Source: a bacterium
GTDB taxonomy: Bacteria; UBP4; UBA4092; JAOAEQ01
DNA: 64,000 nucleotides
Reading direction: 5' to 3'
Assembly (NCBI GenBank): GCA_026416715.1
Contig: JAOAEQ010000021.1
Location: 1-64,000 of the forward strand
Shown: positions 1 through 64,000 of the stretch, one piece after another
How the letters are laid out: every line of letters starts with the position of its first letter
Numbering within the stretch: the stretch's first letter is position 1
Notes under the pieces: generated by a model
Told to the model about the DNA's origin: nothing
The model's input: the letters and a program-made list of their open reading frames with translations, nothing else
The model's database searches: none
Made by a program: the position numbers and the translations under genes

Positions 1-36
1 TCCTCACTTTTCGCAACTAACCTTAATAATATCTCC

Positions 37-66
37 TTGACGAAAGCTAGCAAAATCAGGTATCTT
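37..66 (+). promoter_or_regulatory. possible promoter for aroA-plsC
   Basis: TTGACG at 37-42 and TATCTT at 61-66 are separated by 18 bp. This resembles the stronger TTGACA-N18-TATACT promoters elsewhere in the window. It would give a leader of about 95 nt before the aroA ATG. The -10 match is only moderate, so this is tentative. Confidence 0.35.
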
Positions 67-169
67 TTTTATCTAACATGATTACACAGATTTTAAAAAA
101 CAGATTACTCCAATTCGATATACTATCAACGGTTTTTATCGCTGTAATCGTAATCAATGCGTAGTATAT

Positions 170-1474
170 ATGGAAACGTTGACCATTAACCAGATTACCC
201 ATGCAATATCAGGCGAAATTTCTGTGCCAGGAGATAAATCGATTTCTCATCGGGCGATTATGTTTAGCGCTATTTCGGAAGGAACAACGACCATAACCGG
301 CTTCTTAAATAGTGAAGATTGTTTATGCACGGCAACCGCATTTCAGACAATGGGAATAGAAATAGCCGGATTGGGTACCGACCGGGTTATCGTGCAAGGA
401 AAAGGGTTATTCGGGTTAGAAGAACCCATGCAAGTATTAAACGCGGGGAACTCGGGAACAACTATGCGGTTGATTCTCGGTATACTTGCAGGTCAAGATT
501 TTTTTGCTGTACTTACCGGCGACCAATACCTATGCCAGCGGCCAATGAAACGCGTGATTGAACCGTTGACGAAAATGGGCGCTAAAATTTACGGCCGAAA
601 TAATAATAACTATCCACCGCTATCTATCCACGGTGGGAATCTGCGAGCGATAGATTATAAACTTCCTATTGCGAGCGCACAGGTTAAGTCTGCGCTTCTA
701 CTCGCTGGGCTTTATGCGAACGGAACAACGACGATAACGGAACCAGCGGCTTCGCGCGACCATACGGAACGGATGCTTCGGTACCTAGGAGTAGAAGTCA
801 CAATTGCCGGATTAACTTGCATCATTCAAGGTGGCCAAAAATTGGTAGCAAAAGATTTATCGGTTCCAGGCGATATTTCATCTGCAGCGTTTTTTATTGC
901 TGCTGGATTACTTATCCCCGATTCTAAATTAGTGATTAAAAATGTTGGGATAAATCCAACCCGAACTGGATTGCTGCATGTCTTAAAAGAAATGGGCGCA
1001 TATATCCAATTAGAAAATCAACATGAGGATGGACCTGAACCGGTAGCGGATATTGTCGTTCAATGGAGTCAATTGTATGGAACCGAAATCGGTGGAACAA
1101 TTATCCCTACGCTTATAGATGAAATTCCGATCCTAGCAGTTCTTGCGACGCAAGCGGAAGGGAGAACAGTTATTCGCGATGCTGCGGAACTCCGAGTTAA
1201 AGAAACTGACCGCATCCATGCGGTAGTCTCCGAATTAACTCGATTCGGTGCAAAAATCGAAGAGCAAGACGATGGAATGATAATCTATGGACCGACCGCT
1301 TTAACCGGAACCACGTGCCATAGTTTCGGTGACCATCGAATAGCAATGTCACTTGCGATCGCTGGGTTAATCGCAAGAGGTACAACTAGTGTTTCTGATA
1401 CGGAATGTATCAACACCTCATTTCCAACATTTACACAACTATTATCGCAACTTACGAACCAACCGAAATTATAA
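170..1474 (+). CDS. aroA: 3-phosphoshikimate 1-carboxyvinyltransferase (EPSP synthase)
   Basis: Cytosolic shikimate-pathway enzyme that transfers enolpyruvyl from PEP to shikimate-3-phosphate. At 434 aa it has the usual full length. Recognisable signatures are VPGDKSISHR (residues 19-28), the LNAGNSGTT loop near 91-99, RPMKRVIEPL near 124, DEIPILAV and RVKETDR in the second half, and GDHRIAMS near 388. All are typical of AroA and cover both inverted alpha/beta domains. No good ribosome-binding site precedes the ATG at 170, but the first conserved strand begins soon after, so the start is probably right. plsC follows after 2 nt, so the two genes are probably co-translated. Confidence 0.95.
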   Translation: METLTINQITHAISGEISVPGDKSISHRAIMFSAISEGTTTITGFLNSEDCLCTATAFQTMGIEIAGLGTDRVIVQGKGLFGLEEPMQVLNAGNSGTTMRLILGILAGQDFFAVLTGDQYLCQRPMKRVIEPLTKMGAKIYGRNNNNYPPLSIHGGNLRAIDYKLPIASAQVKSALLLAGLYANGTTTITEPAASRDHTERMLRYLGVEVTIAGLTCIIQGGQKLVAKDLSVPGDISSAAFFIAAGLLIPDSKLVIKNVGINPTRTGLLHVLKEMGAYIQLENQHEDGPEPVADIVVQWSQLYGTEIGGTIIPTLIDEIPILAVLATQAEGRTVIRDAAELRVKETDRIHAVVSELTRFGAKIEEQDDGMIIYGPTALTGTTCHSFGDHRIAMSLAIAGLIARGTTSVSDTECINTSFPTFTQLLSQLTNQPKL

Positions 1475-1476
1475 TT

Positions 1477-2109
1477 ATGGCGGAAAAGAAAACATGGTTT
1501 TATCGGATTAATCAATGGATTTCATTCTTGTTCTGTAAATTATATTTTCGTATCTCCGCAGTTGGACTTGAACATATCCCTAAAACGGGACCGGTATTGT
1601 TAGTTTCAAATCATGCAAGTTATCTCGACCCGTTTTTAGATGCAGTGTTGCTATCCCGCCCGGTAAAATTTATGGCACGGCATGATTTATGGAATAAAAA
1701 ACTATTAGCGTGGTGGATACCACGCGTTGGTGGGTTTCCTATCCGACGCGATATATTTGACCGACAAGCAGTAAAAATGACTCTTGATTATTTAGCTCGA
1801 GGTGAAATCGTGGTAATATATCCTGAGGGAACAAGAAGTATTGACGGTAAACTTAAACCGGGATTGCCCGGCGTCGGGTTGATTGCCTATAAATCACAAG
1901 CGCCGGTTATTCCGGTATATATAGACGGCTCGTTTGCGGCGTATCCACGGTATGCAAAATTCCCGAAACCGAAAAAAATCACGGTATACTATGGACCGCC
2001 GATCAACCTGAAAACAGAATATCAATTACCGGATGAAAAGGAAACCTATCGAATTATCGTATCTAAAATCATGGATGCAATTCGTACCCTTTCTCCCCGA
2101 GGAGAATAA
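1477..2109 (+). CDS. plsC: 1-acyl-sn-glycerol-3-phosphate acyltransferase
   Basis: Membrane-associated acyltransferase making phosphatidic acid from lysophosphatidic acid. The 210-aa product has the HX4D catalytic motif (H46, D51 in NHASYLD) and the EGTR motif (117-120), followed by a conserved VPVYIDG segment. A hydrophobic, aromatic N-terminus (residues 7-25) fits membrane association. I chose the ATG at 1477, 2 nt after the aroA stop. The frame is open 24 codons further upstream, but that part overlaps aroA and has no family similarity. A cmk or rpsA gene often accompanies this pair in other genomes; neither is here. Confidence 0.9.
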   Translation: MAEKKTWFYRINQWISFLFCKLYFRISAVGLEHIPKTGPVLLVSNHASYLDPFLDAVLLSRPVKFMARHDLWNKKLLAWWIPRVGGFPIRRDIFDRQAVKMTLDYLARGEIVVIYPEGTRSIDGKLKPGLPGVGLIAYKSQAPVIPVYIDGSFAAYPRYAKFPKPKKITVYYGPPINLKTEYQLPDEKETYRIIVSKIMDAIRTLSPRGE

Positions 2110-2121
2110 ATCAACTCCGTG

Positions 2122-2151
2122 TTGACAATATCATCCTTTTAGGTTTATACT
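2122..2151 (+). promoter_or_regulatory. promoter of the secreted LamG-type gene
   Basis: Perfect TTGACA at 2122-2127, an 18-bp spacer ending in AGGTT, and TATACT at 2146-2151. A strong ribosome-binding site (GGAAGGAGGTG) lies before the ATG at 2193. The arrangement is nearly the same as at 7837-7866 in front of another exported-protein gene. Confidence 0.65.
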
Positions 2152-2192
2152 AAGGAGTAGAAAATTTTATCTGGAAGGAGGTGAATTAGATA

Positions 2193-3422
2193 ATGAAAAA
2201 AATTCTATTGTTTGTTTTTTTAACTACGCTATTAGCTTATGGAGGAAATACAGCGCCGTTATTTAAAATCACGTTTGATAATGCTACGATTGGTCCAGCT
2301 CCGAATTATTATATTATTGGTCCTGGGGAAATTATCCCGACTCAATGTACTGCAATTTGGAAAATGGACAACCTCAATATTGATACCACAGAACCGAATA
2401 CGGAACCAGAAATTGTTGATGCAAATATCATCGGACTTGGCGCACCATTCCAAGGTGGTAAAGCGTTACGGGTACATAGTCCAGGAAGAGATGAAGGATA
2501 CCATATTTTATTTACTCCGGCATTTCCACCTGGGTCACTAACAGTTGAGTACATTTTCTGCCTGAACACTGCTGATATTGGTACGAAAAATGTTGCAAGT
2601 TTACAATATTTAGGTTCAACGGAATGGCCTTTCGGGCAAACATTCCAATGGATGCTGCGAATCCACGGAGCGAGTAGTGGTGGAACAAATAGACTATCGT
2701 TTTGGACTGATAAAGGCGATAGTAATGGAATGTATGTCAATTCAATCAATCCGGTTCCAACAAAACAATGGACGCATGTTGCTGCGGTATTAAACTACAA
2801 TAATAGTAACCCAGCAACAAGTACCATTTTACTCTATTTAAACGGAGTATTACAAGGGTCTACCACATATAACGCTACGGGAAATAGTTTTAGTCTTGGA
2901 TGTAGCTCTGATATTGGCCATTTCTTCTCAATTGGATTTAATGCAGCAAATCGCGCTAACTTCGCTGACCATCGAGGCATGGATGGATATATTGATGCTG
3001 TAGCGATAAGTACGACGGCGCTAGGTCCGGGTACTTTTGTTTTATCAACCGCATCGCTCCAGTTAACGCTATCCGCAGAAACGATTCTGAGACCAATCGG
3101 TAGTAGTGCTGGTATTAGTGCAACTGGTGGATTAAAACCATATAGTTGGTCATTTAGCACTACCGCATCAGTTGATAGTGTTGCAATAGGATATATCAAT
3201 ACTACTTCTGGAGATAATGTAACCTTTTATGCTACTGGCGCAGGAGAAGCTCCGCTGTTTTGTATAGATAGCGATACACCGGCAAAAATCAAGAGCGTCT
3301 ATCTCATTGTCGTGCCAACGAAAGCACCACTATTTCCAGAATCTGAATTAAAATCCACGGTGCGTGAAATACCAACGCGGGTACCGCTGCAAGGGCAACG
3401 TGGCTGGGAGTTGTTTGAATAA
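2193..3422 (+). CDS. secreted LamG/concanavalin A-like lectin-fold protein
   Basis: 409-aa exported protein with a signal peptide (Lys-Lys followed by a hydrophobic stretch, residues 2-20). The central region, about 90-285, looks like a LamG/concanavalin A-like jelly roll: alternating beta strands, a QWTHVAAVLNY strand followed by LLYLNGVLQGS, and a closing GYIDAVAIS strand. This is the pattern of LamG_3 domains, which usually bind carbohydrate or calcium. A second beta-rich, Ig-like segment follows (about 290-380), with the IGSSAGISATGGLKPYSWS pattern of putative Ig domains. No catalytic motif is visible. It precedes a sugar ABC transporter, so a role in glycan binding is plausible but inferred. 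Confidence 0.75.
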   Translation: MKKILLFVFLTTLLAYGGNTAPLFKITFDNATIGPAPNYYIIGPGEIIPTQCTAIWKMDNLNIDTTEPNTEPEIVDANIIGLGAPFQGGKALRVHSPGRDEGYHILFTPAFPPGSLTVEYIFCLNTADIGTKNVASLQYLGSTEWPFGQTFQWMLRIHGASSGGTNRLSFWTDKGDSNGMYVNSINPVPTKQWTHVAAVLNYNNSNPATSTILLYLNGVLQGSTTYNATGNSFSLGCSSDIGHFFSIGFNAANRANFADHRGMDGYIDAVAISTTALGPGTFVLSTASLQLTLSAETILRPIGSSAGISATGGLKPYSWSFSTTASVDSVAIGYINTTSGDNVTFYATGAGEAPLFCIDSDTPAKIKSVYLIVVPTKAPLFPESELKSTVREIPTRVPLQGQRGWELFE

Positions 3423-3447
3423 CGAATAACCCATACGAGTTTCCTGA

Positions 3448-3510
3448 AAAAAAGGGTGGCTCTTTTTATACTTGGTACTTTTGTACTTCGCATAAAAGCC
3501 ACCCTTTTTT
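3448..3510 (+). terminator. hairpin terminator between the LamG gene and the sugar transporter
   Basis: AAAAAAGGGTGGCT (3448-3461) pairs with AGCCACCCTTTTTT (3497-3510), giving a GGGTGGCT stem flanked by A and T tracts. This is the form of an intrinsic terminator that can act in both directions. The loop is long (35 nt) and holds an additional GTAC-TTTT-GTAC hairpin. It ends only 7-16 nt before the binding-protein start codon, leaving no room for a promoter after it. Confidence 0.75.
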
Positions 3511-3526
3511 ATTCAATGTGAAAATA

Positions 3527-4921
3527 ATGAAACTACTATTACATATACTCATTCCTCTAGTAATTTATAACAGCTTATGTATATACTTATGCGGGTGCGG
3601 TTCTTCCAAAACTGACTTGCCATCAAATACAAATTCAAATATGGTTGTTATAACCGTTAATAATGGACCCCGTGAAGGAGATAAGCTGGCAGAGGAAGAA
3701 ACACGGGTATACTTAGCACTATTTAATAAAAAATATCCTAATATTAAAGTTAAAATGAGTTCGTGGCAGTTCACTCCAGAAACGTTTCTAACCAAAATGG
3801 CTGGCGGAACATGTACCGATGTCGTAGGAATGTTTGCTACAGAAGGAATTGGCGTAGCAGAAAAGAATCTCGCTTTAGACCTAACGGATAGAATACGAAC
3901 TTGGGAGAACTACCCGGATTTAAATCCAGCTATCCTCGCCCCATATACAGTCAATGGGAGATACTATGGTTTACCCGCAGGACCATATAGCGGATATATC
4001 ATGGGATTATTTTATAATAAAAAACTTTTTAAATCCGCTGGGATTGTTGATAGTACTGGAGAACCAAAACCACCAGAAACCTGGGATGAATTTGTGCAAA
4101 CTGCGGTTAAATTAACTGACCGAAAAAAGAATATTTCCGGATTCGGAATTTGCGCTGCAACCGGTGCTGCAGGTTGGTATTTTCTAAATTGGGTCTGGCA
4201 AGCTGGAGGAGATTTTGAACAAAAACAAGGGAACAAATGGATTGCGGTATTCAATGCACCACCTGCGGTGCATGCATTACAGTTTATAAAAGATTTACGT
4301 TGGAAATACGACGTTTTGCAGCCGAATTTTTTGATTGATAGCGAGGAAGCATTCAAACTCTTCGCTTCTGACCAAATAGCTATGGCGATGATGACCCCGG
4401 AATGGATTCCAATTCTAGTTGAGAAATATGGTATGGACATTAATAATATCGGAGTTACCATTCTTCCTGCAGGACCTGCAGGACGCGCAAACCAAATGGG
4501 GGGTGGGTATGCAATAATCAATCCGACAATTAGCCGAGAAAAACAAGATGCTTGTTGGAAATATATCACCTTCGCCCATGATACAGCAGCATTTGAACAA
4601 ATCACAAAACTGCGAAAAGAACAAGGACGAATTGTCGGTATCCCGCAATTATGTGCTTATCAAGGAGAACGAAAAGAAATATTCGATCGTATCCTTGATA
4701 CATATCGTAATATTCCGCTTTATGAACGATTCCGAACTGAGGCGAATAAATATGTTAAAGCTGAACCACCTTTTTTCTGCCAGCAATTGTATAGTGAAGC
4801 GTTGAGTCCGGCGGTGCAATCAGTGTTATCGAATAAAAATGCTGACCCGAAAAAACTGTTAGATACCGCTGCGACTCAATTCCAAACCCGGTTTCTCGAT
4901 ACCATTAAGTCTCATGAGTAA
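3527..4921 (+). CDS. ABC transporter sugar-binding lipoprotein (family 1)
   Basis: Extracytoplasmic solute-binding protein of the family 1 (MalE/UgpB) type, about 464 aa. The N-terminus has a hydrophobic export segment ending in LCGC, a plausible though imperfect lipobox. The mature part has the usual pattern of the family: a VDLT-like early region (DLTDRI), PAGPYSGYIMGLFYNKKLF, PETWDEFVQTAVKLT, and a late WKYITF segment. It should capture an oligosaccharide or sugar derivative for the two permeases that follow at short spacing. An in-frame GTG at 3518 is an alternative start; neither candidate has a clear ribosome-binding site. Substrate is unknown. Confidence 0.88.
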   Translation: MKLLLHILIPLVIYNSLCIYLCGCGSSKTDLPSNTNSNMVVITVNNGPREGDKLAEEETRVYLALFNKKYPNIKVKMSSWQFTPETFLTKMAGGTCTDVVGMFATEGIGVAEKNLALDLTDRIRTWENYPDLNPAILAPYTVNGRYYGLPAGPYSGYIMGLFYNKKLFKSAGIVDSTGEPKPPETWDEFVQTAVKLTDRKKNISGFGICAATGAAGWYFLNWVWQAGGDFEQKQGNKWIAVFNAPPAVHALQFIKDLRWKYDVLQPNFLIDSEEAFKLFASDQIAMAMMTPEWIPILVEKYGMDINNIGVTILPAGPAGRANQMGGGYAIINPTISREKQDACWKYITFAHDTAAFEQITKLRKEQGRIVGIPQLCAYQGERKEIFDRILDTYRNIPLYERFRTEANKYVKAEPPFFCQQLYSEALSPAVQSVLSNKNADPKKLLDTAATQFQTRFLDTIKSHE

Positions 4922-4930
4922 TATGGCACT

Positions 4931-5818
4931 ATGCAACTCCCTGTAATGTATCTCAGAAAAAAGTGGATTAGTTTTCTTTTTTTACTGCCAGCACTGCTAT
5001 TTTTTTCATGGTTTAGTTGGTATCCGATTATTCGTGGGTTTATTATTAGTTTTCAGCATTTTGCCGTACGAACGGATATCCCGCCACAGTTCGTCGGCTG
5101 GGCGAACTTTCGGCTCGTATTCAATGATCCACTATTCTGGACTGCATGGAAAAACGTTATCTATTTTGTTTTTCTCGGTTTATTACTCGGATATTTTATT
5201 CCGGTATTTCTCGCGATAGCGATAAATGAACTCCGTCGATTCCGTGGATATTTCCGAACGGCATTTTATCTACCAGCAATACTTCCAATGGTAGTGGTGG
5301 CGATTATGTGGCGTTGGTTTTATGAACCGGAAATTGGGCTAGCGAATTATCTTCTCTCCTATATCCATTTGCCGCCTTGCCAGTGGTTATTAAGTGAAAA
5401 AACTGCTATGGTAAGTTTGGTTATCATGGCAACCTGGCAAGGAGCGGGAGCAACCGCGATAATCTATCTTGCTGGTCTGCAAGGCATTCCAGAAGAACTT
5501 TATGAATCTGCTGAAATTGACGGCGCTTCAATTCGGCAACGGTTGTTTCATATAACGATACCACAACTTCGACCGGTAATGTTAATGATGTTGTTACTTC
5601 AGATTATAGGTACATTTCAGGTTTTTGGTGAACCATTGATTATGACGAAAGGCGGGCCGAATAACGCTACTTTAACCATTATGCTGCTGATATATCGATA
5701 TGCATTTACATACGTCCAATTCGGTGCAGCAGCAGCAATTAGTTTATGTTTATTTACTGTTTTATTAATTCTAACGATTATTTATTTTCGATTAACAAAA
5801 CGATTCCAAATTGAATAG
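4931..5818 (+). CDS. sugar ABC transporter permease (MalF/UgpA type)
   Basis: 295-aa inner-membrane permease with six predicted membrane spans. The EAA loop that docks the ATPase is clear near residues 188-215 (EELYESAEIDGAS, then IPQLRP). It starts 9 nt after the binding-protein stop, so the genes are one operon. It should pair with the next gene to form the translocation channel. An internal Met (position 6) is another possible start. Confidence 0.9.
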   Translation: MQLPVMYLRKKWISFLFLLPALLFFSWFSWYPIIRGFIISFQHFAVRTDIPPQFVGWANFRLVFNDPLFWTAWKNVIYFVFLGLLLGYFIPVFLAIAINELRRFRGYFRTAFYLPAILPMVVVAIMWRWFYEPEIGLANYLLSYIHLPPCQWLLSEKTAMVSLVIMATWQGAGATAIIYLAGLQGIPEELYESAEIDGASIRQRLFHITIPQLRPVMLMMLLLQIIGTFQVFGEPLIMTKGGPNNATLTIMLLIYRYAFTYVQFGAAAAISLCLFTVLLILTIIYFRLTKRFQIE

Positions 5819-5955
5819 AAAATGTTGAATACCGATGATTGCGCGCAGAATTCTCTGATTGAACCATTGAATCGAGGTAAACATATTAAACTTTAATGGG
5901 TTATAGACGATACGTTCTAGCCCTATCGAATACAATTCTTGAATGTGGTAAAGCT

Positions 5956-6867
5956 ATGAATCAGATATTACCTGATAAACTGCAAATGGTTAAAGGAAGA
6001 ACGCTCATTTCTGAAGCGGATTATAAGAAACCAAGTGTTAAACTAGGATATTGGCTACTATTTATTTTCTTGTTTATACTATCGATTACTGCAGTATTTC
6101 CTTTACTTTGGGGTTGGTTAAGCGGATTTAAAACTGATGCTGAACTGCTCGCAGTTCCACCGAATTTCTTACCGAAATCATGGCGATTCGATAATTATAT
6201 CGAAGCATGGAACCAAATAAAATTTATTCATTATTTTCATAATACTTTATTGTTGGCATTAGGGTGCTGGTTAACATCATTGATGATCAGTTCATTAGCG
6301 GCATATTCACTTTCAAAACTCGACCCACCTGCTGGAAAATATATACTCCTGCTTTTTCTGAGCACCTTAATGGTTCCTTTCACTTCAATTTTGATTCCTT
6401 TGTATATAACAGTAAAAGATATCCCGATTTTCCATATAAACTTATTAGATACCTATTGGTCAATCATCCTTCCTGCAGGAGTAAACGCATTTTTTATTTT
6501 TCTGTTAAAAGGGTTTTTTGATAGTCTTCCGAACGATTTAATTGCTGCTGCACGAATTGACGGCGCTTCTGAATTTCGGATATTTGTTCAGCTAGTTTTG
6601 CCATTAAGTAAACCGGTGCTCGCAGTATTAACCATTTTTTCGTTTATGGGAACTTGGAATAGTTTTCTCTGGCCTTTAATGGTTCTTTCCACCCCGGAAA
6701 AATTCCCGATTATGGTTAAACTCTATGATTTTCAACTCACCAGCTCTGTTCCCTGGCGAGTAATTTTATCGAGTCTCTTTATCGCGTCTACGCCGCCTAT
6801 ACTTCTGTTTATGTTCTTCCAGAAACATATTATGCGCGGGATAACATTGACCGGACTAAAGGGATAA
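5956..6867 (+). CDS. sugar ABC transporter permease (MalG/UgpE type)
   Basis: Second permease of the carbohydrate importer, with six membrane spans and the EAA loop AAARIDGASEFR followed by VLPLSKP near residues 195-220. The C-terminal QKHIMRGITLTGLKG tail is typical of MalG-type subunits, whose tail inserts into the ATPase dimer. The frame is open back to an ATG at 5896, but the extra 20 residues look non-conserved, so I prefer 5956. No ATP-binding subunit is present in this window; such importers often share a multitask ATPase encoded elsewhere. Confidence 0.88.
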   Translation: MNQILPDKLQMVKGRTLISEADYKKPSVKLGYWLLFIFLFILSITAVFPLLWGWLSGFKTDAELLAVPPNFLPKSWRFDNYIEAWNQIKFIHYFHNTLLLALGCWLTSLMISSLAAYSLSKLDPPAGKYILLLFLSTLMVPFTSILIPLYITVKDIPIFHINLLDTYWSIILPAGVNAFFIFLLKGFFDSLPNDLIAAARIDGASEFRIFVQLVLPLSKPVLAVLTIFSFMGTWNSFLWPLMVLSTPEKFPIMVKLYDFQLTSSVPWRVILSSLFIASTPPILLFMFFQKHIMRGITLTGLKG

Positions 6868-6948
6868 TACGGGTAATACTAGTTGGAAGTTATGTGTTCA
6901 AAGTTATTAGGAAAAACACTAAACTTATACGAGCTAACCTACCTATTA

Positions 6949-7785
6949 TTACCGTACTGGCGGGACATTTTTTGCTAGCGCTTTATTCATTTCCTGGACT
7001 AACTCTGCTGCTGAAATAAACTGTTCTATTCGATGTATTTCTTTACCCGAATAATCTTGAAAAATAATAACTGGTACCCGATATATTCCATATGGTTCCG
7101 CTAACTCTGGATTTTTATCTACCTGAATATGGACGGTAATAAATTGCATACCCCACTTTACTACGGTCGGGTCAGTTAAGGTTTCAGCGAGAAGTTTTTG
7201 CGCGTCGGTTGCTTTTTCGGTAGAGAAGAAAAGAAGAATCGCCTTCCCGGAAGATTTTGCCATGGCTAGAGCATCCGCTGGCGTTTTGGCAGACCAGCTG
7301 AACTCGGTCGTGGAAACTTCAACAAACTTAATCGCATCAGCAACAATAAATTGTTCTGGTCCCTGCCATTCATTAGTTAACACTACTTCGCCAACCGTAT
7401 CAAAATCATAAACCCCTAAATCAATACTCCATTTCCCTTCCGCCGTAGTTTGGTTACGAATTAAGGTTACCGAATTCTGACCATAATAAATTGTATATTT
7501 CGCATCGCTCGCATACGAGGCTGGATTCACCCAAGCGAAAACGCGATATCGGCCAGGATTAAGCTGCGCTCTCCATCGGACCGATTTAACAATATCACTC
7601 TTTGTGGTATATAACTTATCCGCACCATATACATCACCCCAAACACTCGTTTGCCAGGAATATGCGGGTGTAACAAAACAGGTAGAGTCACTATTATCAA
7701 TGATAATTTCTGCAGCAAATAACATTGTTGGTATTAAACTTAAAATAATGCTCGCTATATAGCTACCGGAAAACCATGTTTTCAT
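6949..7785 (-). CDS. exported golvesin-like / thioredoxin-fold fusion protein
   Basis: 278-aa protein with a signal peptide (about residues 1-24, ending LFA-A). Residues 26-150 have the pattern of golvesin C-terminal-type carbohydrate-binding domains: early IIIDNSD, GRYRVFAWV, and a closing QFIVADAIKFVEV. Residues 160-275 look like a thioredoxin fold of the DUF255/thiol-reductase type: GKAILLFFS, then a cis-Pro segment YRVPVIIF near 235-241. The active-site CXXC is absent; the equivalent position reads STEKATD (188-194). A redox role is therefore unlikely, and a binding or structural role is an inference. GAGG about 10 nt upstream supports the ATG. A strong promoter lies just upstream, so the gene is separate from envC. 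Confidence 0.7.
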   Translation of the reverse strand: MKTWFSGSYIASIILSLIPTMLFAAEIIIDNSDSTCFVTPAYSWQTSVWGDVYGADKLYTTKSDIVKSVRWRAQLNPGRYRVFAWVNPASYASDAKYTIYYGQNSVTLIRNQTTAEGKWSIDLGVYDFDTVGEVVLTNEWQGPEQFIVADAIKFVEVSTTEFSWSAKTPADALAMAKSSGKAILLFFSTEKATDAQKLLAETLTDPTVVKWGMQFITVHIQVDKNPELAEPYGIYRVPVIIFQDYSGKEIHRIEQFISAAELVQEMNKALAKNVPPVR

Positions 7786-7836
7786 AATTTTAACCTCGCT
7801 AAATCTTCAAATTGAATTTAATTTTTTTATCGTTTG

Positions 7837-7866
7837 AGTATAAACCTTATAGCGCTATTTTGTCAA
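7837..7866 (-). promoter_or_regulatory. promoter of the golvesin/thioredoxin-like gene
   Basis: Reading the minus strand, TTGACA (7866-7861), an 18-bp spacer ending AAGGTT, then TATACT (7842-7837). It is the same layout and spacer end as the promoter at 2122-2151. The leader would be about 45 nt. Confidence 0.65.
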
Positions 7867-7917
7867 CTATAAAATTAAAATATTTTTACGTAGTCTAGCT
7901 TTTACTAAGGGAATAAT

Positions 7918-9129
7918 TCATCTTCCGACAAGCCACGTTTCCGGGTCGATTGGTTTACCATCTTTTCGAATCTCAAAATATAACTGCGCTCCAATTAACG
8001 AACCTGTATCACCAACAGAACCGATTTGTTGTTTTCGAATCACATCTTGTCCTTTACTAACAAAAATATCTTGTAAATGGGCATAAGTTGTCCAATAACC
8101 TTTACCGTGGTCAATGATGACCATATTTCCATATCCCGCTAACCAATCAGCGAAAATAACTCGACCGGAATGAACCGCATCTACTGGCGTCCCAATAGGC
8201 GCACGAATAGTTATCCCGGTTAACACAATTTCACTCTCTCCACCAGCAACTTTCTGCCGACCAAACCCCGCAATAATTTTCCCTTCGCTCACAGGCCAAA
8301 TCAACCGACGCTGCATCGCTGAAAATGGTTCGCCACTATAGGTTACTTCTCGAGCAGCTATTTGCCGCGAACGAAGTTCTCGAATCATAGCTTCTAGTTT
8401 AACTGCAGCTTCTTTTAACTCTGCTATTGTCCGTTCGTAGGTAGCACGATCGTTTCGTACCTTCGTTAAAAATAGGGTTTTATTCGCTTGCTCAGCTAAA
8501 TAGATTTTTTTTGCTCTGGTGAGCTCCTGCTGTTGTATTCGTTGACTTCGGTCTAATTCCGCTAAATCAAACTGCTGTTTCTGAATTTTTCTAGAAGCTT
8601 GGTTGGTTAATAAAATATATTTCGCATCGGTATATGCTATAATGCGGTTATATCGCGACCGTAATAATATGTCACGATAACTCTGCTGGGTAAATAAAGT
8701 CCGCCAAAAACTGAACTTACCAGAAAAATATTGCCGAACCAACCGTTTGGATAAATAATCTTTATATTGCGCTAGACGAGACTGGGCTGATAACAACTCT
8801 TGCGTTAGTATCATCGATTTTTTCTTGTTTTCCAATAAGTTGCGCTCGATAACCGATAATTCACGTTCTTTTACTTTCAATCGTAGATTGATACTATCCA
8901 GTTCTTGTAATATCTTTTTTTCTGTTTTTTTCGTTTCATTCTTTTTCAATTCTGTATCTCGGATAGTTTTCTCTATTTTTTTCAATTCATTTTCTTTTTC
9001 GAGAATTGAACTATCCTGAGCAAATATGTTAGTGCCAACCATCAAAATCCATATACCAAATACCAAGTACGAAGTATAAGGTACCAATGACCGTTTTAAG
9101 TATCGAATAACTGAATTCCTATTCATCAT
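7918..9129 (-). CDS. envC: EnvC-like murein hydrolase activator, degenerate LytM/M23 domain
   Basis: About 403 aa: an N-terminal membrane or signal segment, a long coiled coil rich in Lys, Glu and Leu (about residues 40-240), and a C-terminal LytM/M23 domain. The zinc ligands of active M23 peptidases are replaced. The HxxxD-type site reads LTGITI, and the HLHFE site reads QLYFE. Loss of these ligands is what is known for EnvC, which activates amidases rather than cutting peptidoglycan. It lies directly downstream of ftsE and ftsX, and FtsEX is known to recruit EnvC and similar hydrolases to the septum. The frame extends to a TTG at 9162; I prefer the ATG at 9129 (or 9126). Confidence 0.82.
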   Translation of the reverse strand: MMNRNSVIRYLKRSLVPYTSYLVFGIWILMVGTNIFAQDSSILEKENELKKIEKTIRDTELKKNETKKTEKKILQELDSINLRLKVKERELSVIERNLLENKKKSMILTQELLSAQSRLAQYKDYLSKRLVRQYFSGKFSFWRTLFTQQSYRDILLRSRYNRIIAYTDAKYILLTNQASRKIQKQQFDLAELDRSQRIQQQELTRAKKIYLAEQANKTLFLTKVRNDRATYERTIAELKEAAVKLEAMIRELRSRQIAAREVTYSGEPFSAMQRRLIWPVSEGKIIAGFGRQKVAGGESEIVLTGITIRAPIGTPVDAVHSGRVIFADWLAGYGNMVIIDHGKGYWTTYAHLQDIFVSKGQDVIRKQQIGSVGDTGSLIGAQLYFEIRKDGKPIDPETWLVGR

Positions 9130-9213
9130 CTCAATCCAAAATGTTCCATAAACAATATTCAACGCAAAATGGATACTTGCGCATTGAAAATGAATATTGA
9201 TAATCGTAATAAC

Positions 9214-10077
9214 TTATACTCGTAAGTATCTTCGCAGGGATATCATTGCACCAAGACACCCTAACATCATTCCACCGAAAACCAGACCGAGTATAAATGG
9301 ATACGTAATAAATGCTACTCCACCAATTTGCACTAAGGTTAAATTATAGATACCATATAATGCAGTTACTGCAACAATTGCACCGAGTAACCCTTGTACA
9401 AACCCTTCCAAAATAAAAGGACCGCGAACCAACCAATCCGTAGCACCGACAAGTTTCATCACTTCAATTTCATCTCGTCGATTGTGAATGGTCAATCGGA
9501 TAGTATTCGCAATAATCACTAATGTCGCACCAACAATGACTGTTCCAACAATCACCGCAAAAAATCGAATAACTTTTAAAAACTGCGATAAACGTTCAAC
9601 CCATTCCTGTCCATAATCTACACTATCCACAATTGGCATTTGTAGAATTTGTTCCGCAATATTTTCTAATTTCTCTTTTGAAAATGCAGTTGCTGTTCGG
9701 ACTTCCAACGTATCAGGCAATGGATTAAATCCGAGTAATTGAATTTCACGTTTAACTTCAGCATCTTTCATAAATTCTGCAAGAGCTTTATCTTTCGGCA
9801 AATAGACCACTTCCGATACACCATCGATATTCCGAATTTCTTGAACTAATTGGTCAATCTGTTTATTATCGTAGCCTTCATTTAAAAACACAATAATCGC
9901 TACTTCTTTACCAAATGAGGCACGGAGTTCTTCTAAATTCGATATAACCCAGAAAAATATCCCTAACACGCTCAACGCTACCGCAATGGTTAATACGGTG
10001 ATTATACTCAATGCCGCACTTCGTTCCAAGCTTAACCACGCTTCTTTAAAAAAATATTTAACTAGTCTAATTCGCAT
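9214..10077 (-). CDS. ftsX: cell division permease-like protein FtsX
   Basis: 287 aa with the FtsX layout: a first membrane span near residues 20-45, a large periplasmic domain (about 50-165), then three spans in the C-terminal part (about 170-285). The segment LEELRASFGKEVAIIVFLNEG after the first helix and RRDEIEVMKLVGAT between spans 2 and 3 are characteristic. With FtsE it forms an ABC-type complex that transmits ATP hydrolysis to periplasmic hydrolase activators. The next gene, an EnvC-like protein, is the expected partner. A 173-nt gap separates it from ftsE, in which I see no gene. Confidence 0.93.
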   Translation of the reverse strand: MRIRLVKYFFKEAWLSLERSAALSIITVLTIAVALSVLGIFFWVISNLEELRASFGKEVAIIVFLNEGYDNKQIDQLVQEIRNIDGVSEVVYLPKDKALAEFMKDAEVKREIQLLGFNPLPDTLEVRTATAFSKEKLENIAEQILQMPIVDSVDYGQEWVERLSQFLKVIRFFAVIVGTVIVGATLVIIANTIRLTIHNRRDEIEVMKLVGATDWLVRGPFILEGFVQGLLGAIVAVTALYGIYNLTLVQIGGVAFITYPFILGLVFGGMMLGCLGAMISLRRYLRV

Positions 10078-10250
10078 ATGAAGTTGCGGTTATTGGTAAC
10101 GTTTGCTGCTGATATCGGGTAACGGTAACGAAATAAGTCTCGATATACATCAACAAACGATTCGTCAAACCGTTGGGGTCTAAAAACCATACGTCAATCG
10201 CGAACCCGAACGACATATCCGATACCTTGCCTTCATGCAAATTAATCGCG

Positions 10251-10970
10251 CTAATTTTGATGAAAATTACGGAGCGGAATTTCTGATTTAATCTCTATTG
10301 GTTGTTTTTCAGTATCCAGACCAACCAATTTCCCTTGGTCAAGCTGGAGCAATCGTTTTTTGACTTCCGGAAACGGGTCAGGACCCTGTGTAGCCCAAAT
10401 TAAAATCGCGCCATTTCGGTTCGCATCGAGTAGTAATTTTGTTATATCTTGAGTTGTCTGCGCATCAAGATGCGCTGTGGGTTCGTCAGCTAAAATGATT
10501 GTCGGTTCGTATATCAATGCGCGGGCGATTCGTAACCGTTGTTGTTCTCCGCGTGATAAATTTCTTGGATACACTTCCGCTCGGTTCGATAAACTTACTT
10601 TGTCCAACATTTCGAATACACGACGGCGACATTCTTTTTCTCCGATACCGAGAACTTGAAGGACAAACGCTAAGTTTTCATATACGGTTTTGGTTCGCAG
10701 TAATTTAAACTCTTGGAAAATAACCCCGATTCGGCGCCGTAGGTATGGGACTTCATACCATTTGATTTCTGATAGATTCCGTCCAAAAACAATGACTTCA
10801 CCTTTCGTGGGTCGTTCGTATCGATTTATTAAATGTAGTAAGGTGGTTTTTCCAGAACCGTTTGCTCCGCACAATAACACGAGTTCTCCTTTCGTTATCA
10901 ATAAATTTATCTCAGATAACGCTACAGTGTCTGGTGGATATATTTTACTCACATTATGAAATGCTATCAC
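10251..10970 (-). CDS. ftsE: cell division ATP-binding protein FtsE
   Basis: 239-aa ABC ATPase. Walker A GANGSGKT (35-42), Q-loop near FQEFKLL (86-90), signature LSRGEQQ (138-144; most FtsE have LSGGEQQ, so one Gly is Arg here), Walker B IILADEP (158-164), and a trailing ATQG where many ABC proteins have a His switch (FtsE commonly has ATHD). The GTG start is preceded by AAGGA. It is the first gene of ftsE-ftsX-envC. LolD or MacB-type ATPases look similar, but the adjacent ftsX settles the call. Confidence 0.92.
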   Translation of the reverse strand: MIAFHNVSKIYPPDTVALSEINLLITKGELVLLCGANGSGKTTLLHLINRYERPTKGEVIVFGRNLSEIKWYEVPYLRRRIGVIFQEFKLLRTKTVYENLAFVLQVLGIGEKECRRRVFEMLDKVSLSNRAEVYPRNLSRGEQQRLRIARALIYEPTIILADEPTAHLDAQTTQDITKLLLDANRNGAILIWATQGPDPFPEVKKRLLQLDQGKLVGLDTEKQPIEIKSEIPLRNFHQN

Positions 10971-11357
10971 GATAAATCCTTAGAATACACCAACGGAACT
11001 GTTCAAATGCTATTTTTGATTATTCGTGTCCTATAACAATACTTATGCTTACTATATGAGTTTGACTGAGCTATAGATCAGGTCTATGCCATGTAATGGT
11101 AGCAATGCGATTACATCACGAACGTTCATTATAATAACATTATTATAATACCGTAATATTGCGATTCCTGTAAATAAAAAATAGGGTTAACCTGCTGCAT
11201 TGCCTCGCCGCTTTACTATAACGAAATTAAGAATTCTAGTTTAAAATCCAAGTCTGATTGCTTATTAGTAATGTTTCTGATATCTATCGAGTTTAAACGA
11301 TTGATGAGACTTTGTATGGCGGTTGAATGATTAAAGTATTTTTCCAGAGGTGTATAA
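10971..11357 (-). other. 387-bp intergenic region between dxs and ftsE
   Basis: No convincing ORF or RNA gene. It is A+T-rich, with short TTATAATA-type inverted repeats around 11127-11150. On the minus strand a TTACGG-N17-TATAAT pair can be drawn there and might serve ftsE, but the -35 match is poor. No clear terminator hairpin follows dxs. Confidence 0.4.
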
Positions 11358-13253
11358 TTAAGTTTTGATGCAAGTATCAAGAATAATCATTTTAATACCT
11401 TCTGGAGTTAATCCATAATTCTGTAAGAGAATTGAACGGGCACCATGTGGTGGAAATTCGTCTGGCAATCCGATTGACCGTACTTTAACCTGATATAACC
11501 TATGCTGATTCAAAAATTCAGTTACCGCGGAACCAAATCCCCCTGAAAGAACATTCTCTTCAACGGTAATAAACCATGAAAATGTTTTAGCTAATTCTTT
11601 CAGCAACCCTTCATCTAATGGTTTAACAAATCGCATATTAACTACTGCGGGATCCAAACCCAGTTTTTCAAGTTCATATGCAGCTTCTAAACTTGGGGTA
11701 ACCATCGTTCCGATAGCAAGAAGAGCAATTTCTTTTCCGGAACGCAATATTTCCGCTTTTCCGAATTGTAAGAACCGAGAATTCTGTTTTGAAGACTGGG
11801 GAGAAGTTGAAATTTGATTGGTTATCTTATCTCGTGGATATCGAATGGCTATTGGTCCAGCGGTATATTCAATAGCAAGTGCTAACATCTGACGTAGTTC
11901 TACTTCATCTTTTGGAACCATTATTGCCATATTCGGTATCATTCTTAAATAGCTTAAATCGAATATCCCTTGATGCGTCATTCCGTCTCCTCCGACTAAC
12001 CCCCCGCGATCAATGGTAAATACAACCGGTAGATTAGGAATGCCGATATCATGTACCAATTGGTCGAATGCACGCTGGAGAAAAGTTGAATATATAGCTA
12101 CCACGGGACGTAATCCTTTTGTAGCTAATCCAGCAGCAAACGTTACCGCATGCTGTTCAGCTATGCCTACATCATAGAATCTTTCAGGAAATGTTTGTGC
12201 AAATTTTTTTAAGCCTGTACCTGATGCCATAGCCGCAGTTATCGCAACAATATTGCGGTTTTCTTTAGCCAATTCAACTATTGTTTCAGCGAAAATATCA
12301 GTATAAGAAACGTATCCATCTTCATCAAATTCGCCTGTATCAATATTAAACGAAGGAGTGCCATGCCAAACGACTGGATTCTTTTCAGCTGGGGCATATC
12401 CTTTACCTTTTTTAGTAACAATATGGAGTAGAACCGGTCCTTTAAACTCTTTGATTTTTTTTAAGGTATCAATTAATAACGCTAGATTATTACCATCAAC
12501 AGGACCAACGTATCGGAAGCCGAGTTCCTCAAAAATCACCCCTTTCGAAACTAATCCTTTAACAAATTCTTCAAGACGTTTTTTCAAAAATACCATCGAC
12601 TGACCAACATGCGGGATTCTCTTCATAAATTCAGTGACTTTTTTCTGTGCAATATTATAATGGTGGTCAGTAATGATTCGGTTTAAATACGCTGCTAATC
12701 CACCAACATTTGGTGATATTGACATTTCATTATCGTTTAAGATAACAAGCATATCTTTTTTGAGATGCCCAGCGTTGTTTAACGCTTCAAATGCCATTCC
12801 GCCAGTCATTCCGCCATCGCCAATAACTGCAATTACCGCATATTTTTCTCCTTGCATATCGCGCGCACACGCTATACCCAAAGCAGCAGAAATACTGGTA
12901 CTGGCATGGCCAGTTGTCATAACATCAAATTCACTTTCCGCATGATGCGTAAAACCACAGAGTCCGCCGTACTGGCGCAACGTGTGGAATTGGTCGTATC
13001 GCCCGGTCAACAGTTTATGTGCGTATGCTTGGTGCCCAACATCCCAAATAATCTGGTCTTTGGGGGTATTAAAAACATAATGTAATGCTATCGCTAGTTC
13101 AACTGTACCAAGACTCGACGCGAGATGCCCGCCAGTTTTAGCTACGGTACTGATAATTTTATCGCGAATTTCACGCGCTAAATGTTCTAATTCCGGAATA
13201 GTAAATGTTTTGAAATCCTGTGGTGATTTTATTTCTGATAGCGATTTAACCAT
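11358..13253 (-). CDS. dxs: 1-deoxy-D-xylulose-5-phosphate synthase
   Basis: 631 aa, normal full length. It condenses pyruvate and glyceraldehyde-3-phosphate using thiamine diphosphate, the first step of the MEP isoprenoid pathway. The thiamine-binding GDGGMTGGMAFEALN motif, the HQAYAHKLLTGR segment, GTPSFN, and the DVGIAEQHAVTFAAGLA motif of the transketolase-like pyrimidine domain are all present. It lies 44 nt after ispA, so two isoprenoid genes are adjacent. This xse-ispA-dxs order is common in bacteria. Confidence 0.96.
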   Translation of the reverse strand: MVKSLSEIKSPQDFKTFTIPELEHLAREIRDKIISTVAKTGGHLASSLGTVELAIALHYVFNTPKDQIIWDVGHQAYAHKLLTGRYDQFHTLRQYGGLCGFTHHAESEFDVMTTGHASTSISAALGIACARDMQGEKYAVIAVIGDGGMTGGMAFEALNNAGHLKKDMLVILNDNEMSISPNVGGLAAYLNRIITDHHYNIAQKKVTEFMKRIPHVGQSMVFLKKRLEEFVKGLVSKGVIFEELGFRYVGPVDGNNLALLIDTLKKIKEFKGPVLLHIVTKKGKGYAPAEKNPVVWHGTPSFNIDTGEFDEDGYVSYTDIFAETIVELAKENRNIVAITAAMASGTGLKKFAQTFPERFYDVGIAEQHAVTFAAGLATKGLRPVVAIYSTFLQRAFDQLVHDIGIPNLPVVFTIDRGGLVGGDGMTHQGIFDLSYLRMIPNMAIMVPKDEVELRQMLALAIEYTAGPIAIRYPRDKITNQISTSPQSSKQNSRFLQFGKAEILRSGKEIALLAIGTMVTPSLEAAYELEKLGLDPAVVNMRFVKPLDEGLLKELAKTFSWFITVEENVLSGGFGSAVTEFLNQHRLYQVKVRSIGLPDEFPPHGARSILLQNYGLTPEGIKMIILDTCIKT

Positions 13254-13297
13254 AGTTATATCTATCTTGATAATATTAATCGCATTTAGTTTTCAAT

Positions 13298-14188
13298 CTA
13301 TTCAATCCGTTTTGCTACTAGTTCAGCTATAGCTACCAGAGCTTCGGCTTTTTTCCCAAACGGATGCATGATGTTCTGGCAATCAGTATATAATTGGGCG
13401 ACAGTATCTTTTGATTTTTCAATCCCAATAACGCTCGGAAACGTTGCTTTTCCACGAATGCGGTCGCGTTTCCCAATTTTCTGTAATTGGAAACGATTAT
13501 CCATTTCATCCAGAATATCATCTGTTATTTGAAACATTAGACCTAATGCATTACCAAATCGGGTTAATCTTTGTAATTGCGACTTATTCGCGTTTGATAG
13601 TATTGCTCCGATGCGAATTGAACTACAGAGTAATGCGCCGGTTTTATGCGTATGTATATAGTACACTGTATCAAAATCAACCGATTTATTTTCTGATTCG
13701 GTATCAACTATTTGTCCGCCAACCATACCTGCAAAGCCGCTAGCAACGGTCAGTTCTTTAAGAATACGAGTTTGAAGCCGGCTATCGAGCTTTGCTTTAC
13801 TTTGGCTATTGGTAATAAACTGCATCGCTAACATTAACAATGCATTTCCTGCGAGAATAGCAATTGCTTCCCCAAACTGTTTATGACAGGTTAGTTTCCC
13901 ACGACGATAATCATCATTGTCCATATAGGGTAAATCGTCGTGGATGAGTGAATAGGTATGAATTAATTCGATAGCACAAGCTACCGGTAAAACGCGCTGA
14001 ATATTTCCGTTGAGTAATTCTGCTGTAGCTAAGGTTAAAATAGGTCGAATCCGTTTCCCACCAGCAAATACACTATATCGCATCGCCCGATATATTTCCG
14101 CCGGATATTGGTTATCTAACGGAATATGGTTCTCTAAATAAGCGTTGATAATTTCAATTCTCTTATGTAGATAATTCTGTATATCCAT
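13298..14188 (-). CDS. ispA: farnesyl/geranyl diphosphate synthase (polyprenyl synthetase)
   Basis: 296-aa short-chain trans-prenyltransferase. The first Asp-rich motif DDLPYMDNDD has the two-residue insertion (DDxxxxD) typical of bacterial FPP synthases; the second is DDILDEMD. GGKRIRP and the HDDLPYMD region with downstream RRGKLTCHKQFG are standard. Product chain length (C15 or C20) cannot be set from sequence alone. It lies between xseB and dxs in the same direction. Confidence 0.92.
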   Translation of the reverse strand: MDIQNYLHKRIEIINAYLENHIPLDNQYPAEIYRAMRYSVFAGGKRIRPILTLATAELLNGNIQRVLPVACAIELIHTYSLIHDDLPYMDNDDYRRGKLTCHKQFGEAIAILAGNALLMLAMQFITNSQSKAKLDSRLQTRILKELTVASGFAGMVGGQIVDTESENKSVDFDTVYYIHTHKTGALLCSSIRIGAILSNANKSQLQRLTRFGNALGLMFQITDDILDEMDNRFQLQKIGKRDRIRGKATFPSVIGIEKSKDTVAQLYTDCQNIMHPFGKKAEALVAIAELVAKRIE

Positions 14189-14276
14189 ATATTAAATCGA
14201 TGATATCATTACCAAGCTATTTACCATGGGTCACGAAAAGAATAACTCTCATTTTCCCAACCCTAACGACGTAAGA

Positions 14277-14576
14277 CTATGAAAGTTCTTGATTCGACTC
14301 CGTTTCCTCGAAAGGGATTTCTTGGAATTCATCAGAGTCGGTTTTTATCAATTTCGTTATCCGCTGTTCCGCTTCTTCAAGTTTCTGACTACAATATTTG
14401 GATAACCGAATCCCTTCTTCAAACAATGTAATTGACTCTTCTAAAGATACTTCGCTACTCTCAAGATGTTTAACGATTTCTTCCAGTCGTTTGAGTGCTT
14501 CCTCGAATTTCAAACTGTTTTTTGCGTTGATTTTTTTTATTTCTTCACTTTTATTTTTTTGATTCTTCTCAGACAT
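14277..14576 (-). CDS. xseB: exodeoxyribonuclease VII small subunit
   Basis: 99 aa. The FEEALKRLEEIVKHLESSEVSLEESI core with LFEEGIRLSKYC is diagnostic of XseB, which binds the coiled-coil arm of XseA. A charged N-terminal extension (first 20 residues, Lys/Asn/Glu-rich) and an acidic tail are added. An AGAGG ribosome-binding site lies just after the xseA stop, 12 nt before this start, so the subunits are coupled. Confidence 0.92.
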   Translation of the reverse strand: MSEKNQKNKSEEIKKINAKNSLKFEEALKRLEEIVKHLESSEVSLEESITLFEEGIRLSKYCSQKLEEAEQRITKLIKTDSDEFQEIPFEETESNQELS

Positions 14577-14588
14577 AAATAACCTCTT

Positions 14589-15920
14589 TCAGCTACGGTG
14601 TAATTGTTCAACCGTAGCAATGAATTCACCTTGCGCAACGCGAACCGAAACTTTCTTCCCGCATTGCAATTGCTCAATAGTTTTAACAATCTTTTTCTCC
14701 GGATAGGTATAACTGATACTATAACCGCGTTCGAGAATAGCTAATGGATTTAATATTGCTAATTTTTCGGTTATCGCTGTTACCTTCGCTGCTATAAGTC
14801 TATGCCGATATACTATTATATCACGGAGGGTACGCGTCTCTTTTTGTATCATTTCCCTAGCTCGTGCTAATTTCTGCTGCGGGCTATATTGGAGCAGTAG
14901 AGCCGAAGCACGATGATACCTATTGTTCATCGACTCGAAAATATAGTCAATCTGTGTTCGGAATTGATTATGTAACGTATCAATGTAGAGGGATAATTGA
15001 TTGATTTTATCGTAAGGTCGAATAATAACGGGGCGCTGGATGAGCTGTTCAACTTTTGTTTTTAACGTCGATATTTTATATCGAACCGTATTATGGAGAT
15101 AGCGATGTAATCCGGCGAGTTTTTCGATAACGTCTTGTTTATTTTTCACCACCAATTCCGCTGCTGCTGATGGGGTCGGAGCGCGTAAATCCGCAACAAA
15201 ATCACTGATCGTATAATCCGTTTCGTGCCCGACTGCAGAAATGATTGGAATATCACAATCAAAAATTGCTCGGGCAACAATTTCCTCATTGAACGGCCAT
15301 AAATCTTCGAGTGAACCACCACCGCGAGCAAGGATAATAACTTCGCAATTTTTTAATCGATTTAAATCATTGATTGCTGTAGCGATTTGTTCGGCTGCTT
15401 CTTTTCCCTGAACCAAAACAGGATAAATTACAACCTGAATATTCGCAAACCGTCGTTTTAATATATTCAGAATATCTCTAATCGCAGCTCCGGTCGGCGA
15501 AGTAACAACTGCGATTTTTTGTGGAAATACCGGAATCGGTTTTTTATATTTTTCATCGAATAATCCTTCTTCCTGAAGTTTCTTTTTTAACTCTTCGAAA
15601 GCTCTCTGCAACGCACCAACCCCAACGGGTTCCACGGTTTCAATAACAAGTTGATACAGACCTTGCGGTTCAAAAACATCGATATATCCTTTAACAATTA
15701 ATTGTTGACCATCTTCAATATTAAACTTTATCTTCTGTAAATTACTCCGCCAAATCACACTATTGATCAGACTTCGTTCATCTTTCAATTTGAAAAATGC
15801 ATGTCCGTTCGTTGAAACTTTATAATTACTTACTTCACCTTCAACCCAGACTTCAGGAAAATTCGATTCGAGAATTTCTTTAATTCTTAAGGTTAGTTCT
15901 GTTACAGTATACGGTTTCAT
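14589..15920 (-). CDS. xseA: exodeoxyribonuclease VII large subunit
   Basis: About 443 aa. The N-terminal OB-fold domain (VWVEGEVSNYK, residues about 24-34) is followed by the nuclease domain with ITSPTGAAIRD-like VVTSPTGAAIRDIL, ARGGGSLEDLWPFN and SAVGHETDYTISDFVADLRAPTPSAAAE. A long coiled-coil arm and C-terminal GYSISY segment follow. It degrades single-stranded DNA together with XseB. The frame is open to 15971, overlapping ymdB, but the conserved MKPYTVTEL start at 15920 fits the family best. Confidence 0.93.
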   Translation of the reverse strand: MKPYTVTELTLRIKEILESNFPEVWVEGEVSNYKVSTNGHAFFKLKDERSLINSVIWRSNLQKIKFNIEDGQQLIVKGYIDVFEPQGLYQLVIETVEPVGVGALQRAFEELKKKLQEEGLFDEKYKKPIPVFPQKIAVVTSPTGAAIRDILNILKRRFANIQVVIYPVLVQGKEAAEQIATAINDLNRLKNCEVIILARGGGSLEDLWPFNEEIVARAIFDCDIPIISAVGHETDYTISDFVADLRAPTPSAAAELVVKNKQDVIEKLAGLHRYLHNTVRYKISTLKTKVEQLIQRPVIIRPYDKINQLSLYIDTLHNQFRTQIDYIFESMNNRYHRASALLLQYSPQQKLARAREMIQKETRTLRDIIVYRHRLIAAKVTAITEKLAILNPLAILERGYSISYTYPEKKIVKTIEQLQCGKKVSVRVAQGEFIATVEQLHRS

Positions 15921-15948
15921 AATATACGAACCTAAACCATCATTAGCT

Positions 15949-16746
15949 TTACTGGTTTTGCAAATCTTCATTCACTATGGACAACCGAGATATAGCGGTA
16001 GCTTTTCCCGTTAATTCATCTATGGTCAATAACACTGCTTGCAGTTTTACATCGTCAGACGCAACTTCATGGGTTACTGGTAACTGGGTTAGAAACATTT
16101 TCAAGATAATCTCTTTTTTCACGCCGATAACCGAATCATGGGGACCGGTCATACCGACATCAGTTATATATGCGGTCCCTTTAGGCAAAATTTTTTCGTC
16201 GGCAGTTTGTATATGGGTATGGGTTCCTACCACAGCACTCACTTCACCATCGAGATACCAACCCATGGCGACTTTTTCTGAAGTAGCTTCCGCATGCATA
16301 TCGACAATAATCATATTCGTTTGCGATTTCAATTGATTCAACTCTCGGCGAATAACCTGAAACGGACAATCTACACAAGCGAGATATATTCGCCCAATTA
16401 ACTGGACGACAGCAATATTATATTTATCAGCTATCGTAAATATCCCAGCACCACGGCCGGGAGTTCCTTCAGGCAAATTTGCAGGGCGAATCAACCGCGG
16501 TTCTTTTTCCATTACCGGAATAATTTCTTTTTTATGCCAAATATGGTTTCCGCCGGTTACTACATCTATACCGCACGATAATAATTGCGTTAGAATAACT
16601 TCCGTTAACCCCTTACCGGCAGCAGCATTTTCCGCATTCGCAATACAAAAATCAACCCGATATCTCTGCCGTAACTGCGGAACTAATGATACTGCAATTT
16701 CTCTTCCGGGACGGCCAAAAATATCACCAATAAATAAAATATTCAT
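15949..16746 (-). CDS. ymdB: YmdB-family metallophosphoesterase
   Basis: 265 aa with the calcineurin-like dimetal pattern: GDIFGRPGR (residues 7-15), NAENAAAGKGLT, TGGNHIWHKKE, and later DMHAEATSEK and GTHTHIQTAD. This matches the YmdB/DR1281 family, phosphodiesterases reported to act on 2',3'-cyclic nucleotides and linked to RNase Y in Bacillus. The gene directly follows rny, with a 46-nt gap, exactly the neighbourhood known from Firmicutes. Confidence 0.9.
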   Translation of the reverse strand: MNILFIGDIFGRPGREIAVSLVPQLRQRYRVDFCIANAENAAAGKGLTEVILTQLLSCGIDVVTGGNHIWHKKEIIPVMEKEPRLIRPANLPEGTPGRGAGIFTIADKYNIAVVQLIGRIYLACVDCPFQVIRRELNQLKSQTNMIIVDMHAEATSEKVAMGWYLDGEVSAVVGTHTHIQTADEKILPKGTAYITDVGMTGPHDSVIGVKKEIILKMFLTQLPVTHEVASDDVKLQAVLLTIDELTGKATAISRLSIVNEDLQNQ

Positions 16747-16792
16747 AGCACCTCGTCCAGCATTCTGAATAATGATTTAATTCTTAGAGCCA

Positions 16793-18376
16793 TTATTTTG
16801 CGTATTCAACCGCACGAACTTCTCGAACGACAGTAACTTTAATTTGACCGGGATATTGTAATTCTTTTTCAATCTGTTTGCTAATATCGCGCGCTAATTT
16901 CGCTGCATGGACATCGTTAACTTGCTCCGGCTCAACAATAACCCGAATCTCTCTGCCGGCTTGTAATGCATACGCTTTTGCAACACCAGAAAATGAATCA
17001 GCAATCTCTTCGAGTTTTTCTAATCGTTTGATATATCCTTCTAGGGTTTCTCGACGTGCCCCAGGTCGAGCGCTGGATATAGCATCCGCAGCTTGAACGA
17101 TGATTGATTCCATAGTTTGTTGTTCAACTTCACCATGATGCCCCAAAATAGCCGAGATAACCTCGGGTTTTTCGTTATATTTTTTTGCTAACTCAGCGCC
17201 TATAATTGCGTGCGGTCCTTCAACTTCATGGTCAACCGCTTTACCGATATCGTGCAATAATCCTGCCCGCTTACAGATACCCGATTCTACACCTAATTCT
17301 GAACACATTACCCCAGCTAACCATGCCACTTCTTTGCTATGTTGTAACACATTCTGACCATAACTGCTCCGATATTTCAGTCGACCGAGTAGATTTATTA
17401 ATTCTATATGTAAATCGTGTATGCCGACCTCGAATGCTGCTTGTTTACCAGCCTCGTGAATAGTATTTTTAATTTCTTGTTTGACTTTTTCGACTACTTC
17501 TTCTATCCGGGCAGGATGAATTCTTCCGTCGTTAATTAACCGTTCTAACGCGACTTTTGCTATTTCCCGACGAATCGGGTCAAAACTGGATAACACAACT
17601 GCTTCCGGTGTATCATCAACGATTAAAGTTACGCCGGTAGCTGACTCTAACGCGCGAATATTTCTCCCTTCACGACCGATAATACGGCCTTTCGTTTCTT
17701 CATTTGGTAACTCAACTACGGAAACCGTAGTTTCTGCGGTATGATCTGAAGCGGTTTTTTGAATCGCGAGCGTAATAATTTCGCGCGCTTTTTTTTCTGC
17801 GGTTTCTCTTGCTTCATTTTCTATACTGCGAATAAGCATTGCTGCATCCGCGCGTACTTCTGATTCCAATGTCGATAAAAGTAATTTTTTTGCTTGGTCA
17901 ACGGTTAAACCGGAAACCTGTTCCAGCTTGCGTTTCTGTTCTTCAATTAACGTAGCTAATTGTCGTTCTTTTTCCGTTATTTTTCGTTCGCGATTGGTAA
18001 TATCTTTTTCTTTCTCTAATACTTCCCGTTCTCTTTTTTCAAAACTTTCTATCCGCCGATTTAAACTTAATTCCCGCTCCGTCAACCGTCGTTCAAGAGA
18101 ATCAAGTTTGCCCTTTCGTTCGTTTGCTTCACGTTCGAATTTCGTTCGGGCTTCCAACATTTTCTCTTTCGCTTCGAGTAACGCGGATTCGCGTTTAACC
18201 GTTGCTTCTTTTTCTGCTTCTTTAATGATTTCCTCCGCTAATTTTTTCGCGGAAGCAATGCGACTTTCAGACGTTATTTTTCGAAAAAAGTAACCGATAC
18301 AGAAGCACACGACGCCTATGGCGATTCCGCTACCAATGAGAACCAAAGGCATCGAGGTTCCTAACGATTGCAACAT
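16793..18376 (-). CDS. rny: ribonuclease Y
   Basis: 527-aa membrane-anchored endoribonuclease. Domains in order: one membrane span (about 10-30), a long charged coiled coil (about 35-190), a KH domain (about 215-280, with [15 protein letters not shown]), and an HD domain (about 340-430, [19 protein letters not shown]). This is the full RNase Y architecture. A good ribosome-binding site (AAGGAG) precedes the ATG. It opens a minus-strand group rny-ymdB-xseA-xseB-ispA-dxs. The window also carries hfq, rho and tRNA-modification genes, but no RNase E was seen. Confidence 0.95.
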
Positions 18377-18525
18377 AGGTATATCACTCCTTTCAGGAAT
18401 AAACCACGTGATAAACTACAATTATTTGGTACAATATATGATGAAACAAAGTATTGCGTAAACTTCAATACAATTTAAAATTATAGTGTAGCGTAAGGGA
18501 AAGGATTATGAATAGAAATTTTTAT

Positions 18526-18554
18526 TTGCAAGAAATCCCTATCTGGAGTATACT
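18526..18554 (+). promoter_or_regulatory. promoter of the Cse60-like small gene
   Basis: TTGCAA at 18526-18531, a 17-bp spacer, and TATACT at 18549-18554. The leader would be about 30 nt and contains a strong ribosome-binding site, CTGGAGGTGAGG. Confidence 0.6.
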
Positions 18555-18591
18555 GTTAAGCAAATATATTTTGTCCTGGAGGTGAGGTAGA

Positions 18592-18780
18592 GTGATTAAA
18601 GTCCACTTTTTCGCCACCCAAGCCGTGGGTGAAAAAACCCAAATTTGGAACCTGCTTGAGTTGATCAATACGTGGCTTGAAAAACATCCGAATATTAAAA
18701 TTAATAGTATCCACCAATCCATGACCAGTTATACGGATTCCGTATACATCTTTATATCGTTATGGTATGAGGAATCCTGA
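18592..18780 (+). CDS. small Cse60-like protein
   Basis: 62-aa protein starting at GTG, with a strong GGAGGTGAGG ribosome-binding site and a good promoter 38 nt upstream, which together argue that this short frame is real. The pattern is a beta strand (IKVHFFAT), a helix with INTWLEKHP, another strand (IKINSIHQS), and a closing IFISLWYEE. It resembles Bacillus Cse60 and related short proteins found in phages and bacteria; that likeness is from memory of the family and is tentative. Function is unknown. It sits alone on the plus strand between two minus-strand operons, divergent from rny and convergent with ilvC. Confidence 0.65.
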   Translation: MIKVHFFATQAVGEKTQIWNLLELINTWLEKHPNIKINSIHQSMTSYTDSVYIFISLWYEES

Positions 18781-18816
18781 ACTCTTATTATTGATAGGTT
18801 TTTCTTATTCAGTTCG

Positions 18817-18863
18817 GTTATACCGGAAGTTGCACGGTTTAATTCCGTCACTTCCTGTATAAC
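18817..18863. terminator. strong stem-loop between the convergent Cse60-like gene and ilvC
   Basis: GTTATACcGGAAGT pairs with ACTTCCtGTATAAC and the stem continues inward with ACGG/CCGT. It lies between two genes that converge, so it probably ends both transcripts. There is no T-tract on either side, so it is not a standard intrinsic terminator. Confidence 0.5.
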
Positions 18864-18924
18864 TGTATATGGATATTTCCCTTACACTAGAATATCATTT
18901 AATTAATATGCAATAGTAGTAAAT

Positions 18925-19932
18925 TTATTTTTTGTCTTTCTTATCAATCCAGCTCATTAATGAACGAAGTCGCGCCCCAACTTCTTCGATTGGATGCTGT
19001 GCTTGTTCTCGACCTAACGCATTATACACTGGTTTTCCGGCGCGATTCTCTAGAATCCATTCTCGCGCAAATTCGCCACTCTGGATTTCAGCAAGAATCT
19101 TTTTCATTTCTTTTTTCGTTTCTTCAGTAATAATACGTTTTCCGCGAGTTAAATCGCCATATTCCGCCGTATTACTGATCGAATACCGCATATAACTAAT
19201 ACCATAATTATAAATCAAATCAACGATCAACTTCAATTCGTGACAGCATTCAAAATATGCGATTTCCGGCTGATATCCTGCTTCAACGAGCGTTTCGAAT
19301 CCTGCTTTAATCAATGCGGTTACCCCACCGCACAGCACGGTTTGTTCGCCAAACAAATCGGTTTCCGTTTCTTCTTTAAAAGTGGTTTCTAAAACGCCAG
19401 CTCGCGTTGCACCGATCCCTTTCGCATATGCTAACGCCAGTTTTTTTGCTTTTTTAGTTGCATCTTGAAATACAGCAATCAATGCGGGAACTCCCTGACC
19501 AGCGACATACACGCTCCGAACTAAATGCCCAGGTCCTTTCGGTGCAACCATAATAACATCAATATCTTTCGGTGGAATAATCTGACCGAAATGGATATTA
19601 AACCCATGCGAGAACATAATTGCTTTTCCTGGTTTCAGGTTCGGTTTGATTTCGTTGTGATACACCATCGGCTGATATTCATCCGGAACTAAGATTTGAA
19701 TGATATCCGCTTGTTTTGTTGCATCCGCTGCGGATACTGGCTTAAATCCATGCGATACTGCTAACTGATAATTATCAGTTCCGGGCAATTCCGCTACCAC
19801 AACGGTTATTCCACTGTCACGAAGGTTCTGCGCTTGTGCATGACCCTGACTTCCATAACCAACAATTGCGATTTTTTTCTTTTTTAATATTCCTAAATCT
19901 GCATCTTTATCATAATAAACTTTTGCTGCCAT
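18925..19932 (-). CDS. ilvC: ketol-acid reductoisomerase
   Basis: 335-aa class I enzyme that isomerises and reduces acetolactate or acetohydroxybutyrate with NADPH. The Rossmann motif [17 protein letters not shown], the [15 protein letters not shown] segment, and the catalytic Glu region (ETDLFGEQ and [25 protein letters not shown]) are all present. The start at 19932 is set by a good AAGGAG 8 nt upstream; an earlier in-frame start at 19950 would overlap that site. Last gene of ilvD-ilvB-ilvN-ilvC. Confidence 0.96.
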
Positions 19933-20031
19933 AGCTTGAACTCCTTCCAAATATTTAAAAAATTCAAATGGGCGAATCAGGATCTGTTTTCCGGTTTTCG
20001 GCTACCCGATTTTCCCATTCGTTTTTATTTT

Positions 20032-20511
20032 TTATCCACGAGACATTGCAATGCGACCAGTTCGTGCGATTTCTTTTAGTCCGAACGGTTTCAATAAATC
20101 GATCATCGCTTTAATTTTCCCTTGGTCGCCAGTTAATTCCAACGTTAATGTCTTCTGGCTAACGTCAACGATTCGCGCGCGGAATATATCCGCGATTTGC
20201 ATAATTTCAGACCGCGATTTCGAATCTGCATTAACTTTAATGAGAATCAATTCGCGTTGCACGAATTCTTCCGAGGAATAATCTTGAACTTTAATCACAT
20301 CGATCAATTTATTCAGTTGTTTCGTCACCTGTTCGAGAATCCGGTCATCGCCGCGAACGACTATCGTCATTCGGGATACTGTTGGGTCTTCCGTTTCACC
20401 AACTGCCAGACTATCAATATTAAATCCGCGCGCTGAAAATAAACCTGAAATTCGTGCTAATACCCCAGGGCGATTCTCAACTAATGTGGTTAAAACATGT
20501 TCGTGTTCCAT
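20032..20511 (-). CDS. ilvN: acetolactate synthase small (regulatory) subunit
   Basis: About 159 aa with the N-terminal ACT domain ([29 protein letters not shown]) and the conserved C-terminal AHAS-small domain ending in [16 protein letters not shown]. It binds valine for feedback control of IlvB. The frame extends 12 codons upstream, but those codons arise from the AAACGGAT/ATCCGTTT repeat cluster in the ilvB-ilvN gap and are not conserved, so I use the ATG at 20511. Confidence 0.94.
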
Positions 20512-20535
20512 AGTTAAAACGAAACAAACGGAGAT

Positions 20536-20593
20536 AAACGGATTCATACGGATAATAAATTTTATCCGTTTGTATCAGAGTTTCTATCCGTTT
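20536..20593. repeat. AAACGGAT / ATCCGTTT repeat cluster in the ilvB-ilvN gap
   Basis: AAACGGAT at 20536-20543 is inverted relative to ATCCGTTT at 20564-20571 and 20586-20593; a further ACGGATAA/TTATCCGT pair lies inside. The two downstream copies sit in a TATCCGTTTGxATC direct repeat. In the ilvB-ilvN messenger this can form alternative hairpins between the two genes. Confidence 0.5.
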
Positions 20594-20602
20594 GCATCCA
20601 CC

Positions 20603-22336
20603 TTATGCTAATTCAGCAATCATTTTATGGAGTGGCGCTCCAGCCGGAACCATTGGATATACGTTTTCTTCTTTACTAACAATAAACTCCATTAAAACTG
20701 GTTTATCGTGAATCGTCAATGATTTTTTCAGTGCCGGCTTAACCTCTTCAGGTTTAAATATCCGCATACCAATGGCACCATACGCTTCCGCAAGTTTCAC
20801 CAGATCCGGAGTGAACGGTGGACATTTTTCGTTCGGTCGACATTCTTTCGGACACTCGACATTTCGGGATAAACAGGTATACGCGTATTTCCCTTTATAG
20901 AACAATTGTTGCCACTGGCGAACCATACCGAGATATTGATTATTAAACACGGCGATTTTTATCGGGAGCTTATTGAGTACAGCGGTGGCCATTTCCTGGA
21001 TATTCATCTGAATGCTACCGTCACCGGAAACCAAAAACACCGTTTTTTCCGGGCAACCGAGTTGTGCCCCAATCGCTGCTGGAAAACCATATCCCATTGT
21101 GCCTAATCCGCCGGATGATAGTAACGTTCGTGGTTTAGTGAATGTATAATACTGTGCAACCCACATCTGATGCTGACCGACATCGGTTACCATAATGGTG
21201 TCTTTGTCTTTCGTGCAAGCATAAATCTCTTCAACGACAAATTGCGGTTTTAGATGGTTATTTTTTTCATAAGTTAATGGAAACTCTTTTTTCCATTTCT
21301 GGATTTGCTCATTCCATTCACGATAATCTCCCGCAGATTTAATTTGTTTTAACAACGCTTGCAGAATTGATTTACAATCTCCAACGACAGGAATATCCAC
21401 AGCTACGCTTTTCGAAATCGCTGACGGATCGATATCAATATGAACGATTTTTGCATGCGGGGCGAACTCAGATATTTTCCCGGTGACCCGGTCATCGAAT
21501 CGCGCACCGATTGCGAGAATTAAATCACTTTCCATAACCGCATAATTCGCATACTGGGTTCCGTGCATACCGAGCATTTTCAACGATAATGGATGGGTTT
21601 CCGGGAAACTCCCTAATCCGAGCAAAGTCGTCGTTACCGGAATGTTATATCGCGTAGCTAATTCAGTGAGTTCTTTGGAAGCACCGGAAATAATCACTCC
21701 ACCACCAGCATAGATTATCGGTCGTTTAGCTTGCGCAATCGCTTCTGCAACTTTCAGAATTTGTTTCGGATGCCCTTCATACGTCGGATTATAACTTCTG
21801 ATTTTTAATTCTTTCGGATACTGATAATTATCTAATTCCGCTTTCTGCACATCTTTTGGAATATCAATCAGCACCGGTCCAGGACGACCGGTTCGCGCTA
21901 TATAAAACGCTTCTTTAAACACGGTCGGCAATTCCTGGACATTTTTAACCAGATAGTTATGTTTCGTTATCGGTCGGGTTATCCCGGTTATATCCGCTTC
22001 CTGAAACGCATCGTTGCCAATCAATAACGTTGGCACCTGACCGGTTAATGCAACTAGTGGAACGGAATCCATATATGCAGTTGCAATTCCGGTAACCAGA
22101 TTCGTTGCCCCGGGACCTGACGTCGCTATGCATACACCTACTTTCCCGGTTGCGCGAGCGTATCCGTCAGCAGCATGCACCGCACCTTGCTCGTGTCTTG
22201 TTAAACAAAATCGGATATTTGACTTCGCAAGTTCGTCAAAAATATCCAGCACTGACCCGCCTGGATAGCCAAACATCAGTTCAACATTTTCTTGTTGTAA
22301 TGCATCAATAACAATTTGTGCACCAGTTTTTTTCAT
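20603..22336 (-). CDS. ilvB: acetolactate synthase large (catalytic) subunit
   Basis: 577 aa thiamine-diphosphate enzyme, first committed step of valine, leucine and isoleucine synthesis. The N-terminal TPP-binding part contains [14 protein letters not shown] and the catalytic Glu in [15 protein letters not shown]; the central FAD/nucleotide-binding domain is intact; the C-terminal domain has [16 protein letters not shown] and the [15 protein letters not shown] metal-binding motif. A Cys-rich loop ([12 protein letters not shown], near residue 495) is longer than in many homologues. Co-directional with ilvD and ilvN. Confidence 0.95.
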
Positions 22337-22423
22337 AGTTTAAGATAGAATATATCAATTGCTTACCATTATACGGATTTTAATAAATTCTATACACAGT
22401 AATCTTATTTTAAATCTGAATAA

Positions 22424-24109
22424 TCATACTTTCTTAAATACCGCACCGGTATGTGCCGATGTAACTAATTCCGCATACCGAGCGAGATACCCATAATTAA
22501 TTTTCGGTTCCGGTTTTTTCCAAGATTTAAGTCGGCGATTGATCTCAGAATCGCTGAGTTCACACTCGAGTTTTCGTTCCGGAATATCGATATGAATAAT
22601 ATCGCCATTTTTTATAATCGCAATCGGCCCACCTTCCATAGCTTCGGGTGAAATATGACCTATACACGCACCGCGCGTTCCGCCGGAAAACCGACCGTCA
22701 GTTATTAACGCAACTTCTCTACCCAACCCCATACCAACCACCGCAGATGTCGGGGTTAACATTTCCTGCATTCCGGGTCCGCCTTTCGGTCCTTCATACC
22801 GAATAACTACGACTGACCCTTTTTTGATTTTTTTACCGAGAATCGCTTTGACCGCATCCTGTTCTGATTCGAATACTACTGCAGGTCCGGAAAATCGCAA
22901 CATTTCAGCGTCAACTGCCGATTGTTTCACCACTGCACCGTTTGGCGCGAGATTCCCGAATAGAATCGCCAACCCCCCTTCTTGCCGATACGGATTTTCT
23001 ACTGACCGAATCACTTCACGATTGGTTACTTCCGCACGGGCAATGTTCTGCCCGACCGTTTTTCCGGTCACGGTCAGACAATCCAGATTTAGAATATCTA
23101 ATCTCGATAACTCTTTCATTAATGCTTGCACACCGCCCGCTTCATATAAATCGAGCAGGAAATGTTCACCGCCCGGACTAATTGCCGCTAGTTGCGGCGT
23201 TTTCTTGCTCCATTTATTAAACCAAGTTAATTCTAATTTTATCCCTGCTTCATGAGCAATCGCCGGGAGATGGAGAACGGTATTCGTTGACCCACCGAAC
23301 GCTAAATCTACAATAATCGCATTTTCAAACGCTTTTTTCGTGAGAATCTGACGCGGAAGAATCTGTTTTTTAATCAACTCGAGAATTTGTTCTCCAGCTT
23401 TTTTCGCTAGTCGAATTCGTTCCGCATATACTGCAGGAATAGTTCCATTTCCAGGAAGCCCTAACCCTAGCACTTCGGTTAAACAATTCATCGTGTTAGC
23501 GGTAAACATTCCGGCGCAGGACCCACAACCGGGACACGCAGAATTTTCACATACCGCGAGCTCTGATTCCGACATCAATCCCGCTTGCACTTTCCCAACC
23601 GCTTCGAAAACATCTTTCACCAAATCCAGCCGTTTACCATAGAGCGGTCCAGGTTGGATATATTTCCCAGGAAGCATCGGTCCGCCGGAAATAACGATAC
23701 TCGGAATATTTATCCGCGCTGCTGCCATCAGCATTCCCGGAATTATCTTATCGCAATTCGGAACGAGAACTAATCCATCGAACGGTTGCGCATACGCCAT
23801 GCATTCGATACTATCGGCGATAAGTTCTCGGCTGGCAAGCGAATATTTCATTCCCTGATGATTCATTGCAATCCCGTCACAGATACCGATAACCCCGAAT
23901 TCAATCGGTGTTCCGCCAGCAAGTCGAACTCCAGATTTCACCGCTGCTACAATCTGGTCAAGATGAATGTGTCCAGGAATAATTTCATTTGCGGAATTAA
24001 CTATCCCAATTAACGGACGCGATAACTCTTCATCCGTATATCCCATTGCCTTAAACAGAGAACGATGCGGCGCTTTTTCTAATCCGGATTTCATGATATC
24101 ACTTCGCAT
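22424..24109 (-). CDS. ilvD: dihydroxy-acid dehydratase
   Basis: 561 aa iron-sulfur dehydratase that makes the 2-keto acid precursors of valine and isoleucine. The cluster ligands are visible: [33 protein letters not shown], and [19 protein letters not shown]. The C-terminal [21 protein letters not shown] motif is present. First gene of the ilv operon, with a possible promoter about 60-85 nt upstream. Confidence 0.96.
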
Positions 24110-24164
24110 AAACTTTGATTCCTTTTCAATTTGGCATATCGAATGTATATCGATTTAACTATAT

Positions 24165-24193
24165 AGTGTAGTTTATTTTGCTAAAAAAAGCAA
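24165..24193 (-). promoter_or_regulatory. possible promoter for the ilv operon
   Basis: On the minus strand TTGCTT (24193-24188), a 17-bp spacer, and TACACT (24170-24165). The match is moderate. The -35 overlaps a small TTGCT/AGCAA inverted repeat. I see no T-box or leader-peptide attenuator between this and ilvD. Confidence 0.4.
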
Positions 24194-24256
24194 GATTGAC
24201 AATGCAAAACCGATTTTTTATCCTAATTTAGTTGAGTTCTTTCAAGGTGGTCTGCT

Positions 24257-24299
24257 GGATAAGAGTGGGTATTGCTCCGAGCAATACCCACTCTTATCC
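24257..24299. terminator. perfect 20-bp stem-loop downstream of rho
   Basis: The 20-nt arm at 24257-24276 is exactly complementary to 24280-24299 with a 3-nt loop (CCG); the outer end reads GGATAAGAGTGGG. It lies about 130 nt after the rho stop and before the ilvD promoter. There is no T-tract on either strand. The surrounding 320-bp gap (24110-24429) contains nothing else I can identify. Confidence 0.5.
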
Positions 24300-24429
24300 A
24301 ATGATACCAATTAGCAGAATTAAAGCTACCTGATGATTTATAGAGCGATTTTGCTAGTAATACAGAAGATAACTTAGGTAAGTATTTATTTACATACACT
24401 AGGCTAGAGATAGACTAATTCTGGTTACG

Positions 24430-25818
24430 CTACTGATTCATACTATCAAGGAATTCATCATTGTTTTTGGTCTTCTTGAGTTTTTCAATCAGCATATCCA
24501 TCAATTCAACCAGATTTGATTCGGAAAGAGCTTTTCGCATCAGCCAGATTCGACCAAGTTCTTTCGGGGAGAGGAGCAATTCTTCTTTTCTTGTTCCGGA
24601 AGAGAAAATATCGATTGCTGGGAAAATCCGCCGATCAACCAACCGTCGGTCTAAATGAATTTCCATATTTCCGGTCGCTTTAAATTCTTCAAAAATAACC
24701 TCATCCATCCGGCTTCCAGTATCAATTAAACAGGTGGCAACGATGGTTAAACTACCGCCCTGCTCGATATTCCGTGCCGCAGCAAAAAATCGTTTCGGTC
24801 GCGATAACGCCGTTGCATCTATTCCACCGGACATCATCTTCCCGCTATGCGGAACTACTGCATTATTCGCGCGCGCTAATCGGGTTAAACTATCCAGCAA
24901 GATAACCACATCTTTCCCATATTCAACCAGCCGTTTCGCTTTCTCCATAACCATATCTGTTACCTGCAGATGTCGTTCCGGCGGTTCATCAAACGTTGAA
25001 CTCACCACTTCCCCTTTAACCGAACGTTCCATATCGGTCACTTCTTCCGGTCGTTCATCAATTAAGAGCACAATCAGATATATCTCCGGATGATTCCGAC
25101 TTATACTATTGGCAATACTCTGCAATAGCATAGTTTTTCCGGTTCTCGGCGCCGCAACAATTAGTCCCCGCTGTCCTTTACCCAAGGGGGTAAATAAGTC
25201 CATTAACCTTCCGGAAATATTATCGCTAGTAGTTTCGAGTATAATCCGCTTATTCGGATAGATAGGGGTCAAGTTATCGAACAGGATTTTTTCCCGCGCT
25301 AGTTCCGGGTCGCAGAAATTTATCGCTTCAACTTTGAGCAGTGCAAAATACCGCTCATTCTCTTTCGGCGGGCGAATTTGTCCGGAAACGGTATCACCAG
25401 TGCGTAAATCAAACCGACGGATCTGTGATGGTGAAACATAGATATCGTCCGGTCCGGGTAGATAATTATATTCTACCGAACGTAAAAATCCAAATCCATC
25501 CGGAAGAATCTCTAACACCCCTTCGCCAAACATAACCCCTTCTTTTTCCGCCTGTTTCTCGAGAATAGCAAAAATCAACTCTTGTTTCCGCATACCGCTA
25601 TGTCCTTCGATATTCAGTTCCGCAGCGAGTCGGTTTAATTCAGCAATTGTTTTCTTCTGTAATGAACCAATATCCATCGAAATGATTTTATCCGGTGTTT
25701 TTTCTGGTCGTCCGTTCCGTTCTGAACGTTCAGCCCGGTCACTCCGCTCGCTACGTTCGACGCGGTCATTCCGGTCGGATTTATCGTTAGTAACCTTTGT
25801 TGTATTTCGCTCAGGCAT
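24430..25818 (-). CDS. rho: transcription termination factor Rho
   Basis: 462-aa hexameric RNA-dependent ATPase. The N-terminus carries a low-complexity stretch rich in Arg, Glu, Ser and Asp (residues 14-37, repeating units such as RSER and SDR). It is followed by a Rho N-terminal helical domain (about 50-90), the RNA-binding cold-shock-like domain (about 93-165, [29 protein letters not shown]), and the ATPase core with Walker A APRTGKT (223-229) and the [13 protein letters not shown] segment. The charged insert is of the kind seen in several non-proteobacterial Rho proteins. GAGAGG precedes the ATG. Confidence 0.96.
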
Positions 25819-25911
25819 AATCTTTTCCTCTCAATAAATAAGGTTAAGGGTGAAGAAGTTTGAATAGAATGGTATCAATAAATCTGCCTTTCTACTCATC
25901 CTCTTCACTAT

Positions 25912-26505
25912 TTACTGGTTACAAGTTAATTCTCGCCAAAGAGAATACACTTGTTTTTTCGTCTCTTGCAGACTTTTAGAATTATCAATAATAAAATCCG
26001 CTAATTTCATTTTTTCGCGCAATGGCATCTGTGATTTGAACCGCAATTCAATTTCGCGTCGAGTTAGGTTATCCCGTTGTTTAATCCGTTTCAATCGTTC
26101 CGTTCTCGGCGCATACACCACAACGATATAATCTACCAGCGAGTCCATTTTCGCTTCAAATAATATCGCGGCTTCGAGCCCAATAAAATTGTTTGTTTTT
26201 TTAAGCTTCTCAATTTCTTGTTTAATTCGTTCGATCAATATTGGATGAACTGTTCGATTCAGCAATTGCAACTTTCGTTTATTCCCGAAGACTAACGCTC
26301 CAAGCTTTTTGCGATCAATTCGATTATCCGATGTTAAATATTCTTTACCAAAAACTTTCACTACCGCTTGATATCCTACCCGACCCGGTTCCATTATTTC
26401 ACGCGCCAATTTATCTGCGCTGACTATTGCTACTCCAAGTTGCTGAAATATCTGGGCAACCGTAGATTGTCCTGAACCAATACCCCCTGTTATTCCGATA
26501 ACCAT
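25912..26505 (-). CDS. coaE: dephospho-CoA kinase with altered P-loop
   Basis: 197 aa, last step of coenzyme A synthesis (phosphorylates the 3'-OH of dephospho-CoA). Family features: ADKLAREIMEPG, the HPILIERI segment, FIGLEAAILFEAKMDSLVDYIVVVYAP, and RIKQRDNLTRREIELRFKSQMP. The P-loop reads GGIGSGQST (residues 7-15), with Gln13 (codon CAA) in place of the usual Lys. That Lys normally contacts ATP phosphates, so activity is uncertain from sequence. Otherwise the protein looks full length. The last CoA genes (coaBC) are at the far end of this window. Confidence 0.88.
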   Translation of the reverse strand: MVIGITGGIGSGQSTVAQIFQQLGVAIVSADKLAREIMEPGRVGYQAVVKVFGKEYLTSDNRIDRKKLGALVFGNKRKLQLLNRTVHPILIERIKQEIEKLKKTNNFIGLEAAILFEAKMDSLVDYIVVVYAPRTERLKRIKQRDNLTRREIELRFKSQMPLREKMKLADFIIDNSKSLQETKKQVYSLWRELTCNQ

Positions 26506-26516
26506 GTATCGTTGTC

Positions 26517-26555
26517 AGTTTTCAGTTGTCATTTGTAGTCTGATAACTGAAAACT
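26517..26555. repeat. 11-bp inverted repeat between polA and coaE
   Basis: AGTTTTCAGTT at 26517-26527 and AACTGAAAACT at 26545-26555 form a stem with a 17-nt loop in the polA-coaE gap. The polA stop codon lies 3 nt beyond the second arm. Possible RNA hairpin at the end of polA, with no T-tract. Confidence 0.4.
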
Positions 26556-26557
26556 AT

Positions 26558-29167
26558 TTAACATTCAGCGAGATTTTTCCCTACCTTAATATTGACAACC
26601 AGCGGAACTGTAAACCGCGCTACTGATTCCATTTCTTGCTTAACCACCGCCTGCATAACGTTCAGTTCTGATTTAGGTACTTCGAAAACCAACTCGTCGT
26701 GAATAGTTAATAAAATCAGACTGGTTAGCTTTTCCTTTTTCATTCTTCGATAAACATTCAGCATCGCTCGTTTTAATAAATCTGCAGCAGTACCTTGAAT
26801 TGGTGAATTAATTGCAGCACGCTCGGAAAACTCACGTAGGTCACGATTCGGACTATTAATATCTGGCAGATATCGTCGCCGATTATAGAGCGTGGTAACA
26901 TACCCTTTTTCCCGAGCAAAACTAATCGTTTGCGTAATATACTCTTTCACTCTAGGATAGCGCGCAAAATAGCGCGCAATATACGCTTTCGCTTCTTCCT
27001 GTGAGATTTTCAAACTCTGCGATAGCCCGAACGGAGATAAGCCATAAATGATCCCAAAATTGACTACTTTCGCTGCACGACGCATTTCTCCGGTAACCAA
27101 CTCTGGTAGAACATTGAATATTTCTATTGCGGTCTGGGTATGGATATCTTCGTTATTCTTAAAAATATCCAATAACTTCTCATCTTGCGATAAATGCGCT
27201 AGAATCCTTAGTTCAATCTGTGAATAATCTGCACTTAAAAAAACATTGGTGTGAACTCGCGGAATATAACCAGCTCGAATTTTATCCGCCCAATCCCCTT
27301 GCGCCGGCAAATTCTGCAGGTTCGGTTCACTACTACTGAACCTGCCGGTAGCGGTTCCCGCTTGATTAAATGAAGTATGTAAGAGCATCGTTTCTGGGTC
27401 AACCAACGATAATACCGCATCGACATAGGTTGATTTCATTTTCGTTAACGTTCGATACTCCAGAATTTTCGCCGGTAACGGATGCAATGTCGCTAGTTCT
27501 TCTAAAACATCTACGTCTGTCGAGTAACCGGTTTTCGTTTTCTTTTTTACCGGCAGTTTGAGTTTCTCGAATAATATCGCCTGCAACTGTTTCGGTGAAT
27601 TGATATTAAACTCTTCTCCCGCAAGCTCGAATATCTTATTCGCTTGTTTTTTCAATTCTTTTTCGAACTGCTCAGATAACTGACTAAAATATGATTTATC
27701 TATCTTTATCCCCGCGAGTTCCATTTCTGCTAAAACCGGAATTAACGGCATCTCGATGTCATAAAAAAGTTGGGTAAGGTCATTTTCGACCAACTTCTGT
27801 TCCATAATCGTTGCTAATTCACGGATGACATTCGCTTCTTCGATAAGTTGCGTCATAGCTGAAGGTTCCGACGTAAGCAAGTCATCTGATGGTGTTACCG
27901 CTGACAATGATTTCTTTAAATATGTCATTGCTAATTGTCGTAAGGTCAGCGATTGGGGCGGTTGCGAAGTTAATAAATATCCGGCTAAGAAAATATCAAA
28001 AGCAGCGTTAGTTAATTCGATACCATTCTTTTTCGCAAGAATCGTTTGTTGTTTTAAATCAAATCCGATTTTCTGCAGTCGTTTTGACTGCAATATTTCG
28101 CGAATACCGTCTTTCGTTTCATCGTTCCACAAAATAACATAATTTTTTCTTTCCGTTAAGGATAAGGCGACCGCTGTCATTTGCTTATTTCGCTGCGATA
28201 TTGCCACATATATTTTTTGATGTTTATCAAGTTCTTTTTTCAACTTGGATATACCAGATGCAGATTCTATGGTTTGATAAACAACGTTCTCTGCGGATTT
28301 AGAAGTCTGCCCTTGAGGTAGTTCAGCTAGTAAACGGTTAAACTCTAACTCCCGAAATATTGCGGTTAATTCTTCATAGTTTGGCGAACTGATTTTCAAA
28401 TCATCCACCTTAACCTCTAACGGTACAGAGGTGTCTATGGTTGCGAGCTTCTTCGATAACCGCGCTTGTTCAATATTGGTTTTTAATTGCTCCTGTAATT
28501 TATCTCCTTTAATTGCGTTTATATGATTTAATACACCGTCTAAATCGCCATATTCATTAATTAACCGAGCGGCGATCTTTTCACCAATTCCTGGCACTCC
28601 GGGTATATTATCTGAACTATCACCCATCAATCCAACAAAATCCGGAAATTTACTCGGCGGGACACCATACTTCTCGATAATTTTCGTTTCGTCATAAACA
28701 TACTGTTCACCACGATGAATCCGTAATACACGAATGTGCTTGTTGACTAACTGCAACATATCCTTATCTCCGGTCACTAATACTACATCGTATCCTTCTT
28801 GTTCAGCTCGTTTCGCTAACGTGCCCATAATGTCATCCGCTTCAAACCCGGGTAACTCTAGGATAGTTATTCCCATGGCGCGAACAATTTTTTTTACCCA
28901 CGGAATCTGGATAACTAAATCGTCTGGGGTCGGTTTGCGGGTAGCTTTATATTGAACGAATTCTTGATGCCGAAATGTCGGTTCCGGTAAATCAAAACAG
29001 ATTGCGAGATATTCTGGCGATTCATCTTTTAACAGTTTCAAGAGCATTGACGTAAATCCATAAATCGCATTAGTCGGTAGCCCTTTAGAATTTGACAATG
29101 CAGCTATCGCATAAAATGCTCGGTAAAGGTAAGAACTGCCATCAACCAGAAATATTTTCGTATGCAT
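26558..29167 (-). CDS. polA: DNA polymerase I
   Basis: 869 aa with three domains. The 5'-3' exonuclease (about 1-290) is intact: DGSSYLYRAFYA, EADDIMGTLA, TGDKDMLQL and DSSDNIPGVPGIGEK. The 3'-5' exonuclease domain (about 300-470) lacks its catalytic acids: the DxE motif is replaced (VAISQR) and the second motif reads FDLKQQ where E. coli has a catalytic Asp. Proofreading is therefore probably absent, as in Taq and Bacillus enzymes. The polymerase domain is intact (SADYSQIELRILAHLS, RRAAKVVNFGIIYGLS, TIHDELVFE). It is transcribed toward coaE with a 52-nt gap. Confidence 0.95.
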   Translation of the reverse strand: MHTKIFLVDGSSYLYRAFYAIAALSNSKGLPTNAIYGFTSMLLKLLKDESPEYLAICFDLPEPTFRHQEFVQYKATRKPTPDDLVIQIPWVKKIVRAMGITILELPGFEADDIMGTLAKRAEQEGYDVVLVTGDKDMLQLVNKHIRVLRIHRGEQYVYDETKIIEKYGVPPSKFPDFVGLMGDSSDNIPGVPGIGEKIAARLINEYGDLDGVLNHINAIKGDKLQEQLKTNIEQARLSKKLATIDTSVPLEVKVDDLKISSPNYEELTAIFRELEFNRLLAELPQGQTSKSAENVVYQTIESASGISKLKKELDKHQKIYVAISQRNKQMTAVALSLTERKNYVILWNDETKDGIREILQSKRLQKIGFDLKQQTILAKKNGIELTNAAFDIFLAGYLLTSQPPQSLTLRQLAMTYLKKSLSAVTPSDDLLTSEPSAMTQLIEEANVIRELATIMEQKLVENDLTQLFYDIEMPLIPVLAEMELAGIKIDKSYFSQLSEQFEKELKKQANKIFELAGEEFNINSPKQLQAILFEKLKLPVKKKTKTGYSTDVDVLEELATLHPLPAKILEYRTLTKMKSTYVDAVLSLVDPETMLLHTSFNQAGTATGRFSSSEPNLQNLPAQGDWADKIRAGYIPRVHTNVFLSADYSQIELRILAHLSQDEKLLDIFKNNEDIHTQTAIEIFNVLPELVTGEMRRAAKVVNFGIIYGLSPFGLSQSLKISQEEAKAYIARYFARYPRVKEYITQTISFAREKGYVTTLYNRRRYLPDINSPNRDLREFSERAAINSPIQGTAADLLKRAMLNVYRRMKKEKLTSLILLTIHDELVFEVPKSELNVMQAVVKQEMESVARFTVPLVVNIKVGKNLAEC

Positions 29168-29549
29168 GACAAAAAATTATACCGCAATGACCAACTACTA
29201 GAGCTATGGTTTCTTTTAGGATGTACTATATTTGGGAAAACCGGTTATGGAAAGTAAAAAATTACTTACTAATGTATTCCGGAATTTTTATCCATACATA
29301 TCGACATTCAACGAAAACATATTGAGGGTTACGTAACAATATACCCTTGGTGAAATTCGTATCTTAATAAGAAGTTTTATTTCGGTCGGATGTCTATGCT
29401 TTATCTAAAAATATATCGATATACCTAATTAGCTTATGACTTATGATTTGTTATTTAAAAAGGAAGTTAACACTGTAGGAATTAACTATAAAATTATATC
29501 ACATTTTTTGTGTTTATACAAGTTTTGTTGAAATTTATGATTTAGATAA
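29168..29549. other. 382 bp between the polA start and the hairpin after the secretin gene
   Basis: No ORF or structured RNA that I can support. TATAAT occurs 9 nt before the polA ATG on the minus strand, too close to serve as a normal -10 for it. The rest is A+T-rich without recognisable repeats. Confidence 0.4.
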
Positions 29550-29594
29550 GATATCCGCTACCAGAAAGTTCAATCTTTCTGGTAGACGGATATC
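29550..29594 (-). terminator. strong stem-loop downstream of the secretin gene
   Basis: GATATCCG-c-TACCAGAAAG (29550-29568) pairs with CTTTCTGGTA-ga-CGGATATC (29575-29594). It starts 15 nt after the secretin stop in the direction of transcription. Only a weak T-run (TTATC) follows, so it is not a standard intrinsic terminator. Confidence 0.55.
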
Positions 29595-29609
29595 AAACAA
29601 CTTCTTGCA

Positions 29610-32600
29610 TTAGTCAATAATCGTTGCGGTTAAGAAAATAAATAACCGACTGGTTTCAGTGTAATCTATATTCTTCTTAAAAAAGGTACGAATGATTGGG
29701 ATACTGCCTAAAATAGGAAATTTCGATTCCGCAGTATGCGCTCGTTCGTGGATTAGTCCGCCTAGTACAATAGTTTCCCCCGTATTAACTCGTGCTTGCG
29801 TAGTTAATGTGCGCGTATCGATTACCGCTTGTCCTAATACTTCTGAATTTAATACATTTTTACTATATGGTGAATCAGCTAATCCTACATCCGGAATAAC
29901 CATATTGATTGGAACGCGACCGACGATTTCCTGAACAGTCGGAGTAATGTTTAAAATTATCGAACCATCTTCGTGGATTGTTGGAGTTACGGTCAATGAA
30001 ATATTCACTGAATCAAATGACCACGCATATGAAATTGTGCTGTTTGTCCATGTAACAGTTACATTCGGAACACTCTTATACATTGATAAGGTAGCCGATT
30101 GCTGGTTAATTACGGTTACCCTTGGTGATGAAATAGTTTTCGAAACTCCTTTAGCTTCCATTGCTTGGAACGTCGCAGATAATCCACCTTTGGTCTGGAG
30201 TTGATATAATGTATTACCGCCTATAAGGTTGGTGCCAAAAAGCGGGTCTAGGACATCAGCACTACCGCCAAAATTAACCTGGTCATATACCGGAGTTAGA
30301 CTGCCAATATTACTTAAACTTGGAATTACCCAGTCAAAACCATATTTTTTTGCCATAGTTTCATTAACTTCGATAAACTTCGCTTCAATAGATACTTGCA
30401 ATAGTGGGATATCCAGCTGTTCTACTGCTTGGAGAAACCGGTTCCACGCTTCCGGTTTATCACGGTCAATCCAGACTATCAGCGCATTACTCGGAGTATA
30501 CTGCTGAATATCAAGAATCCCGATATCCTGCATAGACCGACGCTGGGGAAGTTGCGCTCCTTGTGGTTGACCAAACTGTTGTGCTTGGTAGAACTGCATC
30601 TGTTGTGCACCTTGTATCTGCCAGATTTCGATTTCTATCTGTGGCGGGTTGAACGTTGCTTTCGTTAACCGGATACGATACATATCCGCTTGAATACTCT
30701 GACCAAGAGTTAATGTCTGGTCACCATCTCGAGCGGGAGTCCGCCAATAAATCCTCGCTGATGGATTAGCCGTATCTCCAGTTAAACTAACTAACTCGAT
30801 ATATAAATCACCGTAGGTAACACCGCCTCCTGACCCTTGCGATAAGGTATATTTCGGTGCTGACCCGATACCGCCGCCACCGCCAGGGCCCTGTAAAATC
30901 CTACGTAATGCTTCTAATAATGAATTCGGTTCCGCATGTTTAATTTTATAAATTTTCCACGGCTGGTCTTCCAGCTCGGGAAGTTGTGCAATATAATCCG
31001 CGACTTTCTTCTGATTTATTTTGGTATCGACAACTGAGATAATTCCGCTTTTTTCATCTGGGATTAATCTTCGTCCACTTTCATACGCTTTATCTCGACC
31101 TTCCTGCGCATATAGCATTGCACCGAGAATTTCCGCTATTCCATCGACCATTTGTTTCCGTAAATTTGCTTTTCGTTCAGCTTCCGTAGCGTCGTCTTTC
31201 GGGTCTGCAAGTAATGCTCTTGGGACAACCCGATACGCATTCGCAACTAAATCTGATTCCGCTAATTTATCCATCATATTTTTGTTAGCGAGGAATTCTT
31301 CTACTTTGCGAATATTATCAAGCGTATCCCGAACGACCAACGTAGTTCCGCCTGGTTCTAAAATAACTTTGCGTTCGGTTATATCTACTCCTGGCACCGG
31401 TGACGCTTCTAATAATGCGGTTACTGCCTTTCTAACTTCTTCAGCTATACCTCGGCGGATGATAAATGTTTTATTGATTAACTCAGTCGGACGAGGTTCT
31501 ACCGCCGGTAAATTGGTGGTAATATATTCATCCAACTTAGCAATATTTGCTTTTGTATCAGTAATGATAAGCTGATGTGTTCGTTCGTCAAGATATAATT
31601 GCTGACCAGCAATTTGCGGTTTTACATCTTTTCCATAAAGATAATCCTGCAACATCCGAGTTTCGACCATTAGATAATGCAGTTTACGCACCTGGTCATT
31701 ATTTAACGTATATACTTTACTTTTTAAATCTGGAATTACTTGAATAGTATTCCCTATCCGATTATATTTAAATCCATATAAGGGCAGTAAATTGTCTAAC
31801 GCTTGTTTCAATGACCAATTTGACGCGGAAAAACTTACTTTCGCTTTAACTCCTTCTCCAATGATAATATTAAACCCAGCTACCGCTCCCATTTGCGTCA
31901 AAACATCGCCAATTTCTTGATCTGGGACATCCATCGTAATTACCGGCGCTAACATTCTTTGTTCATTTTCTGCTTCTTGTTTAGCTAATTCTTCTGCTTT
32001 TCTCTGCTCTTCAAGTGCCTTTTCATATTCCGGACGAGTTTGTTCAATCATTAATTTCGCTTGACGATGGTCTGGAACTAATGACAGAACGGTTAACCAT
32101 TCATTATGTGCAGTAATAAAATCGTTTTTATTTAACGCAGCTAATCCCGCTTGATAATGCGCTTCCGCTTCTTTCACTTTAGCTGCTAATTCCGCTTTCG
32201 CGCGTTCTGCACGAACCTTTGCTTCTGCTGCTTCTGCTCGTTTAATTTTTTCTGCATATGCCCGTTCTTCAGCATCCTGTTTTTTCTTCTGAACTACAAC
32301 TTCTTTTTCTGGTCGAGTTTTTTGTTCTTTTGCACTAATTGCTGCCGCTTCTTTAGCTTTTTGTTTTTCCAAAGCTTGCGCTTCCTGCCGTAATATAGCT
32401 TCCAGCTTCTGCTGCGATTTTTCTAAAAGCGACTTCGCTTCTCCATTATTTGGGTCTAATTCTAAAACTTTCTGAAATTGTTCTACGGCTATTTCATATT
32501 GTTGTTGAGCATAGTTCTTCTTCCCAGCTTTGAGTAAATCGCTAATCTGCTGTTCCCGCAATTTCTCTTCCTCTTTCGCTTTCAATTCCATTTCTTTCTT

Positions 32601-33218
32601 CGCCGCTAACTCCTGCGCCCGCTTCTCAGCAGCAGCCCTCTTCGCCGCCTCCTCAGCAGCCTTCCGCTCCGCCATCTCTCGTGCCGCCGCCTCCTCAGCC
32701 GCCTTCTTCGCCGCTAACTCCTGCGCCCGCTTCAATCGCGCCTCTTCCGCTAACCGTGCCTTCTCCTCTGCTCGTGCGCGTTCTGCAGCTTCCCGCGCCG
32801 CTTTTTCCTGTGCTATCTGCTCTGCTTTCGCTCGTTTAATCGCTTCTTCTTGTGCTTTCTTTTCTGCAGCTAATCGTGCTCGCTCTTCAACAACTTTCTG
32901 TGGATTTGCAATCGCATCATCACATTTCTTGATATAACTTAACGCGTCTGGATGGCTCGGGTCTAACCGAATCACTCGCTCAAACTGCGCTTTCGCTTCC
33001 AGATATTTATCTTGTTCATACAAGGCAATTCCTTTTTTCAAAAATTCTTTAATCTTCGACTGTTTTTCCTTTTCATACGCTGCCATTTCATCTGCGGTTA
33101 ATTTCGCAATACGCGTATCTCCTGTATTGACATCAGCGAAACTATTGGATACACTATAACTCTGAACTAAAATTGAAAAGCCGAGTATTAAACCAATAAT
33201 TAATCTTGACGATGTCAT
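29610..33218 (-). CDS. giant secretin with N-terminal TPR and coiled-coil region (PilQ/GspD-like)
   Basis: About 1,202 aa. Order: Sec signal peptide (about 1-28), TPR-like helices (about 40-95), a long Ala/Glu/Lys/Arg-rich coiled coil (about 110-225), a second TPR-like block (about 225-275), more charged helix, a third TPR-like block (about 345-400), then secretin N-domains (STN-like segment beginning ITMDVPDQEIGDVLTQMG, about 430-505) and the C-terminal secretin pore (about 960-1,200, with SIEAKFIEVNETMAKKYGF and GETIVLGGLI). It should form an outer-membrane channel for pilus or secretion. The frame extends 26 codons to an ATG at 33296 that has its own ribosome-binding site. I prefer 33218 because AGGGAGG lies 9 nt before it and the signal peptide begins there. 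Most secretins are 450-750 aa. Confidence 0.85.
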   Translation of the reverse strand: MTSSRLIIGLILGFSILVQSYSVSNSFADVNTGDTRIAKLTADEMAAYEKEKQSKIKEFLKKGIALYEQDKYLEAKAQFERVIRLDPSHPDALSYIKKCDDAIANPQKVVEERARLAAEKKAQEEAIKRAKAEQIAQEKAAREAAERARAEEKARLAEEARLKRAQELAAKKAAEEAAAREMAERKAAEEAAKRAAAEKRAQELAAKKEMELKAKEEEKLREQQISDLLKAGKKNYAQQQYEIAVEQFQKVLELDPNNGEAKSLLEKSQQKLEAILRQEAQALEKQKAKEAAAISAKEQKTRPEKEVVVQKKKQDAEERAYAEKIKRAEAAEAKVRAERAKAELAAKVKEAEAHYQAGLAALNKNDFITAHNEWLTVLSLVPDHRQAKLMIEQTRPEYEKALEEQRKAEELAKQEAENEQRMLAPVITMDVPDQEIGDVLTQMGAVAGFNIIIGEGVKAKVSFSASNWSLKQALDNLLPLYGFKYNRIGNTIQVIPDLKSKVYTLNNDQVRKLHYLMVETRMLQDYLYGKDVKPQIAGQQLYLDERTHQLIITDTKANIAKLDEYITTNLPAVEPRPTELINKTFIIRRGIAEEVRKAVTALLEASPVPGVDITERKVILEPGGTTLVVRDTLDNIRKVEEFLANKNMMDKLAESDLVANAYRVVPRALLADPKDDATEAERKANLRKQMVDGIAEILGAMLYAQEGRDKAYESGRRLIPDEKSGIISVVDTKINQKKVADYIAQLPELEDQPWKIYKIKHAEPNSLLEALRRILQGPGGGGGIGSAPKYTLSQGSGGGVTYGDLYIELVSLTGDTANPSARIYWRTPARDGDQTLTLGQSIQADMYRIRLTKATFNPPQIEIEIWQIQGAQQMQFYQAQQFGQPQGAQLPQRRSMQDIGILDIQQYTPSNALIVWIDRDKPEAWNRFLQAVEQLDIPLLQVSIEAKFIEVNETMAKKYGFDWVIPSLSNIGSLTPVYDQVNFGGSADVLDPLFGTNLIGGNTLYQLQTKGGLSATFQAMEAKGVSKTISSPRVTVINQQSATLSMYKSVPNVTVTWTNSTISYAWSFDSVNISLTVTPTIHEDGSIILNITPTVQEIVGRVPINMVIPDVGLADSPYSKNVLNSEVLGQAVIDTRTLTTQARVNTGETIVLGGLIHERAHTAESKFPILGSIPIIRTFFKKNIDYTETSRLFIFLTATIID
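32596..32733 (-). repeat. 30-bp direct repeat in a GC-rich coiled-coil segment of the secretin gene
   Basis: The same 30 bp occur at 32596-32625 and 32704-32733, 108 bp (36 codons) apart, each encoding KRAQELAAKK. Between and around them, about 32590-32780, codons are strongly G/C-ending, unlike the A/T-ending codons of the rest of the gene. Confidence 0.75.
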
Positions 33219-33343
33219 TACCGTAAACCTCCCTAAGAGTTCTTTATAATATGCTTCAAACATATATTGTAACATTCTATTCATTTTTTTACTCATGGTA
33301 ATTTCTCCCTAATAAATAATAAATGGTTTAGTTCAATTAAAAA

Positions 33344-33844
33344 TTAATTTGTTGTTGCTTGCGCTGAAGCTTTTGCTTTTTCAGCTTTATTTTTCAATTT
33401 AATCGCAGGTTGTCGTGCTGAATCCTGCGCTAGTATTTCTTCACATAATCGGATCGTTTCATCATAATTTTGCTGGTCAAAAAATGCTTGGGCAGCTTTA
33501 AGTTTATCTGCTATTTTCTTTTCGAAATCATATCGGGTCATTACATCGCGAAAATCAAATAAATTTCGGGATAATAATTTGGTTTTATAATCGGATTCAT
33601 CAAAAGATTTCATGCCGGCAATGGTTTTAGCCACTGCTTCCGCACTCTCTTTCGGAAAATTAATTGTTTGTTGCTTTTGCAATTCTACTTTCGGCATATA
33701 ATCTTCAGCGGTCTTTTGCCCACTTTGTGCTAATATCACTAACATCAAGATAAAAATTATTGCTAAGAAAGCAATCAGCAACCATTCTTTCCAGGCAAAA
33801 AGTAATTTTTTTATTTTACTGGTGTCAATTTGTTTAGCTGCCAT
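33344..33844 (-). CDS. membrane protein with TPR-like tail in the pilus operon
   Basis: 166 aa. A basic cytoplasmic start is followed by one membrane span (about residues 19-40) and an external region. The C-terminal part (about 105-155) has a TPR-like pattern (AAQAFFDQQNYDETIRLCEEI) close to the TPR blocks of the neighbouring secretin. It occupies the place of pilO/pilP between pilN and pilQ in classical operons, but I see no PilO or PilP motif. It may be the inner-membrane partner linking the PilM-PilN fusion to the secretin; this is inferred from position. Spacing to its neighbours is short, so it is co-transcribed. Confidence 0.75.
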   Translation of the reverse strand: MAAKQIDTSKIKKLLFAWKEWLLIAFLAIIFILMLVILAQSGQKTAEDYMPKVELQKQQTINFPKESAEAVAKTIAGMKSFDESDYKTKLLSRNLFDFRDVMTRYDFEKKIADKLKAAQAFFDQQNYDETIRLCEEILAQDSARQPAIKLKNKAEKAKASAQATTN

Positions 33845-33856
33845 ATATATTTTAAT

Positions 33857-35527
33857 TTACGATTTTTCCGTAGGCGGTTTACATTGTACCGTAAATCGAA
33901 ATACCGTCACAGGTTTTCCTAATCGGTCATCGGTTTGGGTTTTCATTTCATCGAGACTTGATTTTTTAAAATGATGTTTATTTGCTGGATTATTTAACCT
34001 ATTACCAAAATCTACTACTGAATCTTCTCGTAAAGCCTTTCCTTCTATAATCAAGGTATAATCCGCCCCGCCAGTAATCTTCGTAAACCAGACATCAACT
34101 GGAGTCATTTGATTTAATTTTACTAGTTTATCCAACCAATAGGTTCGATTCGCTATGACTAACGATAAATTATCATATTGTTTTACCAAGTTATCTTTTT
34201 TCTGATTAATTTTCTGATATTTATCATACCCAGCTTTACTAGCTAATGCTTTTTGATTTAATAATGAAATTGCCTCTTGTTTTTGTTTTAATTCGTTTCC
34301 GCCAAATTGTGCCCCGGTAAATATAATGGCAGCTAACAATCCGGTAGCGATTGCTAATTCAATTCGTTTCGCAGAAAATTCACGAACGCTTTTAATTTCC
34401 TCGGGCAGGAAATCAACTTTAATAAGTTCGGTTACTTTTGGCAACCCACGTAACGCTAATCCAACACACGTGGTGAGAAAAGGAAGCTGGTCAGAATAAC
34501 TATCACGTAATTCGGTTAATCCTTGCCAGGTCGGATAATCTTGCACGAGCTGAACAGTTGTTCCGATTTTCATTTCTAAAAATTGGGCTATCCCAGGAAG
34601 TTTTGAAGTCCCACCACTTAAAATAATGCGACCGATAGCAATGCCATCGGGTTGCGAAATATAATAATCAAAGGTTCGGCGAATTTCGCCAATGAGTTTT
34701 TCTAACGCACTACCCACGGCGTCTTGAATCAATTTCTCGCGTTGTTTCGTTTCATTTCCGGCTTCGCTTTCTTCAAACAATTCAAGTTCGAGCGGTGCTT
34801 TCCCTTCATTAATCTTAATATCTTCAGCTTCATTTAACGAGATATTTAATGTACTCGCAATCCCCCGGGTGATTTCTATTCCGCCAATAGGTGCGGTTCG
34901 TGTGAAACTTAGTTTCCCATTGCGAATAATGCTAATATCCGTTGCCGACGCTCCGATATTCATCAACGCGATTGCTTCTTCAGAAGGAGTTGGATCAATA
35001 TATTTATGAAAATTATATAATGCAACAGGAGTTACATCCAGAAATAATGGTTTTATGCCTGTTTTACTGAGAAACTCGATATATTCTGCAATAGATTCTT
35101 TTTTACTCCCAACCAGTAAAACCTCAACCTCAGTAGATTCAGGAATTTGACTGATTTGATAATCAAGTTGGATTTTATCTAATGGGAAAGGTATCTGGTG
35201 ACGGGCTTCGTAAGCAATTATTTTTGCCAATCGGTCTTCAGGGGCAATCGGTAATCGCATTTTCCGAACAAATACTTGATGTCCAGGTAACCCGAAAATT
35301 GCTTTTTTAGCCGAAATTTTATTTTCTTTCAGCAACGATTGTATCGTTTCAATCACCGTGGCAGTTCTCGCTTCAGACGTTTCAGATTCAACAAACGGGA
35401 TTCTCTTAACCGCAACGCGGTCAATCACAACACTATTACGTGTTCGCCGCAACTCAACAGCTTTAACGGTTCCACTACCTATATCAAGCGATATCATTTT
35501 TTTCGCCGACAATAAATTACCTACCAT
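33857..35527 (-). CDS. PilM-PilN fusion protein
   Basis: 556 aa. Residues about 10-365 are a PilM-type actin-like ATPase fold (ISLDIGSGTVKAVEL, a DIS segment with GASATDISI, and ILSGGTSKLPGIAQFLE). At 371 comes VDFLPEE, which corresponds to the short INLLP-type peptide at the start of PilN that normally docks into PilM. A membrane span follows (about 390-408), then a coiled coil and a PilN-like periplasmic domain (VWFTKITGGADYTLIIEGKA). Docking partner and dock are thus on one chain. It begins the operon and has a promoter about 24-52 nt upstream. An ATG at 35497 is an alternative start. Confidence 0.88.
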   Translation of the reverse strand: MVGNLLSAKKMISLDIGSGTVKAVELRRTRNSVVIDRVAVKRIPFVESETSEARTATVIETIQSLLKENKISAKKAIFGLPGHQVFVRKMRLPIAPEDRLAKIIAYEARHQIPFPLDKIQLDYQISQIPESTEVEVLLVGSKKESIAEYIEFLSKTGIKPLFLDVTPVALYNFHKYIDPTPSEEAIALMNIGASATDISIIRNGKLSFTRTAPIGGIEITRGIASTLNISLNEAEDIKINEGKAPLELELFEESEAGNETKQREKLIQDAVGSALEKLIGEIRRTFDYYISQPDGIAIGRIILSGGTSKLPGIAQFLEMKIGTTVQLVQDYPTWQGLTELRDSYSDQLPFLTTCVGLALRGLPKVTELIKVDFLPEEIKSVREFSAKRIELAIATGLLAAIIFTGAQFGGNELKQKQEAISLLNQKALASKAGYDKYQKINQKKDNLVKQYDNLSLVIANRTYWLDKLVKLNQMTPVDVWFTKITGGADYTLIIEGKALREDSVVDFGNRLNNPANKHHFKKSSLDEMKTQTDDRLGKPVTVFRFTVQCKPPTEKS

Positions 35528-35550
35528 AATCTAATCGTAAATAATTATAC

Positions 35551-35579
35551 ATTGTATCACATTAGAATAGCATATTCAA
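35551..35579 (-). promoter_or_regulatory. promoter of the pilM-pilN/secretin operon
   Basis: Minus strand: TTGAAT (35579-35574), 17-bp spacer, TACAAT (35556-35551). This gives a very short leader before the ATG at 35527. The rest of the 261-bp gap to the PHP gene is A+T-rich and without recognisable features. Confidence 0.5.
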
Positions 35580-35788
35580 ATAAATTATTACACGTTTAAT
35601 AAACTACTACAATAAATTTCTTATTTTGTTAATGAGTTATTTTTTGGATAATTGATTATTTTTCCTAATTTTGTCTATATATTTATATACTTGAATAGCA
35701 ATAACTGTCAAGATAATTCTGCGAATTATATCCCAAAATAAATTTTTTTGGTGAGTGTATCAATCATATCTAATTTCTAAATTTTTGG

Positions 35789-36838
35789 CTACTTGAGCGA
35801 TGTTGCTCGAAGATAAATGGGATTAGAATATATCCACGGATGCCGATGATATGTAACTTCAACTCGATACACGCCAGGAGAATTAAGCTTATAAACGATT
35901 TTATGGGTTTGTTCGCGATAAATAACTTGTCCATCTTTAACGAGTTTTACCATAACATATTTATCGTGTATAGGTATAGTTATGTGACAATATATCGGAA
36001 ACGACGGGCAAAGTTCATCACCCATTATTCCCAATATTTTTTCTTTTTTATCAACAGCAACAAAATTAAATCCGCTAGATAACGCAATTCCATCATTCGC
36101 CAAGAACACATGACCGGATTTCAATGCCTGATAAACTCGTTTTGCATCCTCGATTCCTTTGTAACTTAAAGGAGCGGACAATAATATGTGTGTTCGGATA
36201 GTTTTAAATACCTGGTGATACGGTAATATCACTGGTCGTTTGAATGGCGTTAATACTTTCGCATGAGCATCAACGCCGCCAATTGCAACCACTCGCCGAG
36301 TTTGAGTTAATTCATCCCATTTTTTTATTGTTTCTAGGGAAGGACCACTAATCGTATGCTGCGGATTTAACCAGCGTTTCGCAAAATTGAGCCAAGTTAA
36401 ATCTTTCGCCCAATCCGCGAGATACGACCATAATTCAATCCCGGTAAATTCAGGCACATTCCAGTTTTTCCAGGAAACATTGCGAATTGCAAATTGCCAA
36501 TTACTGCCAAAATGTGGATGTGCTATGAAACTTAATCCTTGATGTTTGTGTATATCTATCAAATATTGTTCCGGTTTTTTTCGCCGACCGGAAATCCGAC
36601 TCGAAATGTTTAATGCTAGACAATGCCCCGCCCGACCAGAAATTTCTTCACCGACCAACACTAACGTTTTCCCATGCCAACCCTCGATGTGTTCTTTTTT
36701 AGCGCGAATCGTGTTATGGTCAGTTATGATTATATAGTCTAATTCCGCTTCCTGAGCGGACTTGATGATTTCTCGCAACGAACCTGAACCATCAGAATAA
36801 TGACTATGGATATGAATCGCACCGAGGATTTCGAACAT
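35789..36838 (-). CDS. PHP-domain phosphoesterase-like protein
   Basis: 349 aa. The N-terminal PHP fold shows metal-ligand motifs AIHIHSHYSDG (H9, H11, D16), TDHNTI near 40, VGEEISG near 64, and FIAHPHFG. A later GGVDAHAK segment supplies further ligands. PHP enzymes include histidinol phosphatases and nucleotide 5'-phosphatases such as TrpH/YciV. The C-terminal roughly 90 residues are beta-rich, ending YRVEVTYHRHPWIYSNPIYL, which resembles the tail of PHP proteins of the CehA kind. The exact substrate is unknown. Confidence 0.8.
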   Translation of the reverse strand: MFEILGAIHIHSHYSDGSGSLREIIKSAQEAELDYIIITDHNTIRAKKEHIEGWHGKTLVLVGEEISGRAGHCLALNISSRISGRRKKPEQYLIDIHKHQGLSFIAHPHFGSNWQFAIRNVSWKNWNVPEFTGIELWSYLADWAKDLTWLNFAKRWLNPQHTISGPSLETIKKWDELTQTRRVVAIGGVDAHAKVLTPFKRPVILPYHQVFKTIRTHILLSAPLSYKGIEDAKRVYQALKSGHVFLANDGIALSSGFNFVAVDKKEKILGIMGDELCPSFPIYCHITIPIHDKYVMVKLVKDGQVIYREQTHKIVYKLNSPGVYRVEVTYHRHPWIYSNPIYLRATSLK

Positions 36839-36850
36839 ATTTCATTAGAT

Positions 36851-36880
36851 AGAATACCGTAGAAAGAAACCGTTTGTCAA
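36851..36880 (-). promoter_or_regulatory. promoter of the PHP-domain gene
   Basis: Minus strand TTGACA (36880-36875), 18-bp spacer, TATTCT (36856-36851), giving a leader of under 10 nt. Confidence 0.5.
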
Positions 36881-36951
36881 AAGAAACAAAATGGGAATAA
36901 TCGGCGTAATAAAAATAATGTAAATTTTATCGTTAAATGTGCTAAGTTAAG

Positions 36952-36980
36952 TTGACCATATCATAATCCTATGCTAAACT
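36952..36980 (+). promoter_or_regulatory. promoter of the two plus-strand unknown genes
   Basis: TTGACC at 36952-36957, a 17-bp spacer and TAAACT at 36975-36980. It is divergent from the PHP-gene promoter 70 bp away. Confidence 0.5.
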
Positions 36981-37032
36981 TAAAGCGGTAGGTTATGTTG
37001 AATTTTATAAAGGGTATTGCGATTGATTGCTT

Positions 37033-37518
37033 ATGTTCACAACATTTTGGGATTGGGTATTAGGAATAGGAATTCTCATCGTCTTGATTTTATTTTTTGG
37101 TGAAATATATATTTTTTATCGTGACCGCAGGTCGTCAGCAATATTTGCGGCATTAAGTTATTTATCTGTAGCCATTGGATTAAGTTTTTATTTCACCAGT
37201 TCATTATGGCTCCGTTTGGTTTTCGGTCCGCTCATATTCATTTTTGCGTTCATTTTATTTTGGGTAAGTTACTCTGCACGGAAAGAAGAACGCGCTCCGC
37301 GCGCGATTTTCATCTCAAAAACACAAAAGGAAAAAGAAGCTGAAAAACAATCAAAATTAGAAAAGAAAAGGGTTGCTGAGATTTCTGCTTCCGGAGCTAT
37401 CGCTGCGGAAAAACGAACTACCGCACGAATTCCAATCGCTGGCGGAAAATCCCTTCCTAAAAGTGGTTCAAGTGCAGGAAAAACATCGCCACCGACTACT
37501 GGAAGAACGAGTAAATAG
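37033..37518 (+). CDS. hypothetical membrane protein with basic tail
   Basis: 161 aa, no family recognised. It has three hydrophobic segments (about 3-27, 38-55, 61-82) followed by an entirely hydrophilic tail rich in Lys, Glu, Ser and Ala, ending GRTSK. The shape suggests a small inner-membrane protein with a cytoplasmic tail that could bind nucleic acid or membrane. The ATG at 37033 is used; a TTG two codons earlier is possible. A promoter lies about 55 nt upstream, and the following gene is 79 nt away in the same direction. Confidence 0.6.
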   Translation: MFTTFWDWVLGIGILIVLILFFGEIYIFYRDRRSSAIFAALSYLSVAIGLSFYFTSSLWLRLVFGPLIFIFAFILFWVSYSARKEERAPRAIFISKTQKEKEAEKQSKLEKKRVAEISASGAIAAEKRTTARIPIAGGKSLPKSGSSAGKTSPPTTGRTSK

Positions 37519-37597
37519 CGTTTCGCAATTATCAGAACAGCGACCTTATACCTATTTAACAGTAACTTAACTAATGTTATAACAAATTTTCACCATT

Positions 37598-38422
37598 ATG
37601 GTTGCAGATACCAAGAACCCTATCAATTGTAGAATGGCTGACTGTCAGTATTATTCCGAGCAGATAATGAATACGTCGGAAGGACAGGTTAAGCAGGTAT
37701 TCTGTGCTTCACCAAACTGGGCATTATTATCGGTTACTCGGATTGACCTCGGTTGTCCATCATACCGACTGGATTGGACAAAACGAACCAGTCAACTATC
37801 GACCCCGGAAATTAAACCAGTTCAACCGAAACCGCAACCTGAAGAATCTACCGCAGCAATCCTCCCTAGAAAGCCTCAAGCTACCGCTCCTTCGAAACCA
37901 ACTCTAAGTAAAGTGAAAAATCGGAATAATGATCAACCGAATGCTCCCGATAGTCTGAAACCGAAACCACGGCAAAAACCGACCCCAGATTTCGCACCGC
38001 CAGTTAGTCCGAAACCTGAACCAGAACACGTGCCAACAAAAGCTTTTTCTCGGATGAAAGATTTACCGCCGCCGGAAGAAATTGTTCGTCGGTTTATCGA
38101 ATCGTGGAATAAGCAAGATTTTGCTGCGGAATATCAATGTTTATCGCAAACCTTGCCATTACCACCGCTCGGTGATTATATTCAATCCCGGCAATCGATA
38201 TATCAAGCATTATCGCAACAAATTGGAAAAGGAACCCCACCTCTCCAGCAAGTGGAGATTAAGAAGGTCGAATTCCGTCCTGGCGGAGTTTATATCGAAT
38301 GCCTACGGAAAGATATTTTGGGTAAAGAAGAAAAACATTATCTTCAGGAGTTTTTGCTCCGTCGAGAAGAAGGCGGTTGGAAAATCACGCATGTCCATTC
38401 AAAACGATTGCGAACCACCTAG
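37598..38422 (+). CDS. protein with Cys motif, Pro-rich linker and NTF2-like domain
   Basis: 274 aa. The first 60 residues contain four Cys (C11, C16, C36, C53) spaced like a small metal- or cluster-binding knuckle. Residues 62-150 are a linker rich in Pro, Lys, Gln and Thr (many KP and PKP pairs). Residues about 155-274 have the NTF2/SnoaL-like pattern: EEIVRRFIESWNKQDFAAEYQCLS at the start and EFLLRREEGGWKITHVHSKR at the end. Such domains bind small ligands or act as scaffolds. No signal peptide is seen, so it is probably cytoplasmic. I do not recognise the combination. Confidence 0.65.
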   Translation: MVADTKNPINCRMADCQYYSEQIMNTSEGQVKQVFCASPNWALLSVTRIDLGCPSYRLDWTKRTSQLSTPEIKPVQPKPQPEESTAAILPRKPQATAPSKPTLSKVKNRNNDQPNAPDSLKPKPRQKPTPDFAPPVSPKPEPEHVPTKAFSRMKDLPPPEEIVRRFIESWNKQDFAAEYQCLSQTLPLPPLGDYIQSRQSIYQALSQQIGKGTPPLQQVEIKKVEFRPGGVYIECLRKDILGKEEKHYLQEFLLRREEGGWKITHVHSKRLRTT

Positions 38423-38491
38423 TTTATACAATTCATTAAACGCTCACTGCCCGCCTAACTTTGCCTTTATAATGTCTAATATTGGAACGTA

Positions 38492-38518
38492 ATGAGAATT
38501 GAACCGTTCAATTCTCAT
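38492..38518. terminator. perfect 13-bp inverted repeat between the NTF2-like gene and tRNA-Ala
   Basis: ATGAGAATTGAAC (38492-38504) is complementary to GTTCAATTCTCAT (38506-38518) around a single central base. It separates a plus-strand gene from a minus-strand tRNA, so it may end transcription from both sides. No T-tract. Confidence 0.45.
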
Positions 38519-38636
38519 GATGCCCAAGTAACACATCACTCAATAAACAAATAAACTATTTATTCAAAACCGATAATATCAATAAAATTGTTACAGATTT
38601 CCGAAATTAACGTAAACTAGGCGAGAAAAATTGAAC

Positions 38637-38712
38637 TGGTGGAGGAAAAGGGAGTCGAACCCTCGACCTCCTCGTTGCGAACGAGGCGCTCTCCCAGCTG
38701 AGCTATTCCCCC
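38637..38712 (-). tRNA. tRNA-Ala (anticodon CGC)
   Basis: A 76-nt cloverleaf on the minus strand, including an encoded CCA. The acceptor stem is GGGGGAA/TTCCTCC with the G3-U70 pair that marks alanine tRNAs. The anticodon stem is CCTCG/CGAGG with loop TTCGCAA, so the anticodon is CGC (codon GCG). The T arm has the TTCGACT loop. It lies about 110 nt downstream of pyrG in the same direction. Confidence 0.97.
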
Positions 38713-38825
38713 ACAACTAATTCGAAGTTGTCGAGATTGAAATATTGTCAAATGCAAAACTGAAATAGCAAACGAATGTATAAATTTTACGTAGTATTAC
38801 GTGGTTCTGTCAAGCTATCTAGAAG

Positions 38826-41251
<2,426 letters not shown>

Positions 41252-41340
41252 TGTACAATGTAAATTTAGCATTACACATTTTAAATTTTAGATGCAAAAT
41301 GCTAAATTTGAAATGAATAAAGAAATCTAAATATCTTATA

Positions 41341-42339
41341 TTATGCTGAAATTGCTGATATGAGCTCTTCAGGGGTAACGGTTGCAACGCCGACCTTACC
41401 GACCACAACGCCGGCAGCGAAATTCGAGAGCATCGCTGCTTCTTTAAAACTCCCGCCTACTGACAGCGCAAGTGTCAAGGTGCCAATAACCGTGTCTCCG
41501 GCTCCGCTAACATCATAAACTTCTTTTGCAACCGTGGGAATATGGGTTATATCTCCGGTCGGTTCGAATAGCGACATCCCTTCTTCACCACGGGTGATTA
41601 ACACGTTGGCTCCTTCCAGTGCTTCAACCAATTGTTTCCCAACCGAGAGTAACGATTGTTCATCGGTTATCTCTTGTCCAATAAATGCACCAGCTTCATA
41701 ATGATTCGGCGTAATAATATCCACTTTCTTATATAATGTGAAATGGTCAACTTTCGGGTCAACGCTAACGTATTTATCATGTTTCCGAGCTAGTGCTAAG
41801 ACTTCTTTCAACAATCGCGCGGTTATAACTCCTTTGCCATAATCTTCAATAATTATCGCATCTATATCATCAATAATCTTTTTAGTCCCTTCAATAATCT
41901 GAGTTGTGATATCGTCAGCTACCGATTCGGTTGCTTCCCGGTCAACCCGCACAATCTGTTGATTATGCGCAATAACCCGGGTTTTCAATGTTGTCGGTCG
42001 CGTCGTATCGGTTATGACTAATTTGCTATTAATCTTACGGGTTTTAAACTCGTGCAGCAATTTTTGCCCGATTTCATCATTTCCAATTACCCCAGCTATA
42101 TCCACGTTACCGTTCAAAGTTTTAATATTATTCGCTACATTCCCAGCTCCGCCAAGAACATACGTTTGCGCCGTGACGCGAACTACCGGTACCGGAGCTT
42201 CCGGTGAAATCCGATTTACTTTCCCCCAGATAAATTCATCTAACATCAAATCTCCAATAACTAAAATTCGCGCTCTATTAAACTTATGCACTAATCTAAT
42301 TAATTTCTTTTTATCAATATTATATTTCGCACAATCCAT
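41341..42339 (-). CDS. rfaE1: D-glycero-beta-D-manno-heptose-7-phosphate kinase (RfaE1/HldA type)
   Basis: About 332 aa PfkB-type sugar kinase. The N-terminal ILVIGDLMLDEFIWGKVNRISPEAPVPVV and the C-terminal DVSGAGDTVIGTLTLAL (catalytic Asp and anion hole) are characteristic of the RfaE domain I family. The nucleotidyltransferase half found in bifunctional HldE is absent, so the adenylyltransferase would be separate. With kdsB next door it supports inner-core lipopolysaccharide synthesis. A TTG two codons upstream is an alternative to the ATG at 42339. Confidence 0.9.
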   Translation of the reverse strand: MDCAKYNIDKKKLIRLVHKFNRARILVIGDLMLDEFIWGKVNRISPEAPVPVVRVTAQTYVLGGAGNVANNIKTLNGNVDIAGVIGNDEIGQKLLHEFKTRKINSKLVITDTTRPTTLKTRVIAHNQQIVRVDREATESVADDITTQIIEGTKKIIDDIDAIIIEDYGKGVITARLLKEVLALARKHDKYVSVDPKVDHFTLYKKVDIITPNHYEAGAFIGQEITDEQSLLSVGKQLVEALEGANVLITRGEEGMSLFEPTGDITHIPTVAKEVYDVSGAGDTVIGTLTLALSVGGSFKEAAMLSNFAAGVVVGKVGVATVTPEELISAISA

Positions 42340-42424
42340 AATCAATAATTATTTCCAATTGCAAATTTTTCATTGCTACATTAAAATTTAAAATGCTAAA
42401 TGATACATTTTTAAAATGAAAATA

Positions 42425-43378
42425 TTATCTTCCTTTCAGAGCCAATAGTATTGCTGCGGTAAGCAACGGGATTATTAATTCATGATGTCCGGTGATACGG
42501 TATCCTTTTCCGCCGAGATGTGTTGGTCGCTGAACGACATTCACTTGCGGTCGATAATGCTGTTCCATATCAAGGTTTGCGGTAACGAAATTCCGTACCG
42601 GAAAACCGAGGTTGCGCGCAATAGTTAACACTTTTAGAAAAACTTCCGGCAGTATTACTGCTGACCCGATATTGAGCACAACCCCGCCGTTATTCAAATC
42701 TTTAACCACATCGGTTAATAACCGAAAATCCAGTAAACTCGATTCACCTAACGCCGCACCGTCAACGTTCGGATGCTGATGGATAGTATCCGTTCCGATA
42801 GCTACATGAACCGTTGTCGGGATATCCAATTTCGCTGTCGTAGCGAGAATGCTCAGTTCGCGATGTTTCGCTTTTATCTCCAAGAGTTTATTTCCCAGCG
42901 CTCGACCTAACCCGACACCGGAAATTAATCCTTCGGTAACCGCTTGATGCATCAACTCGCCAGTCTCTTTCACCATGCCGAACGTCCCGGTATCCAAAGT
43001 TTCATCTACTTGTTCGCTCGTTTCGCCGTAATAGGCAATTTCGAAATCGTGGATACTGGTAGCTCCGTTCATTGCAACGGCGGTGATAACATTCCGTTTA
43101 ATTAATTCGATAATGAACGGAGATACCCCGCATTTAACTGTATGTCCGCCGAGCATAACGATAACCGGTTTCTTCTTGCGATACGCAATGACGATAGCAT
43201 GGACGAGTTCACGGAAATCTTTTCCGGCAAGAATATTCGGTAACGAATCGAGATATTCTGCAAATTTAGGATCTTTGGATTTGGACGGTTTGCCAAAATC
43301 CGAAATTCGGACTTTATGTTTCCGTTGGCTGATTGATTGCAATTTAACGTTATCTAAATCTACCGGTTTATATTTCAC
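42425..43378 (-). CDS. conserved protein, possible deoxyhypusine-synthase fold
   Basis: 317 aa, GTG start. The alternating pattern of strands and helices (VIVMLGGHTVKCGVSP, FIIELIKRNVITAVAMNGAT, SIHDFEIAYYGETSE, then HVAIGTDTIHQHPN) suggests a Rossmann-like fold and recalls deoxyhypusine-synthase-family proteins of bacteria. I do not see the GGGxPK active-site lysine motif of true deoxyhypusine synthases, so a protein-modifying activity is doubtful. It is the first gene before the heptose kinase, kdsB and pyrG and may act in sugar or nucleotide metabolism; that is inference from position. A terminator and a possible promoter lie immediately upstream. Confidence 0.7.
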   Translation of the reverse strand: MKYKPVDLDNVKLQSISQRKHKVRISDFGKPSKSKDPKFAEYLDSLPNILAGKDFRELVHAIVIAYRKKKPVIVMLGGHTVKCGVSPFIIELIKRNVITAVAMNGATSIHDFEIAYYGETSEQVDETLDTGTFGMVKETGELMHQAVTEGLISGVGLGRALGNKLLEIKAKHRELSILATTAKLDIPTTVHVAIGTDTIHQHPNVDGAALGESSLLDFRLLTDVVKDLNNGGVVLNIGSAVILPEVFLKVLTIARNLGFPVRNFVTANLDMEQHYRPQVNVVQRPTHLGGKGYRITGHHELIIPLLTAAILLALKGR

Positions 43379-43407
43379 AGAATTGCTTTCTTTAACAAGG
43401 TAAGATT

Positions 43408-43435
43408 TATTATGTCGGGAATTTATTGTAGCAAA
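43408..43435 (-). promoter_or_regulatory. possible promoter for the heptose/KDO/pyrG group
   Basis: Minus strand TTGCTA (43435-43430), a 16-bp spacer and TAATAA (43413-43408), just after the terminator at 43452-43489. Moderate match. Confidence 0.35.
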
Positions 43436-43451
43436 ATATTGGAATTAACGC

Positions 43452-43489
43452 AAAGAAAAAAAATCGGGATAGGTTAAACCCTATCCCGA
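43452..43489 (-). terminator. intrinsic terminator after the pgsA/metallopeptidase group
   Basis: On the minus strand the stem TCGGGATAGG/CCTATCCCGA (43489-43464) is followed directly by TTTTTTTCTTT. This is a classic Rho-independent terminator for the minus-strand genes ending near 43632-43856. Confidence 0.85.
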
Positions 43490-43631
43490 AAGTAAAAGAA
43501 TTTTGGTTTTACGTTATTAAAATAATCAAAATTAATTCCTATTTATTATTTATGACGAATCTATATTGCATTTGGTTGCAAAATAATCAAAAATTTTTTA
43601 GTATTCATTTCGCTACATAAAGTAATGATCT

Positions 43632-43817
43632 TTAACCGACATTTATCTCCAATTGTTTCAACCGTTTTAATTGAATCAGTTTGCCTGTAAAAGATACAAT
43701 ATCAGTATTCTCGAGATATCGCTTTGGTAATCCCAATAGCTGTTTCCGTTTCGGTTGCAATGGCAGGGTAAATAGGAGTGAGTTACACTGGAGAAAAAGC
43801 AAGGCAATAACGAACAA
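43632..43817 (-). CDS. possible small exported peptide
   Basis: 61-codon frame starting at TTG, with GGTGGAG 8 nt upstream and a hydrophobic N-terminus (FVIALLFLQC) followed by a basic middle (PKRKQLLGLPKRY). It lies 38 nt after the metallopeptidase gene and before the terminator, so it would be in the same transcript. No family is recognised, and the TTG start makes it uncertain. Otherwise the 43490-43855 region is A+T-rich and empty. Confidence 0.3.
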   Translation of the reverse strand: MFVIALLFLQCNSLLFTLPLQPKRKQLLGLPKRYLENTDIVSFTGKLIQLKRLKQLEINVG

Positions 43818-43855
43818 CCTCGATTCTCCACCCTTATTTCAGCGGTGAGTTTTTT

Positions 43856-44218
43856 TCAAACATCGCTTAGTTCATCTTCATCAAGCCCGAAATAATGACC
43901 GACTTCGTGTTTAACCGTAGCGATGATTTGTTGTTCCAGTTCTTTTCTGGTTGAACAGATTCGTTCAATATTTTTCTGATATAAAATTATTCGGTCTGGA
44001 TAGTAGAATCCGTCAATAGATTTTTCAGTTCGCGCTACCCCATGGAATACACCGAGAATATCTCCGTGCCCGATACTCGCTCGCATCCTTTTATCTGGAT
44101 ACTCTTCAATTAACACGACAATATTTTCCTGCGCAATCTTCTCGCGAAATTGTTCCGGTAACTGGAGTAGCGCTTGTTCAACTAGCTGTTCAAACTCTTC
44201 TTTGGATAAAGAAATCAT
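43856..44218 (-). CDS. zincin-like metallopeptidase family protein
   Basis: 120 aa. The HEVGH motif (residues 104-108) near the C-terminus, preceded by IERIC and followed by FGLDEDEL, matches the short Zincin_1 (DUF1025-type) family of putative minimal metallopeptidases. The start MISLSKEEFEQLVEQAL and the FYYPDRIILYQKNI strand are also typical. Activity is unproven for the family. It is 23 nt downstream of pgsA. Confidence 0.85.
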   Translation of the reverse strand: MISLSKEEFEQLVEQALLQLPEQFREKIAQENIVVLIEEYPDKRMRASIGHGDILGVFHGVARTEKSIDGFYYPDRIILYQKNIERICSTRKELEQQIIATVKHEVGHYFGLDEDELSDV

Positions 44219-44241
44219 TTCAATATCGGAGAAGAATGAAG

Positions 44242-44856
44242 TTACCTACCTTCGGAAGAAGGCGGTGACTCTTTTTCTTCCTTCTTCCTTTTTTCTTCTT
44301 CCTTCTGATTCGCTTCGGTGAGCCATTTACTTCCTTGGATAATATAGATAAGTCCGGAAATAATGGTTAACGCTGCGGTTGTATAACATAAATACCAAAC
44401 GAGCGGATGCGAAGTAACAGCAACCTGTGAAAATCCGTCAATAAGCAGAATGGTTAATACGGTGACAAGTTGCACGGTAGTGGTAATCTTACCTAACCAA
44501 TTCGGCGCAATCCGAACATTCCCAAGAAGCATATATGCGATGACTGTTCCCAGCGTTAACAGAACATCACGACTGATAACAATCACCGCAACCCAAACTA
44601 ACGGCGAATATTTTATGGCTAACAACAAAAACGCAGTGGTTAATAACAATTTATCGGCTAACGGGTCAAGAATTGTTCCCAATTCGGTTTTCTGGTTTTT
44701 CGTTCTAGCGATAAATCCATCTAACGCATCAGTTACCGCCGCAATAACAAAAATCAATAGCGCTACTTCCGGATAATCCTGCAGAACGCAAAGAATATAT
44801 ATTGGAATAGCCAGAATTCGGATGATTGTTAGTTTCGTTGCTAGTGTTAATCCCAT
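44242..44856 (-). CDS. pgsA: CDP-diacylglycerol-glycerol-3-phosphate 3-phosphatidyltransferase
   Basis: 204 aa inner-membrane enzyme for phosphatidylglycerol synthesis. The CDP-alcohol phosphatidyltransferase motif DGx2ARx8Gx3Dx3D is intact (D46, G47, A50, R51, G60, D64, D68). Several membrane helices follow, and a charged Lys/Glu tail (KEEEKRKKEEKE) ends the protein. Its start overlaps the Nudix stop by 10 nt, so they are translationally coupled. A CDP-alcohol transferase with another acceptor cannot be fully excluded. Confidence 0.9.
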   Translation of the reverse strand: MGLTLATKLTIIRILAIPIYILCVLQDYPEVALLIFVIAAVTDALDGFIARTKNQKTELGTILDPLADKLLLTTAFLLLAIKYSPLVWVAVIVISRDVLLTLGTVIAYMLLGNVRIAPNWLGKITTTVQLVTVLTILLIDGFSQVAVTSHPLVWYLCYTTAALTIISGLIYIIQGSKWLTEANQKEEEKRKKEEKESPPSSEGR

Positions 44857-45287
44857 CGGTTTCCTAACGATATTTGCTCGACTGATTTCCTTTGAATCAG
44901 CGTTAACAGTTCCCGGTTCACCCGTGGAAACATGGTTAATTCCGGTATTTTTTCTATCGGAATAAATGCGGCATCAATTAAAACCCCATCGGGTTGGACG
45001 TTTAACGTCCCACCAATAATTGTACCCCAAAAAAATAAATTGAGTACATGCCGATGTTTATCTGGGGGAATAGATTCGTTAATAAATGCTAAATCTCCAA
45101 GTTCGATTTCGAATCCAGTTTCTTCTCGCAGTTCCCGTTTCGCACAGGATTCAATCGTTTCACCAAATTCGAGTCCACCACCGGGTAACAACCAATATTC
45201 TTTCCCATACTTGCAATGCTTCACGAAAAGAAGAGTACCATTTTGAATGAGAATTACCGCTACGCGAATCCGAATTGATGGTTGCAT
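44847..45287 (-). CDS. Nudix hydrolase
   Basis: About 146 aa. The Nudix box is complete: GGGLEFGETIESCAKRELREETGFEI fits Gx5Ex7REUxEExGU. It hydrolyses a nucleoside diphosphate linked to another moiety; substrate unknown. The RVAVILIQNGTLLFVKH opening and the FFWGTIIGG strand are usual for MutT-like members. I use the ATG at 45287; the frame opens with a TTG at 45314. Confidence 0.85.
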   Translation of the reverse strand: MQPSIRIRVAVILIQNGTLLFVKHCKYGKEYWLLPGGGLEFGETIESCAKRELREETGFEIELGDLAFINESIPPDKHRHVLNLFFWGTIIGGTLNVQPDGVLIDAAFIPIEKIPELTMFPRVNRELLTLIQRKSVEQISLGNRWD

Positions 45288-45394
45288 AATTTTTCGCTGT
45301 GACGCTACAGACAATATAAGTTAATGCAAAATATTCCAGTAACAATATTCAACGTAACATGAGGATAAATATTGCATATGGAACGCTATACGAC

Positions 45395-46513
45395 CTAGAG
45401 TCTCTCTATAGTTCGATGGGAGTCTCGTATAAACTCTCGAAATCTATGTTTATCTTCCGCTAAAATCCGTGCGGTGACTTGGATATGTTTCGCGAGATAC
45501 TTGATAGTTTCCACTTGCCCAATATGGTACAGATTCGCTATCACATCCGCGCGATAATGCGGAATATTCAACCGAATTTCCAGCCATCGGCTTTCAAAAA
45601 ATTGCATAATCGCATTGAATAACTCAATAAACCCGCGATGTTCTAACGCTGAAATAACCACGCTATTCGCTACTTTATGTTTCAGTCGTTCTGCAGTCTC
45701 GATAGGGTTAACAAAGGTATCGCTTTTATTCCAAACCGTGATTATCGGTTTATCCGCTATCCCAATTTCTTTTAATACTTTTTCCACTGCCGCTATCTGG
45801 TCTTCTTTATAGGGATGGCTAGCGTCAACGATATGTAATAATAAATCAGCGTGGCGGACTTCTTCCAGCGTTGCACGAAACGCAGCTACTAAATCATGCG
45901 GTAATTTCCGAATAAACCCAACGGTATCGGACAGCAGGATATACTCTCCGTTCGGTAATTTAATACGACGTGTGGTCGGGTCAAGCGTTGCAAATAATTT
46001 ATCTTGCACTAAAACAGTTTCATCGGTGAGTGCGTTAAACAATGTAGATTTGCCAGCATTGGTATATCCAACTAACGCTACCAGCGGGATATGACTGGAT
46101 ACACGTCGCATCCGCTGCTGTTTCCGATATATCGCAATTTTATCTATTGCTTGTTCGAGATACCGAATCCGGTCACGAATCCGTCTACGGTCGGTTTCAA
46201 GCTTGGTTTCTCCCGGACCACGGGTCCCAATTCCACCGCCTAACCGTGACATTAACACTCCGCGACCGGTTAAGCGTGGTAACCGATAATGTAATTGCGC
46301 TAATTCGACTTGGAGTTTCCCTTCTTTCGTTTTTGCCCGTTGGGCAAAAATATCAAGAATCAACTCGGTTCGGTCAACAATTTTAACCTGACAGATTTCC
46401 TCTAAATTCCGCTGCTGAGCTGGGGTTAAGTCATCATCGAAAATGACCAGATTCGCATTGCGTGCAATAACTAATTCCGCTATCCTTTCCGCAGTTCCTT
46501 TTCCAATGAACAA
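45395..46513 (-). CDS. hflX: ribosome-associated GTPase HflX (true N-terminus probably further upstream)
   Basis: From the first standard start codon (TTG, 46513) the product is 372 aa: a glycine-rich LSRLGGGIGTRGPGETKLE region, then the G domain with GYTNAGKST, DTVGFIRKLP, NKSD and the C-terminal HflX tail. It binds the 50S subunit and splits stalled ribosomes. However the same frame stays open to a stop at 46721-46723, and the extra codons encode the conserved HflX N-terminus (KAILVGVVHPP, then VEESVDELQLLALSAGAE). No ATG, GTG or TTG exists in that stretch; ATT codons at 46720 and 46705 are candidates. Full length would be about 441 aa, the usual size. Last gene of miaA-hfq-hflX. Confidence 0.9.
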   Translation of the reverse strand: MFIGKGTAERIAELVIARNANLVIFDDDLTPAQQRNLEEICQVKIVDRTELILDIFAQRAKTKEGKLQVELAQLHYRLPRLTGRGVLMSRLGGGIGTRGPGETKLETDRRRIRDRIRYLEQAIDKIAIYRKQQRMRRVSSHIPLVALVGYTNAGKSTLFNALTDETVLVQDKLFATLDPTTRRIKLPNGEYILLSDTVGFIRKLPHDLVAAFRATLEEVRHADLLLHIVDASHPYKEDQIAAVEKVLKEIGIADKPIITVWNKSDTFVNPIETAERLKHKVANSVVISALEHRGFIELFNAIMQFFESRWLEIRLNIPHYRADVIANLYHIGQVETIKYLAKHIQVTARILAEDKHRFREFIRDSHRTIERL

Positions 46514-46776
46514 ACTCGGGTTAATCCGCGTTTGCTTGTGGATAACGGTTTCTAAACACTCTGCACCAGCACTTAACGCAAGAAGCTGGAGTTCATCTAC
46601 CGACTCTTCTACTTGCCATAACGCATTCGGTGGATGAACTACACCAACTAAAATGGCTTTTTCTACTGTAGGTTGTGTGGTAAGTAACGATTTATGCTTA
46701 CGAATAGTTACTGAATAAATTTAGATCGCAGACTTTAGAAATGCAACATATCTAAAATCTGGAATCTAAATTCTGA

Positions 46777-47088
46777 TTATTTTTGTCCTTCCATGGCCTT
46801 TTTAAATTCCTGAATTTTTTCAGGAGTAATTTCATCGGGTTTTGCGGATTGACCTTGTGCGTTGAGCGGTCTCCTATCTAACGGCTTATCCGGGAAAACT
46901 GTTGCAATCGCATGTTTATAAATTAAATGCTGAATTTTACCAACATCAAGGATAACCGTGAAATTATCGAATCCGTTAACCTTGCCTTTCAGTTGTGAAC
47001 CATCAGTTAATATAATGGTTACCGAAGCATTCTGTCGACGTGCTGCATTTAAAAAACTATCCTGCAAATTCATACTAACTTTTGACAT
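46777..47088 (-). CDS. hfq: RNA chaperone Hfq
   Basis: 103 aa. The Sm1 motif ([25 protein letters not shown]) and the Sm2 YKHA motif (57-60) are clear, as is [12 protein letters not shown] at the start. A hydrophilic tail of about 35 residues ends in KAMEGQK. It should pair small RNAs with messengers. AGGAGG lies 14 nt before the ATG, slightly far, so an internal Met (position 6) is an alternative. The order miaA-hfq-hflX matches E. coli. Confidence 0.95.
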
Positions 47089-47144
47089 AACCTATAGACT
47101 TTCCTCCTACTACATTCGATTCGGTTAAAAATTTTACCCTATAT

Positions 47145-47159
47145 TACTAAAATAGTATA
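47145..47159. repeat. TACTAAAATAGTATA motif upstream of hfq
   Basis: 15 bp (reading TATACTATTTTAGTA on the minus strand) that also occur, in a perfect palindrome, at 51726-51742 before the pepP-type gene. On the minus strand TGGTATACT within it is an extended -10 element (TGnTATACT), so it may be part of an hfq promoter. Confidence 0.4.
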
Positions 47160-47187
47160 CCATCATAAACCGATTCACTCTATTTTT

Positions 47188-48129
47188 TCAAGCGATAAAT
47201 TGATTTTTTGTTATAGTTATGATTTTATTGATAATATTCTTCTTTTCTTCGACGTCAATTACAAACCAGTTGATTCTCGGATTTGCTCGAAACCAAGTCA
47301 TCTGGCGTTTCGCATAATGTCGGGTATCGCGCTGGATTAATGTAATCATTTGCTCATAATGTATTTTCTTATCGAGAAAAGCGTTGATTTGGCGATATCC
47401 TAATCCTTGCATTGAAAGAAGTTGCGGTGAATATCCTTGCGCTCGAAGCCATTGAACTTCTTCCACCCACCCTTGATTTATCATTTTATCAATTCGCTGA
47501 TGAATCCGTTCATATAATCTTCGCATCTCCATGGTTAACCCGAAATAAAGTGGAATAAATCGTGTTCCCTGCTGTCGCTGTTCCTGTTGGAATTGACTTA
47601 TCGGAATTCGAAAATAATGATAGACTTCTAACGCACGAAGGATTCGTCTGCGGTCGTTCGGATGGATACGATCAGCGGCAAGTTCATCAACCGCACGGAG
47701 TTCTGCATGTAATTCAGTATTGCTTTTCTTTTCTTTATCTACTCTAAATTGTTTTCTCCACGATTCTGATATTTTCGGTTGCGCGAAAATGCCGTCGATT
47801 AACGCTCGAATATATAACCCAGTCCCGCCAACGACCAGCGGAATTTTCTGGCAATTATATAAATTTTCAGCAATCTGTGTTGCTTGTTGGCTATATATCG
47901 CAGCGTTATATGGTTCATCAGGATTAACTAAATCTATCATATAATGCTTAACTAACCGCTGTTGTTCCAAAGTTGGTTTCGCCGTCCCGATATTTAGATA
48001 ACGATATACCTGCATCGAATCGGCAGAGATGATTTCGGTTTCCAGAGCTTGTGCAATTTCGATACCGATATCAGTTTTACCCACAGCGGTCGGTCCGACT
48101 AAAACTAATATTGGAATTTTATTATGCAT
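47188..48129 (-). CDS. miaA: tRNA dimethylallyltransferase
   Basis: 313 aa. The P-loop GPTAVGKT (12-19), the SADSMQVYRYLNIGTAKP segment, VGGTGLYIRALIDG and GLGYRQINAFLD are diagnostic. It adds the isopentenyl group to A37 of tRNAs that read UNN codons, using dimethylallyl diphosphate from the MEP pathway (dxs is in this window). Its start is 2 nt after the upstream membrane-protein stop. Confidence 0.95.
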   Translation of the reverse strand: MHNKIPILVLVGPTAVGKTDIGIEIAQALETEIISADSMQVYRYLNIGTAKPTLEQQRLVKHYMIDLVNPDEPYNAAIYSQQATQIAENLYNCQKIPLVVGGTGLYIRALIDGIFAQPKISESWRKQFRVDKEKKSNTELHAELRAVDELAADRIHPNDRRRILRALEVYHYFRIPISQFQQEQRQQGTRFIPLYFGLTMEMRRLYERIHQRIDKMINQGWVEEVQWLRAQGYSPQLLSMQGLGYRQINAFLDKKIHYEQMITLIQRDTRHYAKRQMTWFRANPRINWFVIDVEEKKNIINKIITITKNQFIA

Positions 48130-48131
48130 GA

Positions 48132-49463
48132 TTATGAAGAGAATATGAGCCGAATAATCTCGTTGAATTTCGTCGGGACAACAAATATTTGGTTATAGAT
48201 AACAGTTAAAAATGGCGTTGTCCCGTCGCGGTCAATTAATCCTAACGTATATTGGGCAATGAGCAATAGATTCCAGATAATCAACACTGCACTGCCCAAA
48301 TATATCAATGTAAATGGAATTTTGTTATTTATCTTTTCGAGAAAAGCGATTAACCCTAAAACGAAAAAAGCAGCGCTACTTAAAAACATCCGATGCCCGA
48401 ATGAATGTGCTCCCCAATATTCGTGCCAAGAACTGATTAGATAAAGTTGGACGATAAATAGTCCCACGAGTAATCCGGTGAACCATTTATCTTTTTGATA
48501 TAACCAAACGGTTCCAACAAGACTGAATAAAATTATCGGATGCCAAGTGATGAGCCCGTGCCTACCAGAAAAGAGAACCGCTAGCAGATGCGGTTGCAAT
48601 AGATTGGTTCCGGAAATAATCTGATGCGATTCCGGTCCGCTAAAATAGGAACCGAAAATAGACTTCCATACCAATAACTGAGGCAGGAAAATAATGAAGA
48701 ATGGCAGCCCAAAACTGAGTGCATTCTGCAGGATACTTCTCAGTTTAATTTCTTTCCTTCGCTGCAATACATAATCCACCCAAGGAATCACCACAAATAG
48801 TGCATCCTGAAATCGAACCAAAGTCATTATACTTCCTATCACTCCAAGAAGACACCATTTTTGAAAGGATTCTCTTCCCCGCATAGTATACCAGAGGTAG
48901 AGAAACAGGGATACCGCAAATACTGAATTAGCATGCGCCATTGCCGGCTGAAGATACATATAGTAAACTAACGGAGAAGCTAACCAGAATAATAGAATGG
49001 CTACTTTGATAACTTTTTCATTGGCAAAGATATTCTTAGCTAGCTGATATATCAAGAGAAGTCCGAAGAATGCATAGAGTGACGAACCGAAACATATCGC
49101 AAATATATACGGCATCGAATATCCATCCATCGGCATTAATGAACCAAATAGATGCGCAACCCAAATCCCGAAATGAGCCAGCAGAAAAAATGGGAGCCAT
49201 AAAATAGCTGACCCAATGGGTAAGCCATTCACCGGTTTACCAGTAACCGAACTATATCCGACAATAAGATAAGAATCTTTATAATGCGCGAACTCGTTTG
49301 TAAAATCGAAATCTCGGTCAATCATTGCTGACCGGAGATATACATAATATCCAATTTCATCGTTCCCAGAAATTCGCGGATGAAAAATGAATAGAAAGAG
49401 AACAAGATAAACAACAAGAAATATCACGAACGGACTTTTTATATGACTACTTTTATTCGACAT
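48132..49463 (-). CDS. polytopic membrane protein, probable lipid-linked-sugar glycosyltransferase
   Basis: 443 aa with about ten or more hydrophobic segments. After the first span comes a loop with ISGNDEIGYYVYLRSAMIDRDFDF, and a long loop starts GSLMPMDGYSMPY. The Asp/Glu in the first periplasmic loop followed by many spans is the layout of GT39/GT83-like (PMT/ArnT type) enzymes that use polyprenyl-linked sugars. Family assignment is by layout only. It is packed between a similar gene (2 nt) and miaA (2 nt), so all are one transcript. Confidence 0.65.
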   Translation of the reverse strand: MSNKSSHIKSPFVIFLVVYLVLFLFIFHPRISGNDEIGYYVYLRSAMIDRDFDFTNEFAHYKDSYLIVGYSSVTGKPVNGLPIGSAILWLPFFLLAHFGIWVAHLFGSLMPMDGYSMPYIFAICFGSSLYAFFGLLLIYQLAKNIFANEKVIKVAILLFWLASPLVYYMYLQPAMAHANSVFAVSLFLYLWYTMRGRESFQKWCLLGVIGSIMTLVRFQDALFVVIPWVDYVLQRRKEIKLRSILQNALSFGLPFFIIFLPQLLVWKSIFGSYFSGPESHQIISGTNLLQPHLLAVLFSGRHGLITWHPIILFSLVGTVWLYQKDKWFTGLLVGLFIVQLYLISSWHEYWGAHSFGHRMFLSSAAFFVLGLIAFLEKINNKIPFTLIYLGSAVLIIWNLLLIAQYTLGLIDRDGTTPFLTVIYNQIFVVPTKFNEIIRLIFSS

Positions 49464-49465
49464 AC

Positions 49466-50638
49466 TTAACGACTAATTAAATACGGATGTTGTGGCAATA
49501 GAAATACCCGCAATATTCCGAGTAACGTTAAGAACCACGCGAAATAAAGTAATATTCGCCAAGATAGATTTTTATTATCCTGACTATACCCAAGGATTAT
49601 TAAGGGAAATACACCGGCTAAAACCCGTGCTGGTGATGTGAGGGTATGTCGCCAGATTATCGAGTGACTTAGACATAGCCCAAAAATAACATGCACTAAG
49701 AGGAACCACGAAATGATATCTTTTTTTTTGCTAAATTGATATCCACTAACGATTAAACCCAGAACAACAAACGCTATCATCCAGATAACATTCGTTTTTC
49801 TAAACCAGTCATGAATACCAGAATATTCTTGATGTAACAAAAAAATGATCTGCTGAATTATCCCGATAAATGGCAATCCGAACGCACCGGTTGAGCTGAG
49901 AATCGGGATTACCCCAAATTGTCTCCAGAGAACTAATTGCCATACAACCCAAGGAATAATGCTAACTAATATATATCCCGTTTTATTCCATTCTTTTTTA
50001 TACATGAAGTAGCCGAGTGATGCGCCGATAAAAAGCAGGGCATTTTCCATCGTTAAGAGAGAGAGCGCAAAGAATATACTGGTTAACCGAACGTTATCCC
50101 GTTTTAAATAATAGAGCCCAACTACGATTAACGTTATTGCTACCGGCGTGCCTAAATCGTAGAGTGTCCCGATAATAAACCCTACATTAAGGCCATACAG
50201 AATAACCAGATATTGCAATTTCGGATTATCAATAAACCTGCGGAGAAAATACATCCCGACAACTATACTCATTAGATTAACCAAAATAAACGAAATCGGG
50301 ATGAATCGAGCGTTTCCGAATGCAACAAGTTTAACCAACACGGGATATAGAATTCGCTGATATCGAAACGCATCGTTAAATTTTCCGTTAAAAAATAAAT
50401 CTTGAATAATATAATAGTTATATTGACCGTCGTAGCCGTCCCCATGAAAAATCACAGTTCCCGGAGGTACGAAGTCCGAGCGATAATTGGTATCCTGTTC
50501 GTCAATTTTTATCAAACTGGATAGATTGAACTGATATGGTTGTATATAGACAAGAATTAAAATGAAATAAACCAAGAAGACTATGAGAAGGTGAATCACA
50601 AACGATGATGTAACTTTGTTGAATAATTCGTTTTGCAT
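49466..50638 (-). CDS. polytopic membrane protein, probable glycosyltransferase or glycopolymer protein
   Basis: 390 aa, about ten membrane spans. The first outer loop carries GDGYDGQYNYYIIQD and then FRYQRILYPVLVK. This DGYDGQ...YQRILYP pattern recurs in a family of bacterial membrane proteins linked to cell-surface polysaccharide. Its ATG overlaps the pepP-type stop by one base (TAATG), which indicates translational coupling. Confidence 0.65.
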   Translation of the reverse strand: MQNELFNKVTSSFVIHLLIVFLVYFILILVYIQPYQFNLSSLIKIDEQDTNYRSDFVPPGTVIFHGDGYDGQYNYYIIQDLFFNGKFNDAFRYQRILYPVLVKLVAFGNARFIPISFILVNLMSIVVGMYFLRRFIDNPKLQYLVILYGLNVGFIIGTLYDLGTPVAITLIVVGLYYLKRDNVRLTSIFFALSLLTMENALLFIGASLGYFMYKKEWNKTGYILVSIIPWVVWQLVLWRQFGVIPILSSTGAFGLPFIGIIQQIIFLLHQEYSGIHDWFRKTNVIWMIAFVVLGLIVSGYQFSKKKDIISWFLLVHVIFGLCLSHSIIWRHTLTSPARVLAGVFPLIILGYSQDNKNLSWRILLYFAWFLTLLGILRVFLLPQHPYLISR

Positions 50639-51717
50639 TAGTTAGGTAAGCTGATTAATTCTTTTGGGTAATGGGTTAGCAATGTATATCCTTTATCGGT
50701 TACAACGACTAAATCTTCTATCCGCACCCCGCCCCAATTTGGTATGTATATTCCCGGTTCTATCGTTATAACCATTCCTGGCGCTAGTTTCGTTTGATTC
50801 AGTTTGTTCAATCGAGGCGATTCATGAATCTCACGCCCGACACCGTGTCCGAGCCCGTGACCGAAATATTTCCCATATCCAGCTTGTTCAATAACGGTTC
50901 TCGCGATCGAATCCAGCCGATTACATTGCAATTGCGGGCAAACCGCATTCAATGCGGTTTCCTGAGCTTTAAGCACTACCTCATAGATTTCTTTTTGTTT
51001 GATTGTCGGCTTACCGATACAGAAGGTTCGGGTACAATCGGAACAATACCCTTGATAGACGACACCGAAATCTATGGTTACGAATTCACCGTTGCGAAGT
51101 TTCTTATCGGAAGCAACACCATGCGGTAATGCTGACCGTTTCCCAGAAGCAACGATAAGTTCAAACGCTACCTTATCTGCGCCGAGTTTTCTCGCTTCCC
51201 ATTCAAACCGCATTGCAATTTCTTTTTCGGTTGTGCCAATTCGAATCAACGGTATAACGTTGCGAAACGCCTGTTCTGCAATATTCGCACTGGTCTCAAT
51301 TAACCTTAATTCGTGTTCGTCTTTAATTTCACGAAGTGATTCGACGATTCGCTGAGTAGGAATCAAGCGAACTGTTCTGATATTTTTCATCAGCTTCTGG
51401 TGGGTAGCAACAGTGAAATGTTCCGCTTCGAACCCTACCCGCAACCATCGGTTTTGTTGGATCAACTGAGCACAGGTTTCTAACGCAGTCTCGCCCGATT
51501 TTATTTCAACAATTTGAAATCCGCTTATCTCTTGTTTCGCTTGTTCGATATATCTGAAATCGGTGATAAAATATGCTCTTCTCAATCCAATAAGGAGCGT
51601 CGCTTCTGTTCCAGTAAATCCGGATATATAATTTCGATTAATCGGATTTGAGATAATTATAGCCGTGATTTTCTTTTTTTGCAGAATTTCTCTTACTTTA
51701 CTTAATCGAAGGTTCAT
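50638..51717 (-). CDS. pepP: Xaa-Pro peptidase (M24B)
   Basis: 359 aa. A creatinase-like N-terminal domain ([30 protein letters not shown]) is followed by the pita-bread domain with dimetal ligands: [18 protein letters not shown] (two Asp), [16 protein letters not shown] (His), TIEPGIYI (Glu) and VRIEDLVVV (Glu). It removes N-terminal residues preceding proline. Gene symbol is approximate: the sequence fits the short YqhT/PepQ-like group as well as PepP. Confidence 0.88.
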
Positions 51718-51725
51718 ATCATGGT

Positions 51726-51742
51726 TATACTATTTTAGTATA
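51726..51742. promoter_or_regulatory. perfect palindrome TATACTA-TTT-TAGTATA before the pepP-type gene
   Basis: A 17-bp palindrome with 7-bp arms, 9 nt upstream of the ATG at 51717. It could be an operator overlapping a promoter (it contains TATACT on both strands) or a short RNA hairpin. Shares 15 bp with the site at 47145-47159. Confidence 0.4.
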
Positions 51743-51749
51743 ATAGCCC

Positions 51750-51786
51750 TAAATAAAAAAGCCTACTTATCTACATAAGTAGGCTT
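51750..51786 (-). terminator. intrinsic terminator downstream of ahcY
   Basis: A perfect 12-bp stem, AAGCCTACTTAT/ATAAGTAGGCTT (51759-51786), with a 4-nt loop. On the minus strand it is followed by TTTTATTT. It ends the ahcY transcript just before the pepP-type gene. Confidence 0.85.
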
Positions 51787-51850
51787 GGATAGTAACATTA
51801 GGTTTTAGGAAGTTAAATTGCACTCCTCAAGATACTCCGAATTGATTGGA

Positions 51851-53134
<1,284 letters not shown>

Positions 53135-53143
53135 TTAAATAAT

Positions 53144-53474
53144 TACCGCAGAGAACGCTGAGTTCGCAGAGAAAAAAATTGGTTTAGAGTATACCTAAAA
53201 AGAATCTCGGCGGTCTCCGCGCTCTCTGCGGCATCGAAATTGCTTCTTGTTAATCCCGTTAGGGATGATTGATTCTAGCCCAGCTATGTATAGGTATAGC
53301 TGGTTCGCTATGCACCATAATATCCGCTAGTCCTGTCAGGGACGTCTGAATGGTCTGCAGCGCCGCTGGGTTTTAACCCAGAATGAAACCAATGACGGGT
53401 TCTGGGCTGAAGCCCGATAAACCGGTCTACCATCTCTCCCCAACCTGAAGGTCGGGGCGAGTCATTCGGGACTA
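53144..53474. repeat. palindrome-rich repeat, copy A (between metK and ahcY)
   Basis: Non-coding. It begins ACCGCAGAGAACGC and reaches the inverted partner GCGCTCTCTGCGG near 53220-53232. It continues with TTAATCCCGTTAGGGAT, CCAGCTAT/ATAGCTGG, TGGGTTTTAACCCA and GGGCTGAAGCCC blocks. The reverse complement aligns along its length with 60947-61294 (copy B), sharing for instance AGTCCCGAATGACT and TCGGGCTTCAGCCCAGAACC. It fills most of the 426-bp gap 53108-53533. No ORF. Confidence 0.85.
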
Positions 53475-53533
53475 CCACATTTTTCCGATAATTATTTTAT
53501 TTCTGCAAAAATAACGCGCCCTGCGGTATCTGG

Positions 53534-54682
53534 TTACAATGCTTTCTTTAATTCTTTAACTTTATCCGTTGCTTCCCAAGTGAACTCCGGTTCTGTTCGT
53601 CCGAAATGACCATACACAGCGGTTTTCTTATATATCGGACGACGCAGTTTGAGATGTTCAATAATTCCGGCAGGAGTGAAATCAAAATTATCCCGAAGCA
53701 GTTTTACAAGTTTCTCATTTGAAACCTTGCCAGTCCCTTTTGTATCAACACTAATGGAAACGGGTTCCGGCACTCCAATACAATATGCGAGTTGGATAAT
53801 ACATTCATCAGCTAATCCAGCCGCAACAATATTTTTCGCTGCATATCGCGCAATGTATGCACCACTCCGGTCAACTTTCGTCGGGTCTTTACCGGAGAAA
53901 CAGCCGCCGCCATGTGGAGCAACACCGCCATAGGTATCAACGATAATTTTCCGGCCGGTAACCCCGGTATCCGCATGGGGTCCGCCAACTTCGAACTTGC
54001 CAGTTGCATTAATATGATAGATGGTCTTTTTATCCAACAATTCTTCAGGAATAACTTTCTTTATTACCTCTTCAATTATCTCTTCTCGTAATTCTTCCTG
54101 TCGAACTTCTCCATGTTGCGCTGCAATGACTACGGTATGTACGCGAATCGGTTTCTTATCAACATATTCAACGGTTACCTGCGATTTCCCATCCGGGCGA
54201 AGATAGGGTAAGGTTCCATCTTTCCGGACTTCCGCTAACCGTTTACACAGTTTATGCGCAAGCATTATCGGCATCGGCATTAATTCCGGAGTTTCTCTGC
54301 AGGCATACCCGAACATCATCCCTTGATCTCCTGCTCCTTTGACTTCATATACGACACCTCGAGCGATATCCGGTGATTGTTCTTGAATCGCCGTTATCAC
54401 TCCGCAGGTCTCATAATCAAATCCATAGGTTGCATCGGTATATCCGATTGCGCGAACAGTTCCACGCACGAGTTTCGGAATATCTACATAACAACTCGTG
54501 GTTATTTCACCAGCAACGATAACCAATCCGGTGGTTACCATCGTTTCACAGGCAACTCGACCATTCGGGTCTTTCTTATAAATTTCATCTAAAATTGCAT
54601 CCGAAACCTGATCACAGATTTTATCCGGATGGCCTTCAGTAACTGATTCTGACGTAAATAGATAACTTTTACTCATACTCAT
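53534..54682 (-). CDS. metK: S-adenosylmethionine synthetase
   Basis: 382 aa. The start [24 protein letters not shown], the [12 protein letters not shown] loop and the [28 protein letters not shown] region are standard MetK. It makes SAM from methionine and ATP. AGAGG precedes the ATG at 54682 (another ATG two codons in is possible). A near-consensus promoter lies 69-97 nt upstream. I find no SAM riboswitch in the leader, only a small AACATT/AATGTT hairpin. Confidence 0.96.
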
Positions 54683-54750
54683 ATAACCTCTTCTCCTTTA
54701 TTTCAAAACATTTGAAAATGTTGCCCTTTTGTTCCTCTTATAAACCATAC

Positions 54751-54779
54751 ATTGTACCAAAGTATCATAATTCTGTCAA
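54751..54779 (-). promoter_or_regulatory. promoter of metK
   Basis: Minus strand: perfect TTGACA (54779-54774), a 17-bp spacer and TACAAT (54756-54751). Leader about 60 nt. Confidence 0.65.
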
Positions 54780-54846
54780 ACGAATTAAACTATTCTTATC
54801 CAAGTTCGATTCAATGTTAATATGATTTCAACCCTGAAGTAACCCT

Positions 54847-54889
54847 GGAGTGACTACGAACGAGATGATATCTCGTTCGTAGCAACTCC
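54847..54889 (-). terminator. strong stem-loop downstream of the GHMP kinase gene
   Basis: CTACGAACGAGA (54854-54865) pairs perfectly with TCTCGTTCGTAG (54871-54882), extended by GGAGT/ACTCC. It begins 17 nt after the GHMP kinase stop. No T-tract follows on the minus strand. Confidence 0.55.
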
Positions 54890-54905
54890 ACGAAAATTCC
54901 ACGGT

Positions 54906-55895
54906 CTATTCCTTACGAGCAGATTCCAAACGAACCCCTGGTTCAATTGAAGGCCTCAATATAGTTTTTATCCCGATAGACTGAAAAACTGGAATCAAAT
55001 TTTCTGGTTGCGGATGTAAAGCAATAATCGTTCCACCTTTGCCAGCACCAGCTAACTTAGCACCATAGGCTCCGTTCTCTAACGCTAATGTTATTACCCG
55101 TTCATTTTGTTCTCCAGAACCACCGAGGGTTCGTTGAATTTGATGATTTTCATTCATGAGTTTACCTACGGTAATCCAATCCTGATTTAATAGTGGTTCT
55201 TTCGCTAATCGCGCTAATTCTGCAATTCGGTTATATCCATCAACCACTTCTTTATCTCCTTCTAACCATCGTTCGCGAATCGGTTTGTGAACTGTACCAG
55301 AAATTCGTTGAACGCCAGTATGCGCTAAAATAAAAGGTAAGTTGAATGGGACATTTAACGGTTGGATATTTGCAAACGGTTCGTTCCCGATGCCACGATA
55401 ATATTCTTTCCCACGAAATTCTATATAATTTAAACCACCAAATACGGTCATATATGCATCCTGATATCCGCACATAATATTGAGTACTGCATACTCTATC
55501 TGTCGAATTTTTTCTGCAATCAGGAATCGGTCTTCTTGGAGTCCGAGAAAAGCTAATACTGCGGAATAGATACTTGCCATTAACGCCGTCGAACCCGCTA
55601 GTCCTGCTCGCATTGGAATCTCAGTCCAATATTCAATCCGACATTTTAGGGTCGTCCAATTCTGCGCAACCAGAATGGCTTTTGCAATATCAAATTCATC
55701 GTTAGCGAACTCTAAATCCGCATCGGTTCTGATATATATGGTTTTTCCATTAGTCGTTAGGATTAATCCATCAGCAGATGCAACTGAAGCAAACGCGCGT
55801 TCTCGCGTAGAACACGAGATTACCGCTCCACCATACATATCACTGGGATTACCAATTATCCCAGCTCGTCCGGGAGCAGAATAAATTCGTTTCAT
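54906..55895 (-). CDS. GHMP-family sugar or mevalonate-type kinase
   Basis: About 329 aa. Motif 1 PGRAGIIGNPSDMYGG near the N-terminus, the ATP-binding motif PMRAGLAGSTALMAS near 90-105, and the C-terminal GAYGAKLAGAGKGG motif define GHMP kinases. The GNPSD form recalls glucuronokinase-like and related sugar kinases more than mevalonate or homoserine kinase, but the substrate cannot be settled here. It follows bshA closely (18 nt), so a link to bacillithiol-precursor sugars is possible and unproven. A TTG at 55907 is an alternative start. Confidence 0.82.
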   Translation of the reverse strand: MKRIYSAPGRAGIIGNPSDMYGGAVISCSTRERAFASVASADGLILTTNGKTIYIRTDADLEFANDEFDIAKAILVAQNWTTLKCRIEYWTEIPMRAGLAGSTALMASIYSAVLAFLGLQEDRFLIAEKIRQIEYAVLNIMCGYQDAYMTVFGGLNYIEFRGKEYYRGIGNEPFANIQPLNVPFNLPFILAHTGVQRISGTVHKPIRERWLEGDKEVVDGYNRIAELARLAKEPLLNQDWITVGKLMNENHQIQRTLGGSGEQNERVITLALENGAYGAKLAGAGKGGTIIALHPQPENLIPVFQSIGIKTILRPSIEPGVRLESARKE

Positions 55896-55913
55896 ATCAT
55901 CATCCAACGTTCA

Positions 55914-57047
55914 TTATTTCATGAGAATTTCCCGATAGTAATTCTCATACTGTGGAATGATATCACTTGCATTAAAGTAAGAAATAGCTCGGGTACGAGC
56001 GTTTTTCTTAAACTGGGTTAACAATGTTTCATCTTGCAATAAGGTAAGTGCATGGTTTGCCATAGCCTGTATATCTCCAACTTGGCTTAAGTAACCGGTT
56101 TCCCCGGATTGAACTACTTCCGGAATCCCGCCTATATTAGTCGCAATAACCGGAAGACCACAACTCATTGCTTCTAACGCAGCTAGACCGAAACTTTCCT
56201 GTTCACTCGGTAAAATAAACAAATCTGCTATCGGCAATAAATGTTCGATATTTCCCTGCTGTCCTAAACAGATGATATGTTCGTCTACTCCGAGTTCCTG
56301 ACCTAATTCCCGAATTCTGCGCATCGGAACACTCTCACAATCTTCACCAACGAGAATAAGTTTTACCGGAATCTCTTGTTTGACGATAGAAAAAATCCGC
56401 ACGACATCTTCTACTCGCTTGACTGGCCGAAAATTGGAAATATGGATTAATATTTTTTCGTTATTTGGCGCAAATTGGAATCGAAGCTTTTGGTTTTCAA
56501 TTGGTTTGAATCGGCTGATATCAACGAAATTCGGAATAACTTCAATGTGGTTTTTGATGTTAAATTCATCGATCGTTTTTTGTTTTAAATAATTGGATAC
56601 GGCAGTAACCCCGTCACTTTGTTCAATACTATATTTCGTGATTTGATAGTATGACGGGTCAACCCCGACAAGCGTTATATCCGTTCCGTGCAACGTGGTG
56701 ATAACTTTCGGGAATTTACTGCTCTTCATTGCTCTTGCTAAACAAGCGCAGGCAGCGTGTGGGATTGCGTAATGCACATGCAAAATATCCAAGCGCGCTT
56801 GTTCAGCGACATCAGCCATTTTAACGGATAACGCTAAATCATACGGCGGATATTTAAACAGCGGATAATGAACCATTTCAACCGGATGAAAGAAGACGTT
56901 TTCCTGATATTGTTGTAATCGGAACGGTTGCGCATAACTGATAAAATGAATCGAATGTCCTGTTTTCGCTAACGCAATCCCTAATTCCGTTGCAATAACA
57001 CCGCTCCCTCCATACGTTGGATAACATGCAATCCCGATATTCATCAT
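55914..57047 (-). CDS. bshA: N-acetyl-alpha-D-glucosaminyl L-malate synthase
   Basis: 377 aa GT4 glycosyltransferase that joins GlcNAc from UDP-GlcNAc to L-malate, the first step of bacillithiol synthesis. The opening NIGIACYPTYGGSGVIATELG is diagnostic of BshA. Later LHVHYAIPHAACACLA, ITTLHGTDITLVG and the GT4 signature SEQESFGLAALEAMSCGLPVIATNIGGIPEV are also typical. Met1 or Met2 may be the start. bshC lies immediately upstream. The deacetylase bshB is not in this window. Confidence 0.92.
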   Translation of the reverse strand: MMNIGIACYPTYGGSGVIATELGIALAKTGHSIHFISYAQPFRLQQYQENVFFHPVEMVHYPLFKYPPYDLALSVKMADVAEQARLDILHVHYAIPHAACACLARAMKSSKFPKVITTLHGTDITLVGVDPSYYQITKYSIEQSDGVTAVSNYLKQKTIDEFNIKNHIEVIPNFVDISRFKPIENQKLRFQFAPNNEKILIHISNFRPVKRVEDVVRIFSIVKQEIPVKLILVGEDCESVPMRRIRELGQELGVDEHIICLGQQGNIEHLLPIADLFILPSEQESFGLAALEAMSCGLPVIATNIGGIPEVVQSGETGYLSQVGDIQAMANHALTLLQDETLLTQFKKNARTRAISYFNASDIIPQYENYYREILMK

Positions 57048-57141
57048 AGAACGAAGTTAAATAAAGGTTATGGTTAAATTGAGTTAGATATTCTTTTAGT
57101 GCACGCGCTTCGAGAAACCAAACTTGGTTACGTCAAGAACA

Positions 57142-58776
57142 TCAACGCAAATCGAGAATTTGATGTTCGTTATTCGTCTTATCAATCGTTGAATAAAGGC
57201 GGTCAATGAATTCAACATTGTATTTAATAAGATAAGGAATAATATTGAACGTTCTCTCCTGCAAATCTCGGTTTGGTAGGATATGATTAACCAGTTTCTT
57301 CAACTGTTCCCGAACGGTTTCACTTTTTTTCCTATGGGCTAATCCGATTTTTTGTTCCAAATTCCTCACCTGATGTAAGACGGAATTTCGTGAATTCATA
57401 ATTGCCTCTTTCATACTCGGTTCCCATTGAGTAACCGTTTCATTCAATTGTTGGAACTGTCGTTCAATTTGTTCTTTTAACCGGTTCAATTCAAAATCAA
57501 TCGCTTGCGGTAACGATTGGTTGAGCGTATCACTGATGGTTTTCTCAGCGTTCTCGAATATCAACCCAAGTTCGATATGATATTTATCGAGAACGTCAGC
57601 AATCTTTTTTTCTACCATCGTTATGCTTACTCGCGGAACGACTATCGGCATCTGGATTCCGAATACTTCATAGAGTCCTTTGCATTGCGCATAATAGGCA
57701 AGCTCGTTCGGCCCAGCGATATATGCTAGAGTCGGGATAAGCGCATCTTCAATAATCGGTCGTAATAGAACATTCGGACTAAATCGTTCCGGACACTGGT
57801 CAATCAAGTCAATCAACTCTGCTGCGGTATATTTCATATTCGTTCCAGGAAATACATAGCGCTCACCTTCGATCCGAATCGGATGTCGTGTTCCGCTATA
57901 ATCGATAAACAAATTTGTTTTATCTTCTTGCACCGCTACTTGCCTATGGTAGCCTTTTTCGAGCAATGCATTTGTTGTTACCCGAATCGCTTGCTTGACG
58001 TTCGCTTGTTCAGCGATTTCTTTTTTATACAGGGGACTTGCTAATCTCCGAATGCGCGCATCGGTCGGGTTAACGAATACCAATCCATAGTTACCAAACA
58101 ACCTTGTCATCCATTGACCGAATGCAGTAGCGAAATTTTTCCCCGGCTGATAACAGTCTCGCAATCGGGTAAAAACTGCTGATTTAAATTCGGTGTCAAA
58201 TAAACTCGATTCGAGTTGCGCTATCACTTCATTGATCTGCTGGTCAAAAACCATATACCCTGCGGATTGAGTCGATGTCGGATTTTGCGAGGTATACTCG
58301 AGCGTAACCACATGGTTGAATTTATCTAAAATGGTTATATGGTTGATTTCACTGAAATCATGGTCATCCGCAGCGAGCCAAAACATCGGTACCGTAGGAA
58401 TTGAATATTGTTCTTTAAGCGATTGCGCTAGACGGATTGCGGTTAAGATTTTATAAACGGTATAGAGTGGTCCACCAAATAGTCCTACCTGCTGGCCAGT
58501 AACTATAGCTACGGTGGTATGATTTTCTAATTGCTTAATATTTTGTACCGTTAGTTCTGGCGCTCCGAACGATTGATTTTGTTCAATGAGAATTTCAACC
58601 AATTCGTTACGTGGATATTGTGTAGCTTGAATTTTTGCTAATACCGTAGGATAGGCGATTTCGGTAGGATAAGCGGTATAGAAAGCAGCGAGTTCGTTCG
58701 ATTGCGCGAGGTAATCGAGGAATAGCCGAGAACTCCCTGGTATCAAAGTAAAAGGTATTGTTTTTACGATACGCAT
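57142..58776 (-). CDS. bshC: putative cysteine ligase BshC
   Basis: About 544 aa, the usual BshC length. Signatures include VAIVTGQQVGLFGGPLYTVYKILTAI, the FWLAADDHDFSEINH segment, RPIIEDALIPTLAYIAGPNELAYYAQ, and a long C-terminal coiled coil (about 440-510). BshC is thought to add cysteine to GlcN-malate, completing bacillithiol. It and bshA are co-directional with a 94-nt gap. The frame is open 7 codons beyond the ATG used here. Confidence 0.92.
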   Translation of the reverse strand: MRIVKTIPFTLIPGSSRLFLDYLAQSNELAAFYTAYPTEIAYPTVLAKIQATQYPRNELVEILIEQNQSFGAPELTVQNIKQLENHTTVAIVTGQQVGLFGGPLYTVYKILTAIRLAQSLKEQYSIPTVPMFWLAADDHDFSEINHITILDKFNHVVTLEYTSQNPTSTQSAGYMVFDQQINEVIAQLESSLFDTEFKSAVFTRLRDCYQPGKNFATAFGQWMTRLFGNYGLVFVNPTDARIRRLASPLYKKEIAEQANVKQAIRVTTNALLEKGYHRQVAVQEDKTNLFIDYSGTRHPIRIEGERYVFPGTNMKYTAAELIDLIDQCPERFSPNVLLRPIIEDALIPTLAYIAGPNELAYYAQCKGLYEVFGIQMPIVVPRVSITMVEKKIADVLDKYHIELGLIFENAEKTISDTLNQSLPQAIDFELNRLKEQIERQFQQLNETVTQWEPSMKEAIMNSRNSVLHQVRNLEQKIGLAHRKKSETVREQLKKLVNHILPNRDLQERTFNIIPYLIKYNVEFIDRLYSTIDKTNNEHQILDLR

Positions 58777-58801
58777 AAAGATTACACCGATAATCAAGAA
58801 A

Positions 58802-58878
58802 TAGATTACACAGATTATTTCTCGTTATATTATGAAGGGTGAATCTGTGTAATCTATTCTGTTAATCTGTGTAATCTA
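58802..58878. repeat. TAGATTACACAGATT inverted and direct repeats between bshC and eno
   Basis: TAGATTACACAGATT (58802-58816) is followed by its reverse complement at 58842-58856 and again at 58864-58878. The last two are a 22-bp-period direct repeat. A stem of 15 bp can form in the gap after eno. A 13-bp form, GATTACACAGATT, also occurs at 80-92 before aroA. Confidence 0.8.
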
Positions 58879-58885
58879 TAGTGTG

Positions 58886-60199
<1,314 letters not shown>

Positions 60200-60229
60200 T
60201 TAAGATAACTAATTTATCTTAGCCAATAC

Positions 60230-60258
60230 ATTATAAGGGTTTTTAGCAATTATTTCAA
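60230..60258 (-). promoter_or_regulatory. promoter of eno
   Basis: Minus strand TTGAAA (60258-60253), 17-bp spacer and a perfect TATAAT (60235-60230). Leader about 50 nt ending with the strong GGAGGT site. Confidence 0.65.
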
Positions 60259-60286
60259 TCGATTTATTCATAAAATTCTTTGCGAG

Positions 60287-60313
60287 AAACTACCTTATTA
60301 TTATCGGTAGTTT
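60287..60313 (+). terminator. small hairpin with T-rich tail between eno and the SH3 gene
   Basis: AAACTACC/GGTAGTTT (8 bp, 12-nt loop) is followed by TATCTTTTT. It looks like a weak plus-strand terminator, but no plus-strand gene precedes it for a long way. Purpose unclear. Confidence 0.3.
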
Positions 60314-60362
60314 TATCTTTTTGGCATTAGATTTGCTCATTTTTATGGCAAGGATATTTGAT

Positions 60363-60378
60363 GTATCATTTTTGATAC
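60363..60378. promoter_or_regulatory. GTATCA-TTTT-TGATAC palindrome upstream of the SH3 lipoprotein gene
   Basis: A perfect 6-4-6 palindrome 13 nt before the ATG at 60392. It could be a repressor operator or a small leader hairpin that masks the translation start. Confidence 0.35.
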
Positions 60379-60391
60379 GACAACAATAGCT

Positions 60392-60757
60392 ATGGTAAAA
60401 ATGAGCAAGTGGTTGATTTCACTCATTACCTTAACACTTATAGCCGGATGCATAACCCAATATTCCGGAACAAAAAAACCCTATTCCTCACGAGTGAAAA
60501 TGGCCAAACCGGCACAACCGGAAATTTTGCAGCATGTCTTCTATATCGTTATCCCGCCGAAAGGAACCATCAGCTCACGGAAGAAAGTTTTAGTTACGGT
60601 ATATAAAAGCTATTCAATCCAATCCGGAGAATTGATGAAGGTGGCGGAAGGAACCCATGTTCGCGGACTTGAAAAACGCGGAGATTGGTATCGTATCCAA
60701 CTTCCTGACGGCAAAACTGAAGGATGGATGCAAGGATACTATTTAGAAAAAGAATAA
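60392..60757 (+). CDS. SH3-domain lipoprotein
   Basis: 121 aa. A signal peptide ends in the lipobox LIAGC (lipidated Cys at 20). Residues about 50-118 form a bacterial SH3 domain (VLVTVYKSYSI, VAEGTHVRGLEKRGDWYRIQL, DGKTEGWMQGYYL). Such domains usually bind peptidoglycan peptides. It stands alone on the plus strand, divergent from eno. Alternative start at the Met in position 4. Confidence 0.8.
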   Translation: MVKMSKWLISLITLTLIAGCITQYSGTKKPYSSRVKMAKPAQPEILQHVFYIVIPPKGTISSRKKVLVTVYKSYSIQSGELMKVAEGTHVRGLEKRGDWYRIQLPDGKTEGWMQGYYLEKE

Positions 60758-60904
60758 TCAATCTAAATTTTGCACTAAGCAATACGCGTTTGGTTGATTC
60801 GGTAATGAATTTTACGGAAGTTTCAGTCCAATATCGGCATCGAATCGAACGAACTTAAAGTATTAGAGTAGAAGTTTAGTATACGGTAAGTCAAATCAAT
60901 CTAC

Positions 60905-60931
60905 TATTTATTCACCCGTTCATATTCTGCG
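60905..60931. repeat. 27-bp duplicate of the udg 3' end (left copy)
   Basis: Identical to 61517-61543, which encodes the last residues AEYERVNK and part of the stop of the uracil-DNA glycosylase on the minus strand. This copy is detached from the gene by 585 bp of palindrome-rich DNA. Both copies are preceded by ACTATTTA-type sequence; the right copy has two extra TTTA units. Confidence 0.9.
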
Positions 60932-60946
60932 GTTGTGACCAAATCG

Positions 60947-61294
60947 TTAGTCCCGAATGACTAGCCCCGACCTTTAGGTTGGGGAGAGATGGTGGTACGG
61001 TGTGTCGGGGTGTCGGGCTTCAGCCCAGAACCCGTCTGCGGTAGCGCAGGCTGTCAGCCTGTAGAACGTTACCACTCGGGGATATGCAGAAGGGGGCTAA
61101 GTCCCTAACGGGACTCACGAAACGATCCCGTATGGCGACCCAGCCATAAATGGCTGGGCTAATATCAATCATCCCTTCGGGATTAACAAGAAGCAATTTT
61201 TTTCACCGCAGAGAACGCCGAGGGTCTTCTTGGGTATATAAACTAAACCAAATTTTTTTTCTCAGCGAGCTCTGCGTTCTCTGCGGTGAAAAAA
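60947..61294. repeat. palindrome-rich repeat, copy B
   Basis: Aligns with the reverse complement of 53144-53474 (copy A). Shared blocks include AGTCCCGAATGACT, the GGGGAGAGATGGT stretch, TCGGGCTTCAGCCCAGAACC, GGGATTAACAAGAAGCAATT and the CCGCAGAGA...TCTCTGCGG unit. Copy B holds additional palindromes at 61047-61115 that A lacks, so the copies are mosaic. Confidence 0.85.
61198..61294. repeat. 97-bp unit with perfect 21-bp terminal inverted repeats
   Basis: The left arm at 61198-61218 (TTTTTTCACCGCAGAG, then AACGC) is the exact reverse complement of 61274-61294. The interior is T-rich and contains GGGTATATAAACTAAACC. The copy-A counterpart (53144-53233) is diverged. A third partial unit starts at 61431 (CACCGCCGAGACCGCCGAG). 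Confidence 0.85.
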
Positions 61295-61515
61295 GTTTTG
61301 TTGCCGGTTGTTAGCCCTGATAAGGGCGATTGGATTTAGCCCAGCATGAAATGCTGGGACTTAGGTCATGAACAAATGCGTTAGTCCCGCTCGGGACGGC
61401 TGAATGCAAAAAGAATATATTCACCGCCGAGACCGCCGAGAACGCCGAGATTGTTCTTGGTTATTCTGGGTTGAAACCCAACGGCGCTGATGATTCAGTC
61501 CAATGAACTATTTAT

Positions 61516-62235
61516 TTATTTATTCACCCGTTCATATTCTGCGCGAAGCAGAAGCATATCCTGCCAGGCATCATATTTCGAGCTCGGATTCCGCAGTAAA
61601 TATGACGGATGGAACGTAGGGAGAACCGGGATCCCTTCGTAGGTATAAAATTTTCCACGAAGTTGGCTGATTTTCGATTCCGTCCGGAGTAATGTCTGTG
61701 CAGCAAACGTTCCGAGTGCGCAAATCAGTTTCGGTTGGATAATTGCTAATTGCGCTTTCAGATAGGGTTCACAACATGCAATCTCTTCCGGTAATGGATT
61801 CCGATTCCCTGGCGGTCGGCATTTGAGAACATTACAAATGAAAACTTCCGTTCGCTTGACATTCAGTGATTTTTCAGCTTCAATCATCTGGGTTAATAAT
61901 TGTCCCGCCCGACCGACAAACGGTCTCCCTTGCACATCTTCGTCTTCACCTGGTGCTTCCCCGACAAAAACCAGTTTCGCCCGTGGATTACCTTCTCCGG
62001 GAACGGTATTCTTTCTGGTCTTATATAGCGGACATTTGGTACATCGCGCAATGTCAGCAGCAATATCAGCTAAGGTTCGCATTGTCGGCAAAGTAACCTC
62101 GGCTCTATCTTCGGATTTCACTAGGGTTTGCCCATCAAATTCTGCAAATTGAGTAAAGGATTCTACTCCGAGTTTTTTAGCGATTCGAAGATGTGTTTCT
62201 AATGATGTAATCAGTGCAGTTAATTCGTCAGACAT
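61516..62235 (-). CDS. udg: uracil-DNA glycosylase, family 4/5 (iron-sulfur)
   Basis: 239 aa. Four Cys for a 4Fe-4S cluster: C65 and C68 (CTKC), C139 (LKCRPP) and C155 (ACCEPY). Motif A is GEAPGEDED (92-100), which fits family 4; motif B is HPSYLLRNP (209-217). An N-terminal extension of about 40 residues is common in this group. It removes uracil from DNA. The last codons and stop lie inside the 27-bp repeat shared with 60905-60931, so the end of the gene is where the palindrome cassette entered. Confidence 0.92.
   Translation of the reverse strand: MSDELTALITSLETHLRIAKKLGVESFTQFAEFDGQTLVKSEDRAEVTLPTMRTLADIAADIARCTKCPLYKTRKNTVPGEGNPRAKLVFVGEAPGEDEDVQGRPFVGRAGQLLTQMIEAEKSLNVKRTEVFICNVLKCRPPGNRNPLPEEIACCEPYLKAQLAIIQPKLICALGTFAAQTLLRTESKISQLRGKFYTYEGIPVLPTFHPSYLLRNPSSKYDAWQDMLLLRAEYERVNK
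61517..61543. repeat. 27-bp duplicate of the udg 3' end (right, in-gene copy)
   Basis: Partner of 60905-60931. It covers codons for AEYERVNK plus two bases of the stop; TTTA repeats lie just outside. Confidence 0.9.
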
Positions 62236-62294
62236 AGCAATAGTAGATAAGCAAGGTGGATTAAAACTTTGCGCACGTTCGTTTCATTTGCGGG

Positions 62295-63395
62295 CTAGAA
62301 GATGATACCACGACGGTCAGCGTCGGCATATCCACCAGCGATATTTCGGCGTAATCCAGCAGGGTCGTCGGAATAGAGCAATCCGGTTTCAAGGTCAATC
62401 TTTTTCGCCTGGTATAATTTAACCAGCGATTGATTAAATGTTTGCATTCCATTTTCGCCATCCTGAATAACCTGATGCATTTCTGCTATTTTCCCTTCAG
62501 CAATCAGCTTGCGGATTATTGGCGTATTCGTCATTATTTCTAACGCGGGAACACGTCCTTTCCCATCTGCAGTCGGCAGTAACCGTTGACAGATAACCCC
62601 TTGCAGAATCTGCGATAATTGTTTACGAATTTGCGGCTGCATTTGAACTGGATAGAAATCGAGAATTCGACCCACGGTTTGTGGGGCATCATACGTATGT
62701 AAGGTTGCCATAATTAAATGTCCGGTTTCTGCGATTGCCATGGTAACCTGCATGGTTTCTATGTCCCGGATTTCGCCAATCATAATCACATCCGGATCCT
62801 GTCGCAAAACATGTTCTAATGCACGACTGAATGACTCTGCATCGGTACCGACTTCACGCTGGCTAATAACACTCTTTTTATTCTGATGTAAAAATTCAAT
62901 CGGGTCTTCAACTGTGATAATGTTACAAATCCGATTCGAGTTAATACTATCAATCATTGCCGCTAACGTAGTGGATTTGCCGCAGCCAGCGGTTCCGGTA
63001 ACGAGAATTAACCCTCGCTCTTCGTTCGCTAATTTTTCGACAATTGGTTCGAGATTCAACTCGGCAAAACTCGGTATCCGAAGTTTAATCGCGCGAACCG
63101 CAATATCATAACAACTTCGTTGCCGAAAAATATTTATCCGGAATCTCCCTAATCCGGGAGATACATAAGCGAAATCGACATCACCCCGTTCGTCTCGGAT
63201 ACGGCGTAATCGTTCGGTCGTCAGTAAAGCATCGCTTAAATCTTTCGTATCCTTATCCGTTAACTTTGCGTAGGGAGTAGGGGTTAAAGCACCGTGAATT
63301 CGAAACATTGGCGATGCGCCAACCTTGAGATGCAAATCGGAAGCTTCTTTGCTTAACATTTCAGCAAGGAGTAAATCAAATTCAGTCAATTGCAT
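62295..63395 (-). CDS. pilT: PilT-type retraction ATPase
   Basis: 366 aa. N-terminal ASDLHLKVGASPMFRIHG, Walker A GTAGCGKST (134-142), the Asp-box and Walker B (DPDVIMIGEIRDIETM) and the His-box AIAETGHLIMATLHT define PilT/PilU-like ATPases. The HTYDAPQTVGRILDFYP form differs somewhat from the usual HTNSA form. It powers pilus retraction and would serve the PilM-PilN/secretin machine encoded at 29.6-35.5 kb. The udg gene follows after 59 nt. Confidence 0.92.
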   Translation of the reverse strand: MQLTEFDLLLAEMLSKEASDLHLKVGASPMFRIHGALTPTPYAKLTDKDTKDLSDALLTTERLRRIRDERGDVDFAYVSPGLGRFRINIFRQRSCYDIAVRAIKLRIPSFAELNLEPIVEKLANEERGLILVTGTAGCGKSTTLAAMIDSINSNRICNIITVEDPIEFLHQNKKSVISQREVGTDAESFSRALEHVLRQDPDVIMIGEIRDIETMQVTMAIAETGHLIMATLHTYDAPQTVGRILDFYPVQMQPQIRKQLSQILQGVICQRLLPTADGKGRVPALEIMTNTPIIRKLIAEGKIAEMHQVIQDGENGMQTFNQSLVKLYQAKKIDLETGLLYSDDPAGLRRNIAGGYADADRRGIIF

Positions 63396-63417
63396 AGGTT
63401 TTATCTCACCACGGCAC

Positions 63418-63478
63418 CAAGATATATCGAATGATAGAGATTCATGCTATGAATTTCATAGCGTTGCTCTATATCTTG
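63418..63478 (-). terminator. stem-loop between coaBC and pilT
   Basis: Outer stem CAAGATAT/ATATCTTG (63418-63425, 63471-63478), middle ATAGAG/CTCTAT and a perfect inner hairpin GCTATGAA-T-TTCATAGC (63446-63462). It starts 19 nt after the coaBC stop. No T-tract. Confidence 0.45.
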
Positions 63479-63497
63479 CTACCCGATAATGGCTCCA

Positions 63498-64000
63498 TTA
63501 TGTTATCGTAGCAATTTTATCCAGTATTCTTTCTGCGATTTCCTCTTTCGTCATTTGAGGAATCTCTTCGACATCTCCTTTTCGTGAAATGAGTATCACG
63601 GCATTGGTATCGCTGCCGAACCCAATTCCCGGTTGGCTAATATCATTGGCAACAATGAAATCGAGATTTTTCTTCTTCAGTTTTTCTTGCGCATTGGATA
63701 TGATATCGTCCGATTCTGCAGCAAACCCGATTAAAATTTTATTCCCTTTTCGTTTCCCTAATTCCGCTAGGATATCCGGCGTGCGTTCTAGCGGGATAGA
63801 TAACTCTGCGATTTCTTTTTTAACTTTCCGTTTGCTCATCTTTTTCGGCCGGAAATCAGCTACGGCAGCTGCCATAACTACAATCTGCGATTGCGGATAA
63901 TATTGGTTAACTGCATTCAACATTTCCTGTGCGGTTTTAACTTGAATATAGGTTACCCCGAACGGAACCCGTAGTTGCGTCGGACCACTGATGAGGATAA
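63498..64000 (-). CDS. coaBC: phosphopantothenoylcysteine synthase/decarboxylase, partial (CoaB part)
   Basis: The 5' end lies beyond the window; codons are open to 64000. The visible part is the CoaB synthetase domain: ISGPTQLRVPFGVTYIQVKTAQEM near the window edge, AAAVADFRPKK, KKEIAELSIPLERTPDILAELG, and LIGFAAES, then DFIVANDIS and GFGSDTNAVILIS. It joins cysteine to phosphopantothenate using CTP. Whether a CoaC decarboxylase domain is fused cannot be seen. Confidence 0.9.
   Translation of the reverse strand, partial: ILISGPTQLRVPFGVTYIQVKTAQEMLNAVNQYYPQSQIVVMAAAVADFRPKKMSKRKVKKEIAELSIPLERTPDILAELGKRKGNKILIGFAAESDDIISNAQEKLKKKNLDFIVANDISQPGIGFGSDTNAVILISRKGDVEEIPQMTKEEIAERILDKIATIT

Follow-up and report, generated by a model that had tools for sequence, protein, structure and literature searches.

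In the window analysed here, a stretch of 64,000 nucleotides of bacterial DNA, the uracil-DNA glycosylase gene (udg) lies next to an island of palindromes whose far edge carries an exact copy of the last 27 bp of the gene. We suggest, with a probability of roughly 0.6, that two separate things are seen at this locus: a pre-existing BIME-like island belonging to a REP-like family with an Acido-Lenti-1 core, and a young, local copying of the end of udg to the far side of that island. A local duplication beside a REP-like island is by itself of modest value and has precedent of a known type; more broadly, Acido-Lenti-1 has been described as an RNA family but is still unexplained, and in this lineage it occurs as mosaic DNA islands that are dispersed.

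The udg locus, its 27-bp repeat and the palindrome cassette

The udg gene is located on the minus strand at 61516-62235 and matches Pfam PF03167 (UDG) at 4.7e-40; the ATPase gene that adjoins it (62295-63395) is also its neighbour in the nearest relative. On the opposite side of the island, and convergent with udg, lies a small plus-strand gene for an SH3-domain, lipoprotein-like protein (60392-60757; Pfam SH3_3, 1.3e-07). Sequence comparison bears out what an earlier, sequence-only reading of the same DNA had pointed to: positions 60905-60931 and 61517-61543 are identical at 27 of 27 bp, forming a direct repeat that reads TATTTATTCACCCGTTCATATTCTGCG on the plus strand, and the right copy belongs to udg itself as its native 3' end, on the minus strand and in frame with the intact gene, where it reads AEYERVNK followed by the stop codon. 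The left copy is a detached duplicate of this 3' end, found in the genome only here and in udg; read on the udg strand it also gives AEYERVNK, followed by TAG where udg has TAA. Since udg retains its own 3' end, the gene is intact. The repeat is the sole exact pair of at least 15 bp in the 1.5 kb around the udg locus, and its 24-bp core does not occur a third time in the genome (2.96 Mb), even with up to three mismatches allowed; the repeat is thus not a matter of chance. A longer, imperfect duplication (from 60889 on at the left and from 61497 on at the right) was considered and rejected, as the anchored-extension test gave P values of 0.14-0.33, which are not significant. On the udg strand, a 6-bp hairpin, TTCTGC-TTCGC-GCAGAA, spans the point in udg at which the duplicated block begins; this feature was spotted post hoc.

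Between the two copies no ORF of at least 60 aa is present, the longest having 58 aa, which agrees with the earlier description of this interval as free of ORFs. The interval holds 9 perfect, non-overlapping, G+C-rich palindromes, compared with 2.0 +/- 1.4 in shuffled sequences, and as a single strand the cassette folds far more stably than shuffles do (z = -8.2); the earlier count of at least eleven palindromes is fair when the 28-bp arm pair described below and the imperfect palindromes are added to the perfect ones. The 585 bp between the copies do not all belong to the cassette. Genome-wide module matches, with edges set by masking against other islands, place the mosaic island proper at 60932-61501 (570 bp), and the remaining bases at 61502-61516 are a non-module spacer, unmasked by island modules, that has a (TATT)n tract at its end and takes in the final base of the udg stop codon. 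The left edge of the cassette, at GTTGTGACC, falls in the middle of a module when compared with the island at C18:40179; at the right edge, module similarity stops at 61501, again inside a module and 15 bp short of the repeat.

In order, the cassette consists of a truncated left arm, a centre, a right arm, a CACCGCAGAGA inverted pair, a left arm and a truncated end. The palindrome pair of the right arm, at 61139-61184 on the plus strand, forms the core and matches the Rfam family Acido-Lenti-1 (RF01687) with 48.2 bits, which is above the Rfam gathering score of 37 bits; a second, inverted, Acido-Lenti-1-like palindrome pair in the left arm (61313-61358, minus strand) reaches 32.7 bits, under the Rfam cut-off. 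The CACCGCAGAGAACGCCGAG module, at 61195-61297, has two 28-bp arms in inverted repeat (61195-61222 and 61270-61297), which are 93% complementary. Weak microRNA and snoRNA matches lie far under their own cut-offs and were set aside.

A dispersed family of mosaic islands

The palindromes do belong to a dispersed family, with no transposase gene near the cassette: BLAST of the cassette against its own genome yields 114 matches at ~30 places. The islands are mosaic and, by a rough ORF call, intergenic, with small ORF overlaps in a few cases. Read by eye, their recurring layout is a three-hairpin arm, then a centre that varies, then a second arm that is inverted and differs slightly in sequence; the arm hairpins are TTAGCCC..GGGC-GATTGA, TTAGCCCAGCAT..ATGCTGGG and TTAGTCCC..GGGAC-GGCTGA, and inverted repeats of the CACCGCAGAGA type sit between island units. 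The 12 strongest cassette matches elsewhere are 69-92% identical and none of them covers the whole cassette; the assembly holds no recent source island. For the arm palindrome TTAGCCCAGCATNNNATGCTGGG, no exact match was found in 289 other genomes.

A second island of the family is found within the window at 53143-53474; it is reversed, has the same module order and carries no flanking repeat, and the genes on either side of it, of 418 and 382 aa, are both on the minus strand. Several contigs of this genome (G000), namely C21, C26, C43-C46 and C48, start or end in palindrome islands, and since the assembly breaks at islands, all copy numbers are lower bounds. Two further repeats were observed in the window: a pair of 39-bp stretches (AATCCAAAATGTTCCATAAACAATATTCAACGCAAAATG) at 9133-9171 and 45323-45361, which are 85% identical, lie 36 kb apart and are not an island module, and a G+C-rich, possibly coding region at 32596-32837 with tandem-like 42-bp repeats and one exact 30-bp pair.

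Genome-wide, RF01687 gives 24 matches at E <= 0.001, many of them within islands, and when 25 copies are aligned, two-sided changes that preserve pairing are seen at two of the eight predicted pairs. Acido-Lenti-1 was listed by Weinberg et al. as an RNA motif of Acidobacteria and Lentisphaerae (PMC2864571), and according to a 2026 paper little is known of its function (PMC13298647). What the islands share with it is the hairpin pair CCCAGCAT..ATGCTGGG - CTAA - GCCC..GGGC, which scores above the gathering score here and in many other islands; however, Rfam classes the family as an sRNA gene, while in this genome it has the character of a DNA repeat, dispersed within mosaics and on both strands. 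No sigma-70-like promoter was found in 60700-61700.

Origin of the duplication at udg

The simplest picture of the locus is that the whole cassette was inserted once at the 3' end of udg, by an unnamed transposase or a repair event, and that the 27 bp (or a longer stretch that has now diverged) are its target duplication, as the sequence-only reading had proposed. The succession of left flank, copy, cassette, copy and udg, together with the 27/27 identity of the copies, fits this picture. The remark in that reading that 27 bp is long for transposons is fair, but it is not absolute: IS1549 and IS1634 give direct repeats of variable length, from 8 to 514 bp (PMC2266710), so that length alone does not exclude a target duplication. 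The flanks of the other islands, however, argue against it. Flank analysis, based on sequence stretches taken around islands and mobile-gene matches, covered 26 of the ~30 islands, this one included, and a non-module flanking repeat of at least 13 bp was found at one of the 26, the udg island, by exact matches of 15 bp, exact matches of 13 bp and alignment scores against mismatched flank pairs alike. The 25 other examined islands have no flanking repeat, so the family as such is not marked by the duplication; the earlier reading had named the flanks of other cassette copies as its own check, with a consistent lack of duplications counting against it, and this is essentially what was found. Two candidate repeats were rejected: a flanking repeat at island 21 (score 18) was judged from its sequence to be module at both ends, and the exact-match test found none at the flanks; a 23-bp repeat on contig C15 (L078, 10216/10645) lies away from any island, in sequence that looks coding.

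The edges of the cassette are likewise not those of an element with defined ends abutting its repeats, as the left end lies in mid-module and 15 bp of non-module DNA come before the right copy. The lack of any near-identical source island in the assembly also speaks against an insertion of the whole cassette, as does the fact that IS200/IS605 elements, the likely kin, insert without a target duplication (PMC8612924). Taken with the flanks, this leads us to consider a target duplication unlikely. Neither is the repair-type capture of that reading favoured in the form of Ku-dependent end joining, since the sole Ku match scores 11.9 bits, far under the 25-bit cut-off, and no convincing Ku gene was found in the genome. 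At the end of contig C8 of this genome, a reverse transcriptase gene (L201, 5358-6836; RVT_1, 2.6e-22), whose C-terminal part matches MutS domain I, is cut by the contig end; a link of this gene to a group II intron was rejected, as no group II intron RNA scored nearby.

The 27 bp could also be the attL and attR of a site-specific element that integrated into the 3' end of udg, restored the gene end and was later reduced to palindromes. The geometry would fit, with the gene keeping an end and the displaced end lying next to other flanking DNA, and tyrosine recombinase genes are present in the genome; but the two integrase matches are on contigs C17 and C18, no integrase or cargo adjoins the cassette, the whole cassette is made of modules that occur at ~30 other places without such repeats, and the core of the 27-mer lacks a third copy, so that we find an integrated element very improbable. 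Least credence is given to an assembly artefact, in which sequences would have been wrongly joined at an island rich in repeats in this metagenome-type assembly. That several contigs, including the window's own contig, begin or finish in islands means that these are hard to assemble; however, none of the other islands read contains the junction between the left 27 bp and GTTGTGACC, and by our reasoning a chimera through shared words would need that junction in reads, and the 27-bp repeat should be shorter than a normal read.

Among 60 genomes and the GTDB r220 contigs, no relative close enough to provide an empty site was found. The nearest udg neighbours come from no closer than the same class (UBA6127, UBP4 by its record), udg being 64-65% identical. 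In the nearest relative, another gene lies past the 3' end of udg, and the cassette gives two marginal matches and no real module matches.

In the reading that we favour, a pre-existing island with a later local copy at its edge, the island would already have been beside udg when the last 27 bp of the gene were copied to its far side. The copying may have taken place by template switching or slippage at hairpin-rich DNA during replication; alternatively, it may have used the strand transfer by which REP arrays are built up, a process known to pick up the 3' ends of genes. The 6-bp hairpin at the start of the duplicated block in udg is counted in favour of this reading. By the comparison of identities, the duplication would be younger than the modules, because the left copy, which is under no evident constraint, is 27/27 identical compared with 69-92% for the best partners of the island, although 27/27 identity is compatible with up to ~10% divergence (95%), which bounds the age loosely and makes the argument for youth a weak one. 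The duplication looks like a one-off local event and not like the normal spread of the islands. The islands themselves have probably been spread by an IS200-like Y1 (HUH) transposase acting on single-stranded hairpins, an enzyme no longer found in the assembly; we infer this REP-type mechanism by analogy, borrowing it from other systems.

Acido-Lenti-1, insertion sequences and REP elements

In another genome (G041), an inverted pair of strong Acido-Lenti-1 matches, one of them the best in the whole search, is found near a Y1 gene: the pair lies at 1444-1546 of L180 (contig C96), within ~150 bp of a gene for a Y1 (IS200-like) transposase at 1602-2054 (Pfam, 1.9e-27). This pair supports the likeness of the islands to REP arrays and suggests that the Rfam family might serve as the substrate of a transposase; no adjacency of Acido-Lenti-1 and Y1 was found in the coordinates of the other five genomes with matches, which leaves G041 as the single instance. 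One may tentatively go further, and with the odds against it, speculate that Acido-Lenti-1 is primarily a palindromic DNA substrate of IS200-like Y1 transposases and a TTAG/CTAG-tagged counterpart of REP, that the islands capture neighbouring gene 3' ends while growing, and that the udg copy is a fresh capture of this kind. If the association with Y1 were general, Acido-Lenti-1 would have to be re-read as mobile DNA. In a single-contig genome of 2.2 Mb (G141; L183, L189 and L197), Acido-Lenti-1-like matches below the cut-off were seen, some of them in tandem at 87-bp spacing, along with GTTCCGTAGGAAC palindromes.

The substrates of IS200/IS605 elements are single-stranded hairpins preceded on the 5' side of the stem by a short guide sequence, and in this lies the likeness of the islands to these elements; the difference is that the window holds no such element and none was found in the genome. 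With IS1549 and IS1634 the locus shares long, variable direct repeats, but those elements are 1.5-2 kb in length and carry a transposase gene, and nothing comparable is found inside the cassette.

REP and BIME (or REPIN) elements are clustered, inverted, intergenic palindromes whose spread is attributed to Y1 (HUH) transposases, RAYT/TnpA-REP (PMC2817692, PMC8266576), and Nunvar et al. reported four BIMEs with a captured 3' end of rayt (PMC2817692). The islands resemble them in their short intergenic palindromes, inverted pairs, mosaic clusters, high copy number and some compensatory changes in the stems; palindromes of 20-40 bp are present in many copies, extragenic, clustered and arranged in inverted pairs, as is characteristic of REP and BIME. 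They differ in that their arms are triple hairpins of ~90 bp, in that an exact duplicate of the end of a neighbouring gene is found here at the island edge, and in their tags: the 26 islands contain TTAG 94 and CTAG 78 times, and GTAG 32 and CGTC 55 times, versus 63 expected, and island stems are often preceded by TTA or TAG. They also differ in that no Y1 transposase gene was found in this genome, with no match to PF01797 at E <= 10 in an assembly estimated to be 100% complete; a copy could lie in an assembly gap. Because the tag is TTAG/CTAG and not GTAG or CGTC, and no Y1 transposase was found in the genome, we say that the islands look as if they work like a REP array, by analogy, and do not claim that they are one. 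If the association of Acido-Lenti-1 with Y1 were general, REP-type elements would extend past the GTAG and CGTC tags into deep, uncultured lineages.
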